A stretch of 64,000 bases of DNA from positions 1,411,001 to 1,475,000 of the forward strand of contig NZ_CP045318.1 of assembly GCF_009363255.1 (NCBI RefSeq), in the 5' to 3' direction. A model generated the notes under the pieces. That model saw nothing but the letters and a program-made list of their open reading frames with translations, did not search any database and was not told where the DNA came from. The first letter of the stretch is position 1. Each line of letters begins with the position of its first letter. This document shows positions 1 through 64,000 of the stretch, piece by piece. This stretch comes from Roseivivax sp. THAF197b (GTDB taxonomy: Bacteria; Pseudomonadota; Alphaproteobacteria; Rhodobacterales; Rhodobacteraceae). Made by a program: the position numbers and the translations under genes.

Positions 1-1854
1 ACGGCCCTGGCCGTCTGGCAACCCGGAGCGCGGGGTCAGGTCGGCAGTGCCATCGAGGGGCGATTGCTGGACATGCGCTTCGCCCTGCGCGGGCCGGTTC
101 CCGCACCGCAACGTGTGGCCATCGTGGCGTTCGACGACCAAGCCGTCGCCGCGTTACAGGCCTTTCCACCTTCGCGCGCGGATATCGCCGATACCGTGCG
201 CCGCATCTTCGCCGCCGGAGCGGAGGTCGTTGCCCTCGACCTGCTTCTGGTCGATGCGCGGCCCGATGATCCGGAGCTGAGCGCGGCGCTGTCACTGGGG
301 CCCACACTCCTCGGCGTCGCTGAAGCGCCCATGGGCGCGCGCCCCACGCCACTGATACAGAAGGACGGGTTCGGCCTGATTATTGGGCTGCCGTCCGCGT
401 CGCCCCTGCCGGCACTCGGCCCCAACCCCGCATTGCAACAAGCGGCGGGCTTGGGGCATGTCACCGTGCAGCATGACAGAGACGGCATGTTGCGCCGGAT
501 GCGCCCGGCTCTGTCGCTGCAGACCCCGGAAGGCGTGGTCACAATACCAGGTCTGGCCATCGCCGCACTTTCAACGTCAGGGGCACGGCCCGAGCTGATC
601 CTGCACCGCGACCGTCCCGGCGGCGTTTTGAGCGGGTCATGGCCCACGGCCAAGCTCGACCGGCAGGGTGCGCTGCCACTCGATTATTACGGCCCCGAAG
701 CGACCATCCCGACCTATTCGGCCGCGGCGCTCTCCGAGGCTGATCTCACCGGGCGGATTGTCTTTCTGGGGGCCACGGCGACCGGTTTCGGGGATCGGCA
801 TGCCACCAGCTTCGACGCGACCCTGCCCGGGGTGGAGGCGCACGCAACGCTCGCGGCCAATCTGCTGGAGGGACGGGTTCTCCGCCGCGACCTGGCCGCT
901 TTGGGCATCGGGGGTGTTCTGGCCGTGACGGTCGCCTTGGCAGGCTTCTGGTCCGGGTCGCGCGCCCGTCCATGGGTGGCGCTTGCGCTCAGCCTTGGCG
1001 TGATCAGCGCGACGCTGCTCGCGCTTCACGCGGCGTTTCTTGCCGGATGGTGGCTGGATGCCTTGAGTGTTCTGGCCGCCCTCGGAGGCGGGCTGGCCAT
1101 TGGGACGGTCCTGCGGCTTCTGGATACGCGACGGCGGGCGGCCAACCTTGCGCGCTTCCAGTCGCCACGGCTGGTCGAGGCCATCGCCTCGCAGACAAAT
1201 CCGCTGGGAAGCCGGGCGCCGCAGCATGCCATCGTGCTTTTCGTCGATATCGCGGGCTTCACCACCCGGGCGGAACGGATGGGCCCCGCCGACACCGCGC
1301 GCTTTCTGAGCATGTTTCACCAGCAGGTCGAGGCCGCCGCAGACCCGCTTGGCGGGACGATCATGGATTTCGCGGGCGATGGTGTGCTGGTCGTGTTCGG
1401 CTTGCCCGACGCGGGCGAAAGCGATGCCGCCAATGCGCTGCACTTCATCGAGCGGCTGTTCGAAGCGGAGGCGCTGGATGACATCCATTTGCGGGTCGGT
1501 GGCCATGCAGGGCAGGTGCAGTTCAGCCTTCTGGGCGGGACGCGACACCGGATCGTGTCGGTGAGTGGCGATGTGGTCAATACGGCCAGCCGCTTGCAGG
1601 AGATTGCGAAGGGCCATGGCGTGTCGCTGGCCCTGTCCGAGCGCCTGATGGCAAGCGATCCATCGACCCGCGCATGGGCTGATGCGGCGGGCCTGACGCC
1701 TCTGGTCGATCAATCCTTGCGGGGCAGGCAGGCGCCTGAGACGATCTGGATCGGGATGCCACCGCCCAAGCAGAACGCGGCACCGGCGCGCCACATGGGC
1801 GCATTCCCGCGCGCCTCCCAGACGACACGCAAAAGCCGGAGGTCAGACCGATGA
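1..1854 (+). CDS. CHASE2-domain class III adenylate/guanylate cyclase, 5' truncated by window edge
   Basis: The reading frame is open from base 1 and the CHASE2 fold is already under way, so the true start lies outside the window; a TTG at 64 is unlikely to be the start. The order is an extracytoplasmic CHASE2 sensor (to about 880), three membrane helices (about 890-1130) and a class III cyclase domain (about 1220-1650). The two metal-binding aspartates are present (FVDIAGFT, Asp codon 1246; GDG, Asp codon 1378), as are the transition-state Asn/Arg in VNTASRL. The position that normally holds the adenine-specifying Lys appears to be Asp (codon 1366), so ATP or GTP preference is not clear. The stop overlaps the start of the downstream Crp-type gene by 4 nt, which suggests the cyclase and its receptor are co-translated. 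Confidence 0.9.
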   Translation, partial: TALAVWQPGARGQVGSAIEGRLLDMRFALRGPVPAPQRVAIVAFDDQAVAALQAFPPSRADIADTVRRIFAAGAEVVALDLLLVDARPDDPELSAALSLGPTLLGVAEAPMGARPTPLIQKDGFGLIIGLPSASPLPALGPNPALQQAAGLGHVTVQHDRDGMLRRMRPALSLQTPEGVVTIPGLAIAALSTSGARPELILHRDRPGGVLSGSWPTAKLDRQGALPLDYYGPEATIPTYSAAALSEADLTGRIVFLGATATGFGDRHATSFDATLPGVEAHATLAANLLEGRVLRRDLAALGIGGVLAVTVALAGFWSGSRARPWVALALSLGVISATLLALHAAFLAGWWLDALSVLAALGGGLAIGTVLRLLDTRRRAANLARFQSPRLVEAIASQTNPLGSRAPQHAIVLFVDIAGFTTRAERMGPADTARFLSMFHQQVEAAADPLGGTIMDFAGDGVLVVFGLPDAGESDAANALHFIERLFEAEALDDIHLRVGGHAGQVQFSLLGGTRHRIVSVSGDVVNTASRLQEIAKGHGVSLALSERLMASDPSTRAWADAAGLTPLVDQSLRGRQAPETIWIGMPPPKQNAAPARHMGAFPRASQTTRKSRRSDR

Positions 1855-2567
1855 GCACAATGTCGGACGATAGGTTGGTCCACCTGCGCAAATGCCATTT
1901 GTTCACCGATGCGCCGGAGGAGAGCCTCGCGGGCCTTGCGCGCGCAAGCTCGGTCCAGACGGTGGAGCGCGGGGCGCAGATCTTCGCCACGGGCGATGAG
2001 GCGGATGGCCTGCGCATCGTCCTGTCTGGCCAGGTCCGGATCTGGATTGCCGATCGCGAAGGCCGCGAGCTGACCCTCGTCTTTGCCGAACCCGGCGATC
2101 CCTTCGGGGAGATCGCCCTTCTCGACGGTCTGCCGAGATCCGCCTCCGCCACCGCGCTGGAGCCGACCCGATGCCTGTTCCTGCCGGTCCGGGCCATGGC
2201 CAATGCGCTCGAAGCCGATACCGCGCTCGCGCGCCACCTGATCGAATGCCTCTGCGAAATCCTCCGCCGGAATGTCAGCACGATCAGCGGCTTTGCCTTT
2301 TCCAGCCTGGACACGCGGCTGGCGCGCGGGCTCTACGATCTTGCACTCGACAATGCCGAGATCGCGGACGGGCAGGCGCGCTTCACCCGGCGGTATTCGC
2401 AAAGCGACCTCGCGCAGCTTCTGGGCGCGACGCGGGAGGCCGTCAACAAACGGCTGCGCGCGTTGGAGCATGACGGATTGCTCGCCCGGGACGGGCAAAT
2501 GTTGATCCTGCCGGATTTGCCGGGGCTCGCGAAACGGGCCGAGATCGAGCGTGATCTCGGGGTTTGA
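1851..2567 (+). CDS. Crp/Fnr-family transcriptional regulator with cyclic-nucleotide-binding domain
   Basis: This is a 238-residue protein with an N-terminal cNMP-binding beta-roll (about 10-125), a dimerisation helix and a C-terminal winged helix (SQSDLAQLLGATREAVNKR, about 183-201). The phosphate-binding cassette FGEIALLDGLPRSASA keeps Glu87 and Arg96-Ser97, the residues CRP uses to hold cAMP. No Fnr-type iron-sulfur cysteine cluster is visible. It starts inside the stop of the cyclase gene (ATGA overlap), so the pair looks like a signal-producer plus signal-receptor unit. That it responds to the product of its neighbour is inference. Target genes are unknown and no obvious CRP palindrome was found nearby. 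Confidence 0.92.
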   Translation: MSTMSDDRLVHLRKCHLFTDAPEESLAGLARASSVQTVERGAQIFATGDEADGLRIVLSGQVRIWIADREGRELTLVFAEPGDPFGEIALLDGLPRSASATALEPTRCLFLPVRAMANALEADTALARHLIECLCEILRRNVSTISGFAFSSLDTRLARGLYDLALDNAEIADGQARFTRRYSQSDLAQLLGATREAVNKRLRALEHDGLLARDGQMLILPDLPGLAKRAEIERDLGV

Positions 2568-2636
2568 TGCCGGCACCGACCGCAACGCGGCGCATTTGCG
2601 ACGGCCCCCGCGATGCAGAGACGGGTTTCGCCGCGA

Positions 2637-2665
2637 CTTGCCCGCCCATGATGCCAAACCCATAT
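2637..2665 (+). promoter_or_regulatory. Putative RpoH (sigma-32) heat-shock promoter of htpX
   Basis: CTTGCC (2637-2642) and ACCCATAT (2658-2665) are separated by 15 nt. They resemble the sigma-32 elements CTTGAA and CCCCATnT (4 of 6 and 7 of 8 matches). The site ends 35 nt before the htpX start, and htpX is a heat-shock gene in many bacteria. The assignment is by eye only. Confidence 0.45.
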
Positions 2666-2700
2666 TTGCGACACGACGATGGTGAAGGGGCCTGCGCAGC

Positions 2701-3636
2701 ATGGGTTACGTGAAGACAGCGGTACTGATGGCGGCCATGACCGCGCTTTTCATGGGCGTGGGCTATCTCATCGGTGGATCCGGCGGCGCGATCATCGCCC
2801 TCGTAGTCGCGGCGGCCATGAACATCTTCACATGGTGGAATTCTGACCGGATGGTCCTGCGCATGCACGATGCGCAACCGGTCATGCCGGGCGACCGCCT
2901 TGGCCTGCACGCGATGGTGTCGGAGCTCGCGCGCGGCGCAGGCATGCCGGAGCCCAAGGTCTACCTGATCGACACGGCGCAGCCCAATGCCTTCGCGACA
3001 GGGCGCAACCCGCAGAACGCGGCCGTGGCGGTCACGGCTGGCCTCGTGCGGACGTTGAACCGTGAGGAGCTGGCGGGCGTGGTCGCGCATGAGCTTGCGC
3101 ATATCCGCAATCACGACACGGCGATCATGACCGTGACAGCCACCTTTGCCGGTGCGATCTCAATGCTGGCCAACTTCGCGCTGTTCTTCGGCGGCTCGCG
3201 CGAGCGGCTCGGTCTGGTGGGCACCTTGCTCATGATGTTCCTCGCGCCGATGGCGGCCGCGTTGGTGCAGATGGCGATCAGCCGCACCCGCGAATATGCC
3301 GCCGACAAGGCCGGGGCCGAGATCTGCGGTGAGCCGATGTGGTTGGCCTCTGCGCTGGAGAAGATCGCGCTCGGCGCTGCGAGAATTGACAACGACGCGG
3401 CGGAGCGGAACCCGGCCACGGCCCATATGTTCATCATCAATCCGCTGCACGCCCATACGCGCGACAAGCTCTTCGCGACGCATCCCGCAACGGAGAACCG
3501 CATCGCTGCCCTGCGCGAGCTTGCCGCGCAGGGCGGTCGGGCAGGGGGGCCGGTGTCGCGCTCCGCGACGCAGCCGATTTCGCGCAGCAGCATACCGAAA
3601 ACCGGCGGGCGGCGGCCCAAAGGCCCCTGGTCCTGA
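2701..3636 (+). CDS. htpX: Zinc metalloprotease HtpX (membrane protein quality control)
   Basis: This 311-residue M48B peptidase has two N-terminal membrane helices (about 5-45), then the zinc motif HELAH at 130-134 with the third ligand Glu198 in REYAAD, and another hydrophobic stretch (about 147-193). HtpX degrades misfolded inner-membrane proteins with its active site facing the cytoplasm. The length fits the family, and the proline/glycine/arginine-rich C-terminal tail after about 275 is variable among homologues. It stands alone, 133 nt after the Crp-type gene, behind a heat-shock-like promoter. Confidence 0.96.
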
Positions 3637-3874
3637 TCCTGGTTGTGTCGCGCGGTCGACGGGTTTCGGATTGGCCGCAGGAGAGCCGTTAAACGGGGCC
3701 CGAGCGGCGCATCAGATCCAAAGACGCGCCGAACACGGGTCTCCAAATGATTTCGCTTGCGCGACTCATCAACTGGTTCTAATGCGCGAAAATCCGGACG
3801 TGAGGCTCCGTCCGGCGGCTGCAAGGTGCGACGACGCCCTGAGAGCGCCATCCTCCACATGAGAACAAAACGCC

Positions 3875-4129
3875 ATGCGTTCCCTGATTGCCGCGATCTT
3901 CATCGCAGCTGTTGCGACACCGGTCATTGCCGATAGCACCACCGGAACCGTCCTTGCATTCGACCGGAAGGCGAATGTCATCGTTCTGACCGACAAGACC
4001 GTCTGGTCGCTGGAAACCCTCGAAGAGGTGCCAGCGGACCTCAAGGCGGGCGACGTGATCGAGATCGATTTCCGCTCCAACGCCGATAATGGCTGGGACA
4101 AGATCAACGCGGTCGTGATCAAAGGCTGA
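3875..4129 (+). CDS. Small exported protein, DUF1344-like
   Basis: This 84-residue protein has a clear Sec signal peptide (about 1-19, ending VIADS). A short beta-rich domain follows (TGTVLAFDRKANVIVLTD, then LKAGDVIEIDF), which resembles DUF1344 periplasmic proteins and may be a small OB- or SH3-like barrel. The function is unknown. It stands alone, 238 nt after htpX, and the family assignment is tentative. Confidence 0.7.
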   Translation: MRSLIAAIFIAAVATPVIADSTTGTVLAFDRKANVIVLTDKTVWSLETLEEVPADLKAGDVIEIDFRSNADNGWDKINAVVIKG

Positions 4130-4456
4130 TCGCGTCATCGCCGTGTCTGCCGTTGCCGGACAGGCGGGGCGGCACCGAACCCGGCTTTGGTACCCACGAG
4201 ATATGCCAAGCTGCGCCATCGCTCTGCCGGTGGCGCAGCATCACGGTCTGCAAGGCGCAAGAACGCCTCGCCCGCCGCAAATCCGTCTGCGCGCCCCGTG
4301 CCGCCAAAACGGCGATGATCCGCCGCGGAACAATCGGCACGGAACAAATCAGGTGACCCACGGCGTTTTACTCGCGACGCGCACGGGTTGGCCGCTGCGT
4401 CCGCTTCAGAAGCGGGGGCGGAGAGGTCGCGTGCGACGCAATTCAGGAGAGTGAAG
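4130..4456 (+). other. Intergenic region upstream of the OmpA-family gene
   Basis: These 327 bases hold no convincing gene. Short open frames on both strands have no family features. The last bases carry a good ribosome binding site (AGGAGA, 4445-4450) for the ATG at 4457. A long 5' leader for the outer-membrane gene is possible, but no known riboswitch was recognised. Confidence 0.5.
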
Positions 4457-6433
4457 ATGAAAACCGGTATCCTCAAGACAACGACGGCCCTGGCCCTGGT
4501 GGCCAGCCTTTCCAATCCGGCGCTTGCACAATCGGCGTTGGATCTGGGCGGGATGGACCCGGCCGCCGCACGTGCGCTTGTCCTTGAAGAACGGGCCGCC
4601 GCAGAGGCGGCAGGCAATACCGAGCTGGTCCAAGAGCTCAATGCGATGATCGCGGATCTCGATGCGCAGATAGATGCAGCTTCTGACACCGCGTCCGAGC
4701 AGGAGGCTGCACCCGCTGCCGAGGCGGAAGCCGAGCTCGAAGCGGAAGCCGAAGCCGAAGCTGCCTCCGAGGCAGAAGCCGAAACAGACACAGAAACAGA
4801 GGCAGAGGCTGAGGTCGAATCCGAGGCCGAGGCAGATCCGGCACCGGCTCCGGAAGCCGCGCCCGAGGCGGCGGATAGCGCCGTTGACGCCTCCGAGCCT
4901 GCCGAAAGCGCAGAACCCGCCGAAGGCAGCGCTCCGGCCGATCCCGTAGCGGAGGCCGAAGAGGCACCCGTCGTAGAGGATGCGGAAGCCGCCACTCCCG
5001 ATGCGGACCCTGCGGCTGAGGCAGGCACGGAAGCCGCAGCCGATGAGGACGCGGATTTGGAAGCCGCCCTCGAAGCCGCTGCTGAAGAGGAGGCAAACTC
5101 CGCTTCCGAGAGCGAAGACGCAGCCCCTGCGGCAGAGCAGGAAGACGCGGCTGACGCCGAAGCAGAAGCCGAAACAGCCGAAGACGCCGAAGCTGAAACC
5201 GAGGCCGAGGCCGAAACGGAGGCTGAGACCGAAACCGAAACCGCGACCGGCACAGAGGCGGAAACTGAAGCCGCAGACGAACCCGTCTCGGACGTCGTTG
5301 ACGTCGATCCGCAGGCGCAGGCAGATGCCATTGCCGAAGAGGACGCCGCGGCAAGTGCCGCAGCCGCAGACACCGCCGCCGCATCCGGCGAAGGTGCCGA
5401 GGCCGAGGTGGTCGAAGAGACCGTGACCGAAGAGACGGCCCGCTCTTCCGACGAGGAATTCGAAACCTCCATCGCGGAAGGCGATGCCGCGGCCCAACGC
5501 CAAGCCAACGACGACGATGACGACGATGACAATGACCGTCAGGACGAGGTTCTGCGGGGTGCGGGTGCCGCACTTCTCGGCCTCGGCGCGCTGGCGGTCG
5601 GCGACATCCTGCGTCCGAACGAAAGCGTCGTTTCCGATACCGGTGACCGCGTCGTGGTCGAACGCGACGGGCAATTGCGCGTGCTGCGCAATGACGACGC
5701 GCTGCTGCGTCAGCCCGGATCGAACGTGACGACCTACCGGTATGACGATGGCTCCACCCGGACCGTCGTCGTGCGCGAGGACGGCTCCGAGATCGAAACG
5801 ATCCGGGCTCGCGATGGCCGCGTCCTGCGCCGCACGCGCACGCTGCCGTCGGGCGAAAGCTACGTGCTCTTCGACGACACGCAGACCAGCCAAAGCGTCA
5901 CGATCAGCGAGTTGCCGCAGCAATCGCAGCGCAATGTCATCAACTTCCGCGATACGGAGCAGGACGATCTGGCTACCGCGCTGTCGCAGCTGGAGGGCGA
6001 GGCGCTCGATCGGACGTTCTCTCTCAATCAGGTGCGCAACATCGACCAGGTGCGCAAGCTGATGCCCGAGATCAACGTGGATACGATCAACTTCGAGACG
6101 GGCTCCGCCGTGATCCGCGCCGAAGAGGCGGAGGAATTGCGGGCCCTGGGCCGCGCCATCCGCTCGCTGATCGAGGAGAACCCGAGCGAGGTCTTCCTGA
6201 TCGAAGGTCACACGGACGCGGTGGGCCGGGCGAGCTACAACCTCGCGCTCTCGGACCGTCGTGCGGAATCGGTGGCGCTGGCGCTGACGGAATATTTCGA
6301 CGTGCCGCCGGAAAACATGGTGATCCAAGGCTACGGCGAAAGCGATCTGCTGGTGCAGACCCAGGAAGACGAGCGTGCCAATCGCCGCGCTGCCGTGCGC
6401 CGGATCACGCCGCTGCTGCAAGCCGCCCGGTAA
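4457..6433 (+). CDS. OmpA-family outer-membrane/peptidoglycan-linking protein with long acidic low-complexity region
   Basis: The ATG at 4457 is chosen over one at 4388 because it follows AGGAGA and begins a clean Sec signal peptide (about 1-24, ending ALA). The 658-residue protein has a long segment of Glu, Ala, Asp and Thr (about 74-350), a run of seven Asp (352-358), a hydrophobic Gly/Ala/Leu stretch (about 365-385), a beta-rich middle and a C-terminal OmpA domain (about 540-650). The OmpA domain keeps the peptidoglycan-binding pattern TDAVGRASYNLALSDRRAES. The C-terminal domain should bind diaminopimelate in the cell wall. The acidic region is probably disordered and may bind cations. It is transcribed alone and ends at paired hairpins. 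Confidence 0.9.
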   Translation: MKTGILKTTTALALVASLSNPALAQSALDLGGMDPAAARALVLEERAAAEAAGNTELVQELNAMIADLDAQIDAASDTASEQEAAPAAEAEAELEAEAEAEAASEAEAETDTETEAEAEVESEAEADPAPAPEAAPEAADSAVDASEPAESAEPAEGSAPADPVAEAEEAPVVEDAEAATPDADPAAEAGTEAAADEDADLEAALEAAAEEEANSASESEDAAPAAEQEDAADAEAEAETAEDAEAETEAEAETEAETETETATGTEAETEAADEPVSDVVDVDPQAQADAIAEEDAAASAAAADTAAASGEGAEAEVVEETVTEETARSSDEEFETSIAEGDAAAQRQANDDDDDDDNDRQDEVLRGAGAALLGLGALAVGDILRPNESVVSDTGDRVVVERDGQLRVLRNDDALLRQPGSNVTTYRYDDGSTRTVVVREDGSEIETIRARDGRVLRRTRTLPSGESYVLFDDTQTSQSVTISELPQQSQRNVINFRDTEQDDLATALSQLEGEALDRTFSLNQVRNIDQVRKLMPEINVDTINFETGSAVIRAEEAEELRALGRAIRSLIEENPSEVFLIEGHTDAVGRASYNLALSDRRAESVALALTEYFDVPPENMVIQGYGESDLLVQTQEDERANRRAAVRRITPLLQAAR

Positions 6434-6441
6434 GCCTGATC

Positions 6442-6522
6442 GCCGGGGCCGCGCAAAATGGCCCCGGCTTCAGCTTGTTCCCGAAAATCAAAGGTCCGCC
6501 GTCACGCTGTGGCGGCGGACCT
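6442..6522. terminator. Two hairpins between convergent genes
   Basis: A 9-bp perfect stem (6442-6450 with 6460-6468, 9-nt loop) is followed by a 10-bp perfect stem (6492-6501 with 6513-6522, 11-nt loop). Neither has a strong U tract. Their place between the convergent ompA-like and ketopantoate-reductase-like genes suggests terminators for the two directions. Confidence 0.6.
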
Positions 6523-6576
6523 ATTCGTATGTAGTCGCGAGCAGCATCTCTGCCGTCCGCGTCTCATTCCCGGCGT

Positions 6577-7560
6577 TCAGCCGCCGTAGAGACCTGCGGA
6601 TTTGGCGCGGAGTTTGATCAGCGCGAGGACGGTGTCGATGGTGGGGGTCGGGGTGTCGGTCACGCGGCCCAGCTCCTGCACGGAGCCCACGAGCGCGTCG
6701 ATCTCCATCGGGCGGCCCTGGTCGAGATCCTGCAGCATGGAGGTTCGGTGCGCCCCCACCGCAGCCCCACCGTCGATGCGGCGGTCGACATCGATGGGGA
6801 ATTTGACGCCCAGCTTCTCGGCGATCTCCTGCGCCTCGACCATCATCGCGCGCGCCACGGGCCGTGTGCCCTCATCGGTGCACAGCACGTCGAGCGTCGC
6901 ATGGGTCAGTGCCGAGATCGGGTTGAAGGACAGGTTCCCCCAGAGCTTCACCCAGATCTCATCGCGCAGACGCGGGCGCACCGGCGCTTTCAGCCCCGCC
7001 GACGAGAGCGCCTTCGACAAGGCCATCGCGCGCTCGGATTTGGAGCCGTCGGGCTCCCCGAGGCTGAAGCGGTTGCCCTCGATATGCTTGATCGTGCCGG
7101 GCTCGCTGACCTCGGCTGCGGGATAGACCACGCAGCCCAGCACCCGGTCCGGGCCGAAGCCGTCCCATTGCGCATTGCCCGGATCGACCGAGGCCAGCCG
7201 CGTGCCTTCGAGGTCGCCGCCGATCTTGTGGAAATACCACCAGGGCACGCCGTTCACCCCGCTGACGATGGTCGTGTTCTCGCCGATGAGCGGCTGCATC
7301 TTCGGCACGACGGGCGGCACGGAATGCGCCTTCAGCGTGACGATGACGTAATCCTGCGGGCCGAGGTCTTCGGGATTGTCGCTGGCGGTGACGGGCACGG
7401 TCACGGGATCGGCCCCTTCCTCGATCAGCGTGAGACCCTTTTCCTTCATCGCCGCCAGATGCGGACCACGCGCGACAAGGCTCACATCGGCCCCGGCCTG
7501 CGCCAGTTTCGCGCCCATATAGCCGCCGATGGCGCCCGCGCCGAATACACAGATCTTCAT
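6577..7560 (-). CDS. Ketopantoate reductase (ApbA/PanE)-family 2-oxoacid reductase
   Basis: This 327-residue protein starts at MKICVFGAGAIGGYMG, a Rossmann GxGxxG NAD(P)H site. An upstream in-frame start at 7644 would lie inside the ligase gene and is rejected. The C-terminal helical domain contains IWVKLWGNLSFNP, which carries the catalytic Lys and Asn of ketopantoate reductases, and EIDALVGSVQELGR. It begins 4 nt after the CoA-ligase stop and so is the last gene of the TTT-transporter operon. In that setting it more likely reduces an imported 2-oxo acid, or oxidises a branched hydroxy acid, than serves pantothenate synthesis. That is inference; a classical PanE role is not excluded. Confidence 0.85.
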   Translation of the reverse strand: MKICVFGAGAIGGYMGAKLAQAGADVSLVARGPHLAAMKEKGLTLIEEGADPVTVPVTASDNPEDLGPQDYVIVTLKAHSVPPVVPKMQPLIGENTTIVSGVNGVPWWYFHKIGGDLEGTRLASVDPGNAQWDGFGPDRVLGCVVYPAAEVSEPGTIKHIEGNRFSLGEPDGSKSERAMALSKALSSAGLKAPVRPRLRDEIWVKLWGNLSFNPISALTHATLDVLCTDEGTRPVARAMMVEAQEIAEKLGVKFPIDVDRRIDGGAAVGAHRTSMLQDLDQGRPMEIDALVGSVQELGRVTDTPTPTIDTVLALIKLRAKSAGLYGG

Positions 7561-7564
7561 TCGT

Positions 7565-9085
7565 TTATGCCTTTTCCACGAGGCCGAGCTTTTCGGCGAG
7601 CCCGATGCGCTGCAACTTTCCGGTGGCCCCTTTGGGAATTTCATCGAGGATCAGGATCTTGCGCGGCACCTTGAAGGCAGCGAGCCGCTCGCTGGCGAAA
7701 TCGCGGATGTCGCGATCCGTGGCGGTCTGGCCCTCTTTCAGCACGACGGCTGCGCCCACTTCTTCACCAAGCTTGGGGTGCGGGATCGCAAAGGTCACGC
7801 ATTGCGCGACCGCCGGGTGATCGGACAGCGTGCCATCGACCTCGAGCGGGCTGATCTTCTCGCCGCCGCGATTGATGATCTCCTTCAGGCGGCCCGTCAG
7901 CGCGAGGTAGCCATCCTCGTCGAAGGCGCCCTGGTCGCCGGTGCGGAACCAGCGCTTGCCCTCGGCCTCGAAGAAGTTCTTCTCGTTCGCCTCGGGATTG
8001 CCCTCGTAGCCCGGCGTCACGTTCGGCCCGGAGATGGAGATCTCGCCCACGCCGTCGATGAGCCGGTTCTCGATTTCATGCGCGATGCGGACCTCGGGAC
8101 CGGCGGGCAGGCCCACGGCGCCGGGTTTCTGGCGCCCGGGCTCGATCGGATTGCAGCACATCTGGTGCGCGGCCTCGGTCATGCCGTAGGCCTCGACCAC
8201 CGGCGCGCCGAAGGTCTCGGCCAGCTGCGTCATCACCGGGCCCGGCAGGGAGGACGAGGACGAGCGCAGGAAGCGCAGGCGCGACGCCTCGATGATCTCG
8301 CGGTTGCGCGGCGCGCGGGCGAGGATCGCCTGATGCATGGTCGGCACGGCGGTGTACCAGGTCGGGTTCACCTCTTCGAGCCAGCTGAAGAACTTGAGCG
8401 CATCGAAGCCCGGCGCGCAGCTGATCGACGCGCCCACGGCAAGCGAGGCGCTGACGGCGGCCACGAGGCCATGGATGTGGAACAGCGGCATCACGTTGAG
8501 GCAGCAATCGTCCGAGGTCAGCGCGAGGGACGTCGCAATATTCTGTGCCGAGGCCGCGATGTTCGATTGCAGGAGCGGGACGATCTTGGGCCGCGAAGTG
8601 GTGCCCGACGTGTGCAGGATCAGCGCCACGTCGTCCTTGGTGGGATCGCTGTCGGCGGCATCGCCGTTGGCATCTGTCGACAGCGTGAAACTACCCGCAG
8701 GCTCTGTTGCGGTCAGCTCGATCACGGTCAGGCCGAAGCGATCTGCCGCCGCGCGGGCAGGGCCGTCATAGCCCGCCTCGACGATGATGGCCTTGGCTTT
8801 CAGATCCTCGAGATAGAAGGCGAATTCGTCTTCCTTGTAGGCGGGATTGAGCGGCGCTGTAGTCGCCGATTGCGCCACGGTAACGAAGGCCGCAGCCATT
8901 TCCGGCCCGTTCGGCAACACGATCGCCACCCGGTCTGAGGCCGCCACACCCGCTCCGCGCAACACGCCCCGGACGTCCCCGGCAAGGGCCTTCAGCCCGC
9001 CGTAGTTCAACCATTCCCGACCCGGCGCCCCCAGCGCGGGCGCGTCATCGTTCTGGCGTCCGATCAGCTCTGCAAGTGTCTGCAT
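7565..9085 (-). CDS. Acyl-CoA synthetase, oxalyl-CoA-synthetase-like (AMP-forming ligase)
   Basis: This 506-residue ANL-superfamily ligase activates a carboxylate with ATP and CoA. Visible motifs are the P-loop LHTSGTTSRPK, FHIHGLVA, YGMTEAAHQM, the GWFxTGD-like RWFRTGDQGAFDEDGY, the hinge GRLKEIINRGGEKISP and the C-terminal catalytic Lys in GATGKLQ. From memory, long stretches resemble plant and fungal oxalate-CoA ligases (AAE3-type), including WYTAVPTMHQAIL and NRGGEKISPLEVD. It lies between tctA and the ketopantoate-reductase-like gene on one strand, so its substrate is probably what the TTT system imports. The exact acid cannot be read from the sequence. Confidence 0.9.
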   Translation of the reverse strand: MQTLAELIGRQNDDAPALGAPGREWLNYGGLKALAGDVRGVLRGAGVAASDRVAIVLPNGPEMAAAFVTVAQSATTAPLNPAYKEDEFAFYLEDLKAKAIIVEAGYDGPARAAADRFGLTVIELTATEPAGSFTLSTDANGDAADSDPTKDDVALILHTSGTTSRPKIVPLLQSNIAASAQNIATSLALTSDDCCLNVMPLFHIHGLVAAVSASLAVGASISCAPGFDALKFFSWLEEVNPTWYTAVPTMHQAILARAPRNREIIEASRLRFLRSSSSSLPGPVMTQLAETFGAPVVEAYGMTEAAHQMCCNPIEPGRQKPGAVGLPAGPEVRIAHEIENRLIDGVGEISISGPNVTPGYEGNPEANEKNFFEAEGKRWFRTGDQGAFDEDGYLALTGRLKEIINRGGEKISPLEVDGTLSDHPAVAQCVTFAIPHPKLGEEVGAAVVLKEGQTATDRDIRDFASERLAAFKVPRKILILDEIPKGATGKLQRIGLAEKLGLVEKA

Positions 9086-9161
9086 AACATCCCTCGTTTG
9101 ACTTCTTGATTGTTGGTATCCCCGGGCGCATTGCCCGGTTCGATCCTGTGTTTCTGCGCGC

Positions 9162-10676
9162 TCATGCCTTCAGTTCGGTCTTCTTCTTAACACGCAGAAG
9201 CTTGAATGCCGGCAGAAGGATCAGAAAGATCGCAATTACCGTAATCGGCGCGGCAATGGGCCGGGTGAAGAAGATCGACGGATCGCCCGAAGACAGAAGC
9301 AGCGATTGCCGCAAGGTGGGCTCCGCAATGGGGCCGAGCACGATCGCGAGGACCGCAGGGGCCAGCGGATAGTCGAATTTCCGCATGAAGAACGCGCCCA
9401 GCCCGAAGATCACGATGAGCCAGATATCATGCATGCTGCGCGCGGCAGCGAACCCGCCGATGATCGACAGCACGAAGATGAGCGGCGCGAGGATCGTGAA
9501 CGGCATCCGCAGCATCGCTACGAAAAGCGGGATGAAGGCGAGGTTGATCAGCAAGGCGGCAAAGTTCGAGATGTAGAACGACCCGATCAGGCCCCAGACA
9601 AACTCGCTTTCATCGACGAAGAGCCGCGGGCCGGGTGTCAGCCCCCAGATCACCATGCCACCCAGAAGGATCGCCGTCGTGGGCGAACCCGGAATACCCA
9701 GCGTAAGCATCGGCAGCATGGAGCCCGTGGAGGCGGAATTGTTCGCGGCCTCGGGTGCGGCCACGCCGTCGGGCGTGCCGGTACCGTATTCCTTGGGGTT
9801 CTTGGCCACCATCTTGGCCACGCCATAGGACATGAGCGAGCCGGGCGTCGCACCCGCGGCAGGCAGAACGCCCACGAAAAAGCCCAGGAAGGAGCCGATG
9901 GTCGTGCCTTTCCAGCCGCGGCGCGTGGCCTCCCTGGTGTCAGAGATCATACCCTTCACCGACATCTTCGGGTTGGTGGTGGTGATCTCGCCGCGCGTCT
10001 GTTCGATGGTCCAGAGCATCTCGCCGATGCCGTAGACCCCGATGGCCAGAACGATGAAGCTGATCCCGCGCAGGAAGCCGGAAATGTCGAAAAGCACAAG
10101 CCGCGGCTCGCCCGAGATCGTGTCGAAGCCTACCGTGGCAAGGACAAGCCCGAAACAGATGGAGAAGATCGTCTTCGGGATGTCATCGCCGCCAAGGCCC
10201 ACGAAGGTGGCGAAGGCCAGAAGCATCAGCGCGAAGATCTCGGGCGGCCCGAAGGACAGCGCGAGCCCGGCGAGAAGCGGCGCGAACAGCGTGAAGAGAA
10301 CATTCGCCACCGTGCCGCCGACAAAGGATGCGATGGCCGCTGTCACAAGCGCGAGGCTGGCCTTGCCCTGCATCGCGAGTGGCCTGCCGTCGAAGGTGGT
10401 GGCCACCGCCGTCGACGCGCCGGGAATGCCCAGCGTGACCGACGAAATCGCGCCTCCATACATCGCGCCGTAATAGATCGCGGCCAGGAAAATGATCGCG
10501 GAATCGGGCGGCACGAGGAAGGTGATCGGCAAAAGGATCGCCACGCCGTTCACGGATCCGAGCCCCGGCATGGCGCCGATGAACAGCCCCACCGTGACAC
10601 CGATCATGATCAGCATGATGTTGATCGGCTGAAGCGACAGCAGGACGCCGTCGGCGAGGAAAGACAAAGTTTCCAT
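9162..10676 (-). CDS. tctA: Tripartite tricarboxylate transporter, large permease TctA
   Basis: This 504-residue polytopic membrane protein has the repeated TctA pattern: MPGLGSVNGVAILLPITF and GIPGASTAVATTFDG near the N-terminus, PAAGATPGSLMSYGVAK and LGIPGSPTTAILLGGM in the second half. It is the channel subunit that works with TctB and the binding protein TctC using an ion gradient. It lies 24 nt after tctB. The CoA-ligase gene follows after 76 nt on the same strand. Confidence 0.95.
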   Translation of the reverse strand: METLSFLADGVLLSLQPINIMLIMIGVTVGLFIGAMPGLGSVNGVAILLPITFLVPPDSAIIFLAAIYYGAMYGGAISSVTLGIPGASTAVATTFDGRPLAMQGKASLALVTAAIASFVGGTVANVLFTLFAPLLAGLALSFGPPEIFALMLLAFATFVGLGGDDIPKTIFSICFGLVLATVGFDTISGEPRLVLFDISGFLRGISFIVLAIGVYGIGEMLWTIEQTRGEITTTNPKMSVKGMISDTREATRRGWKGTTIGSFLGFFVGVLPAAGATPGSLMSYGVAKMVAKNPKEYGTGTPDGVAAPEAANNSASTGSMLPMLTLGIPGSPTTAILLGGMVIWGLTPGPRLFVDESEFVWGLIGSFYISNFAALLINLAFIPLFVAMLRMPFTILAPLIFVLSIIGGFAAARSMHDIWLIVIFGLGAFFMRKFDYPLAPAVLAIVLGPIAEPTLRQSLLLSSGDPSIFFTRPIAAPITVIAIFLILLPAFKLLRVKKKTELKA

Positions 10677-10700
10677 GTGGGACCTCTGGATGGGGCGGCG

Positions 10701-11204
10701 TCAGTAGATGATGTCGTACATCACGTCGAAGAAGGGCTGCGTGAACGCCATGCCCTGCGGCATGGAAATCATCATCGCGCCTTCGAAGAAGAAGAACAGA
10801 AGGATGGGCAGACCGATGGCCATGATCAGGGTCAGCCACCATGAATGCCGCCCGAGAATGCGCAGGTAATAGAGCAGGAAAAGCGCGATCGCCCCGTACA
10901 TGGAGACAACCGAAATGAGCGCGACGAAGCCCACGACGCCGCCACCCACGAGAAAGACGGTGCGCCAGCCGAAATCGTCCATCATCGGCTCGTCGGATTG
11001 CGAGGCCGGGCTTTTGCCGCGCCACCAGTTGATGGCAATGGCGACGCAGCTCAGGAACATCACCGCCGAGAGCCAGAATGGCCAGAAGCCACCGCCGGGC
11101 CCTTCGCCCCGGATGTAGCCGACGGGAAGCTCGGTGGCCTTCCACATCAGGTAGATGGAAAAAAGGGCAAAGAGCCCTGCGAGAGAGATCTCACCACGAC
11201 GCAT
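10701..11204 (-). CDS. tctB: Tripartite tricarboxylate transporter, small permease TctB
   Basis: This 167-residue protein has four predicted membrane helices (about 8-25, 37-58, 83-117 as two segments, 125-145), the usual TctB size and topology. TctB proteins are poorly conserved, and the call rests on the helices and on its place between tctC and tctA. The gaps are 31 nt to tctC and 24 nt to tctA, as in an operon. Confidence 0.88.
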   Translation of the reverse strand: MRRGEISLAGLFALFSIYLMWKATELPVGYIRGEGPGGGFWPFWLSAVMFLSCVAIAINWWRGKSPASQSDEPMMDDFGWRTVFLVGGGVVGFVALISVVSMYGAIALFLLYYLRILGRHSWWLTLIMAIGLPILLFFFFEGAMMISMPQGMAFTQPFFDVMYDIIY

Positions 11205-11235
11205 CTTTGCCCCCTTTCATTGCCTTGAATTGGCC

Positions 11236-12207
11236 TTAGCTGCCGATGTCAGAGAGAAGCTGCTGGTGGTTTTCCACCTGCGTGGCCCAATAGGCGCGGG
11301 TCTCTTCCTCGTTCATCGGCAGGGGCGAGAGGCTCTCGGAGACGAGGTAGTTCTGCCATTCCTCGCTGTCGTAGACCTTGCCGAAGACATCGCGGTAATA
11401 GGCCGCGGCCTCGTCCGACATGCCCGGCGCGCCGACGATGGCCCGCTGGTTGTAGTACGAGAAGTCGTGGCCCTTTTCCTTCATCGTGGGTACGTCCGGA
11501 TAGGCCTCCATCCGCTCATCCGAGAAGGCCAGAAGAGGGACGAAATCGCCCGACTCGTAGAAGCCCTTGGCCTCGGCGGGGTTGTTCACCGTGGCCATGA
11601 TCTGCTTGCCCGCGAGATCCTTGGCGACCGCGCCACCACCATCATAGGGGATGTACTTGATATCGAGGTCGTAGGCGCCCGACATGTAGGCGATCACGAT
11701 GCTGTCCTCCTGGCCCGATCCCGTGCCGCCCATGACGTATTCGCCGTCCATGGACTTCACCTCTTCGACGAATTCCTCGAAGGTGGTGATGCCGCTATCG
11801 GCGTGGACCCAAAGCACGAAGGGATCGACGCCCATCATGGTGATCGGCGTGAAGGTCTCGATATCCACACCGAGGCCATCCTGCCGGATCGGGGTCGTGT
11901 AGAAGGAATTCAGCGTGACCATCAGCGTGTGATCCGCGTCGCGCGCATTCATGAGGTGGAGAAGGGCTTCCGCGCCCGACCCGCCGCCGCGGTTCGTCGG
12001 CACGAGCGGACGGTTCGTCATGTCCTCGGCTTCCACGACCGATTGCACGAAGCGTGCGATCTGGTCGGCGCCGCCGCCCGGACCTGCCATGATGGTGAAA
12101 TCGATGGGGCGTTTCGGCTGCCAATCCTGGGCCATCGAGGCCACGGGCAGGGATGCCAGCAGGGTGCTGGCGGCAGCGCCCAATAATGCTCTCTTGGTCA
12201 GTGTCAT
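11236..12207 (-). CDS. tctC: Tripartite tricarboxylate transporter substrate-binding protein TctC
   Basis: The ATG at 12207 is preferred to an upstream one at 12297 because it follows GGGAGG and begins a Sec signal peptide (about 1-28, ending SMAQD). The 323-residue mature-type protein has the Bug/TctC pattern: KRPIDFTIMAGPGGGADQIAR near the N-terminus and GGGSGAEALLHL, then AGKQIMATVNNPAE. It captures the carboxylate in the periplasm. An acidic residue seems to be retained where Bug proteins contact the ligand, but the ligand cannot be predicted. It is the first transporter gene and lies 125 nt downstream of the stress-protein gene. Confidence 0.94.
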   Translation of the reverse strand: MTLTKRALLGAAASTLLASLPVASMAQDWQPKRPIDFTIMAGPGGGADQIARFVQSVVEAEDMTNRPLVPTNRGGGSGAEALLHLMNARDADHTLMVTLNSFYTTPIRQDGLGVDIETFTPITMMGVDPFVLWVHADSGITTFEEFVEEVKSMDGEYVMGGTGSGQEDSIVIAYMSGAYDLDIKYIPYDGGGAVAKDLAGKQIMATVNNPAEAKGFYESGDFVPLLAFSDERMEAYPDVPTMKEKGHDFSYYNQRAIVGAPGMSDEAAAYYRDVFGKVYDSEEWQNYLVSESLSPLPMNEEETRAYWATQVENHQQLLSDIGS

Positions 12208-12332
12208 TCGTCGTCCTCCCTTTGAACGTCCGGTGTCCCGGACCAGTGGTTCGCGTCCTTCGCGAGTATCCCTTCCTGCGTAACCGACCCCCGACATGTC
12301 GCGGTGCTCGGATCCGGTGCAGGCGCAGGAAT

Positions 12333-13184
12333 TCAGTGCGCCATCAGGACCGCCATCTCTGTGCGGTCCACGATGCGTTCGGTATTTCCGCCGAAGAGAA
12401 TCTCGGTCTCGTGGCTGTGGCTGTAGGCGCCGGTGACCAGCAGGGTCGCGCCGATCTCCTTGCAGGTCTTGAGAAGGGCCGTCGCGGGATCCTTGCCGTC
12501 CATGCGTACCAGTTCGGCCTTGATGCCGCGCAAAGCGTAATACTCTGCCAACTCGTCCGCGCCGGGCCCGTGGGGTTCGCCCTTGCCACCCGTGAGGATG
12601 GTCACGCGCTTGGCCATCCCGACAATGTCCAGCGACGAGGCCACGGCGCGTGACGCGGGCAGGGAGCCGTTCCAGCCGATCGCCACGTGATCCGCGAAGG
12701 TCGCGTCCGGGCGCAATTCGCCGGGGCAGAGCAGAACCGGACGTCCCGCGCCGTAAAGCGCCGACTTCAGTGAGCTTTGGCCGAGGTTCCGTTCCCGCTG
12801 CGGCTTCGGCAGGACGATCACATCGGCGAGCCTGCCCTTGTGGCGCACCATGTCGGCCATCTTCTCGGGCTCTTCGGAAAAGGTGCAGGTGACGCTTCCA
12901 TCAGTCGCAGCACCTTCCTTCAGCCCATATTCGGCAGCCAGCTTATGAAGGATCTTGCGCAGATGCTCTTCCTGGCGGTCTGCCAGTTCCACGGCCTGGC
13001 TCATCATCGTCTTGCGGGCGAATTCAGGCATCGCAAATCCCTGCGGGATCATGTCTTTCGCCTGAACCCGGCAATGCACGACATTGACGCGCGCGCTGTG
13101 CCTCTTGGCCAGTTCCGCCGCATGCGCGAGCACGGTTGAGACCATGCCATCCCCTCTCACGGGGACCAAAATGGACTTAATCAT
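12333..13184 (-). CDS. Universal stress protein, tandem UspA domains
   Basis: This 283-residue protein begins MIKSILVPVRGDG and holds two UspA-like halves (about 1-145 and 155-283). The second half ends with LLVTGAYSHSHETEILFGGNTERIV, which matches the G-2x-G-9x-G(S/T/N) ATP-binding pattern only in part. Usp genes often accompany TRAP and TTT uptake operons in Rhodobacteraceae. It is on the same strand as tctCBA, with a 125-nt gap that could hold a promoter of its own. The role in the operon is unknown. Confidence 0.88.
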   Translation of the reverse strand: MIKSILVPVRGDGMVSTVLAHAAELAKRHSARVNVVHCRVQAKDMIPQGFAMPEFARKTMMSQAVELADRQEEHLRKILHKLAAEYGLKEGAATDGSVTCTFSEEPEKMADMVRHKGRLADVIVLPKPQRERNLGQSSLKSALYGAGRPVLLCPGELRPDATFADHVAIGWNGSLPASRAVASSLDIVGMAKRVTILTGGKGEPHGPGADELAEYYALRGIKAELVRMDGKDPATALLKTCKEIGATLLVTGAYSHSHETEILFGGNTERIVDRTEMAVLMAH

Positions 13185-13863
13185 CTCACCTGCCTCAAGT
13201 CATACTCCCCGCCACTTTCCTTGCGGGTCGCCAGTTTCGACTGGTCGTGTTGCAAGGCCTGTGGCGCTCCGAGGTGCTACATGGAGTGCGCAGGATTATT
13301 TCGTCAAGAAGTAATTTTCCATAACTTTCGTGCGGAGGGGATTTTCCCTGATTTATAAGCCATTGTTTAACTGAAATTTTTTAGCATCCCGTCGTATACC
13401 GATAAAATGCGGCGTCCGCGCCTCTCGAAGGTGATTCTTGCCTGAGATGCGGCATGTTGCGCGTGCTGCCGGGGCAGGGGGGATGGGAGGCACCGGCCTG
13501 ACCTCGGACGAAAGCGGCTCGGATCGTCGCGTTCGAGGGCGGTCACCTACCGAGGAGCGGGGGTGTCTCACGCCCGGCGATGAGCGCTCGTCAAACCCTG
13601 ACGACCTGGCGCGGGTACATGTCGTGCGGGCTCGCAATTGGAAGTGGTCAAAATAACGACTGTAGACTCATATTTTGATTTCCAATTGGGAATTCAGGCC
13701 ATTAGCCGAAAAATACGAAATACTCGACTTAAACACCCCGTTCGCGCACTCTAATCGTGACGTTGAGGAAGGATTCGAGGCCCATTCATAGCTCGAAAAA
13801 ACCTCTCAATTTCATCGCTAAAGAATATGCATTTGAATTAGATATATTTCGGAGTGTGGGTAA
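13185..13863. other. Long, relatively AT-rich intergenic region before the RTX gene
   Basis: These 679 bases between divergent genes hold no supported gene. An open frame at 13438-13656 (72 codons, low complexity, no ribosome binding site) is probably spurious. AT content rises near 13290-13410 and 13640-13860. CAATTGG occurs twice near 13636 and 13686, the second inside an imperfect palindrome (TTCCAATTGGGAA). It probably carries the promoters of the stress-protein operon (leftward) and the RTX gene (rightward). Confidence 0.5.
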
Positions 13864-15474
13864 ATGGTGACTGCGGTTGGCTTTCAGGGTGTCGTGAATG
13901 GTGTTCAGACCGACCTGGACACATTGGGCGGATATTCCTCCGACATCGGAAGCGTGCTGTCGGGCGCCGAAACCGTCCTTGATCTGCCGGGCGAGCTTGA
14001 GGACGAGTTGCGGGATGCGGCTGATACGATCGACCTTCCGAATTCGATTGTGACAGCTCTTGGCGCCGTGCCGTTCGGGATCGGGACAGCCATCCGCCAA
14101 CTCGACAATGTCGCGAATTCGGTCTCGGGCACGGTGGACGACCAGGCCGATGTTCTGGCCGCTCTGGATGCGTCATGGCAACCGACGCGCAGCATCGTCG
14201 ACAATGCACAAAGCGTGAATACCACCATCGGCGCGTCCATCTCCGGCCTCGCTACGGCAAATCAGGACCGCGTGGAGCAGGCCGATCTGCTGGTGGCCAG
14301 CTTGGGCGATCAGCAGATTTTCGAAGGATCTGAACTGGCTGCGCGCATGGCGGGGTATTCCCAACTGGCCGGAAACTGGAACAGCCTTCTGGATGCAGGG
14401 GTGCAACCCGTTCAGGCGGCGCTGTCCGATTTGCAGACCGCCATCGACGCGATCGAGAACGCGGTGCCCAGCCTCAGTGGCGTGTCCAATGCGCTCGACA
14501 GCGCGCTTGGGGTCTTCAGCGGTGCTGCGGGTATTGCGAATGACATCGAAGACGCGTTGGACGTGACGATCAACCTGCCGTTTCCGCTGCCCGACATCAA
14601 TGTTCTCGATGTCCTGCAAACGATCACCGAATGGATCGATACGATTGTCGGGATCGTGGAAGACTTCGTAATCGATGTGCTTGCGGATATCGGCATCGAC
14701 ATCCGCGGCGTGTTCGACTCCATCGCCGACGAGATGCTGGGGTTCCTCGACCCGTTCTTCGATCAATTCGACGTGCTGGGCGAGGCCGTGGCACCACTCT
14801 TCCAGAACCTGACCAGCGCCATCAGCACCTTGCAGACCGCCTTCGCCGATCTGGTGGCAGATGCTGAGGAGATTGTCGGATCGCCCCAGCTTCTCGACAA
14901 CGTGGTGGTGGGGCTCGACACGGGCGACGCGCCGAACCCCGCCGACACCCTGACCGGCGATGGGGCTTCGAACGCCATGTTTGGTCTTGCCGGTGACGAC
15001 AACCTGCGCGGGGGTGTGGGGGACGATTTCCTGTTCGGGGGCACCGATAACGACACAATGATCGGAGGCGCTGGCAATGACGAGATGTTTGGCGGCGCGG
15101 GCAACGACGTGGTGCTGGGCGTCGCGGGCGACAACCTTTACGACGGTGGGGCGGGCGATGACCGCCTGATCGCGCAGGACGGAGACGACACGCTGATCGG
15201 CGGCGCCGACCGCGACCTGATCGTCAGTGGCGGCGGGGCGGACAGTTTCGTGTTCATGGCCGGTGCCGATACCGACATCGTTGTTGATTTTCATAACGAT
15301 ATCGATACCTTGCTGGTCGATGCGGATTTGGCGGGTGGCCTTGGCGCTGCCGATTTCGTGCAGCAGAACGCGATCACTCTCAACGGTTTCACAGCATTGA
15401 AGGTGGATGACGATGTCATGATCCTCTTGGGCGTGACCAAGGATCAGCTGCAGAACGATATCGAGTTCATCTAG
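13864..15474 (+). CDS. RTX calcium-binding protein with uncharacterised helical N-terminal region (type I secretion substrate)
   Basis: This 536-residue protein has no Sec signal. The first 360 or so residues are unlike any family I recognise: they are acidic, rich in Leu, Val, Asp and Ala, with regular helix-forming heptad-like spacing and no cysteine. Residues about 365-470 contain around ten nonapeptide RTX repeats of the GGxGxD type (for example GGAGNDEMFGGAGNDVV) that bind calcium. The last 60 residues form the usual C-terminal T1SS signal region (SFVFMAGADTDIVVDF onward). It is probably exported by an ABC/HlyD/TolC machine that is not encoded next to it. A surface or adhesion role is a guess. 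The nearest genes are unrelated. Confidence 0.85.
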   Translation: MVTAVGFQGVVNGVQTDLDTLGGYSSDIGSVLSGAETVLDLPGELEDELRDAADTIDLPNSIVTALGAVPFGIGTAIRQLDNVANSVSGTVDDQADVLAALDASWQPTRSIVDNAQSVNTTIGASISGLATANQDRVEQADLLVASLGDQQIFEGSELAARMAGYSQLAGNWNSLLDAGVQPVQAALSDLQTAIDAIENAVPSLSGVSNALDSALGVFSGAAGIANDIEDALDVTINLPFPLPDINVLDVLQTITEWIDTIVGIVEDFVIDVLADIGIDIRGVFDSIADEMLGFLDPFFDQFDVLGEAVAPLFQNLTSAISTLQTAFADLVADAEEIVGSPQLLDNVVVGLDTGDAPNPADTLTGDGASNAMFGLAGDDNLRGGVGDDFLFGGTDNDTMIGGAGNDEMFGGAGNDVVLGVAGDNLYDGGAGDDRLIAQDGDDTLIGGADRDLIVSGGGADSFVFMAGADTDIVVDFHNDIDTLLVDADLAGGLGAADFVQQNAITLNGFTALKVDDDVMILLGVTKDQLQNDIEFI

Positions 15475-15603
15475 AAACTGACGGTGCGGGTCCAATGCGC
15501 GTCCTTGCGCTGGATGGTCCGCGGGCGGCCGCGTCATAACGCACTGTTTGAGCTGGACCGTGCTCAGCCACGCCCCTTGATCCTATGGTGCCGCGCGATG
15601 GTG

Positions 15604-16866
15604 TCAGCCCCGGATCAGAATGGCCCGGAAATCGTTCACATTGGTCAGGGTCGGCCCCGTCTCGATCAGACAGCCCAAGCGCTCGAACACGCTGAAACTG
15701 TCATGCGCCGCAAGCATCTGACGCGCATCGAGGCCTGCGAGGGCTGCGTCCCTCGGAAAGCCCGCGTTGATGATCGCCCCGGCCGCGTTCTCGGTCCCGT
15801 CGATGCCGTCCGTGTCCGCGGCAACGGCGCAGATGCCGTCATGGCCATTCAGCGCGAGCGCGAGGGACAGCAGGAACTCGGTGTTGCGCCCCCCGCGACC
15901 GGGCTTCGTGTCGCCGACTGTCACGGTCGTCTCCCCGCCGGAGATCAGAACCGCAGGCGGCGCAGCAGGCGTTCCGTGGCGCGCCACAGCCTTGGCCATC
16001 CCGGCCATCACGGTGCCCAACTCGCACGCCTCTCCCTCCAATGCATCCCCCAGGAGAACTGGCGTTACGCCCGCGGCTCGCGCGACCTCTGCCGCGGCCT
16101 CAAGCGAGGCTTGCGGCGTTGCGATCAGGCGATAATCAGGCTCGAAGGGTTCGGCATCCGGGGAGGGGGCACGCAGCATGTCCTGCGCGGCCTTGGGCAG
16201 CGACGCGCCGAGTTTGTCGGCGAGATAGGACAGGTCTGCCTGCGCCGTCGGGTCGGGCACGGTCGGCCCGGACGCGATGGCTTCAGGGTCGTCGCCGGGC
16301 ACATCTGAAATCGCGAGCGTCACGAGCCGCGCATCTTTCGCCGCGCGCGCAAGTCCGCCGCCTTTCACCTGCGAGAGGCGGCGGCGCACCTTGTTCATCT
16401 CGGAGATCGACAGACCGGAGGCCAAGAGGAGCCGGTTCACCGCAACGAGATCGTCGAGGGTCAGCGGTGGCCGGGGCAGAGACAGCAAGGACGAGCCGCC
16501 TCCGGAGATCAACGCGAGAACCAGGTCGTTCGGCCCCGCCTTGGCCGCTTCCTCCATGATCTCCCGGGTCGCAGCCTCTGCCGCGGCATCGGGCACCGGG
16601 TGGGCGGCCTCTCGGACGGTGATCCGATCGGTCGGGACCGCATGCCCGTAGCGCGTCACGACGACGCCCGTCAGATCGACATCGGGCCAGGCCTGCTCGA
16701 CCGCGCGCGCCATGGAGGCCGCCGACTTCCCGCCGCCCACGACGATGCAGCGCCCGCGCGGCTTCTCGGGCAGGTGGGACGCCAGGACCCGCGCCGGATC
16801 CGCCGCGCCGATGGCAGCATCCAGCATCCGCCGAAGCAGGTCTTGTGCATCATCGTCGGTCATCAT
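15604..16866 (-). CDS. Glycerate 2-kinase, MOFRL family (TtuD/GckA type)
   Basis: This 420-residue protein has the family marks VVGGGKSAASMARA, ALISGGGSSLLSLP, NKVRRRLSQVKGGGLA and, in the C-terminal MOFRL domain, GRGGRNTEFLLSLAL with DTDGIDGTENAAGA. The family phosphorylates D-glycerate to 2-phosphoglycerate; older literature calls the tartrate-operon member TtuD a hydroxypyruvate reductase. It starts 7 nt after the dehydrogenase stop, so the two are co-transcribed. A plausible path is tartrate to oxaloglycolate and hydroxypyruvate/glycerate, with this enzyme feeding glycolysis. Confidence 0.92.
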   Translation of the reverse strand: MMTDDDAQDLLRRMLDAAIGAADPARVLASHLPEKPRGRCIVVGGGKSAASMARAVEQAWPDVDLTGVVVTRYGHAVPTDRITVREAAHPVPDAAAEAATREIMEEAAKAGPNDLVLALISGGGSSLLSLPRPPLTLDDLVAVNRLLLASGLSISEMNKVRRRLSQVKGGGLARAAKDARLVTLAISDVPGDDPEAIASGPTVPDPTAQADLSYLADKLGASLPKAAQDMLRAPSPDAEPFEPDYRLIATPQASLEAAAEVARAAGVTPVLLGDALEGEACELGTVMAGMAKAVARHGTPAAPPAVLISGGETTVTVGDTKPGRGGRNTEFLLSLALALNGHDGICAVAADTDGIDGTENAAGAIINAGFPRDAALAGLDARQMLAAHDSFSVFERLGCLIETGPTLTNVNDFRAILIRG

Positions 16867-16873
16867 CTACCGC

Positions 16874-18016
16874 TCAGATATTCTCGCCGCGGATGGCTTC
16901 GCACACGGCGTCGGTGACTTCCTGCGTGGTGGCCGTGCCGCCCACATCCGGTGTCATGATCCCGTCGGCGCAGACTTTCTCCACCGCGCGCATCAGGCGT
17001 TCGGAGGCATTCGCTTCGCCCAGATGGTCGAGCATCTGGCTTGCGGTCCAGAAGGTGGCCACGGGATTTGCGATGCCCTTGCCGGTGATGTCGAAGGCCG
17101 AGCCATGGATCGGCTCGAACATGGAGGGATAGCGCCGTTCGGGATCGATATTGCCCGTGGGCGCCACGCCGAGGCTGCCTGCCAGCGCACCGGCGAGGTC
17201 CGACAGGATGTCTGCGTGCAGGTTGGTCGCGACGATGGTGTCGAGGCTCTTGGGATCCTTGACCATGCGCACGGTCATGGCATCGACCAGCATCTTGTCC
17301 CAGGTCACGTCCGGGAAATCCTTGGACACCTCGGCCGCGATCTCGTCCCACATCACCATGCCAAACCGCTGGGCGTTGGACTTCGTCACCACGGTCAGGA
17401 GTTTCCGGGGCCGCGACCGGGCCAGTTCGAACGCATAGCGCATGATCCGCGTGACGCCGGTGCGGGTGAAGATCGACACTTCCGTGCCGACTTCCTCGGG
17501 CATGCCCTGATGCGTGCGTCCGCCATTGCCGGAATATTCCCCCTCGGAGTTCTCGCGCACGATGACCCAGTCGAGATCACCGGGGCCGACACCGGCCAGA
17601 GGCGAGGTGATGCCCGGCAGGATCTTGGTCGGGCGCACATTCGCATATTGGTCGAAGCCCTGGCAGATCGGCAGGCGCAGACCCCAGAGCGTGACGTGAT
17701 CCGGCACATCGGGCGCGCCCACGGCACCGAAGAAGATGGCGTCGAAATCCTTGATCTCGTCGCGTCCGTTCTCGGGCATCAGCGCGCCGGTCTTCTTGTA
17801 GCGCTCCGAGCCCCAGTCGAATTCGGTGACGTCGAAGGTGAAGCTACCGTCGCGCCGGGCCAGTGCCTCGAGCGCCTGCAATCCGGCGGCGATCACCTCT
17901 GGGCCGATGCCGTCGGCCGGAATCGAGGCGATCCTGTAGGTCTTCACCGCATCACCTGCCGCGTGTGATTGGCCGGACGGCGCAGTCGCGGGCTTGCCCT
18001 CTGTCAGGATCGTCAT
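16874..18016 (-). CDS. ttuC: Tartrate dehydrogenase/decarboxylase or D-malate dehydrogenase
   Basis: This 380-residue beta-decarboxylating dehydrogenase of the isopropylmalate/isocitrate family has RIASIPADGIGPEVIAAG near the N-terminus, the substrate-arginine region WGLRLPICQGFDQYANVRP, VRENSEGEYSGNGGR, and NLHADILSDLAGAL plus FEPIHGSAFDITGKGIANP for metal and NAD. WGLRLPICQ and the Tyr/Lys set fit tartrate/D-malate enzymes rather than LeuB. An extra 20 residues or so precede the conserved core. It is the first gene of a two-gene minus-strand operon with the glycerate kinase, divergent from lysR. A composite operator lies 61-96 nt upstream of its start codon. Confidence 0.9.
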   Translation of the reverse strand: MTILTEGKPATAPSGQSHAAGDAVKTYRIASIPADGIGPEVIAAGLQALEALARRDGSFTFDVTEFDWGSERYKKTGALMPENGRDEIKDFDAIFFGAVGAPDVPDHVTLWGLRLPICQGFDQYANVRPTKILPGITSPLAGVGPGDLDWVIVRENSEGEYSGNGGRTHQGMPEEVGTEVSIFTRTGVTRIMRYAFELARSRPRKLLTVVTKSNAQRFGMVMWDEIAAEVSKDFPDVTWDKMLVDAMTVRMVKDPKSLDTIVATNLHADILSDLAGALAGSLGVAPTGNIDPERRYPSMFEPIHGSAFDITGKGIANPVATFWTASQMLDHLGEANASERLMRAVEKVCADGIMTPDVGGTATTQEVTDAVCEAIRGENI

Positions 18017-18051
18017 GCTGTTTCCTCCTCGTCAACACGTGTTTGCGCGGA

Positions 18052-18081
18052 AGCGTACAGGCAGGCGATTGCGCTTCTCAA
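18052..18081 (-). promoter_or_regulatory. Putative promoter of the dehydrogenase-kinase operon
   Basis: On the minus strand TTGAGA (18081-18076) is followed after 18 nt by TACGCT (18057-18052). The same layout (TTGAGT, 18 nt, CACACT) occurs in front of the transporter genes at 19082-19111, and both sit at the end of the shared composite element. Confidence 0.5.
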
Positions 18082-18112
18082 TTCCACGTCGATTATATAC
18101 TTAAATGAAATA
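18077..18112 (-). promoter_or_regulatory. Copy 1 of composite LysR-type operator (ttuC/lysR intergenic)
   Basis: Read on the minus strand towards the dehydrogenase, the site is TATTTCAT-N6-ATATAATC-N6-GAATTGAG. The first two blocks form an imperfect dyad of the LysR T-N11-A kind. Copy 2 (19051-19086) has all three blocks at identical spacing. The right end lies 22 nt before the lysR start codon, so binding could also control lysR itself. Confidence 0.7.
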
Positions 18113-18134
18113 CTGACGCGATTAGAGAGCGCAT

Positions 18135-19049
18135 GTGAATATCACTCAATTGAAATGCCTGCTTGCGGCGGCGGAGACCCTGCATTTCGGACGCGCCGCG
18201 CAGTCGCTCGGTATGCTGCCTGCGACGCTTGGACGGCAGATCAAGCAACTCGAGGATCACCTCGGCGTGTCGCTGTTCACGCGCACCACGCGCGCTGTCG
18301 CACTCACGGAGGCGGGTAGTCGGATCTTGGAGGATGCCCGCGCGCTCGTCGCCCAGGCCGAGGCGTTCGAGGAAAAGGTCCGCGCCGTGCGCAGCGACGG
18401 TGAACATGTCCTCAGGGTCGGCGCGATCGATAGCGCGGCGGCCGGGTTGATTCCGCAAATCCTGCACCCGCTGCAGGCCGCGCATCCGGAGCTGAAGATC
18501 CAGATCGTCGAGCAGAAGACCATTCACCTATTGCCGAAACTTCTGAGCGGCAGCCTCGACATCGCGTTGTGCCGTCCGCCCGACATCCGGGACCCGCGAT
18601 TGGTCTTCCAGACCCTGTTCTATGAGACGGCCGTCGTCGCCCTGCCGAAATCGCATCCCCTGGCCGACCGCGAAGCGATCGAGATTGCCGATCTTGCCGA
18701 AGAGCCCCTGATCGTGCCGGACCGGCGGTCCCGACCGCATTCCCACGATCTGACCATGTCGCTGTTTCTCGGCGCGGGCCTGACGGCGCGGGTCGCGCAA
18801 ATTGCAGAAGAGAAGCAGACCATCGTCAACCTGGTGGCGGCGGGGACCGGTTTGGCCATCGTGCCGCGCTGGACGTCGCGCCTTGGCGTCAAGGGCGTGA
18901 ACTTCATTCCCCTGGCAACAACGGATGCGACCTCGCAGGCGAAACTGATCCTTGCCGCTGCATGGGCGCGGGGCACGCGAGACCGGCTTCGGGATGATTT
19001 CCTCCAGACCCTCGATGCCAATCTAGGCGTGCTCGAAGCCTCGGCCTGA
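18135..19049 (+). CDS. LysR-family regulator of the tartrate-like catabolic locus
   Basis: This 304-residue protein has an N-terminal winged helix (about 1-60; LKCLLAAAETLHFGRAAQSLGM then LEDHLGVSLFTRTTR) and a C-terminal periplasmic-binding-like effector domain (about 90-295). The alpha-1 region is a little unusual in lacking the common RLS pattern. It is divergent from the dehydrogenase-kinase operon and 126 nt upstream of the TAXI-TRAP genes, with a candidate operator on each side of it. That geometry argues that it controls both halves of the pathway; the effector is probably the imported hydroxy acid or a metabolite of it (inference). Confidence 0.93.
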   Translation: MNITQLKCLLAAAETLHFGRAAQSLGMLPATLGRQIKQLEDHLGVSLFTRTTRAVALTEAGSRILEDARALVAQAEAFEEKVRAVRSDGEHVLRVGAIDSAAAGLIPQILHPLQAAHPELKIQIVEQKTIHLLPKLLSGSLDIALCRPPDIRDPRLVFQTLFYETAVVALPKSHPLADREAIEIADLAEEPLIVPDRRSRPHSHDLTMSLFLGAGLTARVAQIAEEKQTIVNLVAAGTGLAIVPRWTSRLGVKGVNFIPLATTDATSQAKLILAAAWARGTRDRLRDDFLQTLDANLGVLEASA

Positions 19050-19050
19050 T

Positions 19051-19086
19051 TATTTCATAACTGAATATAATCCGTGACGAATTGAG
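19051..19086 (+). promoter_or_regulatory. Copy 2 of composite LysR-type operator (upstream of TAXI-TRAP genes)
   Basis: TATTTCAT-N6-ATATAATC-N6-GAATTGAG begins 2 nt after the lysR stop and points towards the transporter. It matches copy 1 at all 24 block positions; within the first 22 nt 17 positions are identical. The end is 89 nt from the start of the binding-protein gene. Confidence 0.7.
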
Positions 19087-19111
19087 TTGGAGACGCTCCT
19101 TCGACCACACT
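19082..19111 (+). promoter_or_regulatory. Putative promoter of the TAXI-TRAP operon
   Basis: TTGAGT (19082-19087) and CACACT (19106-19111) are separated by 18 nt. The -35-like hexamer is part of the conserved GAATTGAG block. The -10-like hexamer is poor (C at the first position), as expected for a promoter that needs an activator. Confidence 0.45.
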
Positions 19112-19175
19112 CTTCCTCGGAGGACGCGCCACATCAGGATGCGTCACGAGGGGAATACAACGGAGGAGGAAACCG

Positions 19176-20144
19176 ATGAAATTCACCACATTTCTTGCCG
19201 CCGCAGCATGCGTCGCAGCATTGCCGGCAGTCGCGCAGGACAATGCGGACTGGCCGAGCAGCCTGACCATCGGCACAGGCAGCCAGGGCGGCACCTATTT
19301 CGGCTATGGCAGCGGCTTCGGCGCGATGATCAGCGAAGAGCTGGGCGTCAATGCCGGCGTCGAGATCACCGGCGGCCCGGTGCAGAACGTCACGCTGGTC
19401 GAGGCGGGCGAGCATCAGCTCGGCTTCGTCACGCTCGGCCCCGCCGATGAAGCGCGCCGCGGCGAAAGCCCGCTGATGCCGGGCACGCCGCATGAAGGCG
19501 TGCGCGCGCTCTTCCCGATGTACCAGACGCCGCTGCAGGCGGCCGTGCTGGCATCCTCGGATATCGAGAGCTTCCAGGACCTCGCAGGCAAGCGCGTGGG
19601 CGTCGGCCCCGCGGGCGGCACATCGGCCACCTACTGGACGCGCTTTTTCGAGAACGCGGAAGGTTACGGCGATGTGACGATCTCCAACGCGGGCGGCTCG
19701 GACACGGCCGGTCAGCTCAAGGACGGTCTGATCGATGCGTTCGTCTATGCTGCGGGTCTGCCGACGGGCGCCTATTCGCAGCTCGCCGTCGAAAACGACG
19801 TGCGCTTCCTGTCGATGGATGACGAGACGCTGGCGACCATGAAGGAAATCGTGCCCGCAATGGCCGATTTCACCATCCCCGCGGACACCTACGAGGATCA
19901 GCCCGAGGATCTTCAGACCGTATCGCTTTGGAACTTCGCCATCGCGCATGAGGACATGCCGGAAAGCCTCGCCTACGAGATCACGGCACTCGCCATGGAA
20001 AACCATGACCGCATGATGACCAACCATGCTGCCGCACGCGAGACCCTGCCGGAGAACGTCTCCAAGAACACCGTCATCCCGTTCCACCCGGGCGCTGCCC
20101 GCTGGTTCGAGGAGAACGGCTTCGACGTGCCGTCGGTCGAGTAA
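19176..20144 (+). CDS. TAXI-family TRAP transporter solute-binding protein
   Basis: This 322-residue protein has a Sec signal peptide (about 1-21, AVAQD) after a good ribosome binding site (GGAGGA). The mature part begins PSSLTIGTGSQGGTYFGYGSGF, the start typical of TAXI proteins, and contains GKRVGVGPAGGTSATYWTRFFE. It delivers a carboxylate to the fused TRAP permease encoded next. It lies downstream of lysR behind a copy of the composite operator. A tartrate-like or malate-like ligand is inferred from the dehydrogenase; TAXI ligands are hard to predict. Confidence 0.93.
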   Translation: MKFTTFLAAAACVAALPAVAQDNADWPSSLTIGTGSQGGTYFGYGSGFGAMISEELGVNAGVEITGGPVQNVTLVEAGEHQLGFVTLGPADEARRGESPLMPGTPHEGVRALFPMYQTPLQAAVLASSDIESFQDLAGKRVGVGPAGGTSATYWTRFFENAEGYGDVTISNAGGSDTAGQLKDGLIDAFVYAAGLPTGAYSQLAVENDVRFLSMDDETLATMKEIVPAMADFTIPADTYEDQPEDLQTVSLWNFAIAHEDMPESLAYEITALAMENHDRMMTNHAAARETLPENVSKNTVIPFHPGAARWFEENGFDVPSVE

Positions 20145-20178
20145 ACCCGCGCCACATCTGGCAAAAGTCTGAACGCGC

Positions 20179-20215
20179 GCGGGCGGCGATTCCCATGTCG
20201 CCGCCCGCTTCTTTT
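20179..20215 (+). terminator. Intercistronic hairpin between TAXI binding protein and permease
   Basis: An 11-bp perfect GC-rich stem (20179-20189 with 20198-20208, 8-nt loop) is followed by TTCTTTT. It looks like an intrinsic terminator but lies inside the operon, 23 nt before the permease start. It could reduce permease expression relative to the binding protein, or protect the upstream mRNA. Confidence 0.7.
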
Positions 20216-20238
20216 CATATTCACGAGCGATCCGGACC

Positions 20239-22446
20239 ATGAGCAACGCGCAGCATAAGCACAGCCCAAACCCGGCCGAAAGCGACGGTAAGTCCGCCAT
20301 CGAGCAAGAATTGGCCCGCGCCAATGTCGACAACGACCCCGTAGCCGCGAACCAGAGGCTGTTTATCGGCAGCCGCAACTTCATCGTCGCGGCGATGTGT
20401 GTGGCCTACACGGTGTTCCACCTTCTGGTGATGAACGTCTACCCGCTGGAAACCTGGGCCTATCGCCTGACCCATGTGGGCGGCGGTCTGCTGCTCGGCT
20501 TCCTTCTGTTCGGCTCCCAGCCGTTCGGAGAGGATGCGGGACCGACCCAACGCGAAAGCCTCATGTCAAAAGTGCTGCTGGTTCTTGCCGGGGCAGGGGT
20601 CCTCTACGGCCTGATCGGTGTTGTCGCGATCTGGATCAACGGCACGCTTCTGGGCGAGATGATGCCTCCGGCCTGGGCAATGTCGACCTTCGGCATCCCG
20701 CTGACCCTCGGCACGGGCCTCGCCATCGTGCATGGCTGGGTCTTTCCCCATCGGGGGCGGATGCAATTCGCGCCGGGCGATGTGGTGCTGGCCTTGGCCG
20801 CGATCGCCTTCACGGCCTACCTGATCTTCTTCGCGCGCCAGCTTCAACTGCGTGCGGGCATGCCCATGGCCCTGCCGGGCGATATGTGGTCGGCCATCAC
20901 CGGCGTGCTGCTGATCATCGAGCTCACGCGCCGCCTTGCCGGGATGGCGCTGGTGATCATCGCGGGCGTTTTCGTGGCCTATGCTTTCGCGGGCCCCTGG
21001 CTGCCCGGGATTTTCGAGCATCGCGGCTATGACGTGAAGCGTTTCTTCTCCTACATCTTCACCGATAACGGGGTGCTCGGCGCGCCGATCGCGATCTCGT
21101 CCACCTACATCATCCTGTTCGTCGTCTTCGCGGCCTTTCTGCAGACCACGCGGGTCGGGGAATACTTCGTGAACCTCGCCTTCGCGGCTGCGGGCCATCG
21201 CCGCGGCGGTCCGGCCAAGGTGGCGATCTTCGCCTCCGGTCTCATGGGCATGATCAACGGCACCTCGGCGGGCAATGTCGTGGCGACCGGTTCGCTGACC
21301 ATCCCGATGATGAAAAAGGTGGGCTACCGGCCCCAGACCTCCGCCGCGGTGGAGGCCGCAGCCTCCACGGGCGGGCAGATCATGCCGCCGATCATGGGCG
21401 CAGGCGCCTTCATCATGGCCGAGATCACGGGCATCGCCTACATGGACATCGTCTATGCCGCGATCATCCCGGCGGTGATCTACTTCGTGTCGGTCTATTT
21501 CATGGTCGATCTGGCCGCTAAGAAGGCCAACATGATGGGCCTGCCGCGCGACCAGCTTCCCAAGCTCGCGAAACTGGCCAAGCAGATCTACCTGTTCCTC
21601 CCCATCGTGGTGCTGATCTACGCGCTCTTTGCAGGCTATTCGGTGATCCGCTGCGGTACGCTGGCGATGATCACCGCCGCGGTGGTGTCCTGGCTCACGC
21701 CGCACCGCATGGGGCCGCGGCAACTGATCCAGGCGCTCGACAACGGCGCGCGCATGGTGCTGCAGCTGGTCGCGGTCTGTGCCACGGCGGGGATCATCGT
21801 GGGGGTCATCGCCCTGACAGGCATCGGCTCGCGCTTCTCGACGGTGCTGCTGGCGCTGGCGGATCAGAGCCAGATCCTCGCGCTTTTCTTCGCCATGGTC
21901 GTGTCGATCATCCTCGGCATGGGGATGCCCACGACGGCGGCCTATGCCGTGGCGGCCTCGGTCATCGCACCGGGCGTCATCAACCTCGGCGTCGCACCGC
22001 TGACCGCGCATCTCTTCATCTTCTATTTCGCGGTGATGTCGGCAATCACGCCACCCGTGGCGCTGGCCGCCTATGCGGGCTCCGCGCTGGCCGGGTCGGA
22101 CCCGATCCGCACGAGCGTGGAGAGCTTCAAGATCGGCCTTGCGGCCTTCGTGGTGCCCTACATGTTCTTCTACTCGCCCGCGATGCTGCTCAACGGCAGT
22201 TGGTTTGACATCGCCCATATTGCTGCAACGGCGCTGGTCGGCGTGTACCTGTTGTCCTGCGCGGTGCAGGGCTGGTTCTTCGGCCACGCCAACGCGGCAG
22301 TTCGCGCAGCCCTCGGGGCGGGCGGACTGACCATGATCGCAGGCGGCTGGATTACGGACGCAATCGGGGTGGGCATCGCGATCGTTCTGGTGCTGATCCA
22401 GCGCGGACGCATGGGCGCCTCCGATTTCGCTCGTGGTGCCGACTGA
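20239..22446 (+). CDS. TRAP transporter fused permease (small plus large subunits, TAXI type)
   Basis: This 735-residue integral membrane protein fuses the four-helix small subunit (about residues 45-175) with the large DctM-like subunit (about 200-700). The large part shows FASGLMGMINGTSAGNVVATGSLTIPMMKK, EAAASTGGQIMPPIMGAGAFIM and MGMPTTAAYAVAASVIAPG, the signature of the UPF0703/TAXI fused permeases. It imports the solute with a sodium gradient. It follows its binding protein by 94 nt across a hairpin. Expression is probably controlled from the promoter at 19082. Confidence 0.94.
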   Translation: MSNAQHKHSPNPAESDGKSAIEQELARANVDNDPVAANQRLFIGSRNFIVAAMCVAYTVFHLLVMNVYPLETWAYRLTHVGGGLLLGFLLFGSQPFGEDAGPTQRESLMSKVLLVLAGAGVLYGLIGVVAIWINGTLLGEMMPPAWAMSTFGIPLTLGTGLAIVHGWVFPHRGRMQFAPGDVVLALAAIAFTAYLIFFARQLQLRAGMPMALPGDMWSAITGVLLIIELTRRLAGMALVIIAGVFVAYAFAGPWLPGIFEHRGYDVKRFFSYIFTDNGVLGAPIAISSTYIILFVVFAAFLQTTRVGEYFVNLAFAAAGHRRGGPAKVAIFASGLMGMINGTSAGNVVATGSLTIPMMKKVGYRPQTSAAVEAAASTGGQIMPPIMGAGAFIMAEITGIAYMDIVYAAIIPAVIYFVSVYFMVDLAAKKANMMGLPRDQLPKLAKLAKQIYLFLPIVVLIYALFAGYSVIRCGTLAMITAAVVSWLTPHRMGPRQLIQALDNGARMVLQLVAVCATAGIIVGVIALTGIGSRFSTVLLALADQSQILALFFAMVVSIILGMGMPTTAAYAVAASVIAPGVINLGVAPLTAHLFIFYFAVMSAITPPVALAAYAGSALAGSDPIRTSVESFKIGLAAFVVPYMFFYSPAMLLNGSWFDIAHIAATALVGVYLLSCAVQGWFFGHANAAVRAALGAGGLTMIAGGWITDAIGVGIAIVLVLIQRGRMGASDFARGAD

Positions 22447-22585
22447 GGGTAGCGGCGAAGCCCGCCCTCTGGTCGGATCAAGCGGTCATAAGGGATAAAG
22501 CGAGAGGCGCCGAAATGGCGTCTCTTCGCGCAAGGGTGCGGTGGTCCGGGCAGGACCGTTCGACCCGTCAAACCGAAGATCTGAA

Positions 22586-22620
22586 CCACGCGGCTCCGAA
22601 CATATCGGATAGCCGCGTGG
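22586..22620. terminator. Hairpin between convergent TRAP permease and LysR genes
   Basis: CCACGCGGCT (22586-22595) pairs with AGCCGCGTGG (22611-22620), and CCGA pairs with TCGG inside it, leaving a 5-nt loop and a 2-nt bulge. There is no U tract on either strand. Position suggests a bidirectional terminator or mRNA end structure. Confidence 0.55.
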
Positions 22621-22650
22621 TCACATCGACGCCTCCCGGGCAATACCGGC

Positions 22651-23583
22651 TCATTCGATCTGGACGATTCCGGCAAAACGGTCGCGGATCACGTCGCGGA
22701 TGAGGGTCGCCATGCGCTGGATCAGTTCGCGATGCGCGGCCCGCCGCCGCCACGCCAAACCGATGGAGCGTGTGAGACGATCCTTGCGAAAGGGCCGGAC
22801 AACCACGTCGCCGGTATCGCCCGAGACCTCGGAGCGCACGTAAAGCGCCGGAAGGAAACTCACGCCCATATCAAGCGCCGTCATCTGCCGCACGGCATCA
22901 AGGCTCGTCCCTTCGTAATCGCGCCGCAGGTTCGCCCCGACCTCTTCGCAAAGTGCCGCGATTTGCGTGTGTAGCCGGTAGGCGTCGGACAGACCGATGA
23001 CATCGAGCCCGGCAAGATCCGAAGGCGCAATATTCTGCCGGGCGGCGAAGGGATGATCCTGTGCCATGGCAAGCTTCAGAGGCTCCCGAAAAAGCCGCTG
23101 CGTTTCGATATCGGCGGATGAGACCGGGAGCTGCGTCAGGATGAGATCGTGCTGACCCGTCATGAGTTCGTCCTGAAGCTGCAGCGGCGTCGCGTCGCGC
23201 GCGATCACCTTGAGCGCCGGGTAGGACAGATGAAGCTGGCGCATCACATGCGGCAGCAGATAGGGGCCGAGGGTCGGGGTGGAGCCGAAGCGCACAGTTC
23301 CGCCGAAGCCCGCGCGCATATCCTGCGCCAGGGCGCGGAGCGTGTCTGCCTCATCCGCAACCCGGCGCGCCTGCTCGAGCATCGTGCGCCCGTGTGGCGT
23401 GAGGACCGCGCCGCGTTGGCCGCGCTCCACCAGTTCCACGCCGAGGGCCTCTTCCAGCGCCACGATCTGCTGGCTGAGCGACGGCTGGCTGATGCCGACA
23501 CGCTCGGCCGCGCGCCGGTAATGGCGCGTGTCCGCAAGTGCGAGGAAATAGGTCAGCTGTCTCAGCGTGAAATCTGCGGGCAT
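22651..23583 (-). CDS. OxyR-like LysR-family regulator lacking the peroxidatic cysteine
   Basis: This 310-residue protein has the OxyR layout: LRQLTYFLALADTRHYRRAAERVGISQPSLSQQI, then VELVERGQRGAVLTPHG, TPTLGPYLLPHVMRQL and SLDAVRQMTALDMGVSFLPALYV. Aligned by eye with E. coli OxyR, the peroxide-reactive Cys199 falls on Arg203 while the resolving Cys208 falls on Cys212, with the same 9-residue spacing. A normal disulfide switch is therefore not possible. It may sense another signal, or be an OxyR paralogue. It is divergent from the YdcH-like gene rather than from a catalase. Confidence 0.88.
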   Translation of the reverse strand: MPADFTLRQLTYFLALADTRHYRRAAERVGISQPSLSQQIVALEEALGVELVERGQRGAVLTPHGRTMLEQARRVADEADTLRALAQDMRAGFGGTVRFGSTPTLGPYLLPHVMRQLHLSYPALKVIARDATPLQLQDELMTGQHDLILTQLPVSSADIETQRLFREPLKLAMAQDHPFAARQNIAPSDLAGLDVIGLSDAYRLHTQIAALCEEVGANLRRDYEGTSLDAVRQMTALDMGVSFLPALYVRSEVSGDTGDVVVRPFRKDRLTRSIGLAWRRRAAHRELIQRMATLIRDVIRDRFAGIVQIE

Positions 23584-23736
23584 CCGGTTTGCTCATGCGG
23601 TATCGGGCTTCGAATAATATAGGAAAGGCCGATCAAACTTTCAGGTTTATCTGTCTTTTTCCAATCGAACGCCTTGGCCATATCGCAAGTGCGGTCGGCA
23701 AAGATCGCTTCGGCTTAAACACAGGGAGACTGAAAG

Positions 23737-23973
23737 ATGAATGGGATGCCCGCCAAGAAACGCCACTCGATCATGGCTCGGGTCGACAATCTGCGCCGAC
23801 GTCGGCGCGAGTTGGCCGCGCGGGTCTATGCCGAATTGCGCAGACCCGCGCCGTGCAGCCTGACCTTGCAGGCCCTCAAACGGGAGCGCTTGCGCCTAAA
23901 GGACGAGATTTCCCGCTTCGACGGGCTGGTGCGCCAGAAGCCGCAGTCGCGCACTCCTTTGCCAGCGGCGTAA
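23737..23973 (+). CDS. YdcH-like small protein (DUF465)
   Basis: This 78-residue basic protein has the DUF465 core: an N-terminal helix (MARVDNLRRRRRELAARVYAELRRP) and the conserved LKRERLRLKDEISRF. Such proteins form short coiled-coil hairpins of unknown function and are common in Rhodobacteraceae. The ATG at 23737 is 5 nt after GGGAGACTG. An alternative ATG at 23773 would leave a core of 66 residues. It is divergent from the OxyR-like gene. Confidence 0.75.
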   Translation: MNGMPAKKRHSIMARVDNLRRRRRELAARVYAELRRPAPCSLTLQALKRERLRLKDEISRFDGLVRQKPQSRTPLPAA

Positions 23974-24521
23974 CGCATGATGTTCGTCAGCTTTCTTTAC
24001 CGCAACAGCGGGCTCAGCCGGATGCACAGCCTCGATCTTGAGGACATGAAGCAGGCCATCTCCGAAGAAGATCATGACGGGCCGGACGGCGGAAGCCCGC
24101 ATGCGGACCGTCAAAGACCGGACCGTCATCGCCGAACGAAATCCGGGCCGCATTAATCGGTGGTTTGGGATCAGGGCAGGGGGGTGCGATGCCCCCCGCC
24201 CATGGCCAAACACACGTTGGGAGCAACAGCGTCTCCGAGAACGCGGCTTCGGCCGTGCGGCACGTACTCATCCGCCTTGCGCTCATCTCGGGGGACGCTC
24301 GAAGTGCTCTGCCTGAAAAGGTTTCCTCGGTCGCCATCCGCCCAGGCGCGCGTGAGTCCCTCTGACCGCCGCCGGTACCCTCAGCATCGCAAATCTGCCT
24401 ACCGGCGATGGACCCAATGCCGAGTACCTGTGCGCAGGCGCGCAGATATCGGGGCAAATACCCGTTTATTGCGCGGTGAAACCCAATATCCTGCATGTCG
24501 AGTCCATAATGGAGAAGATGC
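23974..24521. other. Intergenic region with strong hairpin before the pirin gene
   Basis: These 548 bases hold no gene I can support. A 59-codon open frame (23977-24156) begins 3 nt after the YdcH-like stop and could be a coupled small protein, but its C-terminal half is Arg/His/Asp low complexity. A long minus-strand frame across the region has no family features. The notable element is an extended hairpin at 24163-24211, listed separately. Confidence 0.5.
24163..24211. repeat. Extended imperfect inverted repeat (possible structured RNA)
   Basis: Three nested stems line up: GTTTGG/CCAAAC (24163-24168 with 24206-24211), GGGC/GCCC and GGGGGG/CCCCCC, closing a 7-nt loop. That gives 16 pairs in 49 nt with two small internal bulges and no U tract. 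It lies about 310 nt upstream of the pirin start. A leader structure or small RNA is possible. Confidence 0.6.
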
Positions 24522-25460
24522 ATGAGCTGGAACCCGGCCCTTGACCCGCATTGCCCCACCGGAGACGAGGTGGATGCGATCGACACGATTATCGTCCCCC
24601 GTGCGCGGGACCTCGGCGGGTTCGAGGTGCGGCGCGCGCTGCCTGCGCCCCGTCGCCAGATGGTCGGTCCGTTCATTTTCTTCGACCAGATGGGCCCCGC
24701 CGAATTTCTTCCGACGCGGGGCATGGATGTGCGGCCCCATCCGCATATCGGTCTGGCGACGATATCCTACCTGTTCAGAGGCCGCATGCATCACCGCGAC
24801 AGCCTCGGCACAGATGCGTGGATCGAGCCCGGAGCGGTGAACTGGATGGTTGCAGGGCACGGCATTACCCATTCCGAGCGTACGGACGACAAGACGCAGG
24901 TCGATCCGATGCCGTTCTTCGGCATCCAGACCTGGGTTGCGCTGCCCAGGGACCATGAGGATCGCGCACCGGAATTCGTGCACGCGGCGACCGACACGCT
25001 TCCGATGCTCGAGGGCGAAGGAAAATCGGTGCGGCTCATCCTCGGCAATGCCTGGGGGGAACGCGCGCCGGTCGAGACCGCCTCCGAGATGTTCTATGCC
25101 GATGCGACGCTTGCACCCGACGCCGCAATTCCGCTGCCCGACGAGCATGAGGATCGCGGCATCTATGTCGTGGAGGGCGCGGTCACGATCGCGGGGGAGA
25201 CCTTCGAAGCCGGTCGCATGATGGTGATCCGGCCGGGAGACCGGCTGTCCCTGAAGGCGGGGCCTTCGGGCGCTCGGGTCATGCTGCTCGGGGGCGAGAC
25301 CCTTGAAGGGTCGCGGTATATCTGGTGGAACTTCGTGGCCTCGTCGAAGGAGCGGATCGAAGAGGCGAAGGAAGCCTGGCGGGCCGGGGATTGGCAGGCA
25401 GGCCGGTTCCAGCTGCCTCCCGGTGATGACGCGGAGTTCATTCCATTGCCGGAACGATAG
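24522..25460 (+). CDS. Pirin-family protein (cupin superfamily, possible quercetinase)
   Basis: This 312-residue bicupin has the pirin motifs GPFIFFDQMGPAEF, the metal-site DVRPHPHIGLATISYLFRG with its two His, HRDSLGT and NWMVAGHGITHSER (the third His and Glu region), then the C-terminal cupin with RMMVIRPGD and YIWWNFVASSKERIEEAK. Bacterial pirins bind iron and some oxidise flavonoids or regulate pyruvate dehydrogenase. It is transcribed alone. The ATG at 24522 follows GGAGAAG (24510-24516). Confidence 0.93.
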   Translation: MSWNPALDPHCPTGDEVDAIDTIIVPRARDLGGFEVRRALPAPRRQMVGPFIFFDQMGPAEFLPTRGMDVRPHPHIGLATISYLFRGRMHHRDSLGTDAWIEPGAVNWMVAGHGITHSERTDDKTQVDPMPFFGIQTWVALPRDHEDRAPEFVHAATDTLPMLEGEGKSVRLILGNAWGERAPVETASEMFYADATLAPDAAIPLPDEHEDRGIYVVEGAVTIAGETFEAGRMMVIRPGDRLSLKAGPSGARVMLLGGETLEGSRYIWWNFVASSKERIEEAKEAWRAGDWQAGRFQLPPGDDAEFIPLPER

Positions 25461-25671
25461 GGGCGCGCGTGTCGGAATGGCGCGCCGTAAATAGTTTTGG
25501 CGCTTCATCGAGAAAGGTCTGGATGCAGCCGTCCTTCTAGATCGGGCACGTACCCCCTTGTTCCCGACTTAGGCGCGCCTTTCGCGCCGCTGTCCCAGGG
25601 ACGAGATCGCCGCGCAGGCCATCGTGGTACGTGTGCCATAGGAGGGTAAACCATCTAGTCGCAGGCGGCGC

Positions 25672-26067
25672 TCAATTCTCGATAACGGCGTCGACCTCGA
25701 TTTCGACAAGCCATTCGGGATTCACGAACCGGCTGACCGCCATGATCGTGTCCACCGGACGTGCGTCGAGACAATAGAGTTTTCGCGCCTCTATCGCGTC
25801 TTTCCAGTGACCGATATCGGTCAGGAGAACCCGAGTTCTGACGATGTCCTGCAAGCCGGACCCCGCGTCTTCAAGGGCGGCTTTGATGATCTCAAAGCAT
25901 TGTCGGGTTTGCTGAATGACATCCCCAACGCCCACCGTCCGGCCATCCGCGTCAACCGGCGCCGTGCCCCCGACCGCGATGAAATTTCCAACGCGCACCG
26001 CACGGCTGAACCCGACGATCTGCTCCATCGGGTTCCCGTTGGATACCAGGTGTCTCCGATGTCCCAT
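25672..26067 (-). CDS. RidA-family (YjgF/UK114) protein, atypical active site
   Basis: The ATG at 26067 is chosen because GGGAGG lies just upstream; a GTG at 26088 overlaps that site. The 131-residue protein has the RidA fold pattern: FIAVGGTAPVDADG, QQTRQCFEIIKAALEDAGSGLQDIVRTRVLLTDI and the C-terminal LVEIEVDAVI. The catalytic Arg of RidA (E. coli Arg105) aligns with Asp106 here (ARPVDTIM), so 2-aminoacrylate deaminase activity is unlikely. It probably belongs to another Rid subfamily. It lies 33 nt downstream of the small XRE gene. Confidence 0.87.
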   Translation of the reverse strand: MGHRRHLVSNGNPMEQIVGFSRAVRVGNFIAVGGTAPVDADGRTVGVGDVIQQTRQCFEIIKAALEDAGSGLQDIVRTRVLLTDIGHWKDAIEARKLYCLDARPVDTIMAVSRFVNPEWLVEIEVDAVIEN

Positions 26068-26100
26068 GGCGGGGCCCTCCCTGAACACTCAAGAGGAACT

Positions 26101-26310
26101 CTAGCACATATTGGCGTTCAAGTGTCCGTCTTTGCCGAGCGCGGGGACGAGGGCAGGGGCCCGCTCAATGGGAAGACGCATCTCGCCTGAGCGCAGCATG
26201 GAGATGACATTGCCGCGCGGATAGCCGACTTCATATGCGACTTTGCGCTGTGTTTTGCCCGAAGCATCGAGGGCATCTGCGATCAGTAGGGCGGTGGGGC
26301 TGTGGGGCAT
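26101..26310 (-). CDS. Small XRE-like helix-turn-helix protein, probably C-terminally truncated
   Basis: The 69-residue frame from ATG 26310 (AGAGGA just upstream) reads IADALDASGKTQRKVAYEVGYPRGNVISMLRSGE and then RLPIERAPALVPALG. This is the core of a common Rhodobacterales DNA-binding family with a helix-turn-helix at about 12-40. Homologues usually continue for 15-30 more residues after ALG; here the frame ends nine residues later, so a frameshift or a shortened form is likely. Regulation of the adjacent RidA gene is possible. Confidence 0.55.
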   Translation of the reverse strand: MPHSPTALLIADALDASGKTQRKVAYEVGYPRGNVISMLRSGEMRLPIERAPALVPALGKDGHLNANMC

Positions 26311-26452
26311 GTCGATCCTCTGCATCTGTTGTGTCGATGCTTGCTTTTGTGAGGATTGGGCGCGTCCTTGCTGGGCGGAGCTCATCGCAAAGCGTCTTGG
26401 GTGAGCGTAGCTGATCGCTACTGCCTGCAGGTCTAGGTTCTGGACGCCTCCA

Positions 26453-27370
26453 TCAGGCGTGAGACTGCGCCAAGCCAGACTTGGCCGCGACGCCTTCCGC
26501 TTCGACTTGGTTATGAAGCCAATCCGAAAATTCCCGCACCATGGGATCGTTCTTGCGCGCAATCGTGTAGGCGACTGAGTAGATCACGAAGGGCATGGTC
26601 ACCGCATCGAACAGGCGGACGAGTGTTCCATTCTTCAACGTATCTCGTACCACCGCATCATAGGCAAGCGCCACCCCCTGTCCCTTTTCTGCTGCTGTTG
26701 TTGCCAGCTCGCAATTGGGAAATCTCGGGCCTCTTGGGAAGGCGGGAGGCGTGACATCTGCGGCTTGGAACCATTCCTGCCATGCATCCATTGTCTCGTC
26801 ATGCATCAACGTGACACGCCGGAGATCCTCTGGTTTCCGAAGGTTCTCGGCTGCTTTCAACGCCGGGCTCGCGACGGGGTAGCGCGCCGACTGCATAAGT
26901 GGCTCAGTAATCACACCGGGCACATGGGCGTCTGCCCACTGGATGACCACATCGGCCCCGTTCGACGAGAAATCGGTCGACGGCGCCCCGTTGGATACGG
27001 AGATCCTCACCCGATCGCCGAACGCGAGATCATTCAGGCGCGGCACGAGCCAGCGGGCGGCAAAACCCGGGGTGCAATGCACGCGGAATGGCTTATGCCC
27101 CGCCTCTTTTACATTGCGCGTCGTCTCGTCGAAAAGATCGAGCAGCGCAGTCATTTTGCGCGCATAGGTGCGTCCGGTGAGCGTCAACTCTACCCGGTTG
27201 CCTGATCGTATAAACAGATCGGTATCGAGATAGGTCTCGAGTGCACGGATCTGGTGGCTGACTGCCGATGCGGTGAGGCAAAGCTCTTCGGCGGCAGCTT
27301 TGACACTGCCTCTCCGGGCCGCGGCCTCGAAGGCGCGCACAGCGGCGAATGGTGGGTATTTGCGGCTCAT
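26453..27370 (-). CDS. LysR-family regulator, GcvA-like
   Basis: The start at 27370 (MSRKYPPFAAVRAFEAAAR) follows a GGAAGGG site; an upstream start at 27436 is rejected. The 305-residue protein has the GcvA-type N-terminus (SVKAAAEELCLTASAVSHQIRALETYL, then LFIRSGNRVELTLTGRTY) and the effector-domain pattern FAARWLVPRLNDL. The C-terminal RKNDPMVREFSDWLHNQ is typical too. It is divergent from the secreted cupin gene, which it may regulate. The effector is unknown. Confidence 0.92.
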   Translation of the reverse strand: MSRKYPPFAAVRAFEAAARRGSVKAAAEELCLTASAVSHQIRALETYLDTDLFIRSGNRVELTLTGRTYARKMTALLDLFDETTRNVKEAGHKPFRVHCTPGFAARWLVPRLNDLAFGDRVRISVSNGAPSTDFSSNGADVVIQWADAHVPGVITEPLMQSARYPVASPALKAAENLRKPEDLRRVTLMHDETMDAWQEWFQAADVTPPAFPRGPRFPNCELATTAAEKGQGVALAYDAVVRDTLKNGTLVRLFDAVTMPFVIYSVAYTIARKNDPMVREFSDWLHNQVEAEGVAAKSGLAQSHA

Positions 27371-27502
27371 CGATCCCTTCCCGTGTGTGCGGGCGACGCG
27401 TCTTGCTCTTGCCCAGTATGGCACAATCAATGCCATCGCTCAAAACGCGGATCAGGCCACCGCGAGAGGCTGAAAGGAATTCAGTCTGCCGTGAAAAACC
27501 AT

Positions 27503-27543
27503 CATTTGAGCCAAATCGCTGTTCCGCAGAGACTTTTCAAATG
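27503..27543. promoter_or_regulatory. Dyad upstream of cupin gene
   Basis: CATTTGA (27503-27509) and TCAAATG (27537-27543) form an inverted pair with centres 34 nt apart, and GAGCCA follows each. The pair lies in the divergent LysR/cupin intergenic region just before the cupin start. It is a possible regulator site; the evidence is only the symmetry. Confidence 0.3.
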
Positions 27544-27573
27544 AGCCACCCCGATTTGAGAAGGACGACAGAG

Positions 27574-28017
27574 ATGAAAATACTTTCAACGCATTCCCAA
27601 TCCCCAACCCGTTATCTGCGACGCGTGGTCATCGGCAGTACCATTCTGGCATTGTCGGCCACGATGTTGTTTGCCGAAGGACACTTCCCAACCGAACATG
27701 CAGGTTTGCAGGTTGAGCAACTCGCTAATGTGCCCCCGGACTCGATTGAACGGCAACTGGGGCTCGAGGGCAGGATGCTACTTGCGCGACGGATCACAAT
27801 CATGCCGGGTGGCCAGATCGCCAAGCACAGCCATGACACCGTGCCGGGCATCGTCTTCATGGAAAGCGGCGCTTGGACAGAAGGCACCGACGAAGGCGAG
27901 ACCCTGAGATCTGCAGGAGATACATTCATTGAAGATGCCGACACCACGCATTGGTTCTACAACCGAGGTGACGCGCCAGCCTCCGCGCTTGTGTTCGATA
28001 TCAAGCCGTCAAGCTGA
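27574..28017 (+). CDS. Secreted or periplasmic single-domain cupin
   Basis: The ATG at 27574 is chosen because it follows AAGGACGACAGAG and begins a signal peptide (about 1-36, ending MLFAEG); an ATG at 27541 is the alternative. The 147-residue protein has a cupin metal site: GGQIAKHSHDTVPGIVFMESG (two His and a Glu) and GDTFIEDADTTHWFYN in motif 2. The substrate is unknown; these exported cupins resemble quercetin-dioxygenase-like proteins. It is divergent from a GcvA-like LysR gene. Confidence 0.83.
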   Translation: MKILSTHSQSPTRYLRRVVIGSTILALSATMLFAEGHFPTEHAGLQVEQLANVPPDSIERQLGLEGRMLLARRITIMPGGQIAKHSHDTVPGIVFMESGAWTEGTDEGETLRSAGDTFIEDADTTHWFYNRGDAPASALVFDIKPSS

Positions 28018-28047
28018 TGTGTTAACGGTGCGAAACAACCGCATTTT

Positions 28048-28070
28048 TGGGACTGGTTGGACCAGTCCCA
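28048..28070. repeat. Perfect 10-bp inverted repeat, 3-nt loop
   Basis: TGGGACTGGT and ACCAGTCCCA flank TGG, 31 nt after the cupin stop and before the convergent tRNA-Phe. The T run lies on the 5' side on the plus strand (28044-28048), so this is not a textbook terminator for either gene. It may still end both transcripts. Confidence 0.55.
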
Positions 28071-28119
28071 CACAAGCTTGAGGGCCGTGCGCACAGAGTA
28101 CCAAATTATGGTAAGGAAG

Positions 28120-28194
28120 TGGTGCCCGGGGGCGGAATCGAACCACCGACACGAGGATTTTCAATCCACTGCTCTACCCCTGAGCTACCCGGGC
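28120..28194 (-). tRNA. tRNA-Phe (GAA)
   Basis: A 75-nt cloverleaf on the minus strand has a 7-bp acceptor stem (GCCCGGG with CCCGGGC), D arm TAGCTCAGGGGTAGAGC, anticodon loop TTGAAAA and TPsiC arm GGTTCGATTCC, and the CCA is encoded. GAA reads Phe codons. The first base is at 28194. Confidence 0.95.
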
Positions 28195-28224
28195 ACGGGT
28201 GAGGGCTCTCCCTCGGGTGAGCGC

Positions 28225-28253
28225 GGTCTAGCCAGAACTGAAACGGGTGTCCA
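28225..28253 (-). promoter_or_regulatory. Putative tRNA-Phe promoter
   Basis: On the minus strand TGGACA (28253-28248), 17 nt, TAGACC (28230-28225). This is the same layout as the other three tRNA genes in the window. The -10 ends 30 nt before the tRNA. Confidence 0.55.
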
Positions 28254-28408
28254 GAGGTCGAACGGGAAAAATGCATCTCACGCATGTCTGCCGCGCAAAA
28301 GGGACCGGTGATGCCGTCCGTCCAAGGGTCAGGGAGGCCACGCGATTGCGACGTCGAGGCGTCATTCGTCGCTTTCCAGCGCGGCTGCGCTGCTCTAGAT
28401 GCAGCCTC

Positions 28409-29479
28409 ATGCCGATATCGTCCAAAAACCTCGCCGACCTGCTCGACCATGGCTTCGACACTGTCATCGATGTCCGGTCGCCTGCGGAATTCGCGGAGGA
28501 TCACCTGCCGGGCGCGATCAACCTGCCGGTGCTGGACAATGAAGAACGCGCCCGCGTCGGGACGATCTACAAACAGGAATCGCCGTTTCGCGCGCGCAAG
28601 ATCGGGGCGGCGCTCGTCTTCAAGAACGCCGCACGCCACATCGAAGGTCCGCTGGCCGATCAGGACGGGGGCTGGCAGCCGCTGGTCTATTGCTGGCGGG
28701 GCGGGCAGCGGTCGGGCTCCATGGCCTGGATGTTGCGCGAGATCGGTTGGCGATCCGATACGATCAAGGGCGGCTACAAGACCTATCGGCGGCTCGTCTG
28801 CGGGATGCTGTATGACGCACCGTTGAACCTGCGACTGGTGCAGCTTGGGGGATATACCGGCACGGCCAAGACCGATTTGTTGGGCGTTCTGGCGCAACGA
28901 GGCATTCAGGTCATCGACCTTGAGGGGCTTGCCCATCACCGCGGATCGCTGCTTGGCGATCGGCCGGGCGGGCAACCGAGCCAGAAGGCGTTTGAAAGCG
29001 CTTTGGCCCGTGAAATCCTCCGTCTGGATCCGGCGCGTCCGGTCGTGGTCGAAGCCGAGTCGAGCAAGATCGGCGATCTGATCCTGCCGCCGTCGCTATG
29101 GGCTGCGATGAAGGACGCGCCCTGGATCGAGATGGCAGCACCGATCAAGGCGCGCACCTCCTACCTGGTCGAGGCCTATGCCGATATCCTGGCCGATGGC
29201 GACGCGCTGAAGGAAAAACTGGCGCCGCTTCGGCGTCATCGCGGACATGCTCTGGTTGATGATTGGTTCGACCGGATCGGGCGCGGTGACAAGGCAGGGC
29301 TCGTGGAAAGCCTGATGCAGGATCACTACGATCCGGCCTATGCCACGGCGATGCGCGGGCTGGCGCCGGAGGTGATCGCGCGGGTGGACGCCAAGTCGCT
29401 AGATCAAAGCGCTTTGGGGGAGGTCGCGGCCGAGATCGAGGGCACGCTCGACCAGATGGGCAACCTTGTCAGGTCCTGA
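28409..29479 (+). CDS. selU: tRNA 2-selenouridine(34) synthase SelU (MnmH)
   Basis: The ATG at 28409 (MPISSKNLADLL) is taken because upstream in-frame sequence overlaps the tRNA-Phe region and is not conserved. The 356-residue protein has an N-terminal rhodanese domain (about 1-120; DVRSPAEFAEDHLPGAINLP) with the catalytic Cys in YCWRGGQRSG, and a P-loop domain. The Walker A reads GYTGTAKT, with Ala where Gly is usual before Lys. SelU converts 2-thiouridine at U34 of tRNA-Glu, -Lys and -Gln into 2-selenouridine using selenophosphate. Its partner selD is convergent and overlaps its 3' end by 11 nt. Confidence 0.94.
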   Translation: MPISSKNLADLLDHGFDTVIDVRSPAEFAEDHLPGAINLPVLDNEERARVGTIYKQESPFRARKIGAALVFKNAARHIEGPLADQDGGWQPLVYCWRGGQRSGSMAWMLREIGWRSDTIKGGYKTYRRLVCGMLYDAPLNLRLVQLGGYTGTAKTDLLGVLAQRGIQVIDLEGLAHHRGSLLGDRPGGQPSQKAFESALAREILRLDPARPVVVEAESSKIGDLILPPSLWAAMKDAPWIEMAAPIKARTSYLVEAYADILADGDALKEKLAPLRRHRGHALVDDWFDRIGRGDKAGLVESLMQDHYDPAYATAMRGLAPEVIARVDAKSLDQSALGEVAAEIEGTLDQMGNLVRS

Positions 29480-31631
29480 CCTCGATAGCGCCGGGGCGCG
29501 CTGTCAGATGCCCCACCTCTGCCGCCGCGAAGCCCGCGTTTCGAAGCGCTTTGAGTTGCTCCGCCGCGTTTTCCGACGAGACCGCCGCCAGAAGACCTCC
29601 GGAGGTTTGCGGATCGAACAGAAGCGCGTGACGGGCGGTTTCCGGCAGGTCGGGGGCAACTTCGCGGTTCTGGGGATAAAGCGACGACCGATGACCTGCA
29701 TCAGCCAAGGCCAGCGCGCCCTGCATCCACGGGATATCGGACAAAGACAGGGCGAGCCCGCAGCCTGACGCCTCCGCCATGTTCTGCGCGTGACCGATCA
29801 GCCCGAAGCCCGTCACATCGGTCATCGCATGCGCGTCGGCCAGGATCCGCGCGGCGCCGGACTGGTCTTGGCACATCCATTCCCAGCAGGCGGCAACATC
29901 GTGGCCGGAAGCTTGCCCCTGCATCTCGGCCGCAAGGATCGTGCCGGAGCCAATCGGTTTCGTCAGGATCAGCACATCGCCGGCCTGTCCGCCGGACAGG
30001 GTGATCGGTGCGGCCTCGGCAAGGCCCGTGAGCGAAAACCCGATGGTCAGCTCATCGCCGACGGAGGAATGACCGCCGACGATCTCGGCGCCGCTTGCGC
30101 GCAGCACCTCTGACGCGGTGGTGACGATCTCGGTCAGCATGCGCGCGCTCAGCTGATCCGAAAGGCGCGGCAGGTTCAGGTTGAGCGTTGCGGCTTGCGG
30201 GGCCGCGCCCATGGCGTGGATATCGCCAAGCGCGTGGTGGGCGGCGATCCGGGTCATCACGACGGGATCGAGCGTCACGGCCCGCAGGTGATCCGTGGTC
30301 AGGACCTGACGTGTGGCACCCATATGCAGCAATGCGGCATCATCGCCGGGCAAAGGGACGATGTCGGTTCGGTCCGGTTTCGGCAGCGTGCTCAAAGCCC
30401 GTGCGAGCGTGGCCCGACCCACCTTGGCGCCGCAACCGCCACACATGGGCTTCGGACCGCGCGCTTCGGCCAGGCCCGATGCGTGATGTGCGGGCAGGGG
30501 CGGGGGCGTCATGTGCGGCAGCTGAGACAGCTTTTCCATGAACCGGCGGTCGATCCGGTCTTTCCAGCGCCAGACCCATTCCCCTTGCGCAAAGAGGCCG
30601 AACCGCGCGCCCAAAGCGCTTTGACGACCCAGCGAGATCAGTTTGAGGTAATCGCTCTGCGGCTCGAAGCGGCGCCACGTGCCGCCTCCAAGGGCTGCGC
30701 GGAGGTTGGAATAGAGGATCGGCGCCGCGCGGACCGCGAAGACACCGGCTTTCGGGCGGGGCGCATGGGCGAGATGCGCGCAATCGCCGGCCGCAAAGAT
30801 CGCGGGATCGCTGCTTTGCAGCCTGGCGCTGACGGACAGAAAGCCTGCCTGATGATCGAGGCCCATCGCGGCGATCCAGTCATGCGGCTTGGCACCCGCC
30901 GCGCCGACGATGAAATCCGCGGTCAGAAAAGTGCCCTCCGCAAGCTGCACACCCTCGGAAGTCAGCTCCGAGATTTCGCAGTTTTCCTTGAGGGTTACGC
31001 CGCGCGCCTCAAGTGCTGCGCGAAGTCCGCGTTCGGTTCTCCGGTCAAGACCCGACAGCGCCTGCGACCGGTCGATGATCGTCACATCGGGTGCGCGGCC
31101 CTTGGCGTATAAGGCATGCGCCATGGCCATCGCCAATTCGCAACCTGCCACTCCGCCACCGATCACGGCGACGCGGGCGGGGCCCGTGCCGTCAAGAAAG
31201 GCGGTCCAACGATCCGCGAAGGGCCCGAGCGGCTTTGCAGGCACGGCATGTTCGGAAAACCCGGGCAGGTCCGGCATGGCGGAGGTGATGCCCACATCAA
31301 GCGAGCAGACGTCATAGGCCACGGGCGGGCGGCCCGGCACCTCGATCAGCTTGCGCGCGGGATCGATGCCCGTGACTGGACCCAGGATCAGCCGCGCACC
31401 CGCAAAGCGCGCAAGCTTCACCAGGTCGATATCAAGCTCCTCGCGCGTGAAATGCCCCGCAACAAAGCCCGGCAACATGCCGGAATAGGCCGTCACCGGC
31501 GTGGGATCGATCAGCGTCAGGCGCGCGCCGGGCAGGGGATCCATGCCCCATTTGCGCAGCACAAGCGCATGGGTGTGCCCGCCACCGACAAGGACGAGAT
31601 CGCGGGTCAGGGGAAGGGGCGGCTGATGCAT
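29469..31631 (-). CDS. selD: Selenide, water dikinase SelD fused to an N-terminal NADH-dehydrogenase-like FAD domain
   Basis: This 720-residue fusion has an N-terminal pyridine-nucleotide disulfide oxidoreductase domain (about 1-370; LVLVGGGHTHALVL, VAVIGGGVAGCELAMAMA, IFAAGDCAH) and a C-terminal SelD (about 390-720). The SelD active site is CGGCGAKVG, with the catalytic Cys and Lys kept and the second E. coli Cys replaced by Ala. DDAALLHMG, GGHSSVGDE and TDVTGFGLIGHAQNMA are typical of AIR-synthase-fold kinases. It makes selenophosphate, and the FAD domain is proposed in the literature to help supply reduced selenium. This fusion is known in alphaproteobacteria. The gene is convergent with selU. 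Confidence 0.95.
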   Translation of the reverse strand: MHQPPLPLTRDLVLVGGGHTHALVLRKWGMDPLPGARLTLIDPTPVTAYSGMLPGFVAGHFTREELDIDLVKLARFAGARLILGPVTGIDPARKLIEVPGRPPVAYDVCSLDVGITSAMPDLPGFSEHAVPAKPLGPFADRWTAFLDGTGPARVAVIGGGVAGCELAMAMAHALYAKGRAPDVTIIDRSQALSGLDRRTERGLRAALEARGVTLKENCEISELTSEGVQLAEGTFLTADFIVGAAGAKPHDWIAAMGLDHQAGFLSVSARLQSSDPAIFAAGDCAHLAHAPRPKAGVFAVRAAPILYSNLRAALGGGTWRRFEPQSDYLKLISLGRQSALGARFGLFAQGEWVWRWKDRIDRRFMEKLSQLPHMTPPPLPAHHASGLAEARGPKPMCGGCGAKVGRATLARALSTLPKPDRTDIVPLPGDDAALLHMGATRQVLTTDHLRAVTLDPVVMTRIAAHHALGDIHAMGAAPQAATLNLNLPRLSDQLSARMLTEIVTTASEVLRASGAEIVGGHSSVGDELTIGFSLTGLAEAAPITLSGGQAGDVLILTKPIGSGTILAAEMQGQASGHDVAACWEWMCQDQSGAARILADAHAMTDVTGFGLIGHAQNMAEASGCGLALSLSDIPWMQGALALADAGHRSSLYPQNREVAPDLPETARHALLFDPQTSGGLLAAVSSENAAEQLKALRNAGFAAAEVGHLTARPGAIEVRT

Positions 31632-31824
31632 GCGTGACGACCTTTCGTGGCGCGCGACATTGCGCTTGCGCCCTCACATGGCGCGCGCAGCACCGGCGGG
31701 CAAGCGCAAAGCCCCGCGGCCAATCGCCTGCAATTTCAGCGCATGCCGCAGGAATGGGCGCTTTTTGATGGCAGGCCATTGCGTTTCCGGCCTCTGCATT
31801 ATGTGCTAGGGCAATGCAGGGGGT

Positions 31825-33240
31825 ATGATGGCACAAACGTTCAACGAAATGGTCGATCAGGGCCATGTCCGCGAGGCCTACAGGAACCTCGAGAAGTGGC
31901 AAAACGACATGCCGGGCGATCTGCGCGCGATGAAGCAGAGCGAGGCGGAGGCACTCTTCCGCCGGGTCGGCATCACCTTCGCGGTCTACGGCGAGGGGGG
32001 CGATCCCGAGCGGCTCATCCCGTTCGACATGTTCCCGCGGGTCTTCACCGCCTCCGAATGGCGCAAGCTCGACCGCGGAATCCGGCAACGCGCCGCGGCG
32101 CTCAACGCCTTTCTGGCCGATGTCTACGATCAGCGCGAGATCATCCGCGCGGGCCGCATTCCCGAACATCTGGTCACCAAGAACGAAGCCTTCGAGAAGG
32201 CGGTCGTGGGCTTCCGCCCGCCGCGCAATGTCTGGTCCCATATCGTGGGGATCGACCTCGTGCGCACGGGCCCCGACCAGTTCTACGTGCTCGAGGACAA
32301 TTGCCGCACGCCCTCGGGTGTCAGCTACATGCTGCAGAACCGCGAAATCATGATGCGGATGTTCCCCAATCTCTTCGTGGAGAACCGCATCGCGCCCGTC
32401 GATGGTTATGCCGACACGCTGCGCAAGACGCTGGCCTCGGTCGCGCCGCAGAAATGCGACAGCGATCCCACCGTGGTGATCCTGACGCCCGGCCAGTTCA
32501 ATTCGGCCTATTACGAACATTCCTTCCTCGCGGACCTCATGGGGGTCGAGCTCGTGGAGGGGCAGGATCTGTTTGTCGATGGCGATTTCTGCTGGATGCG
32601 CACGACGGAAGGCCCGAAGAAGGTCGACGTGATCTACCGCCGGATCGATGACGCCTTCATCGACCCGCTCTGTTTCCGGCCCGACTCGATGCTGGGCGTG
32701 CCGGGGCTGATGAATGTCTACCGCTCGGGCGGGGTGACCATCTGCTCCGCGCCCGGTGCGGGCGTGGCCGATGACAAGGCGATCTACACCTTCGTGCCCG
32801 AGATGATCCGCTTCTATCTCGGCGAGGCCCCGATCCTTGAAAACGTACCGACCTGGCAATGCGCCAAGGCGGATGATTGCAAATACGTGCTCGAGAACCT
32901 GTCGGAGCTGGTGGTCAAGGAAGTGCATGGCTCGGGTGGCTACGGCATGCTTGTGGGCCCCAAGGCCGACCGCGCGACGATCGAGGCCTTCCGCGCCAAG
33001 ATCGAGGAACGCCCCTCGAACTACATCGCCCAGCCCACGCTGGCGCTTTCGGCCTGTCCCACATTCGTCGAGGAAGGCGTCGCACCGCGCCACGTGGACC
33101 TGCGGCCCTATTGCCTTGTGGGCGAGAAGATCGAGCTGGTGCCGGGCGGCCTCACGCGCGTTGCCTTGAACGAAGGCAGCCTGGTGGTGAACTCGTCGCA
33201 GGGCGGCGGGGTCAAGGATACCTGGGTATTGGCGGAGTGA
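31825..33240 (+). CDS. Circularly permuted ATP-grasp (type 2) family protein
   Basis: This 471-residue protein matches the CP_ATPgrasp_2 (older DUF404/DUF407) family: FRRVGITFAVYGEGGDPERLIPFD near the N-terminus, FYVLEDNCRTPSGVSYMLQNR, DVIYRRIDDAFIDPL and KEVHGSGGYGMLVGPKA. The family is predicted to ligate an amine to a carboxylate with ATP. A second Met lies one codon later. It is the first gene of a four-gene plus-strand set with alpha-E, transglutaminase and Anbu, with a 7-nt gap to the next gene. Peptide-tag or small-peptide synthesis has been proposed for such neighbourhoods; the product is unknown. Confidence 0.92.
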   Translation: MMAQTFNEMVDQGHVREAYRNLEKWQNDMPGDLRAMKQSEAEALFRRVGITFAVYGEGGDPERLIPFDMFPRVFTASEWRKLDRGIRQRAAALNAFLADVYDQREIIRAGRIPEHLVTKNEAFEKAVVGFRPPRNVWSHIVGIDLVRTGPDQFYVLEDNCRTPSGVSYMLQNREIMMRMFPNLFVENRIAPVDGYADTLRKTLASVAPQKCDSDPTVVILTPGQFNSAYYEHSFLADLMGVELVEGQDLFVDGDFCWMRTTEGPKKVDVIYRRIDDAFIDPLCFRPDSMLGVPGLMNVYRSGGVTICSAPGAGVADDKAIYTFVPEMIRFYLGEAPILENVPTWQCAKADDCKYVLENLSELVVKEVHGSGGYGMLVGPKADRATIEAFRAKIEERPSNYIAQPTLALSACPTFVEEGVAPRHVDLRPYCLVGEKIELVPGGLTRVALNEGSLVVNSSQGGGVKDTWVLAE

Positions 33241-33247
33241 CACAGAC

Positions 33248-34201
33248 ATGCTGAGCCGCACCGCATCGCATCTTTACTGGATGGCCCGCTATCTTGAGCG
33301 GGCCGAGACGACCGCACGCCTGTTGCAGGTGGGCGCGCGCAACGGGTTGCTGCCAGATATCGGCGGCGGGTACCGCAACGATTGGGAGGCGGTGCTGCAG
33401 GCCCTCGGCCAGCTTGAACCCTTCCGCGAGAAATACGGCGATCCCAACCAGCGCAATATCGAGACGTTTCTCTTCTTCGACAGCTCCAACCCCGCATCGG
33501 TGATGTCCTGCATGGCCAATGCGCGCGAGAATGCGCGCGTGGTGCGCACGGCGCTGACCAGCCAGGTCTGGGATGCGATCAACATGAGCTTCCAGGAGAT
33601 GCAGGAGTTTCACCGCACCGAGCGCTCAAAGCTGATGCTGAACGACATGACCGACTGGGCCTTGCGGGCAGGGGCGCTCATCCGCGGGGCCATCGGCGGT
33701 ACGCAGTTGCGCGACGACGGTTACCGCTTCATCGGTCTCGGCTATTCGATCGAACGCGCCGACAACACCGCCCGGCTTCTCGACGTGAAATATTACGTCC
33801 TCCTGCCCAGCCTGTCTTACGTGGGCTCCGCGCTCGATCAGACGCAATGGGCGACGCTTCTGCGCTCCATGCATGCGCATCGGGCCTTTGTCTGGACCTA
33901 CAAGGGCGAGATCACGGCGGGCAAGATCGCCGATCTTCTGATCCTGAACAGGCAGTTTCCGCGCTCGCTGCTATCGGCCACCCAGGACAGCGTCGACCAT
34001 CTCGAAGCGTTGTCGCGGGGCTACAAGCAGCCGTCGCGCGCCTCCTCCGTGGCGCGGGGCCTTCTGGGCGAGATCGCAGAGCTGACGGTCGAGGATGTCT
34101 TCGACGAAGGGCTGCACCAGTTCCTGTTGCGTTTCATGCGCCGCAACGACCAGATCGCGGCCGCCGTGCAGGCCACATATCTCAGCGGGGTGCCGGAATG
34201 A
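33248..34201 (+). CDS. Alpha-E domain protein (DUF403)
   Basis: This 317-residue, mostly helical protein starts MLSRTASHLYWMARYLERAETTARLL, the alpha-E signature, and contains FIGLGYSIERADNTARLLDVKYY, which repeats the ExADNTARL motif. The conserved acidic and Arg residues suggest a catalytic or binding role, but the activity is unknown. It lies 7 nt after the ATP-grasp gene and overlaps the transglutaminase gene by 4 nt, so the three are surely co-translated. Confidence 0.93.
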   Translation: MLSRTASHLYWMARYLERAETTARLLQVGARNGLLPDIGGGYRNDWEAVLQALGQLEPFREKYGDPNQRNIETFLFFDSSNPASVMSCMANARENARVVRTALTSQVWDAINMSFQEMQEFHRTERSKLMLNDMTDWALRAGALIRGAIGGTQLRDDGYRFIGLGYSIERADNTARLLDVKYYVLLPSLSYVGSALDQTQWATLLRSMHAHRAFVWTYKGEITAGKIADLLILNRQFPRSLLSATQDSVDHLEALSRGYKQPSRASSVARGLLGEIAELTVEDVFDEGLHQFLLRFMRRNDQIAAAVQATYLSGVPE

Positions 34202-35040
34202 GGCTCAGCGTTCGTCATGTCACGCGCTACAGTTTCACGACGCCGGTTGCGCGGCTGATCCAGTCCCAGCGGCTGACACCGTCGCGCTGCGCCAACCAGC
34301 AGATCATGGAATGGGACGTGCGGATGGAGGGCGCGGTGCGCGGCGCGGCCTTTCGCGACGGGACGGGGGACTGGACCGAAACCGTCACCGTGAACGGCCC
34401 GCTTGAGCATTTCGAGATCATTGTCGAAGGGGAGGTCGAGACGCAGGATTATGCTGGCGTTCTGACCGAGCATCGCGAGAAGGTGCCGCCCTCGGCCTAT
34501 CTGACCGCGACCGATCAGACCCGGCCCAGCCAGGGGCTTCGGGACCTCGTAGCCGAGGCCCTGGCCGACATGGCCGACGCGACTGTTCTGGAATGCGCGC
34601 ACAAGCTGTCGGCGGCCGTTTCGGACAATGTCGAATATGTGCCCGGCGAGACCGATCACATGACCCCGGCCTCCGAGGTTGTGGAAGGCGGCAAGGGTGT
34701 GTGCCAGGACCAGACCCATGTGCTGATCGCGCTGGCGCAGGTTTCCGGCATTCCCGCGCGCTACGTCACCGGATACCTGTTCAGCGCATCGGGAGACCAC
34801 ATGGCCGAGGCCAGCCACGCCTGGGCCGAATTGCACGTGCCCGATCTGGGATGGGTCGGCTTCGACGCCTCCAATCGCTGCTGTCCGGATGATCGCTACA
34901 TCCGGCTCGGTTCAGGCTTTGACGCGCAGGATGCGGCCCCGATCCGCGGAGTCGTTGCGGGCGGCAGCGGCGAGACGCTGGATGTGCATGTGAAGGTGCG
35001 CGACGCCGATGATCCGGCCGCGGCCCAGACGCAGCAGTAA
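34198..35040 (+). CDS. Transglutaminase-like cysteine protease/amidase family protein
   Basis: The start is the ATG overlapping the alpha-E stop (ATGA); a longer frame from 33847 only runs through the upstream gene. The 280-residue protein has an N-terminal beta domain (MRLSVRHVTRYSFTTPVARL) and a transglutaminase-fold core with the catalytic Cys in GKGVCQDQTHVLI, His in SHAWAELHVPDLGWVGFDAS and the following Asp. Bacterial members usually hydrolyse or transfer peptide amide bonds. With the ATP-grasp and Anbu genes it may process the ligated peptide (inference). Confidence 0.93.
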   Translation: MRLSVRHVTRYSFTTPVARLIQSQRLTPSRCANQQIMEWDVRMEGAVRGAAFRDGTGDWTETVTVNGPLEHFEIIVEGEVETQDYAGVLTEHREKVPPSAYLTATDQTRPSQGLRDLVAEALADMADATVLECAHKLSAAVSDNVEYVPGETDHMTPASEVVEGGKGVCQDQTHVLIALAQVSGIPARYVTGYLFSASGDHMAEASHAWAELHVPDLGWVGFDASNRCCPDDRYIRLGSGFDAQDAAPIRGVVAGGSGETLDVHVKVRDADDPAAAQTQQ

Positions 35041-35133
35041 CGTCACGTTGTTCACCATGGGGCCATCGGGCGATTGCAGGACCGGGGCGCAATCGTCTAA
35101 TCCTCAGCGATACTGTCACAAAGGTTCGAATCG

Positions 35134-35859
35134 ATGACCTATTGCGTCGGCCTCCTGCTCGACGAAGGCATGGTCCTGTTGTCCGACACCCGCACGAATG
35201 CGGGGCTCGACAATATCTCCACCTATCGCAAGATGTTCACCTTCGAGGCCCCGGGCGAGCGGGTCATTGCGATCATGACCGCAGGCAGCCTGTCGGTCAC
35301 GCAAACCACCATCGCCCGCCTCACGGAGGCGATCGACAGCGGCGATGAGAAGCGCTCGATCATGACGGCGCATTCGATGCTGGCCGTGGCACAGATCGTG
35401 GGCGACACGCTGGGAGCGGTCAGCCAAGAGATCCGCGGCAAGATCCAGCAGCAGGAGAAGGTGTCGACCTCCGCCTCGCTCATTCTGGCGGGCCAACGCG
35501 CCGACGGGCCGATGCGCCTCTTTCTGATCTATTCGCAAGGCAATTTCATCGAGGCCACGGCGGAGACGCCGTATCTACAGATCGGTGAGCACAAATACGG
35601 CAAGCCGATCCTCGACCGGGTGATCGAACCCAGCACGTCGCTTGCCGATGCCGAGAAGGCCGTGCTTCTGTCGATGGATTCGACCCTGCGATCCAACCTC
35701 AGCGTGGGCATGCCGCTCGATCTCGTGGTGATCGAGAACCACGGCCTCCGGGTGGCGCGGTCGCGTCGCATCGAGGCAGATGATGCGGGCTTCCAGGCCA
35801 TGAGCCAGGCCTGGTCCGAGGCGCTGCGGGAAGCCTTCCAGGAAATCGAACCGGTCTGA
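35134..35859 (+). CDS. Anbu/proteasome-type peptidase (ancestral beta subunit)
   Basis: This 241-residue protein begins MTYCVGLLLDEGMVLLSDTRTNAG, so Met removal would expose Thr as the N-terminal nucleophile. The Asp in LLSDTRTN and the Lys in TYRKMFTF sit where the catalytic Asp17 and Lys33 of proteasome beta subunits lie. LGAVSQEI and STSASLILAGQR fit Anbu. Anbu forms open helical or ring assemblies in known structures, with no dedicated ATPase. It is the fourth gene of the ATP-grasp/alpha-E/transglutaminase cluster, 93 nt after it. Confidence 0.93.
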   Translation: MTYCVGLLLDEGMVLLSDTRTNAGLDNISTYRKMFTFEAPGERVIAIMTAGSLSVTQTTIARLTEAIDSGDEKRSIMTAHSMLAVAQIVGDTLGAVSQEIRGKIQQQEKVSTSASLILAGQRADGPMRLFLIYSQGNFIEATAETPYLQIGEHKYGKPILDRVIEPSTSLADAEKAVLLSMDSTLRSNLSVGMPLDLVVIENHGLRVARSRRIEADDAGFQAMSQAWSEALREAFQEIEPV

Positions 35860-35956
35860 CCCGAAAATAACCGCTCCGGGCAATTGCCATATTGCCTCGC
35901 AAAGGATGCTTGGCCTAATAATCGAGCATCCATTTGACGGCTTTGCGAGGTTCGGT

Positions 35957-37231
35957 ATGTGCGTCTATTGCGATAAACTCGGGGCGATCAACCCGGCCAG
36001 CAGCAGCGCATCTCCCGCGGCCGCCGCGGTGACGACCAGTTACACGGATGCCATCGACTGGGGCACGCAAGTCTCGTCCGGCCAAATGAACGCCGACGGT
36101 GACATGATCATCGAGTATTACTACGTGCCCGCCGGGGAGCGGTTCGGCTTCTTCACGACCGAAACCTGGACGGCGTACGAACAGCAGCAGGTGGAGCTTG
36201 CCTTCGACACCTACGAGGCGATCCTCGATGTCGAGTTCGTCGAGACCACGAACGAGGCGGATGCCGAATTCCAGCTCCACAAGATCGATGCGAACGGCCT
36301 TTATCTCGGCGTGATGAACCCGCCGGGGCTCCGCAACGAAGGCGATGCCGGGTTTGCCAGCGACGGCACAGGCTGGAATGACACGGGCGGGCTCGAACAG
36401 GGCGGCTTCGGCTTCATCACCCTGATCCACGAATTCGGCCACGGCATGGGCCTGGCGCATCCGCATGACACTGGCGGCGGCTCTTCGGTGCTGCCCGGCG
36501 TGAGCAATTCGGGCGATACCGGCTTTGGCGATCTCAATCAGGGCATCTACACCACGATGTCCTATATCGACGGCTGGGCCACGAACCCCGACGGCGCGCT
36601 CAACCCCGCGATCACGAGCGATTACGGCTACCAGGGCACGCCCATGGCCGTAGATGTCGCGTTGTTGCAGGACAAGTACGGCGCCAACATGGACTACAAT
36701 ACCGGCGACAGCGTCTATCTGCTGCCCGACAGCAACGGCGCCGGCACCTTCTATTCGTGTATCTGGGATGCGGGTGGCACCGACGAGATCCGGTATAACG
36801 GCAGCGATGACGTGGTGATCGATCTGCGGGAAGCGACGCTCGAACTGGAAGAAGGTGGCGGCGGCTGGCTGTCTTATGCAGATGGCATTTATGGCGGCTA
36901 CACGATCGCCAATGGCGTCGTGATCGAGAACGCGACGGGCGGCTCCGGCGACGATGCAATTGTCGGCAACGCCGCGGATAACGTGCTGACGGGCGGCGCC
37001 GGGGCCGACACCTTCATATTCGTCGAAGGGCAGGGTGGCTACGACGTCATCACCGATTACGAGCGTGGCGTGGACCGGTTCGATTTCAGCGATTACGGCG
37101 TGTTCCGAGTTTTCCGCAATCTCGAGGTGGACGCCACCGCGGATGGGCTCGAGCTGAGCTTCTTCGACCAGACGATACTGCTCGAAGGGTTCGGCCGCGG
37201 AGAAACCGGCGCCACCGAATACACCGCCTGA
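35957..37231 (+). CDS. Serralysin-type (M10) zinc metalloprotease with RTX C-terminus
   Basis: The ATG at 35957 is preferred to one at 35906 because GAGG lies 7 nt upstream. The 424-residue protein has no Sec signal, a metzincin site HEFGHGMGLAH (158-168) with the Met-turn TTMSY (Met201), and an RTX region with only a few repeats (GGSGDDAIVGNAADNVLTGGAGADTF). The C-terminal domain (YDVITDYERGVDRFDF) fits the peptidase M10 C-terminal family. It is secreted by a type I system and probably cuts extracellular proteins. It has no inhibitor or T1SS genes beside it. Confidence 0.92.
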   Translation: MCVYCDKLGAINPASSSASPAAAAVTTSYTDAIDWGTQVSSGQMNADGDMIIEYYYVPAGERFGFFTTETWTAYEQQQVELAFDTYEAILDVEFVETTNEADAEFQLHKIDANGLYLGVMNPPGLRNEGDAGFASDGTGWNDTGGLEQGGFGFITLIHEFGHGMGLAHPHDTGGGSSVLPGVSNSGDTGFGDLNQGIYTTMSYIDGWATNPDGALNPAITSDYGYQGTPMAVDVALLQDKYGANMDYNTGDSVYLLPDSNGAGTFYSCIWDAGGTDEIRYNGSDDVVIDLREATLELEEGGGGWLSYADGIYGGYTIANGVVIENATGGSGDDAIVGNAADNVLTGGAGADTFIFVEGQGGYDVITDYERGVDRFDFSDYGVFRVFRNLEVDATADGLELSFFDQTILLEGFGRGETGATEYTA

Positions 37232-37539
37232 TCCGGACCAATTGTCTGACGGCGCGCGCGCTTGCGTGCCTCGTTTCGCGTCTTGGGACCTGTTTTTTCA
37301 CGCCTCGCAGCATTCTGTCCGGTGTCTTTTGAGGTGATGCGTGAAGTGTGGCGCTCAAGCCTCTGGTAGGGCATATTTTTCCGCGTGTGAGTGGCGGTGG
37401 TTATCCTCTGCTAGCCAGACGTCCAGACCATTGCCTGATCGTCGCTGAAGTCCGTCCGCGACATCAGAAAAAACCCGCAAATCCCCGCAGTGCCGCGAAA
37501 AAATGCGCGACAGGTCAATCCGTCATTCCAGTGGGGGTA
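37232..37539. other. Intergenic region between the M10 protease and tRNA-Cys
   Basis: These 308 bases carry no supported gene and no integrase remnant, although tRNA 3' ends are common insertion sites. A T6 run at 37289 and A6 runs at 37469 and 37498 could belong to terminators of the two convergent transcripts. Nothing else stands out. Confidence 0.45.
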
Positions 37540-37613
37540 TGGAGGCGAGTACCGGAATCGAACCGGTGTACACGGATTTGCAATCCGCTGCGTAACCACT
37601 CCGCCAACTCGCC
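37540..37613 (-). tRNA. tRNA-Cys (GCA)
   Basis: A 74-nt cloverleaf on the minus strand has acceptor GGCGAGT pairing with ACTCGCC, anticodon loop TTGCAAA, TPsiC arm GGTTCGATTCC and an encoded CCA; the discriminator is U, as in other tRNA-Cys. The first base is at 37613. Confidence 0.95.
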
Positions 37614-37625
37614 AGAGCGACCCTG

Positions 37626-37654
37626 TCTCTAGGAGGCTGCTCGGGCGGCGTCAA
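37626..37654 (-). promoter_or_regulatory. Putative tRNA-Cys promoter
   Basis: On the minus strand TTGACG (37654-37649), 17 nt, TAGAGA (37631-37626). The -10 keeps TA at the first two positions but has A at the last. It ends 12 nt before the tRNA. Confidence 0.6.
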
Positions 37655-37758
37655 GCGGATATGCCAACGACGGGCAGCCGATTTTCCCAAACACCAAAAC
37701 GACGCGGAACAAGATGGCCTCATACCGCGTTTGTGATTGGACAGATTTGAGAGGGAAC

Positions 37759-38106
37759 ATGGCACAATCGCAGAACACCACGAGCTCGACGAGCACCAAG
37801 GAAACCGACAAGGCCGACACGGATGCGCTCAAGGCGCAGATCGACACGCTAAAGGCAGATCTGGCATCCATCACCGACATGCTTGGTGAGATCGGCGTCC
37901 GGCGCAAGGATGAGACTCTCGAGGCGGCAAAGGCGCGCTATGCGTCGGCGCGCTCCGAAGGTGAGCGGCTCTACAGTGAGGCCCGTCACCGGGCGGAGGA
38001 CGCCCAGGATCAGGCTCTGGAGGCAATCCGCCGCCAGCCCGCAACGGCCATCGGTCTGGCTGTCGGGATGGGCTTTCTCTTCGGCTTCCTGACCAGCCGG
38101 AAGTAA
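37759..38106 (+). CDS. DUF883/ElaB-YqjD-like membrane-anchored protein
   Basis: The ATG at 37759 follows GAGGG; an earlier start at 37714 overlaps the tRNA promoter region. The 115-residue protein has a Ser/Thr-rich head, a charged helical middle (about 25-90) and one C-terminal membrane helix (PATAIGLAVGMGFLFGFLTSRK). YqjD-type proteins are tail-anchored and bind ribosomes in stationary phase in E. coli. It lies 1 nt before the next gene, matching the E. coli yqjD-yqjE order. Confidence 0.82.
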   Translation: MAQSQNTTSSTSTKETDKADTDALKAQIDTLKADLASITDMLGEIGVRRKDETLEAAKARYASARSEGERLYSEARHRAEDAQDQALEAIRRQPATAIGLAVGMGFLFGFLTSRK

Positions 38107-38107
38107 A

Positions 38108-38452
38108 ATGGCTTTGCTTGCCCATGCTGAGGCTGTCGCGCGCCGAAAGGTGCGTGGCGCCGTCTTTTCGACCATCGGGACAGTGTTCATCCTCGCAGGC
38201 GTGGCGTTTCTTTGCGTCGCGCTTTGGATCGTGTTGGTTGAACTCCGGGGCGCGCTTTTTGCAGCGCAAGTCATCGGCGGAAGTCTGTTTGGAATTGGCC
38301 TTATTTTTCTGGGGATCGGGAAATTCGTCTCCCGCAGACCCGTCGTCGTCGGCGCGCATTCCGCAGCTCCCCAGACCGCGACATTGCCCGTCGTCCAATT
38401 GATCGAAGGTTTCCTGATCGGCCTCGATGCCGGTCGCAAGTCACGCAAGTGA
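38108..38452 (+). CDS. Phage-holin-family (YqjE-like) membrane protein
   Basis: This 114-residue protein has two membrane helices (about 19-43 and 51-72) and a polar C-terminus. The placing directly behind a DUF883 gene is the usual YqjD-YqjE arrangement. The name holin comes from the Pfam family; no lysis function is implied. The function is unknown. Confidence 0.78.
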   Translation: MALLAHAEAVARRKVRGAVFSTIGTVFILAGVAFLCVALWIVLVELRGALFAAQVIGGSLFGIGLIFLGIGKFVSRRPVVVGAHSAAPQTATLPVVQLIEGFLIGLDAGRKSRK

Positions 38453-38485
38453 CCGCAGCCCGCGCGTGACGGGTCGGAGTGCAGC

Positions 38486-39526
38486 TTGAAACAGAAGACC
38501 GGAGCCTTTCAGGCGGCCGTGATCGTGATCGCGGGCATCCTCGTGGCGGGCGTGCTCCATTTTGCCGCCGATATCGCCGCGCCCATGACGCTTGCTGTGG
38601 TCACCGGTATCATTGCGGCGCCCGTCCTTGATTTTCTGTGCCGCGTGGGTGTGCCCGTGGGCGTCGGAGCCTCCATAATTCTTCTGGCCACAATTGCCAT
38701 CATCGTCACCGCTGTTGTCGCCTTCGAGCCGATATTTTGGCGGTTCGTGGATGCGATCCCGACCATCCGATTGGAAATCCGCGAAATCATCTGGAATTTC
38801 CGGGAGACGCTGAACAGCATCGGGAACGTAAACGAAGAAATGCAGGAAGCCTTCGGCGGTGGCTCGGGCGAGGGGGATTCCAATGAGGGCGCGAGCGTTC
38901 CTTCGCTGACAGATGCAATGCTCGCAGCACCTGCCATCATTGCGCAGGCGCTGATCTTCGCGGGCACCTTCTACTTTTTCCTCGTGAATCGCCTGGAGGT
39001 CTATTCCTTCCTCGCGCGTCGCCTCAGCGCGGTGGGGGAGACGGAGCTGATCAAGCGGCGCTTCCGGGTCGCCGAGAAACTCGTCTCGCGGTATTTCCTG
39101 GCGATCACCATCGTCAACTTTGCACTGGGCTTTGCGGTCACCGCCATCATGACCGCGCTCGGCATGCCGCTGCCTTACGTCTGGGGGCTTGCGGCAGCCC
39201 TTCTGAATTACGTGCTGTATCTCGGGCCTGCGGTGATGGTCGTCGTGCTGCTTCTGGGCGGGCTCGTGAATTTCGAGGGGCTGATGGTGGCCGCACCGGC
39301 TGCGTGTTTCATGGTGTGCAACATGATCGAGGCGCAATTCGTGACGCCGGCCTTCGTGGGCCGCCATGTGCGCCTGAACCCGCTTCTGGTCTTCGTGGCG
39401 CTTGTCTTCGGGATCTGGTTCTGGGGGCCGATCGGGGGCATTGTGGCCATTCCGGTCCTCGTGATCGGGGTCGCGATGACGGACGACAAGCTCGAAACCC
39501 AGGCCCGGACAGCCAACGCCGCCTGA
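38486..39526 (+). CDS. AI-2E family transporter (PerM/TqsA-like permease)
   Basis: This 346-residue protein starts at a TTG with GGAG about 8 nt upstream. It has about eight membrane helices with the family pattern: paired N-terminal helices, a large soluble loop after helix 3 (about 85-145), and the conserved VWGLAAALLNYVLYLGPAVMVV then AIPVLVIGVAM. Family members export autoinducer-2 or act as ion/solute antiporters; the substrate here is unknown. It lies 33 nt after the YqjE-like gene and is probably in the same transcript. Confidence 0.9.
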   Translation: MKQKTGAFQAAVIVIAGILVAGVLHFAADIAAPMTLAVVTGIIAAPVLDFLCRVGVPVGVGASIILLATIAIIVTAVVAFEPIFWRFVDAIPTIRLEIREIIWNFRETLNSIGNVNEEMQEAFGGGSGEGDSNEGASVPSLTDAMLAAPAIIAQALIFAGTFYFFLVNRLEVYSFLARRLSAVGETELIKRRFRVAEKLVSRYFLAITIVNFALGFAVTAIMTALGMPLPYVWGLAAALLNYVLYLGPAVMVVVLLLGGLVNFEGLMVAAPAACFMVCNMIEAQFVTPAFVGRHVRLNPLLVFVALVFGIWFWGPIGGIVAIPVLVIGVAMTDDKLETQARTANAA

Positions 39527-39683
39527 TCCGCTCAGCCGCGCGGACGGGCGCCTTTGTGTCGCATTCCGGCAGCCTTTATGGAAATTTGAACACCATCACC
39601 GTCTTTCGCAATGCTGCGATGTTGCCGGTTCTGCACGGCTGTGTCAGAACGAACGGGCAGTATTGAACGAAAGAGTTTAGCGG

Positions 39684-40337
39684 ATGTCTGACTACGCGAC
39701 CCTTCGCAGAGTGATGGTGGACACGCAGGTCCGCCCCTCCGACGTCACCAAGTTCCCGATCATCCAGGCGATGCTGACCGTGCCGCGAGAAGCGTTCCTG
39801 CCGAATGACAAGGCCGAGGTCGCCTATATCTCGGAACCGATCGACATCGCACCGGACCGCACCGTGCTGGCCGCGCGCACCTTCGCCAAGATGGTCGATG
39901 CGCTCAATGTGACCAATGACATGCTCGTGCTCGATATCGGCTGTGGCTACGGCTATTCGGCCGCGGTTCTGGCGCGGATCGCCGAGGCGGTCGTGGCCGT
40001 CGAGGAAGAGACCGATCTTGCCGCCGAAGCGCCCGGCATCCTGTCGGAGACCGGAGCGGACAACGTGGTCCTGCATGAAGGCCCGCTGACGGATGGCGCG
40101 CCGGAACACGGCCCCTATGACGCGATCATTCTCGAAGGCGGGATCGAGGAATTGCCCGCCGGGATCGAAGCGCAATTGAAAGAAGGGGGGCGCATTGCCT
40201 GCCTCTTCGTCGAGGGTCGCCTCGGCACGGTGCGGATCGGCTACAAGATCGATGGGCATCTCAACTGGCGATATGCCTTCAACGCAAGTGCCCCGGTCCT
40301 TCCGGGCTTTGCGAAGACGCGGGCATTCGCACTCTGA
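39684..40337 (+). CDS. Protein-L-isoaspartate O-methyltransferase-like (Pcm family)
   Basis: This 217-residue SAM-dependent methyltransferase has the Pcm N-terminus (MVDTQVRPSDVTKFPIIQAM, VPREAFLP, then YISEPIDIAPDRTVLAARTFAKMVDAL) and motif I VLDIGCGYGYSAAVLARIA. It is shorter at the C-terminus than typical Pcm and belongs to the alphaproteobacterial form commonly found before tolC. Whether it repairs isoaspartate is not certain, since key substrate residues are partly changed. The gap to tolC is 61 nt. Confidence 0.88.
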   Translation: MSDYATLRRVMVDTQVRPSDVTKFPIIQAMLTVPREAFLPNDKAEVAYISEPIDIAPDRTVLAARTFAKMVDALNVTNDMLVLDIGCGYGYSAAVLARIAEAVVAVEEETDLAAEAPGILSETGADNVVLHEGPLTDGAPEHGPYDAIILEGGIEELPAGIEAQLKEGGRIACLFVEGRLGTVRIGYKIDGHLNWRYAFNASAPVLPGFAKTRAFAL

Positions 40338-40398
40338 CAGGCCTTCGCGCCGCGCTGATGCGACACGAGGGAGAGCAATACGAGCGGGAGGCAGCCGG

Positions 40399-41811
40399 AT
40401 GGCGCTGAAACACACATTTGTCGCCGCGGGTCTCAGCCTCGCAGCCACGTTCTCGACCCTCGGTGCCGCAAAGGCCGACACCCTGGCCGACGCCCTCGTC
40501 GGAGCCTACAATTCCAGCGGCCTTCTCGAACAGAACCGTGCCTTGCTGCGGGCCGCAGACGAGGATGTCGCCCAGGCGGTCGCGGCCCTGCGCCCGGTTC
40601 TGGACTGGACGGCGGATATCACCCGTCAGTTCAGCGAAAGCCGCAGCGCGAACACCCTTGGCACGGTCGTGGGCTCCGTCACCGAGACGGCGTCGATCGG
40701 CATTTCCGCCTCGTTGCTGGTCTATGATTTCGGGCGCACGCAGCTCAGCGTCGATGCCGCGAAGCAGGCGGTTCTGGCGACCCGCTACCAGCTGATCGGG
40801 ATCGAGCAGGAAGTGCTGTTCCGCGCCACGCAGGCCTATTACGAATTGCAGCGTGCGCAGCGTGTCCTGACCGTTCGCCAGAACAACCTCAGCGTCATCA
40901 GCCGCGAATTGCGCGCCGCGCGCGACCGGTTCGAGGTGGGCGAGGTGACGCGCACCGATGTCGCCCTCGCGGAGGCGCGTCTTGCCGAAGCGCGCTCTCA
41001 GCTGGCCGTTGCGCAGGGTGATGTGGCGCGCGCGCAGCAGGAATACCTGCGCGCCACCGGCCGTCAGCCCGGCGGCGTAAACGCATTGGGCAGCGTGCCG
41101 AGCATCCCGGGATCGGTCAGTGCGGCGACCACCATCGCCCTCAAGACCCAGCCCGATCTGATCGCCGCGCAATATGCTGTCACGCTTGCCGATCTCAGCA
41201 TCGCCATCGCCGAGGCTTCCCTGAAGCCCAGCGTGAACCTCACGGGCCGCTACGGCTATACGCAGAACCTCGACGACAACGACTTCTTCAATCGCGGCGG
41301 CTCGATTTCGCTGGGCGCATCCGGCCCGATCTATCGCGGCGGGGCGCTGACCTCGGCCCTGCGGCAGGCCGTGGCCAATCGCGATCAGCGCCGCGCGCAG
41401 CTCCATGTCGTTGCCGAGAATGTCCGCCAGAATGTCGCCAATGCCTATGTGAACGTGCAGGTTGCGCGCTCGGCCATCCAGGCCAGCCAACAGCAGGTGC
41501 AGGCGGCGCAGGTGGCCTTCAACGGGGTGCGCGAGGAAGCGCAGCTTGGCGCGCGGACGACGCTCGATGTGCTCAATGCGGAGCAGGACCTGCTCGACGC
41601 CCGCACCTTGCTGATCTCGGCGCAGGTCGATGAATATGTCGCGGCCTATAACGTGATCGCCGCGATGGGCCGCCTGACCGTGGCAGAGCTGAACCTGCCC
41701 GTGCAGCAATACGATCCCACCGTCTATTACAACCTCGTCAAGGACGCGCCTGCGCTCTCCAGCCAGGGGGAACAGCTGAATCGTGTCCTGAGAGCGATTG
41801 GAAAAGATTAA
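40399..41811 (+). CDS. tolC: TolC-family outer-membrane efflux protein
   Basis: The ATG at 40399 follows GGGAGG and starts a signal peptide (about 1-26, ending AKADT). The 470-residue protein has two OEP repeats (about 35-225 and 250-450) of long helices and beta strands, with RATQAYYELQRAQRVLTVRQNNL and NVANAYVNVQVARSAIQASQQQVQAAQVAFNG in equivalent positions. It should form the trimeric outer-membrane exit duct for type I secretion and drug efflux, so it could serve the three RTX proteins in this window. It follows the Pcm-like gene as in many Rhodobacteraceae. Confidence 0.94.
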   Translation: MALKHTFVAAGLSLAATFSTLGAAKADTLADALVGAYNSSGLLEQNRALLRAADEDVAQAVAALRPVLDWTADITRQFSESRSANTLGTVVGSVTETASIGISASLLVYDFGRTQLSVDAAKQAVLATRYQLIGIEQEVLFRATQAYYELQRAQRVLTVRQNNLSVISRELRAARDRFEVGEVTRTDVALAEARLAEARSQLAVAQGDVARAQQEYLRATGRQPGGVNALGSVPSIPGSVSAATTIALKTQPDLIAAQYAVTLADLSIAIAEASLKPSVNLTGRYGYTQNLDDNDFFNRGGSISLGASGPIYRGGALTSALRQAVANRDQRRAQLHVVAENVRQNVANAYVNVQVARSAIQASQQQVQAAQVAFNGVREEAQLGARTTLDVLNAEQDLLDARTLLISAQVDEYVAAYNVIAAMGRLTVAELNLPVQQYDPTVYYNLVKDAPALSSQGEQLNRVLRAIGKD

Positions 41812-41873
41812 GGTTTTTCCGATCTGTTGTGCGGAATCGGGGGCGGGGTTACACTCGTGCCCGAGGTAGAGCG

Positions 41874-43232
41874 GTGAACAACATGTCCAAACATGGATCG
41901 AGTGTCGAAATAGAGGACGTTCTGGCGTCGATCCGTCGGCTTGTCACGGATGACGGCCGGGGCTCTGCCGCGCGCGCGCTGCAGCCGAAACGCGTCGAGG
42001 CTGACGACGAGGCCGGGTCGGATCCATCCTCCGCAGCGATACGCGCCAACAAGGCGGCGAAGATCCTGCGTGCCGACCGTTTGATTCTGACGCCCGCGCA
42101 GCGTGTCGCGGATCACGATCAGCCCGACACCAATGATGCGGGATCAGCCAACGGCCATGGGGGCTCCAACGGAAATGGTGCGGCGCATGACACGGACAGC
42201 GCACCCGAACCGATTCTTCTGACCGAACCGCACCGCGTCGACACCGCGGCGGAGGCCGTGGAAGACCCGACCGATGGCGTGGATGCCTATGCGGAGCCGC
42301 TGGAAAGCGTGGCGCCCGATAGCGATGAGGCACATGCTGACGCGCAGCCTGAAGAGGCGCCGCATTCTGACAATGCCCATTGGGATGATGAGGCCGCGAC
42401 GGATCTGATCCTCGATGCAGTCGACACCCAGGATGATGCGGATCTGCAGGATGACGCGGAGGTGTCCGCAACGCTGTCGTCCATGCCGGGCGTGTCGGAA
42501 TACAACGAAGACGACGCTTACGAGGATGAGGGCGAGAACGCCGCTGACAGCGATCAGGACGCGCCGAACTCGGTTCTCGCGCAGGTGATCCGGGATGAAT
42601 TGTCCGCGGCGCTGGGAGAAAACGCGCCCGAAGCGACGGGCGGTGCCGACCAGCCTGCCGACCGGGCCGTGGACGACGTCGCGGCACCCCGCCGCGCGCC
42701 GACCGATATCGCGGAAGATGCGGCGCAGGCAGCCCCCGCCATTCGGCCGACCCGCCCGGATATGCCGGAACGCGCCGTCAATGCCGAGGCCGAGGCGCGA
42801 TCGCCGCGATCCGATGCGCCGCGGCAGGGGCTGTCGCTGGAAGAGAAAATCGCCGAGCTCGAAGCGATGATCGGCGGCACCGGGGCCGCGGATTGGGAAG
42901 ATGAACCGCAGGGCCAGGACAGCAATACGGGCTTTGCGCAGCGCTTCTCCTCTCCGCTGGAATGGGAAGATGCCCCGCGCCCCGAGGCGATCTTCCAGAC
43001 GCGACGGGCAGGCGAATTGTCCCGGATCGCCGACGATCTCGACGAGGATGTGCCCGGTGAAGCGCCCGCATCTCCGCTCGCCGGTCTCGACGAGGAGGCC
43101 TTGCGCGAATTGGTGGCAGGCGTTGTGCGCAGCGAGCTGCAGGGCGCTTTGGGCGAACGGATCACGCGGAACGTGCGCAAACTGGTGCGCCGTGAGATCC
43201 AGCGCGCCATGATGAGCCAGAATTACGAATAA
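41874..43232 (+). CDS. Acidic PopZ-like protein (predicted polar organiser or scaffold)
   Basis: The GTG at 41874 has GAGG 7 nt upstream; an ATG nine bases later is the alternative. The 452-residue protein has a short N-terminal motif (VEIEDVLASIRRLVTDD, about 12-28), a very acidic low-complexity middle (about 45-330), a coiled helix LSLEEKIAELEAMIGG and a C-terminal helical end (LDEEALRELVAGVVRSELQG to ERITRNVRKLVRREIQRAM). The motif EexLASIRRI(I/V)xDD, an acidic disordered linker and C-terminal self-association helices are the layout of PopZ (DUF2497) of Caulobacter. Overall sequence similarity is weak, so the call is by architecture. It follows tolC by 62 nt. Confidence 0.6.
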   Translation: MNNMSKHGSSVEIEDVLASIRRLVTDDGRGSAARALQPKRVEADDEAGSDPSSAAIRANKAAKILRADRLILTPAQRVADHDQPDTNDAGSANGHGGSNGNGAAHDTDSAPEPILLTEPHRVDTAAEAVEDPTDGVDAYAEPLESVAPDSDEAHADAQPEEAPHSDNAHWDDEAATDLILDAVDTQDDADLQDDAEVSATLSSMPGVSEYNEDDAYEDEGENAADSDQDAPNSVLAQVIRDELSAALGENAPEATGGADQPADRAVDDVAAPRRAPTDIAEDAAQAAPAIRPTRPDMPERAVNAEAEARSPRSDAPRQGLSLEEKIAELEAMIGGTGAADWEDEPQGQDSNTGFAQRFSSPLEWEDAPRPEAIFQTRRAGELSRIADDLDEDVPGEAPASPLAGLDEEALRELVAGVVRSELQGALGERITRNVRKLVRREIQRAMMSQNYE

Positions 43233-43386
43233 GCGACCTCTTGGCCGTGTCTGGCAAAGCCGCTCCTATTGGGGGCGGCACCCCTCCAGCATCTGCGTGA
43301 TGTGGGAGCAAACAGCTTGCCCGAACGGGCATACGTGAAACGAAGGCTCCGGCGCGACGGATCGCGCATCAAAACAGTTTGCGCAT

Positions 43387-43412
43387 AAAAAAGGCGCGCC
43401 CGGAGGCGCGCC
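43387..43412 (-). terminator. Intrinsic terminator of the DUF6280-like gene
   Basis: On the minus strand an 8-bp stem of two GGCGCGCC arms (43412-43405 and 43400-43393, 4-nt loop) is followed by TTTTTT (43392-43387). This is a textbook intrinsic terminator 30 nt after the gene stop. Confidence 0.9.
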
Positions 43413-43441
43413 AAATCAGGGAAATCAAAGGTCTCGAAAGA

Positions 43442-43762
43442 TCAGGCGGCTTCGGCCTGCAACGCGGCGTTGCGACGCTCGCTCTCTTCGCGCGAGAGCG
43501 CGACGGAGGTGCGGACACCTTTCGAGACGAACTCCATCAGACCTTCCACGACACGCTCGTTCGGGTCGATACCGGCGCAGCTCAGCACCTCGCGACCGTC
43601 CCGGGAGCGCGCCCAGCGGGCAATCTGCTCGGGTCCGTTTCCATACTTCTTGTCGTCGGCGATGGCGTCGTCGAGCGCGGCAAGCACAACAGCTGCGAAG
43701 AGCTTGCGGGCACGATTGCCCTGCTCGGCATTGAAAGCCGTTCCGTCAACGAAATCTCGCAT
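43442..43762 (-). CDS. Conserved small protein of Rhodobacterales (DUF6280-like)
   Basis: This 106-residue soluble protein begins MRDFVDGTAFNAEQGNRARKLFAAVVLAALDDAIADDKK. It is mostly helical and ends in a charged tail. I recognise it as a conserved family found mainly in Rhodobacterales with no known function. It is divergent from efp with a 217-nt shared promoter region and is followed by a strong terminator, so it is expressed alone. Confidence 0.78.
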   Translation of the reverse strand: MRDFVDGTAFNAEQGNRARKLFAAVVLAALDDAIADDKKYGNGPEQIARWARSRDGREVLSCAGIDPNERVVEGLMEFVSKGVRTSVALSREESERRNAALQAEAA

Positions 43763-43908
43763 AAGTCGTCCTTCTGATTATTGGTCTTGTGCTTCGGGCG
43801 TGAGGGCCCTTATGGCCTATCTTGCTCGATTCGGATACACCTGAAACGCATATCTTGTCTTCGTTCTGTGCATATCTGCGATCCGGCCCAACACGATATA
43901 TGGTAAGG

Positions 43909-43937
43909 TTGCAGGGGTCTCGATGGGCAGATATAGG
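43909..43937 (+). promoter_or_regulatory. Putative efp promoter
   Basis: TTGCAG (43909-43914), 17 nt, TATAGG (43932-43937). The -10 lacks T at the last position, as in the tRNA promoters of this window. The predicted leader is about 35 nt and has no good Shine-Dalgarno before the efp ATG. Confidence 0.4.
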
Positions 43938-43979
43938 GGGCGACACGATCCGATCAACCTTTTGCCATAGAATTGTTAC

Positions 43980-44543
43980 ATGCCCAAGATCAACGGAAAC
44001 GAGATTCGCCCGGGCAACGTGCTCGAGCATAACGGTGGCCTCTGGGCCGCGGTGAAGGTCGACCATGTAAAGCCCGGAAAAGGCGGCGCTTTCGCACAAG
44101 TCGAGATGCGCAATCTGCGCAACGGCTCGAAACTGAACGAGCGCTTCCGCTCCGCCGACAAGGTCGAGCGCGTCCGCCTCGAACAGCGTGACATGCAGTT
44201 CCTGTTCGAAAATGACGGCATCATGACCTTCATGGATGCGGAAACCTACGACCAGGTCGAATTGCCCGCCGAGATTCTCGGCGATCGTCGTCCCTTCCTG
44301 CAGGACGGCATGACAATCCAGGTCGAGTTCTACGAATCCGAAGCGCTGAACGCGACGCTGCCCCAGAAGGTCACCTGCCGCGTGGCCGAAACGGAGCCGG
44401 TGGTAAAGGGCCAGACCGCGGCCAACTCGTTCAAGCCTGCGATCCTCGACAATGGCGTGAAGATCAACGTGCCGCCCTTCGTGGGACAGGACGAAGATGT
44501 CGTCGTGAACACCGAGACGATGGAATATTCCGAGCGCGCCTGA
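43980..44543 (+). CDS. efp: Elongation factor P
   Basis: This 187-residue protein has three beta-barrel domains (about 1-64, 65-125, 130-187) of normal EF-P length. The loop [10 protein letters not shown] holds Lys34, the residue modified by EpmA-type lysylation in other bacteria. It rescues ribosomes stalled on polyproline. The C-terminal signature [19 protein letters not shown] and VNVPPFV-like [19 protein letters not shown] are clear. It is a single-gene unit with a weak ribosome binding site and a strong terminator. Confidence 0.97.
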
Positions 44544-44561
44544 GCGCTCCACGACAGGTCG

Positions 44562-44598
44562 AAAAAAGCCGCGGCGCCTTCGGGCCCGCGGCTTTTTT
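44562..44598. terminator. Bidirectional intrinsic terminator after efp
   Basis: AAAAAAGCCGCGG (44562-44574) pairs with CCGCGGCTTTTTT (44586-44598). It has a GC-rich stem with A6 before and T6 after it, so it works for efp and for the convergent fructosamine-kinase-like gene. Confidence 0.93.
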
Positions 44599-44625
44599 AT
44601 GTCTGAGACAGGCGCCCCGGTCGAT

Positions 44626-45426
44626 CTACACCCCGGCCTCGTCCAGAAGCCGCGTGACCATGGGCGCGTAGCTGTCCCCGAAGAGGCGCAGATGCACCAG
44701 CGCGGGGAAGAGCTGATATAAAATGCGGCGCGCCTCGAACCCCGGCTCGAGATGGCCGTAACCGCGCCAGAAGGCGGTGTCGGGCTGTCCGAACAGGGTC
44801 AGCATCGCCAGATCGACCTCCGCATGACCGTAATAGCTGGCGGGGTCGATCATGTAGGCGCCCTGATCGGTGAAATGCACGTTTCCGCCCCAGAGATCGC
44901 CATGCAGCAGGGCGGGGTTCGGCGCGGCCGGCAGACGGTTGCCCAGATCCGCAACCAGCGCCTCGATCCGGGCGCCGATGGCGGCAGGCAGATGCGACAG
45001 GAACGGCAGGAGCCGACGCTCCCCCCAGAAGGCGGGCCAGGAGGCCGCAGCGGCATTTTCGATCCGGACGTCCCCGAAGGCGTAGTCCTCCGACCAGCCG
45101 TAATCCTGCCCGTCCCAGCTATGCATCTTGGCAAGCGCCGTGCCGAAATCGCGCCAGGCCTGCGTGGTGGCCGGGGCAGGGGGCAGGTATTCGAGACAGA
45201 TCAAACCGTGCTCGACATGCAAAACCTGCGGCACCGGCGCGTTCACCAGCGCCATGGTGGCCAGCATCCGGGCCTCGGCATCGACGAGGGTTCCGCGCTT
45301 GGTGACCATTTCGCGACCATCATCGAGTGTGATCCGCGCGACCTGGCTCAAATCGCCGCCAGTCATGGCTTCGGTGCGCGCAACCGTCGCGCCAAGTGTG
45401 TCGAGAAGGGGCTGTGGCAGGCTCAT
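44626..45426 (-). CDS. Fructosamine kinase family protein
   Basis: This 266-residue protein of the FN3K/aminoglycoside-phosphotransferase fold has LLHGDLWGGNVHF (catalytic Asp and metal Asn) and MIDPASYYGHAEVDLAMLTLFG (the DxD-like metal site). FN3K enzymes phosphorylate sugar adducts on protein lysines and so reverse glycation. An N-terminal glycine loop (MTGGDLSQVARITL) is present. The start codon overlaps the ygfZ stop (ATGA), so it is co-translated with ygfZ. It ends at the terminator shared with efp. Confidence 0.92.
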   Translation of the reverse strand: MSLPQPLLDTLGATVARTEAMTGGDLSQVARITLDDGREMVTKRGTLVDAEARMLATMALVNAPVPQVLHVEHGLICLEYLPPAPATTQAWRDFGTALAKMHSWDGQDYGWSEDYAFGDVRIENAAAASWPAFWGERRLLPFLSHLPAAIGARIEALVADLGNRLPAAPNPALLHGDLWGGNVHFTDQGAYMIDPASYYGHAEVDLAMLTLFGQPDTAFWRGYGHLEPGFEARRILYQLFPALVHLRLFGDSYAPMVTRLLDEAGV

Positions 45427-46163
45427 CCCTGCACCTTTACGCGCGCCCCGTCCGCGTCCATCTGCCCCGCGGCCCGCTGAAACCGCAGAAATGCGAGCCC
45501 CGCGCCGCCTGCCTGCGTGTAAAGAATACCTGCCGGTTTTCCGTCCGCCGTGATCTCCGTACCGGGAGGCGCTTCGCCTTCGACCTCGACGACGGCAAGG
45601 CCCTTCTTCAGCTCGGTCTTGTGTTTCATCCGGGCGGTCACCTCCTGGCCGACATAGCAACCCTTGCGGAAATCGACGCCGTTCAACCGCTCGAATCCCA
45701 TCTCGAGGATGTAGCTCTCGGGCGTCAGTTCCACGCCGCTTTCGGGGATGCAGGCCGCCACGCGCAGCGCGTCCCAGTCCACATCCGGCTCCGAGGGCCG
45801 TCCGTCATAGGCACGCCAGCCCATTCGCGGATCGCGCGGATCGGCAAATGCGCCCTCGGGCGGGGCGCCGGTGCCCCGGGCCACGATGATGTCGGTCTCC
45901 TCGATCGTGACCTTGGCGCGCAGTTTGTAGAGGGTCAGCGCCTTCATCAGATCGGCCGCCAGAGGCGTTGCCACATCGAGAAGAATGTCGTCGCCCTCGG
46001 CCACGAGGAAGAAATCCGCCTTGTACTTGCCCTGCGGCGTCAGCAGCGCGGCATAGACCACGCCGCCTTCGAGCCGGTCCAGATCGTTGGTCACAAGGTT
46101 CTGCAGGAAGTGATGCGTCTCCGCGCCCGAAAGGCGGAGCACGGTGCGCTCTGTCTCGCTCAT
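45423..46163 (-). CDS. ygfZ: Folate-dependent YgfZ-type protein (iron-sulfur cluster maintenance)
   Basis: The ATG at 46163 (MSETERTVLRLSGAETHHFLQNLVTND) follows GAGG; an earlier start at 46214 is rejected. The 246-residue protein has the GcvT-like fold and the YgfZ motif KGCYVGQEVTAR with its conserved Cys. YgfZ and its mitochondrial counterpart IBA57 help build or repair iron-sulfur enzymes with folate. It is the first gene of a two-gene operon with the FN3K-like gene. Confidence 0.94.
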   Translation of the reverse strand: MSETERTVLRLSGAETHHFLQNLVTNDLDRLEGGVVYAALLTPQGKYKADFFLVAEGDDILLDVATPLAADLMKALTLYKLRAKVTIEETDIIVARGTGAPPEGAFADPRDPRMGWRAYDGRPSEPDVDWDALRVAACIPESGVELTPESYILEMGFERLNGVDFRKGCYVGQEVTARMKHKTELKKGLAVVEVEGEAPPGTEITADGKPAGILYTQAGGAGLAFLRFQRAAGQMDADGARVKVQG

Positions 46164-46259
46164 ATCAGCCTCTTTCTGTTGGCCGTAACTTAAAGTCTCA
46201 GACGGCCGCTGCAACCGGAGGGACCGGGCGCGACGCGGCAGACCTGCTAGGCGGATGCC

Positions 46260-48059
46260 TCAATCGGCGTCCCGTATTTGCAGGTTGTGCAGATCGGCAT
46301 AGAGCCCGCCTTCGCGCAGAAGCGCCTCGTGCGTGCCTTGCTGAACGGCGCGGCCATGGTTCATCACGACGATCTTGTCCGCGCCGCGAATGGTCGACAG
46401 CCGGTGCGCGATGATCAGCGTCGTACGTTGGCGTGCCAGTTGATCGAGGGCGGCCTGCACATCCGCCTCGATCTGCGCATCGAGCGCCGAGGTAGCCTCA
46501 TCGAGAAGCAGCACCGGCGTGTCGCGCAGAATTGCACGCGCGATGGCCACGCGTTGGCGCTGACCGCCCGACAGCTTGGAGCCGCGCGGCCCCACCGTCG
46601 CATCGAGCCCGCCCTGCAGCTTCGGCAGGAAATCGGTGACCCGCGCGGCATCGAGTGCGGCCTGCAGGCGCGCCTCGGACACATGGTCCTGCCCCAGCAG
46701 GATGTTGTCGCGCAGGCTTTCGTCGAACAGGAGCGCGTCCTGGCTCACAACCGAGAAGATCGCGCGCAGATCGGCGAGCGCCATGTCTTCCGTGCGGATA
46801 CCGTCCAGCGTCACCGTACCGTTCTCGGGGTCGAGGAGACGGGTCAGCAGATTGAACACGGTGGATTTCCCGGCGCCCGACGGGCCCACAAGTGCGGTCA
46901 CCTTGCCCGCCTCCGCCACGAAGGACGTCTCCTGCAGAATCGGGCCGTCGCCGTAACTGGCCGTGACGCTGTCGAAGGCGATGCGCGGCGGCGCGGTGGG
47001 TGCGGGGACCGGATGGTCGGGATCCGTCACGGCCGGTTTCAGATCGAAGAGCTCGCGCAGCCGTTCAAGCCCGGCAAGGGCGGGCTGCAACTTGCCCGAC
47101 AAGCCGCCCAATCGGCGCAGGGGTTCGAAGGCGAGGCCGATGGCGGTGAAAAAGGCCACGAAATCGCCGACGGTCTTGTCGCCCGACAGGATCTCGCCCC
47201 CGCCGAAATAGAGGACCGCGGCAAAGCCCATTCCGGACATGATGTCGATCAGACCGGGGATCGCGGCTTCAGCTGCGGAATTGCGGATATTGATGCCGAC
47301 GACCCGCTCCGACAGGCTGCGAAACCGATCCGCCTGGTACTGCTCCAGCGTGTTGAGTTTCACGGGCACGATGCCGGTGAAGACCTCGTTCAGCCGTGTG
47401 GACAGGCCCGCCTGCATGTCCCGAACCCGCCGCGAATTGCCGCGCAGGACGCGCTGCAACAGGAAGGCCGGCATGATCAGAAGCGGCGCGCCCACGAGCG
47501 CGATCAGTGTCCAGCGCCAGTCGATCGCGAAGGCCACCCCGAAGAGCGAGATCAGCGCCACGACATCGCGCCCCGCGCCGGTGATGAACGCCTTCCACAG
47601 CGTGTTGATCGTGTTCACATCGCCGTTCAGGCGCTGCATCAGATAGCCCGGCCCGTAGGTCTGGTGAAAGCCGCCATCGAGCGTCATGATATGGCGCAGA
47701 AGCGCCTCACGCAGCTCCATCATCGAGATTGCGGAGACGCGCGACATGATCGTCTTCTGTCCGATCCCCGCGAGTGCCCGGATCGTGAAGATGCTGAAGA
47801 AGGCGATGCCCACAAGGCCGATATATTGCTCGCCGCCCTCGACGAAGACCTGATCGAACATGGGCTTCATCATGTAGGACAAGGCGCCGAACATGGCGCC
47901 TTCCAGGGTCATCAGGATGAAGGCCACCAAGAACCAGGGCCAATGGCGGATGAGGTAGTCTCGCCAGATCCAGCCGAACAGGGCCACCCGTTCGCGGAAC
48001 GTATTGTCTTCGCCCGCGGCATATTCGTCCGAGGATTTGAGGCGGGTCTGTTCGCTCAT
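46260..48059 (-). CDS. ABC exporter, fused permease and ATPase (MsbA-like)
   Basis: This 599-residue half-transporter has six membrane helices (about 40-330) and a C-terminal nucleotide-binding domain with Walker A GPSGAGKST, signature LSGGQRQRVAIARAIL, Walker B VLLLDEATSALD and the H-loop IIAHRLST. It dimerises to export lipids, lipopolysaccharide precursors or drugs. The start overlaps the phosphatase stop (ATGA), so the two are translationally coupled. It is a candidate for lipid A flipping, but the Rhodobacteraceae have several such genes. Confidence 0.92.
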   Translation of the reverse strand: MSEQTRLKSSDEYAAGEDNTFRERVALFGWIWRDYLIRHWPWFLVAFILMTLEGAMFGALSYMMKPMFDQVFVEGGEQYIGLVGIAFFSIFTIRALAGIGQKTIMSRVSAISMMELREALLRHIMTLDGGFHQTYGPGYLMQRLNGDVNTINTLWKAFITGAGRDVVALISLFGVAFAIDWRWTLIALVGAPLLIMPAFLLQRVLRGNSRRVRDMQAGLSTRLNEVFTGIVPVKLNTLEQYQADRFRSLSERVVGINIRNSAAEAAIPGLIDIMSGMGFAAVLYFGGGEILSGDKTVGDFVAFFTAIGLAFEPLRRLGGLSGKLQPALAGLERLRELFDLKPAVTDPDHPVPAPTAPPRIAFDSVTASYGDGPILQETSFVAEAGKVTALVGPSGAGKSTVFNLLTRLLDPENGTVTLDGIRTEDMALADLRAIFSVVSQDALLFDESLRDNILLGQDHVSEARLQAALDAARVTDFLPKLQGGLDATVGPRGSKLSGGQRQRVAIARAILRDTPVLLLDEATSALDAQIEADVQAALDQLARQRTTLIIAHRLSTIRGADKIVVMNHGRAVQQGTHEALLREGGLYADLHNLQIRDAD

Positions 48060-48760
48060 TCGGGCTGGGCCAGTTCGGAGGGGGGGCGTTTGCGGTCGAA
48101 GCCGTCCTGCAGACGGGCGGCGCGGTATTCGTCGCGAATCCAGTCCTCGAACCCGATGGGCCCAAGCGCCTGCCGCGCCTCATAGACGTCGATGATGTAA
48201 TCCTGGATGCCGGTCTTGGTGAACTTCAGGTGCATGTACCGCAGGCCCAGATGCTTGCGCGCCTCCGCCGGGCTCTGGCCCTCGAACACGATCAGGTAGA
48301 CCGTGGCCAGGAACCCGGTGCGATCGGCCCCCGACTTGCAGTGAAAGACCAGCGGTTTTTCCGCCTGCCGGATCGCGTCGATGGCCGTCAGGATGCGCTT
48401 CGAGGACGGCGCCAGCCGCGCCCAGAGCTTCGCATCGACCAGGGTGAGGCCCAGCTCGTCGCAGATTTCCCGCTCGAACAGGTAGAAGGAGAACTTGTCC
48501 GGGCCGCGCAGGTTGATCACGGTCTTGATGCCCATCGCCTTGAACTGCCGGAACCGGCGGTCGGTGGGATGGTTCGACCGGAAGACGCCCGGCGCCACCT
48601 TGTAGAAATTGGTCCAGAGCCCGCGCAGGATGCCATGATCGAAGAGCGCCATGTGAACGCGCGACAGGAAGCGGTTCCACGGGGTCGAGATATCCTTCCC
48701 GAAGGATCGCATCAGACGGCGCTCGGCCTCGGCAATCCGGTTCCATGCTGTTCTGATCAT
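48056..48760 (-). CDS. Dual-specificity/tyrosine phosphatase-like protein (HCX5R)
   Basis: The ATG at 48760 is favoured over a GTG at 48787 because homologues begin MIR. The 234-residue protein has FRSNHPTDRRFRQFKAMGIKTVINLRG and the phosphatase P-loop HCKSGADRTG with catalytic Cys and Arg. A C-terminal helical region (RYMHLKFTKTGIQDYIIDVYEAR) follows. This family includes Siw14-like and lipid phosphatases. Its co-translation with an MsbA-like exporter hints at a lipid or lipopolysaccharide substrate (inference). Confidence 0.9.
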   Translation of the reverse strand: MIRTAWNRIAEAERRLMRSFGKDISTPWNRFLSRVHMALFDHGILRGLWTNFYKVAPGVFRSNHPTDRRFRQFKAMGIKTVINLRGPDKFSFYLFEREICDELGLTLVDAKLWARLAPSSKRILTAIDAIRQAEKPLVFHCKSGADRTGFLATVYLIVFEGQSPAEARKHLGLRYMHLKFTKTGIQDYIIDVYEARQALGPIGFEDWIRDEYRAARLQDGFDRKRPPSELAQPE

Positions 48761-48939
48761 CGGGTCGGTTACCAGCCTCTGGGTCACGGGCGGGATGTAT
48801 CCCGTCGGGCGCCTGCATGAAACCCTTCGCGAAAATTCGATGCGCGAGGCGTGACGCGATTGACGCCCCCTCTGACGGAAGTAGGTTCAAGGCGTTGCCG
48901 GTGCAAGGCGACACCCTTTCAGCACAGGATGCAGAACTC

Positions 48940-50190
48940 ATGTCGCTTGCCAATGGTCGCCCCTATCTTGCCATCCCCGGACCCTCGGTCATGCCGGATG
49001 CGGTCCTGCAGGCGATGCATCGGGCCTCCCCGAACATATACGAGGGCGCGCTGATCGACATGGTGGCAGGCCTCGTGCCCGATCTCAAACGCGTGGCCCG
49101 CACCGATGGCCATGTGGCGATCTACATCTCGAACGGGCACGGCACCTGGGAGGCCGTCCTGGCCAACACGGTCGCACCGGGCGAAAAGGTCCTGGTCTGT
49201 GCTACGGGCCGCTTCGGTCACGGCTGGGCGGAAATGGCCGAATGCATGGGGATCGAGGTGGAAATCCTCGATTTCGGCAAGGCCGCGCCGATTGATCCCG
49301 AGCGTTTGCGGGCGCGTCTGCTGGAGGATGCGGGCGGCAGGATCAAGGCGGTGCTGGCGGTTCATGTGGATACGTCCTCGTCGATCCGGTCCGATATCGC
49401 CGAATGCCGCCGCGCGCTCGACGAGGCCGGCCACGGCGCGCTTCTGATGGCCGATTGCATCGCGTCGCTCGCCTGTGACCGCTTCGAGATGGATGCCTGG
49501 GGCGCGGATGTCACGATCACCGGCTCCCAGAAGGGGCTGATGGTGCCGCCGGGGCTGGGCTTTGTCTTTTTCAACGACCGTGCGGATGCGGTCCGCCGCA
49601 AGATGCCGCGCGTCAGCCGCTACTGGGACTGGTCCCCGCGTGCCAATCCCGAGATGTTCTATCAGTATTTCGGCGGGACCGCGCCGACGCATCACCTTTA
49701 CGGACTGCGCGCCGCGCTCGACATCATCCACGCGGAAGGGATGGAGGCGATCTGGGCCCGCCACGCCACGCTGGCCCGCGCCATTTGGGCCGCGGTGGAG
49801 GTCTGGGGCGAGGGCGGCCCCTTGCGTCTCAACGTGGCCGATCCCGCAGAGCGCAGCCATGCCGTGACCGCGATGCGCATCGGTGCGCCCTTCGGCGCGC
49901 AGCTTCGCGCCTGGACGGATGCGCAGGCGGGCGTGACGCTGGGCATCGGGCTCGGCATGTCGGAAGAGGGCGATCCCAAGGGCACGGGCTTTTTCCGCTT
50001 CGGTCACATGGGCCACGTGAACGCGCATATGGTTCTGGGCCTTCTGGGCACGGTCGAGGCCGGGCTTGCCGCCATCGATGTGCCGCATGGTGCAGGCGGT
50101 GTGTCAGCCGCGGCCCGCGTCGTGGCCGAGGCATCAGGTGCGGCGGCCAATACCGCGGCCAAGCCCGCTGCGGCCTCCGCCGCGTCATAA
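48940..50190 (+). CDS. Class V aminotransferase, alanine/serine-glyoxylate type
   Basis: The ATG at 48940 (MSLANGRPYLAIPGPSVMP) is taken; an upstream start at 48817 adds unconserved sequence. The 416-residue PLP enzyme has Asp172 and the Schiff-base Lys198 in TITGSQKGLMVPPG. The family interconverts serine, alanine, glyoxylate and aspartate with hydroxypyruvate or pyruvate. The Ala-rich C-terminal tail (about 385-416) is not conserved. It is divergent from the phosphatase gene. A link to the glycerate pathway at 16 kb is conceivable, but the genes are 30 kb apart. Confidence 0.93.
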   Translation: MSLANGRPYLAIPGPSVMPDAVLQAMHRASPNIYEGALIDMVAGLVPDLKRVARTDGHVAIYISNGHGTWEAVLANTVAPGEKVLVCATGRFGHGWAEMAECMGIEVEILDFGKAAPIDPERLRARLLEDAGGRIKAVLAVHVDTSSSIRSDIAECRRALDEAGHGALLMADCIASLACDRFEMDAWGADVTITGSQKGLMVPPGLGFVFFNDRADAVRRKMPRVSRYWDWSPRANPEMFYQYFGGTAPTHHLYGLRAALDIIHAEGMEAIWARHATLARAIWAAVEVWGEGGPLRLNVADPAERSHAVTAMRIGAPFGAQLRAWTDAQAGVTLGIGLGMSEEGDPKGTGFFRFGHMGHVNAHMVLGLLGTVEAGLAAIDVPHGAGGVSAAARVVAEASGAAANTAAKPAAASAAS

Positions 50191-50226
50191 GAGTGTCGGG
50201 TTAGGAATCAGGCGTGTCGCGGCGGG

Positions 50227-50412
50227 CTACGATCCTCCGCGCCGAGCCCCGATCGCGTCGATCAGCGTCTTTAGCGCCCAAGCGAGCGCCAAGACGACGG
50301 GCAAACCGAAAACGGCCCAGATCACGCCCAGCATCCAGAACAGATTAATCGCCGCCATGACTAGGGCGGGCATAGTGTAATCGGGCGCGCGGCCTTGAGG
50401 ATGCTCGTGCAT
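50227..50412 (-). CDS. Small membrane protein, conserved in Rhodobacteraceae
   Basis: This 61-residue protein begins MHEHPQGRAPDYTMPALVMA, has one or two hydrophobic segments (about 15-50) and a basic end. A GAGGA site lies 8 nt before the ATG. It lies 60 nt after the aminotransferase stop on the same strand. The function is unknown. I believe it is real because of the start context and its clear membrane pattern. Confidence 0.6.
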   Translation of the reverse strand: MHEHPQGRAPDYTMPALVMAAINLFWMLGVIWAVFGLPVVLALAWALKTLIDAIGARRGGS

Positions 50413-50472
50413 GATCCGGTCCTCTGTCTTTTGCAGGGGAAAGGATAAAACGAATGCTGCGCAAGGAAAGCC

Positions 50473-51591
50473 CTAGAACGCGGCGTGCTCCTTGGCATCC
50501 GCAAGCGCCAGCGGCAGCACCTCTTCGAAGACATCGAGGTCCTCGGGCCGCCCGCAGGACACACGGATACAGCGGTTTTCCGGCGCCTCGAAGGGCATGC
50601 GCACGAAGACGCCGCGCGCCACCAGCGCATCGAGCACGGCCTTGGCAAAAGCCCCGTCGCCTCCGCAATCAATCGCGACGAAGTTCGTTGCAGACGGCAG
50701 CGGTGTTAGCCCGTTCGCGCGGGCAATCTCGCCGATCCGCGCGCGAGAGGTGGCAACCTCCGTCTGCACATGGGCCAGCCATTGCCTGTCCTCGAGCGCG
50801 GCGAGGGCCGCCTCCTGCGCGGGCCGCGTCATTCCGAAATGATCGCGCACCTTGTCGAAGGCGCGGATCAGGTCCGGCGCGCCCGTGGCATATCCTACCC
50901 TGAGCCCCGCCATGCCGCGCGCCTTGGAGAAGGTGCGCATCCGGATGACGCGCGGGTCATCGGGATCGATCCGGGGCGCGGTGCCCTCGGGCGCGAATTC
51001 GATATAGGCCTCGTCGAGCAGCAGAAGCGTGCCCTCGGGCAAGGTCTCGATCGCGGACTCGATCTCCGCGCCTTCATACCAGGAGCCCATCGGATTGTCG
51101 GGATTGGACAGGTAGACCAGCTTGGCCTTGGTCGCGCGCGCGGCCTCGATCAGTGCCGGCAGATCTTCACGATCGTCGCGAAACGGAACCTTGTGCAGCG
51201 CGCCGCCGAAACCCGTCACATGGTAATTGAAGGTGGGGTAGGCACCCTTGGAGGTCACGACGGGATCGCCCGGCTCCACCAGCAGACGAACGAGCGTGCC
51301 CAGAAGTCCGTCGATGCCGCCGCCGATGACGATGTTTTCGGGCTTTGCCTGCATCTCGGCCGCCAATGCGGCCTTCAACGCGTGGTTCGTGGCATCGGCA
51401 TACATCCAGACCTCGGTTGCCGCCCGGCGCAACGCTTCCGTCGCCGCCGGAGACGGGCCAAAGACCGACTCGTTGGCGCCAAGGCGTGCCCGGAAAGGGC
51501 GGCCCATCTGCCGTTCCTGCACCTCGGGCCCGACGAAGGGCACGTTGGAGGGCAGGGTCTCGGCGAGGCGGGTATATCTGGGTCCGGTCAT
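50473..51591 (-). CDS. HisC-like PLP-dependent aminotransferase (class I/II)
   Basis: The 372-residue protein begins MTGPRYTRLAETLPSNVPFVGPEV. It shows ARLGANESVFGPSP, NIVIGGGIDGLLGTLVRL, YLSNPDNPMGSWY, LDEAYIEFAPEG and the PLP Lys in TFSKARGMAGLRVGYA. These are histidinol-phosphate/aromatic aminotransferase motifs. The extra N-terminal piece and lack of his neighbours suggest a paralogue with another substrate. It lies upstream of the small membrane protein on the minus strand. Confidence 0.9.
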   Translation of the reverse strand: MTGPRYTRLAETLPSNVPFVGPEVQERQMGRPFRARLGANESVFGPSPAATEALRRAATEVWMYADATNHALKAALAAEMQAKPENIVIGGGIDGLLGTLVRLLVEPGDPVVTSKGAYPTFNYHVTGFGGALHKVPFRDDREDLPALIEAARATKAKLVYLSNPDNPMGSWYEGAEIESAIETLPEGTLLLLDEAYIEFAPEGTAPRIDPDDPRVIRMRTFSKARGMAGLRVGYATGAPDLIRAFDKVRDHFGMTRPAQEAALAALEDRQWLAHVQTEVATSRARIGEIARANGLTPLPSATNFVAIDCGGDGAFAKAVLDALVARGVFVRMPFEAPENRCIRVSCGRPEDLDVFEEVLPLALADAKEHAAF

Positions 51592-51681
51592 GCCGTCTGA
51601 ATATCCGCAGCGACGAGCCGCAAGCAAGGGGGCAGCCCGGTCTGCGCGCATCTCTCTGGCCGAGGCGCGCCCGTTTGAGGA

Positions 51682-52008
51682 TTATCGCCCGCGCCGCCGC
51701 TGCTCCATCGTCATAGCGTAGCGCATCTCCAGATCTGCAAGCGTCTTCATGAGCCGCAGCCGCTCCTCCGGGTCCTCGCAAAGCCGCAATGCCTCGCGCG
51801 CTTCGTTCACGGTGCGCTTGAGGCTGACCTCGAAGGGCACGGCCCCGGCCTCGGACATGATGCGGAACCCGGCCTGGGTCGCCGCGTCCAGACCGTCATG
51901 GCTTTGCAGGTCCGGGATCGGTTGCCCCGCACCTTTGAGGTTGTCGAACAGACCGTCTTCCGCGGCCTCCTGCATGCGCTTCTCGGCGATCCTTGGAAAC
52001 AATGCCAT
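51682..52008 (-). CDS. DUF1992 (DnaJC28-like) domain protein
   Basis: This 108-residue helical protein has the DUF1992 core: RIAEKRMQEAAEDGLFDNLKGAGQPIPD near the N-terminus and AGFRIMSEAGAVPFEVSLKRTVNEAREAL. There is no J domain. The function is unknown. It is on the minus strand, 57 nt from the next gene. Confidence 0.85.
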   Translation of the reverse strand: MALFPRIAEKRMQEAAEDGLFDNLKGAGQPIPDLQSHDGLDAATQAGFRIMSEAGAVPFEVSLKRTVNEAREALRLCEDPEERLRLMKTLADLEMRYAMTMEQRRRGR

Positions 52009-52065
52009 CGCGTTCAGATCCTGGTCGTCATTACCAGCGTATCAAGACACGGGAGGCCCTGCGCA

Positions 52066-52707
52066 TCAACGGGCCAGAACCGGGGCCTCGTGCACATACG
52101 CGTTATCCTCGATCGCATGGATCAGGAAATGCGCGACATCCTTGCGCGATATCAGACCCATGCGCCAGTCTTTCGGCTCGGTCAGGACGCGGTACTGGCC
52201 GGTCATGGGCCGCTTTGTCAGGATCACCGGGCGCGCGATGGTCCAGTCGAGGTTGGAGGCTTTCACCAGCTCCTCCTGCCGGGTCTTGTCCTTGTAGGGC
52301 TCGCCCAACAGGAAGGCGTGGCCCTGCCGTTCCACCCAGCTGAGCGCAGAGATCGACTCGCCCGCAGCGATGCCGGTCACGGCCAGGAACCGCTTGGGGC
52401 CATGGGCCTCCATCAGCGGCAAGAGGGCGCGCGTCGCATCCGAGAAGAGCGTGACCTTCTTCCAGATCATCGACACGCTTTCCTCGATGCCGAGGCACAT
52501 CACCACGGCATCGACATCCTTCAATGCAGGCTCCAGATCCTCGGACCGGGTCGCGTCGCCTGCCCAACGCTCGAGCGCATCATGCTCCAGCGTCATCTTG
52601 TCTGCCGAGCGCGCGAAGGCCCGCACGGTATGCCCGCGCTCCAGCCCGTATTCGACGACATTCAGACCAATCCCCTTGGTCGCGCCGATCACCAGTATTC
52701 TGCTCAT
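52066..52707 (-). CDS. NAD(P)-binding atypical SDR-family protein
   Basis: This 213-residue Rossmann protein begins MSRILVIGATKGIGLNVVEYGLERGHTVRAFARSADKM, the GATGxxG-type site of NAD(P)H-binding (NmrA/atypical SDR) proteins. RPVILTKRPMTGQYRVL and DVAHFLIHAIED are typical of the group. No catalytic YxxxK is obvious, so it may bind nucleotide as a sensor or act on flavin or quinone substrates. The gene is transcribed with the DUF1992 gene or alone. Confidence 0.85.
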   Translation of the reverse strand: MSRILVIGATKGIGLNVVEYGLERGHTVRAFARSADKMTLEHDALERWAGDATRSEDLEPALKDVDAVVMCLGIEESVSMIWKKVTLFSDATRALLPLMEAHGPKRFLAVTGIAAGESISALSWVERQGHAFLLGEPYKDKTRQEELVKASNLDWTIARPVILTKRPMTGQYRVLTEPKDWRMGLISRKDVAHFLIHAIEDNAYVHEAPVLAR

Positions 52708-52824
52708 ATCCGAACTCCTTTGAGTATTTAGTTAAGCGGCGCCGTGCCGAAGAAAAGGCGTCACTGCGCTTGACGGGGCAGGGCGCAGCGGTCACCTATC
52801 GCCCGACACTATAGCCGAGACACG

Positions 52825-54111
52825 ATGCCCCGTCGCACAGCCCCCTTTGCCCCGTTCGAATGGATGATCGCCTGGCGGTACCTGCGTGCGCGCCGCGCCG
52901 AGGGCGGCGTCAGCGTCATGACCTGGATCAGCCTGATCGGCATCACGCTTGCGGTCTTCGCACTGATCGCAACCCTCGCGGTGCGGTCCGGATTTCGCGC
53001 GGAATTCGTCGATACGATCCTTGGCGCGAACGCTCATGTCACCGTCTATGCCTCTGAAACGCGGGACGAAAACGGCGTCGTGAGCCGCAGCTTCACAGAC
53101 TTTCAGGCGCGCACGGACGCCGTCTCAGAAGTGCCGGGCGTGGAGCATGCCGCGCCCGTGGTCAAAGGTCAGGTCATGGCCAATGCCAATGGTCGCAATT
53201 CCGGGATCGAGGTTTTCGGCATGGCCGCGTCGGACGTGCAGACCCTGCCGCGCATCGTCGATCCAGAGACGGGCCGCGGCGACTTTTCCCGCTACGGGGA
53301 CGGCATCGCGATAGGATCGGGCGTGGCGCGGGAGCTCGGTCTGCGCATCGGCGATCCGGTCAAGATCATCTCGCCCGACGGGGTGAAGACCGCCTTCGGA
53401 CAAAGCCCGCGCTCCAAGTCGTACGAGGTGGTCTACATCTTTTCCGCGGGGCGCTACGACATCGACCGGACGCGCGCCTACATGCCGTTCGCGGAGGCGC
53501 AGCTCTTCTTCAACCGCGACGGGCAAGCCGATGAAATCGAAGTAATTGTTTCGGATCCCGAGGCGGTGTCCGAATATCGCGGCGCGATCCAAGCCGCAGT
53601 GGGCTCCGGTGCCTATTTGTGGACCTGGCAGGATGCGTCTGGCGGGTTTCTGAACGCGCTCGAGATCGAGGATAACGTGATGTTCGTCATCCTGTCCGTC
53701 CTCGTTCTGATCGCGGCAATGAACATCACCTCCGGTCTTATCATGCTGGTGAAGAACAAGGGTCGGGATATCGGCATTCTGCGCACGATGGGGCTGACCG
53801 AGGGTGCGGTTCTGCGGGTCTTTTTCATCTGCGGCGCCTTTACGGGCATCATCGGCACGGTCGCGGGCGTCGTCTTGGGATGTCTCTTCGCGATCTACAT
53901 CGATCCGATCTTCTCGGCGGTGAACTACGTCGCCGGGGGCGGGGTCTGGGATCCGTCCGTGCGCGGCCTTTATCAATTGCCGGCCAAGTTGGAGCTCGGC
54001 GACGTGTTGTCCGCCGTCGCCTTGTCGCTGGGATTGTCCTTCATCGTGACGATCTTTCCGGCCCGGCGTGCGGCGCGCATGAACCCGGTCGAGGCGCTGC
54101 GTTATGAGTGA
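52825..54111 (+). CDS. Lipoprotein-releasing ABC transporter permease LolC/LolE
   Basis: This 428-residue protein has an N-terminal helix (EWMIAWRYLRARRAEGGVSVMTWISLIGITLAVFALI), a large periplasmic domain (about 50-265) and three C-terminal helices (about 285-420) ending PARRAARMNPVEALRYE. This is the FtsX/LolCE MacB-type layout. In many alphaproteobacteria one such LolF-like protein replaces LolC and LolE. With LolD it extracts lipoproteins from the inner membrane for transfer to LolA. The stop overlaps lolD by 8 nt. Confidence 0.94.
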   Translation: MPRRTAPFAPFEWMIAWRYLRARRAEGGVSVMTWISLIGITLAVFALIATLAVRSGFRAEFVDTILGANAHVTVYASETRDENGVVSRSFTDFQARTDAVSEVPGVEHAAPVVKGQVMANANGRNSGIEVFGMAASDVQTLPRIVDPETGRGDFSRYGDGIAIGSGVARELGLRIGDPVKIISPDGVKTAFGQSPRSKSYEVVYIFSAGRYDIDRTRAYMPFAEAQLFFNRDGQADEIEVIVSDPEAVSEYRGAIQAAVGSGAYLWTWQDASGGFLNALEIEDNVMFVILSVLVLIAAMNITSGLIMLVKNKGRDIGILRTMGLTEGAVLRVFFICGAFTGIIGTVAGVVLGCLFAIYIDPIFSAVNYVAGGGVWDPSVRGLYQLPAKLELGDVLSAVALSLGLSFIVTIFPARRAARMNPVEALRYE

Positions 54112-54787
54112 TCTGGCTCTCGATCTGCGCGGTATATCCAAAAGCTATAACAAGGGCTTGCCGAACGCCGTTCATGTGCTGCGCGAAGTGGACCTGGCCG
54201 TGATACCCGGGGAGGCTGTCGCGCTTGTGGCGCCCTCTGGCGCCGGAAAGTCGACGCTTCTGCATATCGCCGGGCTTCTGGACACGCCCGATGCGGGCCA
54301 GTTGACGATTGCCGGGCAGGACATGACCGGTCAGCCCGACCGCCGCCGCACCCGAATGCGGCGCGAAACGGTGGGCTTCATCTACCAGTTCCACCATCTT
54401 CTGCCGGAATTCAGTGCCGCGGAAAACGTTGTTCTTCCACAGCTTGCGAATGGAAGCTCACGTAAGGACGCGGATGCGCGCGCGGCAGATCTCCTGGCCT
54501 CCGTCGGTTTGACGGACCGGGCCCATCACCGACCCGCCGCCTTGTCGGGTGGCGAGCAGCAGCGTGTGGCCTTCTGCCGTGCGATGGCCAATGCGCCGCG
54601 CCTCATCCTGGCGGATGAACCGACGGGCAACCTCGATCCCGACACGTCGGAGCGGGTGTTCGACACGCTCATGCGCCTCGTGCGCGAGACGGGGCTTGCG
54701 GCGGTGATCGCGACGCACAATCTCGAGCTTGCCGCGCGCATGGATCGGCAGGTGCGGTTGGACCAGGGCACATTGCGGGCGCTGTGA
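54104..54787 (+). CDS. lolD: Lipoprotein-releasing ABC transporter ATPase LolD
   Basis: This 227-residue ATPase has Walker A APSGAGKSTLL, Q-loop FIYQFHHLLPEFSAAENV, signature LSGGEQQRVAFCRAM, Walker B LILADEPTGNLD and His in IATHNLELA. FHHLLPEF is typical of LolD. Overlap with the permease gene supports a LolCE-LolD operon. Confidence 0.96.
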   Translation: MSDLALDLRGISKSYNKGLPNAVHVLREVDLAVIPGEAVALVAPSGAGKSTLLHIAGLLDTPDAGQLTIAGQDMTGQPDRRRTRMRRETVGFIYQFHHLLPEFSAAENVVLPQLANGSSRKDADARAADLLASVGLTDRAHHRPAALSGGEQQRVAFCRAMANAPRLILADEPTGNLDPDTSERVFDTLMRLVRETGLAAVIATHNLELAARMDRQVRLDQGTLRAL

Positions 54788-54889
54788 CCCCGATGCATCG
54801 CGACGATGGGTTGCGATCGTTATCCGAAAAACTTGCCATAAATTGACCTCATTATTCGGTTCCTGTCGCATCGTTTTCGGCGGAGAGAT

Positions 54890-55699
54890 GTGGACTGTGT
54901 GATGGGTGCGGAACTTCTTTTCATTCTTCTGGCTTTAACGCCTGTTGCAATCGGTGCGGGTCTGATCGCCACCGGTGCGGAGGACGGGCAGGACGAATTC
55001 GGCGCGGATCCGGCCAGAGAGGACGGCGCCGAGGTGGAGGACGCCGACGACCTGATCCCCGCACGCCCCGAGGACAGTTTGGACATTCCGGGAACCGAGG
55101 AAGACGACATTCTGACAGGCACCGATGCCGATGAGTTGGTCCTCGCGGATGCAGGAAGTGACAGCGTGGATGCAGGCGCGGGCGCAGATTACGTCGAAGG
55201 CGATGACGGGGCCGACTCGCTTCTCGGTGGGGAGGGCGATGATGTTCTTCTGGGCGGGGAAGGCGATGACGTGCTGGAGGGCGGCGCGGATGACGACGTC
55301 CTTGCTGGCGGTGTCGGCGCCGACACGCTCTCGGGTGGATCGGGCAACGATATCCTGCTCGCGGATGATGCGGAAAACGAGGACGACGACGCGGATGTGC
55401 TGGATGGCGGAGAGGGGGACGATGCCCTGTTCTTTGGTCCGGGCGACAGTGCGACCGGTGGTGAGGGGGCGGATGTCTTTGCACCGAGCGGGTCCGCTTC
55501 GATTACCGATTTTGACAGCGCGGAAGACGTCCTCCTGGTGCGCTATACTGGCGAGACCGCCCCGGAGATCACCGATCAGGTCGTCACGTCCACGGGGCTG
55601 GAGGTTAGCCTGTCCAATGGTAGCGTCATCACCTTGGCGGGTGTGACCGAGCCTTTGGATGTGGCGAGCATCGCGTTCCTCGAAACAGCGGCCCTGTGA
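54890..55699 (+). CDS. RTX-repeat calcium-binding protein with N-terminal membrane segment
   Basis: A GTG at 54890 has GGAG 4 nt before it; ATG 54902 is the alternative. The 269-residue protein starts with a hydrophobic helix (about 5-28), then an acidic linker, then RTX repeats (about 70-200: GGEGDDVLLGGEGDDVLEGGADDDV and others) and a T1SS-like end region (SASITDFDSAEDVLLV). A hydrophobic N-terminus on an RTX protein is uncommon; it may be a signal anchor that keeps the protein at the membrane. It stands alone, 103 nt after lolD. Confidence 0.83.
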   Translation: MDCVMGAELLFILLALTPVAIGAGLIATGAEDGQDEFGADPAREDGAEVEDADDLIPARPEDSLDIPGTEEDDILTGTDADELVLADAGSDSVDAGAGADYVEGDDGADSLLGGEGDDVLLGGEGDDVLEGGADDDVLAGGVGADTLSGGSGNDILLADDAENEDDDADVLDGGEGDDALFFGPGDSATGGEGADVFAPSGSASITDFDSAEDVLLVRYTGETAPEITDQVVTSTGLEVSLSNGSVITLAGVTEPLDVASIAFLETAAL

Positions 55700-55706
55700 T
55701 GTCTGC

Positions 55707-55722
55707 GCGGTGACGTCACCGC
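55707..55722. promoter_or_regulatory. Perfect 16-bp palindrome with TGACGTCA core
   Basis: GCGGTGACGTCACCGC reads the same on both strands. A related half-copy (GCGTCACGTCA) lies at 55742-55752. It sits upstream of the DUF3047 gene. It has no loop, so it is better read as an operator than as a terminator. Confidence 0.6.
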
Positions 55723-55794
55723 TCCGCGCCGCGCTCCCGTGGCGTCACGTCATTGTGCCTCGCTGTAACCTTCGGGCGCGATAGGTTCCGGGCT

Positions 55795-55804
55795 GTAACG
55801 TTAC
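55795..55804. promoter_or_regulatory. GTAACGTTAC palindrome next to repeated GCTGTAAC
   Basis: The 10-bp palindrome ends 9 nt before the ATG at 55814, just ahead of the GAGG ribosome binding site. GCTGTAAC occurs at 55762-55769 and 55792-55799, so the spacing is 30 nt. A repressor site overlapping the translation start region is possible. Confidence 0.4.
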
Positions 55805-55813
55805 GAGGATCAC

Positions 55814-56488
55814 ATGCCCAAAATCTTCCGCTTCTCCGCCCGTCCTGTCCTGTCCGGCGCGCTTCTGGCCGCGTCTCTGGCGCTTCCTGTTGGCGCCGCC
55901 TCGGTCCCGTTCGAGGATTCAGCGTGGAAAGTGCAGCGATTCTCGCTCTTTTCCGGGAATGATTATGGCTTTGAAGGCGATAGCCTGTCTGTCGCTTCGG
56001 ATGGAACGGTCTCCATCGCCTATCGTCCGCTGGCGCCTGCGAACTGGGGGGCGCGCTCCGCCTCTTGGTCCTGGTCGGTGGATGCGAGCGTGCCCGCAAC
56101 GGATCTGACGCAGAAGGGCGGCGATGATCGCAACCTCGCCGTCTATTTCGTTTTCCTGCCGGAGGCGCAGGCGCGGGAATTGCAGGGCGCGTCCATCACA
56201 CGGCTTCTGAACGAGGACGCGATCCGCGCGCTCGTCTATGTCTGGGGCGGCGATCATGGCCGGGGGGACGTGCTCCCAAGCCCGTATCTGGGCGAGCGGG
56301 GCAAGACGGTAGTCCTGCGGGCCGCGGGGACGGGCGCCCATGGCGAAGACATCGATCTCGCCGCGGATTATGCCCGGGCCTTCGGGAGCGATGCGCCGGG
56401 TGCGCTTGTGGGGATCGCCGTGTCGGGCGACAGCGACGACACCGAGAGCCGCATCGATGCCTCGATCCGCAACCTCGCGGTGAACTAG
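55814..56488 (+). CDS. Secreted DUF3047-like protein
   Basis: This 224-residue protein has a Sec signal peptide (about 1-29, ending GAASV). It contains WSWSVDASVPATDLTQKGGDDRNLAVYFVF and then YVWGGDHGRGDVLPSPY, the pattern of the DUF3047 family of exported beta-rich proteins. The function is unknown. It stands alone behind the palindromic region and is convergent with the YdcZ-like gene, whose stop overlaps its end by 4 nt. Confidence 0.8.
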   Translation: MPKIFRFSARPVLSGALLAASLALPVGAASVPFEDSAWKVQRFSLFSGNDYGFEGDSLSVASDGTVSIAYRPLAPANWGARSASWSWSVDASVPATDLTQKGGDDRNLAVYFVFLPEAQARELQGASITRLLNEDAIRALVYVWGGDHGRGDVLPSPYLGERGKTVVLRAAGTGAHGEDIDLAADYARAFGSDAPGALVGIAVSGDSDDTESRIDASIRNLAVN

Positions 56489-56919
56489 GCCCTCTGCGTG
56501 ATCCAGACACCCAGCGCCATGACCGCAATGCCGGTCAGGCGCGTCATTGTCAGCGGTGAGGGGCGCGCGCCGAAGAGGCCGAACTGATCGATCACAGCGG
56601 CGGAGACGAGCTGCCCGATCAGCACGAAAAACACCGCATTCCCGACCCCGAAATGCGGTGCGATATACGTGACCGACAGCACGTAGAAGGCCACGAAGAA
56701 CCCGGCAAGAAAGAGGTGTTTCGGAGCACCTGCGGCCCGCGCCAGGGCATGCGGCCCGGTGATCAGCGTCGCGGCTGCCGCCGCGGAAAAGGCCACGACG
56801 AACAGGATGAGGGCTGCGGCGGAGGGCGATCCCATGCGCGCGCCGAGGGCCGCATTGAGAGCCGCCAGAAGCGGGATGCCGATCCCGGCGAGAAACATAA
56901 TGCTGGCATATTGGAACAT
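56485..56919 (-). CDS. DMT-superfamily YdcZ-like (DUF606) transporter
   Basis: The ATG at 56919 has GAGG 6 nt before it. The 144-residue protein has about five membrane helices in the five-helix DUF606 pattern: GIPLLAALNAALGARMGSPSAAALILFVV, FYVLSVTYIAPHFGVGNAVFFVLIGQLVSAAVIDQFGLF and the C-terminal GIAVMALGVWI. Family members are small transporters of unknown substrate. Confidence 0.87.
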   Translation of the reverse strand: MFQYASIMFLAGIGIPLLAALNAALGARMGSPSAAALILFVVAFSAAAAATLITGPHALARAAGAPKHLFLAGFFVAFYVLSVTYIAPHFGVGNAVFFVLIGQLVSAAVIDQFGLFGARPSPLTMTRLTGIAVMALGVWITQRA

Positions 56920-57106
56920 GGCGCACCTCATCGGTATCCCCGCATGCATGCGGGGCCTCTTCGGCGGAAGGTGGACCGCGCGGCCGGGCATGTCACGCGG
57001 AAAGCGGCGCGGATGGTGCGCGGAGAGGGCGCGCCCGGGTCATCGCCCCTTGCGCGGGGCGCCGGTGCTTGCCAGACATGTGAGGGAGCAGGACAGGAGC
57101 ACCATC

Positions 57107-57541
57107 ATGACCTTCACGCGCATCGCATTCGCCACGCTCGCCCTGGCCGGGCTGTCGGCATGCCAGGTGGACGAAACGGGCGGACAGGCCGCCATGCCCG
57201 GCGCCTCGGATGGCGCGCGGCTCTACCAGGAATATTGCGCGATCTGCCACGGGCCGGGCGGCAAGGGCGACGGGACGATGGCGCGCGCCATGCAGAAACC
57301 GCCGCGCGACCTGACGCTGCTGACGGTGCGCAACAACGATGTCTATCCCGCGGCCAAGGTCATCTCGACCATCGACGGCTATGCGCGTTCCGACATCTCG
57401 GGGCCGAGCATGCCGGAATTCGGGCAATTGCTGCGCGGCGATCTCGTGCCCTATGACACGGGCGACGGGATCCAGACGCCCACGCCGCGCACGCTCGTGG
57501 CGCTGACCGAATACCTGCGCACGATCCAGGTGACGCGCTGA
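57107..57541 (+). CDS. Lipoprotein class I cytochrome c
   Basis: This 144-residue protein has a lipoprotein signal (LAGLSAC, Cys19) and one haem site CAICH at 44-48. The likely axial Met is in GPSMPEFGQLL. The ATG at 57107 follows GGACAGGAGC. A membrane-anchored monohaem cytochrome can carry electrons to a terminal oxidase, but the partner is unknown. It stands alone between the YdcZ-like and TetR genes. Confidence 0.9.
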   Translation: MTFTRIAFATLALAGLSACQVDETGGQAAMPGASDGARLYQEYCAICHGPGGKGDGTMARAMQKPPRDLTLLTVRNNDVYPAAKVISTIDGYARSDISGPSMPEFGQLLRGDLVPYDTGDGIQTPTPRTLVALTEYLRTIQVTR

Positions 57542-57663
57542 GGTCTCGGGGCGCAAGGCTGATCGCTGACGACTGAGGTTTGACGCGGAACCAGGCGCAT
57601 CCCGGCGCAAGGCCGGGATGCGCCGGTGCGAGAGACGCTGTCTCTCGCGCTCTCTGGAGGTAT

Positions 57664-58278
57664 TTATGGTCCGGTCGTGACAGGGGCGGGTTGCGCCGTG
57701 ACGAGCCGTCGGATCATCGACCAGTAAAGCTCCTCGACCTCCGGCAGGGACAGTCGACCGCCATCGCGGTACCAGGTGTTGATCTGGGTCAGCATGCCGA
57801 TGATCGCGAAGGCGGTGATGCGGGGATCCTCCACATCGAAGGCGCCCGTGTCGCGACCATTTCGCAGAATGTCGACCAGCGCGCCTTCATAGCGGCGGCG
57901 CAGCATCTCGATCTCGGCGAAATGATCGGGATCGAGATTGCGCAGCTCCATGTAGGAGATGAAGACCGCGGCCGGGCGTTCGGAATTGAAGCGGATATGA
58001 AAGCGTGTGAACGCCTCCAGCCTGCCAAGCGCGTCCTCGGGCTTCGGCCAGGCGGTATAGGCCGAGAGCAGGTCCTGCATGTGTCCCTTCATCAGCGAGA
58101 AGAGCAGGGTCTGCTTGTCGGGCGTGTAATTGTAAAGCGCGCCTGCCTGAACGCCGACATCCGAGGCGATCTGGCGCATGGAGACCGCGGCAAAGCCGTG
58201 TCGCGCGAACAGCTTGAGTGCCGCGCGTTCGACGCGCGGTCCGGTGATGTCGGAATGGGAACCGCGGGTGCGTGCCAT
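57664..58278 (-). CDS. TetR-family transcriptional regulator
   Basis: The start at 58278 (MARTRGSHSDITGPRVERAALKLFARHGF) is taken; an earlier start at 58692 is rejected. The 204-residue protein has an N-terminal helix-turn-helix (VSMRQIASDVGVQAGALYNYTPDKQTLLFSLM) and a ligand-binding C-terminal half of unknown ligand. It is divergent from a small lipoprotein gene. Roseobacter homologues often control fatty-acid or aromatic catabolism, but no such gene is adjacent. Confidence 0.92.
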   Translation of the reverse strand: MARTRGSHSDITGPRVERAALKLFARHGFAAVSMRQIASDVGVQAGALYNYTPDKQTLLFSLMKGHMQDLLSAYTAWPKPEDALGRLEAFTRFHIRFNSERPAAVFISYMELRNLDPDHFAEIEMLRRRYEGALVDILRNGRDTGAFDVEDPRITAFAIIGMLTQINTWYRDGGRLSLPEVEELYWSMIRRLVTAQPAPVTTGP

Positions 58279-58412
58279 GGGCGGAGTTTGATATGAACGC
58301 TCGTTCAGATCAAGATGGTGCGTGCCGCGCGCGCTCCGTGCGTGCCATGGCGCGGGCTTGCCAAGTCGGGGACGCTCGGGCAAGACGGTCGGATCGAAAG
58401 ACCGGATTGCCC

Positions 58413-58700
58413 ATGCGCGCGCCTGCCCTTGTAATCGCCCTCGGCCTTGCCGTGACGGGCTGCACCCAGTTTCCCGAGCTTGATGCGACGGCCACGCCGG
58501 GTGTGGCCGATGCGCCTTATCCCGATCTTCTGCCGCTCGGCCTGCTTCTCGGGGACGCGCCGATGCGCGCCACGCCCGACATGAGTGCAAACGTCGTCTC
58601 CCGCGCCGAGGCTCTGCGCGCGCGCGCGGCCCGCTTGCAAGGCCCGGTGATCGATGCCGGGACCCGCAGGCGCATGGCGCGCGGGGTGGCATCGCGCTGA
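58413..58700 (+). CDS. Small lipoprotein of unknown function
   Basis: This 95-residue protein has a lipoprotein signal (LAVTGC, Cys about 17). The mature part has no recognised domain and ends with a basic helix (SRAEALRARAARLQG). It lies 92 nt before hom and is divergent from the tetR gene. The start is weakly supported by its ribosome binding site, but the lipobox makes the frame credible. Confidence 0.65.
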   Translation: MRAPALVIALGLAVTGCTQFPELDATATPGVADAPYPDLLPLGLLLGDAPMRATPDMSANVVSRAEALRARAARLQGPVIDAGTRRRMARGVASR

Positions 58701-58792
58701 GACGCGTTGCAGCGCCCTGCAGGAGCGGCTAGAGGGACGGCGAATACGTCTCGAACCCAGATCCCGACCCGCGAAAAGGAGCCCGTGCGCCC

Positions 58793-60079
58793 ATGTCAGA
58801 CCCCTTGCGTCTTGGAATTGCAGGCCTCGGCACGGTCGGGGCGGGTGTCATCAAGATCGTGCGCCAGAAGGCCAATCTCCTGGCCACGCGCACCGGGCGG
58901 CCGATCCAGATCGTCGCCGTTTCCGCACGCAACCGCGACAAGGATCGCGGCGTGCGCCTGACCGATTTCGACTGGGAAGACGATCCCGTCACGCTGGCGC
59001 GGCGCGACGATGTCGATGTCTTCGTGGAACTCATGGGCGGCTCGGACGGGCCTGCCAAGGCCGCGACCCAGGCCGCGCTCGAGGCGGGCAAGGATGTGGT
59101 GACCGCGAACAAGGCGATGCTGGCCCATCACGGCCAGATGCTTGCCCAGATGGCCGACGAGAAGGGCGCGGTCCTGCGCTTCGAGGCCGCGGTTGCGGGC
59201 GGCATCCCCGTGATCAAGGCCCTGACCGAGGGATTGGCCGGCAACGAGATCAGCCGCGTCATGGGCGTGATGAACGGCACCTGCAATTACATCCTGACGC
59301 GGATGGAATCGGGCGGGCTGACCTATGCCGAGGCCTTCGCCGAAGCCGATGACCTGGGCTTTCTCGAAGCCGATCCCGAGCTGGACGTGGGCGGCATCGA
59401 TGCCGGGCACAAGCTGGCGCTCCTTTCGGCCATCGCCTTCGGCACGGAGGTGGATTTCGCGGGCGTGAAGCTCGAAGGCATCGGCAAGGTGTCCATCGAC
59501 GATATCCGCCAGGCCGCCGACATGGGCTACAAGATCAAGCTTCTGGGCGTGGCGCGGATGACCGGCCGCGGGCTGGAACAGCGCATGGCGCCGTGCCTCG
59601 TGCCGCAGACCTCGCCGCTGGGCCAGCTCGATGGCGGCACCAACATGGTGGTGATCGAGGGCGACAGCGTCGGCCAGATCGTCCTGCGTGGCGCGGGCGC
59701 GGGCGAGGGGCCCACGGCCTCCGCCGTCCTCGGCGACGTGATGGATATCGCGCGCGGCTTGCGCATCTCGACCTTCGGCAAGCCCGCGGCGGGGCTCAAC
59801 AAGGTGCAATCGGCGACGGTCGCAACGCCCGCGCCCTATTACCTGCGCATGCGGCTTCTCGACAAGCCGGGCGCGCTGGCCAAGGTCGCCACGGCCCTGG
59901 GCGATGCGGGCATCTCGATCAACCGGATGCGCCAATACGATCATTCGCAGGATACGGCGCCCGTGCTGATCGTCACCCACAAGACCACGCGCGATGCGCT
60001 GGACCGCGCGATCGGCGCGATGAGCACGTCCGGTGTCCTGGGGAGCGACCCGGTTGCGCTCCGTATCGAGGAAGTCTGA
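58793..60079 (+). CDS. hom: Homoserine dehydrogenase
   Basis: This 428-residue enzyme reduces aspartate semialdehyde to homoserine for threonine and methionine. It has the N-terminal LRLGIAGLGTVGAGV NAD(P) site, ELMGGSDGPAK, VTANKAMLAHHG, GVMNGTCNYILTRME and AEADDLGFLEADPELDVGGIDAGHKL. A C-terminal ACT domain (LLDKPGALAKVATALGDAGISINRM, about 352-428) allows feedback control by threonine. It is followed by NUDIX, glpX and recJ, a common Rhodobacteraceae order. Confidence 0.97.
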   Translation: MSDPLRLGIAGLGTVGAGVIKIVRQKANLLATRTGRPIQIVAVSARNRDKDRGVRLTDFDWEDDPVTLARRDDVDVFVELMGGSDGPAKAATQAALEAGKDVVTANKAMLAHHGQMLAQMADEKGAVLRFEAAVAGGIPVIKALTEGLAGNEISRVMGVMNGTCNYILTRMESGGLTYAEAFAEADDLGFLEADPELDVGGIDAGHKLALLSAIAFGTEVDFAGVKLEGIGKVSIDDIRQAADMGYKIKLLGVARMTGRGLEQRMAPCLVPQTSPLGQLDGGTNMVVIEGDSVGQIVLRGAGAGEGPTASAVLGDVMDIARGLRISTFGKPAAGLNKVQSATVATPAPYYLRMRLLDKPGALAKVATALGDAGISINRMRQYDHSQDTAPVLIVTHKTTRDALDRAIGAMSTSGVLGSDPVALRIEEV

Positions 60080-60491
60080 ACCGACACCTGCCGCGCTCGC
60101 GGTGGTGATCCGCGAGGGGCATGCCCTTCTAGTGCGCCGGGGCAATCGGCCCGATGCGGGGCTTTGGGGTTATCCCGGCGGGAAATGCGAAGCCGGAGAG
60201 AGCGCGGCCGAGACCGCCTTGCGCGAATTGGGCGAAGAGACCGGGCTAGTCGCCACGCGCGCGACGATGCTTGGCACGCTCCATGTCCTGCGGCCAGATT
60301 TCCACTACCGGCTCGATGCGTTTCTTTGCCATGACGCGACCGGGGCTGCACGCGCGGCGGATGATGCCGAGGAGGCGGGCTGGTTCCCGGTCCCGCACGT
60401 GATCGGCGGACGGTACCTGATGAGCCGGGATGTGGACCGGTTGTGCCTTCGGGCGATGGGCTGGATCACCAGCTCGAGGCCCGTCCTCTGA
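60033..60491 (+). CDS. NUDIX hydrolase
   Basis: The frame overlaps the end of hom by 47 nt. A GTG at 60033 gives 152 residues, but a later start inside or after the overlap cannot be excluded. The NUDIX box GGKCEAGESAAETALRELGEETGL fits GX5EX7REUXEEXGU. LLVRRGNRPDAGLWGYPGGK is typical of ADP-ribose or nucleotide hydrolases. It may be co-translated with hom. Confidence 0.85.
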   Translation: MSWGATRLRSVSRKSEPTPAALAVVIREGHALLVRRGNRPDAGLWGYPGGKCEAGESAAETALRELGEETGLVATRATMLGTLHVLRPDFHYRLDAFLCHDATGAARAADDAEEAGWFPVPHVIGGRYLMSRDVDRLCLRAMGWITSSRPVL

Positions 60492-60527
60492 GGCGCATTG
60501 CGGAAACTATGGCGCGATAAAGGAAAT

Positions 60528-60566
60528 CCGGCCCGCCCTTGTCCTTGCAGAAGCGCGGCGGGCCGG
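60528..60566 (+). terminator. Hairpin between NUDIX gene and glpX
   Basis: CCGGCCCGCC (60528-60537) pairs perfectly with GGCGGGCCGG (60557-60566) around a 19-nt loop. There is no U tract. It lies 44 nt before the glpX start and may separate the two transcripts or stabilise an mRNA end. Confidence 0.5.
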
Positions 60567-60610
60567 GGTAGGCATGTCGCAACAAGAAATGGACAGTTCC
60601 GGAGCCCGCC

Positions 60611-61576
60611 ATGACCGCCCCCAAGGATTTTAACGATCGCATGTTGTCTCTGGGCCTGGCCCGCGTCGCCGAGCAGGCGGCGATTGCATCGGCGGATTTC
60701 ATCGGCCGCGGCGACGAGAAGGCCGCCGACCAGGCGGCGGTGAACGCCATGCGCGAGCAGCTCAACAAGCTCGACATCCAGGGCACGGTCGTGATCGGCG
60801 AGGGGGAGCGCGACGAGGCACCCATGCTTTACATCGGCGAGGAAGTGGGTTCGGGCAACGGACCCGGCGTCGATATCGCGCTCGATCCGCTGGAAGGCAC
60901 GACGCTGACCGCCAAGGACATGCCCAACGCACTGACCGTCATCGCCATGGGGCCGCGCGGCTCCATGCTGCATGCGCCCGACGTCTATATGGACAAGCTC
61001 GCCATCGGTCCGGGCTTTGCCAAGGATGTGGTGACACTGGACATGAGCCCGAAAGAGCGGGTCGAGGCGCTGGCGCGTGCCAAGTCCTGCGCCACCGCCG
61101 ATATCACCGTCTGTATCCTTGAGCGTCCCCGCCACGAGGACATGATCGCCGAGGTTCGTGCCACGGGCGCTGCGATCCGGCTCATCACCGATGGCGACGT
61201 CGCGGGTGTCATGCATACCGCAGAGCCCGACATCACCGGGATCGACATGTATATGGGATCGGGCGGGGCGCCTGAAGGCGTGCTCGCCGCATCCGCGCTG
61301 AAATGCATGGGGGGCCAGATGTATGGCCGCCTGACATTCCGCAACGATGACGAGCGCGGGCGCGCGGCAAAGGCCGGGATCACCGATCTCGACCGGATCT
61401 ACACGCGCGACGACATGGTGACGGATCACGTGATCTTTGCGGCCACAGGCGTGACCTCCGGCTCGCTCCTGCCCGGGATCAAGCGCGAGGTCGGATATCT
61501 GACGACCGAGACGATCCTGATGCGTTCGAAGACCGGATCGGTCCGGCGCATGGTCTACCGCAACCCGACGCAGTAA
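60611..61576 (+). CDS. glpX: Class II fructose-1,6-bisphosphatase
   Basis: This 321-residue enzyme dephosphorylates fructose-1,6-bisphosphate in gluconeogenesis. It shows VIGEGERDEAPMLYIGEEVG, the metal site DIALDPLEGTTLTAK, TGxGGAPEGV-like SGGAPEGVLAASALKCMGGQM and FAATGVTSGSLLPGI. The ATG at 60611 follows GGAGCCCGCC. In this clade it often lies between hom and recJ. Confidence 0.97.
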   Translation: MTAPKDFNDRMLSLGLARVAEQAAIASADFIGRGDEKAADQAAVNAMREQLNKLDIQGTVVIGEGERDEAPMLYIGEEVGSGNGPGVDIALDPLEGTTLTAKDMPNALTVIAMGPRGSMLHAPDVYMDKLAIGPGFAKDVVTLDMSPKERVEALARAKSCATADITVCILERPRHEDMIAEVRATGAAIRLITDGDVAGVMHTAEPDITGIDMYMGSGGAPEGVLAASALKCMGGQMYGRLTFRNDDERGRAAKAGITDLDRIYTRDDMVTDHVIFAATGVTSGSLLPGIKREVGYLTTETILMRSKTGSVRRMVYRNPTQ

Positions 61577-61596
61577 GGTCAGGTTGCCGGTGATGC

Positions 61597-61622
61597 GGAT
61601 CGCCGCGCGCATGCGGCGATCC
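61597..61622 (+). terminator. Hairpin after glpX
   Basis: GGATCGCCGC (61597-61606) and GCGGCGATCC (61613-61622) form a perfect 10-bp stem with a 6-nt loop, 20 nt after the glpX stop. U tract is absent, so it may be a weak or Rho-assisted terminator. Confidence 0.6.
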
Positions 61623-61722
61623 CGTTGGGGGTTCTGCCCGTCGCCAGTGTCGCTCGGACCAATGGCGCAACAATGACGACCCCCGCAGCTGTTTTCCGTC
61701 CGAACGTGAGAGGCGCGCACTC

Positions 61723-63480
61723 TTGAGTTACCTGGGTGTCGAAAGATCCCTGACCGGTCGGCGCTGGGTCGGCCCCGCGCCTGACGTGCAGCGCGCCGCC
61801 GAGGCCATGGCCCAGTCGACGGGCCTCGCATCGGCGATCTGTGCCACGCTCGCGCGGCTCGGCATTGCGGCTGAAGATGCGGTGGCCTTCCTCGACCCCA
61901 AATTGCGCGACCTGCTGCCCGACCCGCGATCCCTGCGCGACATGGAGAAGGCGGCGGCGCGGGTTCTGCAATCTGTATCGCAGTCCGAGCGCGTGGCGGT
62001 CTTCGCGGATTACGATGTGGATGGCGGTGCGTCGGCTGCGCTGCTGATCGACTGGTTCCGGCAGCAGGGGCGGTCGGTCACGCTCTATATCCCCGACAGG
62101 ATAGACGAAGGCTACGGTCCGAACGTGCCCGCGATGCGCGATCTGGCCGCGCGGCACGATCTCATCATCTGTGTCGATTGCGGGACCCTGTCGCATGATC
62201 CGATTGCTGCGGCGTCGGACGTGGCGGATGTGGTCGTGCTCGATCACCACCTTGGCGGCGAGGTGCTGCCGCCCGCCCATGCAGTCGTGAACCCGAACCG
62301 GCAGGATGAGGACGGCGCGCTTGCGCATCTCTGCGCGGCGGCGGTCGTTTTCCTGATGCTGGTCGAATGCGGACGTCAGATGCGCGCGGCGGGGCAGGCG
62401 GGGCCTGACCTCATGGCGATGCTCGATCTCGTGGCCCTTGCGACCGTGGCCGATGTGGCTCCCTTGCGCGGGGTGAACCGGGCGCTTGTGCGGCAAGGTC
62501 TGCAGGTCATGGCGCGGCGCGCGCGGCCCGGGGTCGTCGCGTTGAGCGACATTGCCCGCCTGGAGACGGCACCTTCCTCCTACCATCTGGGCTATGTGCT
62601 CGGTCCCCGCGTGAATGCGGGCGGGCGGATCGGGGCCGCGGATCTCGGTGCCCGCCTTCTCGCCACGCAGGATGTGCACGAGGCCGCCGCTCTGGCGGAG
62701 CGTCTCGATCACCTCAATACGGAGCGGCGCGAGATCGAAGCGGCCGTGCGTGCCACGGCCATGGCCCAGGCGGAAGAGCGCGGTCTCGATGCGCCGCTGG
62801 TCTGGGCTGCGGGCGAGGGCTGGCATCCGGGCGTGGTCGGCATTGTTGCCGCGCGCCTCAAGGAGGCCACGAACCGGCCTGCCATCGTCATCGGTCTCGA
62901 AGGCGACGAGGGGAAAGGCTCCGGGCGCTCCATTGCCGGTGTCGATCTCGGGGCGAGCATTCAGAAACTGGCCGCCGAAGGGCTGCTGCTGAAAGGCGGA
63001 GGGCACAAGATGGCCGCCGGTCTGACCGTGGCGCGGGACGGGATTGATGCCGCGATGTCCCGCCTGACCGAGCTTTTGGCAAAACAGGGGGCAGGGACGG
63101 GCGGTGCTGCCGATCTGCGTCTCGACAGTCTTCTCATGCCCGGCGCTGCGACGCCGGAATTGATCGAGGCGCTGGAGGCGGCGGGGCCCTTCGGAGCAGG
63201 TGCGCCCGCGCCGCGCTACGCCTTTCCCGATGCGCAGATCGATTTCTGCAAGGAGGTCGGCACCGGGCACCTCAAGCTCGGGATCGGAGACGGCATGGGC
63301 GCGCGCCTCGATGCGATCTGCTTCGGTGCGTTCGACAGCCCGATGGGAGCCGCGCTGTCCCAGCACAAGGGCGCGCGTTTCCATCTTGCAGGGCGTCTCG
63401 AGATCAATGAATTCCGCGGGCGGCGCAGCGTTCAGCTCCGTCTGGAAGATGCCGCACCCGCTGCGAGCGAAAATTCCTGA
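61723..63480 (+). CDS. recJ: Single-stranded-DNA-specific exonuclease RecJ
   Basis: This 585-residue DHH nuclease starts at a TTG with GAGAGG about 9 nt before it. It has the DHH motifs ADYDVDGGASAALL, IICVDCGTLS and VVLDHHLGGE, then LGPRVNAGGRIG and the DHHA1 motif GGGHKMAAGLT, followed by an OB-like C-terminal domain. RecJ degrades ssDNA 5'-3' in recombination and mismatch repair. It ends just before the two tRNA-Glu genes. Confidence 0.96.
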   Translation: MSYLGVERSLTGRRWVGPAPDVQRAAEAMAQSTGLASAICATLARLGIAAEDAVAFLDPKLRDLLPDPRSLRDMEKAAARVLQSVSQSERVAVFADYDVDGGASAALLIDWFRQQGRSVTLYIPDRIDEGYGPNVPAMRDLAARHDLIICVDCGTLSHDPIAAASDVADVVVLDHHLGGEVLPPAHAVVNPNRQDEDGALAHLCAAAVVFLMLVECGRQMRAAGQAGPDLMAMLDLVALATVADVAPLRGVNRALVRQGLQVMARRARPGVVALSDIARLETAPSSYHLGYVLGPRVNAGGRIGAADLGARLLATQDVHEAAALAERLDHLNTERREIEAAVRATAMAQAEERGLDAPLVWAAGEGWHPGVVGIVAARLKEATNRPAIVIGLEGDEGKGSGRSIAGVDLGASIQKLAAEGLLLKGGGHKMAAGLTVARDGIDAAMSRLTELLAKQGAGTGGAADLRLDSLLMPGAATPELIEALEAAGPFGAGAPAPRYAFPDAQIDFCKEVGTGHLKLGIGDGMGARLDAICFGAFDSPMGAALSQHKGARFHLAGRLEINEFRGRRSVQLRLEDAAPAASENS

Positions 63481-63489
63481 AAATGCCTC

Positions 63490-63518
63490 TTGCAGGCGGG
63501 TCAGGTTTTTTCTAGACA
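63490..63518 (+). promoter_or_regulatory. Putative promoter of the first tRNA-Glu
   Basis: TTGCAG (63490-63495), 17 nt, TAGACA (63513-63518). It ends 17 nt before the tRNA and is followed by a CCGC-rich run like that of the second copy. Confidence 0.55.
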
Positions 63519-63535
63519 CCGCGCACGTCAAGAGT

Positions 63536-63610
63536 GGCCCGTTCGTCTATCGGTTAGGACGCCAGGTTTTCAACCTGGAAAGAGGGGTTCGATTCCCCTA
63601 CGGGCTGCCA
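63536..63610 (+). tRNA. tRNA-Glu (TTC), copy 1
   Basis: A 75-nt cloverleaf has acceptor GGCCCGT pairing with ACGGGCT (a G-U pair at 1-72), anticodon loop TTTTCAA (TTC), TPsiC arm GGTTCGATTCC and an encoded CCA. It is identical to copy 2. Confidence 0.95.
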
Positions 63611-63691
63611 CGACGCCTCCTCTGAAAGTCTCGGGATTTTGGCGCGGTCCAGTGCTCTGATCCGATGACGCTTGGGGGGTGAAGAAAAAAC

Positions 63692-63720
63692 TTGCGGGGA
63701 CTGCGCGCTTGTCCTAGTCA
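63692..63720 (+). promoter_or_regulatory. Putative promoter of the second tRNA-Glu
   Basis: TTGCGG (63692-63697), 17 nt, TAGTCA (63715-63720). It is the same layout as upstream of copy 1 and means each tRNA-Glu may be transcribed alone. Confidence 0.55.
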
Positions 63721-63733
63721 GCCCGCCAAGGAT

Positions 63734-63808
63734 GGCCCGTTCGTCTATCGGTTAGGACGCCAGGTTTTCAACCTGGAAAGAGGGGTTCGATTCCCCTACG
63801 GGCTGCCA
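63734..63808 (+). tRNA. tRNA-Glu (TTC), copy 2
   Basis: Identical over 75 nt to copy 1, from which it is separated by 123 nt. U34 of this tRNA is the type of site SelU modifies. The flanks differ beyond 1-2 bases, so the copies are an older tandem duplication or are homogenised by gene conversion. Confidence 0.95.
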
Positions 63809-64000
63809 CCTTCCCCATCTCTTGATATGATCGTTGCGCTGAACCGGTTTCCTGGTTCCGGCATCCTGTTTGGATCGCTGTGGCATCAAGCGATTGCGGC
63901 TATGCGCCCGACTTTGTCCTATGGCTCCGCTTAAAGGCGTCGCGGACCTCCGTGAGTCTTCACCTGGACGGAAGATCGCCGGTATCTCGACCGGATTCCC

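Follow-up and report, generated by a model that had tools for sequence, protein, structure and literature searches.

Within the window, by which we mean the whole 64,000-nucleotide stretch of DNA analysed here, a gene for a LysR-type regulator lies between a dehydrogenase-kinase operon on the minus strand and TAXI-TRAP transporter genes on the plus strand. The features of the locus are:

15604..16866, minus strand: MOFRL-type glycerate kinase (TtuD-like), with DUF4147 and MOFRL domains
16874..18016, minus strand: tartrate/D-malate-type decarboxylating dehydrogenase (TtuC-like); TIGR02089, best PDB match 3flk
18052..18084, minus strand: promoter 1, with the third block GAATTGAG (18084-18077), the -35 hexamer TTGAGA and the -10-like TACGCT; TTG and TAnnnT are kept in close relatives
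18091..18115, minus strand: operator 1, the 25-bp inverted repeat CAGTATTTCATTTAAGTATATAATC of the GATTAT-N13-ATAATC type, a proposed LysR recognition site present in 44/44 loci; it faces the dehydrogenase-kinase operon and overlaps the likely LysR promoter
18135..19049, plus strand: LysR-type regulator (TtuA-like), with HTH_1 and LysR_substrate domains
19048..19072, plus strand: operator 2, the 25-bp inverted repeat GATTATTTCATAACTGAATATAATC, of which bases 1 and 2 are shared with the LysR stop codon
19079..19111, plus strand: promoter 2, with the third block GAATTGAG (19079-19086), the -35 hexamer TTGAGT and a weak -10, CACACT
19176..20144, plus strand: TAXI-family TRAP solute-binding protein; TIGR02122
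20239..22446, plus strand: fused TRAP permease; TIGR02123
22651-23583: second LysR-family gene, just past the permease

The dehydrogenase belongs to the Iso_dh family and scores 575.4 bits against the TIGR02089 tartrate dehydrogenase model (cut-off 470.4); its best solved relative, PDB 3flk, is a tartrate dehydrogenase/decarboxylase, and we predict from these matches an enzyme of the tartrate/D-malate type. Glycerate 2-kinase models match the kinase with scores under their cut-offs. The regulator carries an N-terminal HTH_1 domain (PF00126, 70 bits) and a C-terminal substrate domain (PF03466, 134.3 bits), and it is 55% identical to the Agrobacterium vitis protein of locus L030. On the transport side, the TAXI protein reaches 220.5 bits with TIGR02122 (cut-off 84.35) and the permease 652.8 bits with TIGR02123 (cut-off 320.65). 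Further out, a TctC-family receptor gene adjoins a UspA-like gene at 11236-13184 of the window, and, as judged by eye, an ORF with RTX-like Gly/Asp-rich repeats adjoins the dehydrogenase operon both here (13864-15474) and at L114:5094-7169.

The initial annotation described a three-block composite operator, TATTTCAT-N6-ATATAATC-N6-GAATTGAG, occurring twice with all 24 block positions and both N6 spacings alike. As a reading of the sequence this is exact: the element occurs with 0 mismatches at 18112-18077 on the minus strand and at 19051-19086 on the plus strand. The hexamers TTGAG(A/T) and (T/C)AC(G/A)CT said to follow each copy are also as described, namely TTGAGA (18081-18076) and TACGCT (18057-18052) on the minus strand for promoter 1, and TTGAGT (19082-19087) and CACACT (19106-19111) on the plus strand for promoter 2, each pair read from the sequence with an 18-nt spacer. 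The LysR gene stops with TGA (19047-19049), and the GA of this codon also forms part of the first half-site of operator 2. Allowing up to 3 mismatches, the composite element has 0 matches in 100 dinucleotide shuffles of the window, and a scan of all 4.24 Mb of the genome finds nothing beyond these two copies and no match to a reversed control pattern.

The perfect identity of the two copies is not itself a functional requirement, an idea we rejected: in 11 other close loci the two sites are both kept, with 14 to 23 of the 24 block positions common to the pair. The looser pattern GATTAT-N13-ATAATC matches 55 places in the same genome at up to 2 mismatches (reversed control, 3); with 0 mismatches it matches site 2 only, and none of the matches listed has 1 mismatch. 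We do not claim a third target in this genome, the composite element at up to 3 mismatches being confined to the two known sites.

We aligned the regions upstream of LysR from 44 loci, comprising the window, 39 of 41 from a search of contigs and four from whole genomes; L042 and L043 were dropped from the locus set as distant hits. Also dropped were copies of the window (L001, L002, L044), duplicates of other loci (L045, L049, L051, L104-L111, L118, L119, L120, and L095, which duplicates L040) and distant LysR proteins (L052-L063, of which L054 and L055 form the outgroup in the LysR tree). Our method takes the one best site in each region, so that control regions serve as the yardstick. All 44 aligned loci have the upstream site, which spans 25 columns, scores 18.0 to 43.0 bits and has the approximate consensus NATTATTTCATTTTTTTATATAATC, while best scores in 11 control regions, those that follow LysR and have no TAXI gene, run from -27.8 to 6.6 bits. 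Seven further loci have the site as well: L121, L122 and L113-L117, the last five being a biased sample, as they were found by the pattern.

The profile of this site agrees best with its own reverse complement when centred on column 13 (r = 0.69, against 0.30 for the second-best centre), giving GATTAT-N13-ATAATC, and information averages 1.15 bits per column inside the dyad, compared with 0.14 over the preceding 12 columns and 0.15 over the following eight. From this symmetry, blocks 1 and 2 together make up a single inverted repeat, one half each, which starts 3 bases further out than the blocks did, and a three-block operator is ruled out; block 3 is the -35 region, more widely conserved only as TTG. 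The sequence of the initial annotation's operator thus stood and its anatomy did not. A T-N11-A pair is also present, with T at column 6 in 43/44 and A at column 18 in 37/44, one base off the best centre of symmetry. The 25-bp inverted repeat looks typical of a LysR recognition site, and we expect the regulator to bind it.

The conserved blocks could instead be read as a core promoter, given that ATATAATC contains TATAAT, which in both copies of the window is a -10 hexamer without any deviation. What is conserved, however, is the full 25-bp dyad with GATTAT as its left half; the preceding 12 columns, needed for a -35, average the 0.14 bits given above; TATAAT itself varies to TATGAT and TATAAA in relatives; and among the 394 family genomes searched the pattern is confined to those with this LysR. 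We therefore regard a core promoter as a very unlikely explanation and treat the dyad as an operator.

Beyond the dyad, T at column 35 is invariant, and a TTG stands there, at a 22-bp offset from the dyad centre, in 38/44 upstream regions. On the transporter side the same offset carries TTG in only 11/32 downstream regions, and in L010, L011 and L047 it is absent. In the nine closest loci, the side facing the dehydrogenase keeps ATTGAG and TAnnnT; the side facing TAXI keeps ATTG(A/T)G, and its CAnnnT box is weaker. By arithmetic from the proposed -35, the predicted dyad centre is at about -58. For LysR proteins, recognition usually takes place near -65 and the activation site is found near -35, PnpM/PnpR being an example (PMC5603801), and the conserved TTG at its 22-bp offset would fit an activation site at -35. 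Our locus resembles activators of this type in having an inverted repeat followed by a conserved TTG over the proposed -35, a centre near -58 and divergent genes; it differs in that the best symmetry is GATTAT-N13-ATAATC and in that one regulator would serve two operons that flank the gene encoding it.

Site 1 may have a further role. On the plus strand it contains TATACT (18096-18101), a possible -10 of the LysR gene, so autoregulation of LysR through this site is likely. Other signals may lie nearby: the upstream regions of L014, L015, L017, L019, L021, L023 and similar loci share, by eye, the stretch GTCAAGTTGCGATTGTC about 15 nt past the TTG, which may be another promoter element, and 16/44 upstream regions have a TTG at column 54. 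Between promoter 2 and the TAXI start (19119-19175 of the window) there is a possible leader hairpin whose shape is kept in nine sequences; 90.7% of its cells are paired, against at most 61.1% when the alignment is slid, yet 168/500 shuffles do as well.

The initial annotation had proposed a search of related genomes for the element together with the orthologous LysR. Searching DNA only, at up to 2 mismatches, we found the composite pattern in 13/394 family genomes, all 13 of which encode this LysR; the reversed control had one match (G269). Fourteen of the 15 pattern matches adjoin LysR; the other one is an additional match in G025. Among 198 genomes that were also searched for LysR, eight have a hit at E < 1e-100, and the pattern occurs in 6 of these 8 and in 0 of the other 190; the two strong LysR hits without the pattern at 2 mismatches are in G024 and G170. 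The extra copy in G025 (L112:4213-4250; G025:C25:12213) is 9.7 kb from the LysR site and has a TTG near the expected offset. It overlaps the 5' portion of a His/Asp-rich ORF (4124-5062), after which come ABC-type genes, and nothing here evidently points to tartrate.

These counts also bear on which protein uses the sites. A second LysR-family gene lies just past the permease (22651-23583), and this or another regulator could in principle be the one that binds. No ORF in the related loci matched the second regulator better than other proteins, within flanks reaching at most about 1 kb past the permease, whereas the first LysR is present in each, and pattern and first LysR co-occur in 13/13 genomes. 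We thus consider it highly improbable that another regulator binds the sites and continue with the first LysR as the candidate protein.

The locus is accessory and has probably moved horizontally: 2/9 genomes of the window's genus have this LysR, and in the LysR tree its nearest relative is that of Palleronia pelagia (97%), while the congener's is 84% identical.

For the second site, we scanned downstream of LysR with a matrix built from upstream sites only, leaving out the locus under test. Of 30 loci in which a TAXI gene follows LysR, 29 have a site starting at most 17 bases from the LysR stop, the exception being L028, and each of the 29 sites beats all 100 of its shuffles. L023 likewise has both TAXI gene and site, so that 30 sites were compared with shuffles, with 0 of 100 as good in each case; L115, L116 and L117 also have both, these three scored without shuffles, which brings the total to 33/34 loci with TAXI after LysR. 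By contrast, no site was detected beside LysR in 13/14 loci without TAXI and with at least 1 kb visible beyond LysR (10 from the first scan together with L113, L114 and L121); in L050 a weak site is seen, which at 6.6 bits outscores all of its 100 shuffles, though no TAXI gene lies beside the LysR. At an interim table of 30/1 vs 1/10, a Fisher test gave p = 8e-8, with rows that are non-independent by descent, and the TAXI-less rows fall in three places only on the LysR tree (L113, L114 and L121 not placed). We left two loci out of this count: L013, whose LysR runs off the contig, and L016, which has a site and 317 bases beyond LysR. Orthologous loci lacking the element had been singled out beforehand as the observation that would count against the proposal, and we find the upstream element in 44/44 loci and the downstream one in 33/34 with TAXI.

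Two natural variants of the locus lend further support to this link. In Mameliella sp. MMSF_3455 (L008) an ORF intervenes between LysR and TAXI, and the displaced TAXI gene keeps its own copy of the site. The intervening ORF (L008:5415-6317), a DUF4886 protein, has its own operator, promoter and leader copy and, by eye, a TAXI-like signal peptide at its start, all of which appear duplicated; if this duplication holds, the ORF would be a third member of the regulon. On a Paracoccus plasmid (L122) an SLC13 permease stands in the TRAP position; the site after LysR scores 26.2 bits there and has its TTG in column 35.

Directly observed here are the sites themselves, how symmetric and how conserved they are, and that they occur together with this LysR and with a transporter gene. 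Going beyond these observations, we think it quite probable that one LysR activates both TAXI-TRAP uptake and tartrate-type catabolism through two matching dyads, with binding, activation, ligand and autoregulation all inferred from sequence. The initial annotation had already proposed one LysR for uptake and catabolism, and the 44/44 upstream sites, the 33/34 downstream sites as against 13/14 TAXI-less loci without one, and the 13/13 genomes support it. In the mechanism that we propose, LysR (18135-19049) would activate the tartrate-type catabolic locus in which it lies, sitting as a tetramer on GATTAT-N13-ATAATC before the dehydrogenase-kinase operon and before the TAXI-TRAP genes. On binding the inducer, LysR would place its second dimer on the TTG-containing -35 region, two helical turns on, and would recruit RNA polymerase to promoters with poor -10 boxes, while the overlap of site 1 with the likely LysR promoter would limit LysR's own expression. 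The TRAP system would import the acid, the dehydrogenase would convert it (most likely tartrate) to glycerate, and the MOFRL kinase would yield 2-phosphoglycerate.

A comparable system is known in A. vitis, for which a review gives the suggested roles as induction of the other ttu genes for TtuA, a part in tartrate entry for TtuB, and tartrate degradation for TtuC and TtuD (PMC4811896). In L030 (A. vitis) and on an A. vitis plasmid (L121), LysR is divergent from genes for an MFS transporter, a tartrate dehydrogenase, a glycerate kinase and a pyruvate kinase; this gene order is that of the TTU operon, and an inverted repeat lies between LysR and the transporter. The tartrate-type reading of the initial annotation is supported by the dehydrogenase model score (TIGR02089, 575 bits, cut-off 470) and by gene order in common with these A. 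vitis TTU-type loci. The window shares with them a related LysR divergent from a tartrate dehydrogenase and a MOFRL kinase, with the same inverted repeat between. Unlike them, it has no MFS gene between LysR and dehydrogenase and no pyruvate kinase gene after the kinase, and it has TAXI-TRAP genes with their own operator copy on the other side of LysR. Because the window has no TtuB-type MFS transporter and no TtuE-type pyruvate kinase next to these genes, we class the locus as related to the A. vitis TTU operon (ttuA-E) without counting it among its members. In Cupriavidus necator, TtdR goes with a tartrate-inducible promoter examined in reporter assays, in a paper that cites the A. vitis operon as an earlier proposal (PMC7057948); our regulator is similarly paired with promoters, whose inducibility we predict from sequence. 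What is new here is the TAXI-TRAP system with its own operator in a tartrate-type locus, together with the exchange of transporters considered below; the regulatory principle was already known.

As to the ligand, the dehydrogenase family includes enzymes for both tartrate and D-malate, and the conversion of D-malate to pyruvate requires no glycerate kinase. In the window the kinase gene adjoins that of the dehydrogenase, as it does in 16/17 other loci with the window's TAXI type; the exception, L006, has no kinase in the 387 bases visible beyond the dehydrogenase, and in L008 the kinase is in two pieces. Some relatives add a pyruvate kinase and, in Paracoccus, an enolase, making a complete route from glycerate to pyruvate. 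Since the kinase adjoins the dehydrogenase and some relatives complete this route, tartrate is favoured for the window.

It is possible that the same regulator and sites serve D-malate or another 2-hydroxy acid (tartronate, glycerate) rather than tartrate. Such a reading would account for the second TAXI type, where 14 of the 15 inspected loci lack the kinase (L040 has it; too little DNA is visible in L048), and for L006, where none is seen beside the dehydrogenase. It sits poorly with the adjacent kinase in the window and 16/17 loci of its type, with the pyruvate kinase and, once, enolase added in some relatives, as expected for a glycerate route, and with the match of the A. vitis relatives to the TTU tartrate operon. 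We consider it rather unlikely overall. Tartrate is thus our best guess for the ligand, with D-malate as the main rival, possible for the window and more so for the second TAXI type. In L015, L017, L019, L021, L023 and L039 (about 1220-3200), a second Iso_dh dehydrogenase, 47-49% identical to the first, occupies the usual place of the kinase, and the same stretch holds an alpha/beta-hydrolase-like ORF.

TAXI-TRAP transporters are described as widespread and poorly understood, and the structure of the glutamate-binding protein VcGluP is available (8s4j; PMC11574862). Glutamate is bound by VcGluP and BP0403 and has been proposed for C. sphaeroides from mutants. The window's TAXI protein is like VcGluP in family and in a sequence match over the whole mature length, and its type keeps Y45 and Y200. 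It differs at three positions, Q93 to T, E125 to T and M201 to A, in 14/14 window-type proteins, and these replacements, at positions near the glutamate amino group in VcGluP, are found in all 54 aligned TAXI proteins. Y45 is Y in 52/54 and F in two, and Q93 is T in 54/54, so that the Y45-Q93 pair, key to ligand binding in VcGluP, is not kept. The pocket replacements speak against an amino acid as ligand, without separating the TAXI groups. A TAXI-TRAP system has been proposed for o-phthalate in Pseudomonas sp. PTH10 (opaL/opaN), transport not being characterised there (PMC6362003); our locus is similar in placing a TAXI-TRAP with a catabolic pathway for a dicarboxylic acid lacking an amino group, and differs in pathway and substrate. 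Our literature search found no paper assigning tartrate or a close hydroxy dicarboxylic acid to a TAXI-TRAP, and none joining RegPrecise, tartrate and LysR in Rhodobacteraceae; in the one paper that brought TAXI-TRAP and tartrate together, tartrate came up in the reference list. A conserved operator tying a TAXI-TRAP to a tartrate-type pathway gives both a specific ligand prediction and a defined inducible promoter pair.

Across the relatives, the regulator and its operator are constant, and the transporter varies between MFS, Bug/TctC, SLC13 and TAXI-TRAP types. In Aureimonas/Aurantimonas loci, a Bug/TctC receptor gene adjoins LysR or the MFS gene (L034, assigned by Pfam; L032, L035 and L036, by similarity). 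The TAXI proteins themselves fall into distinct groups, in a tree whose bootstrap had not settled and which carries a long-branch warning. The window type forms one clade of 14 (100/99), and the second type (Marivita, Labrenzia and others), 46-49% identical, another clade of 14 (100/98), nested among TAXI proteins without such a LysR or dehydrogenase within 1.5 kb; L040 stands separately. We left L037 (Roseibium polysiphoniae) out of this tree and of the pocket count since its TAXI frame is broken; by identity, 61-72% depending on the piece, its TAXI protein is of the window type. In the LysR tree, the other 14 window-type loci share a branch (98/98) with MFS and Bug loci, and L037 is not part of it. 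In-place exchange of the transporter is the simplest reading.

It is tempting to speculate that the LysR-operator pair is a fixed regulatory socket, in which at least four transporter families and two distant TAXI lineages have been swapped in place with the operator kept; if so, both TAXI lineages would carry tartrate or a close hydroxy dicarboxylic acid. We see this extended proposal as an even call. The comparison of loci also suggests that a regulator and its operator persist when the transporter under their control is replaced.

Two minor observations concern the transporter genes. At L037:5531-8788 the TAXI gene and, by the ORF listing, also the permease gene are each in two pieces, which could be due to decay of the locus or to a sequencing fault. 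A third TAXI group of nine proteins, 57-61% identical, is found without this LysR or dehydrogenase within 1.5 kb; in L079 a neighbouring sigma-54 response regulator was confirmed, and L078 and L081-L085 look alike by eye.
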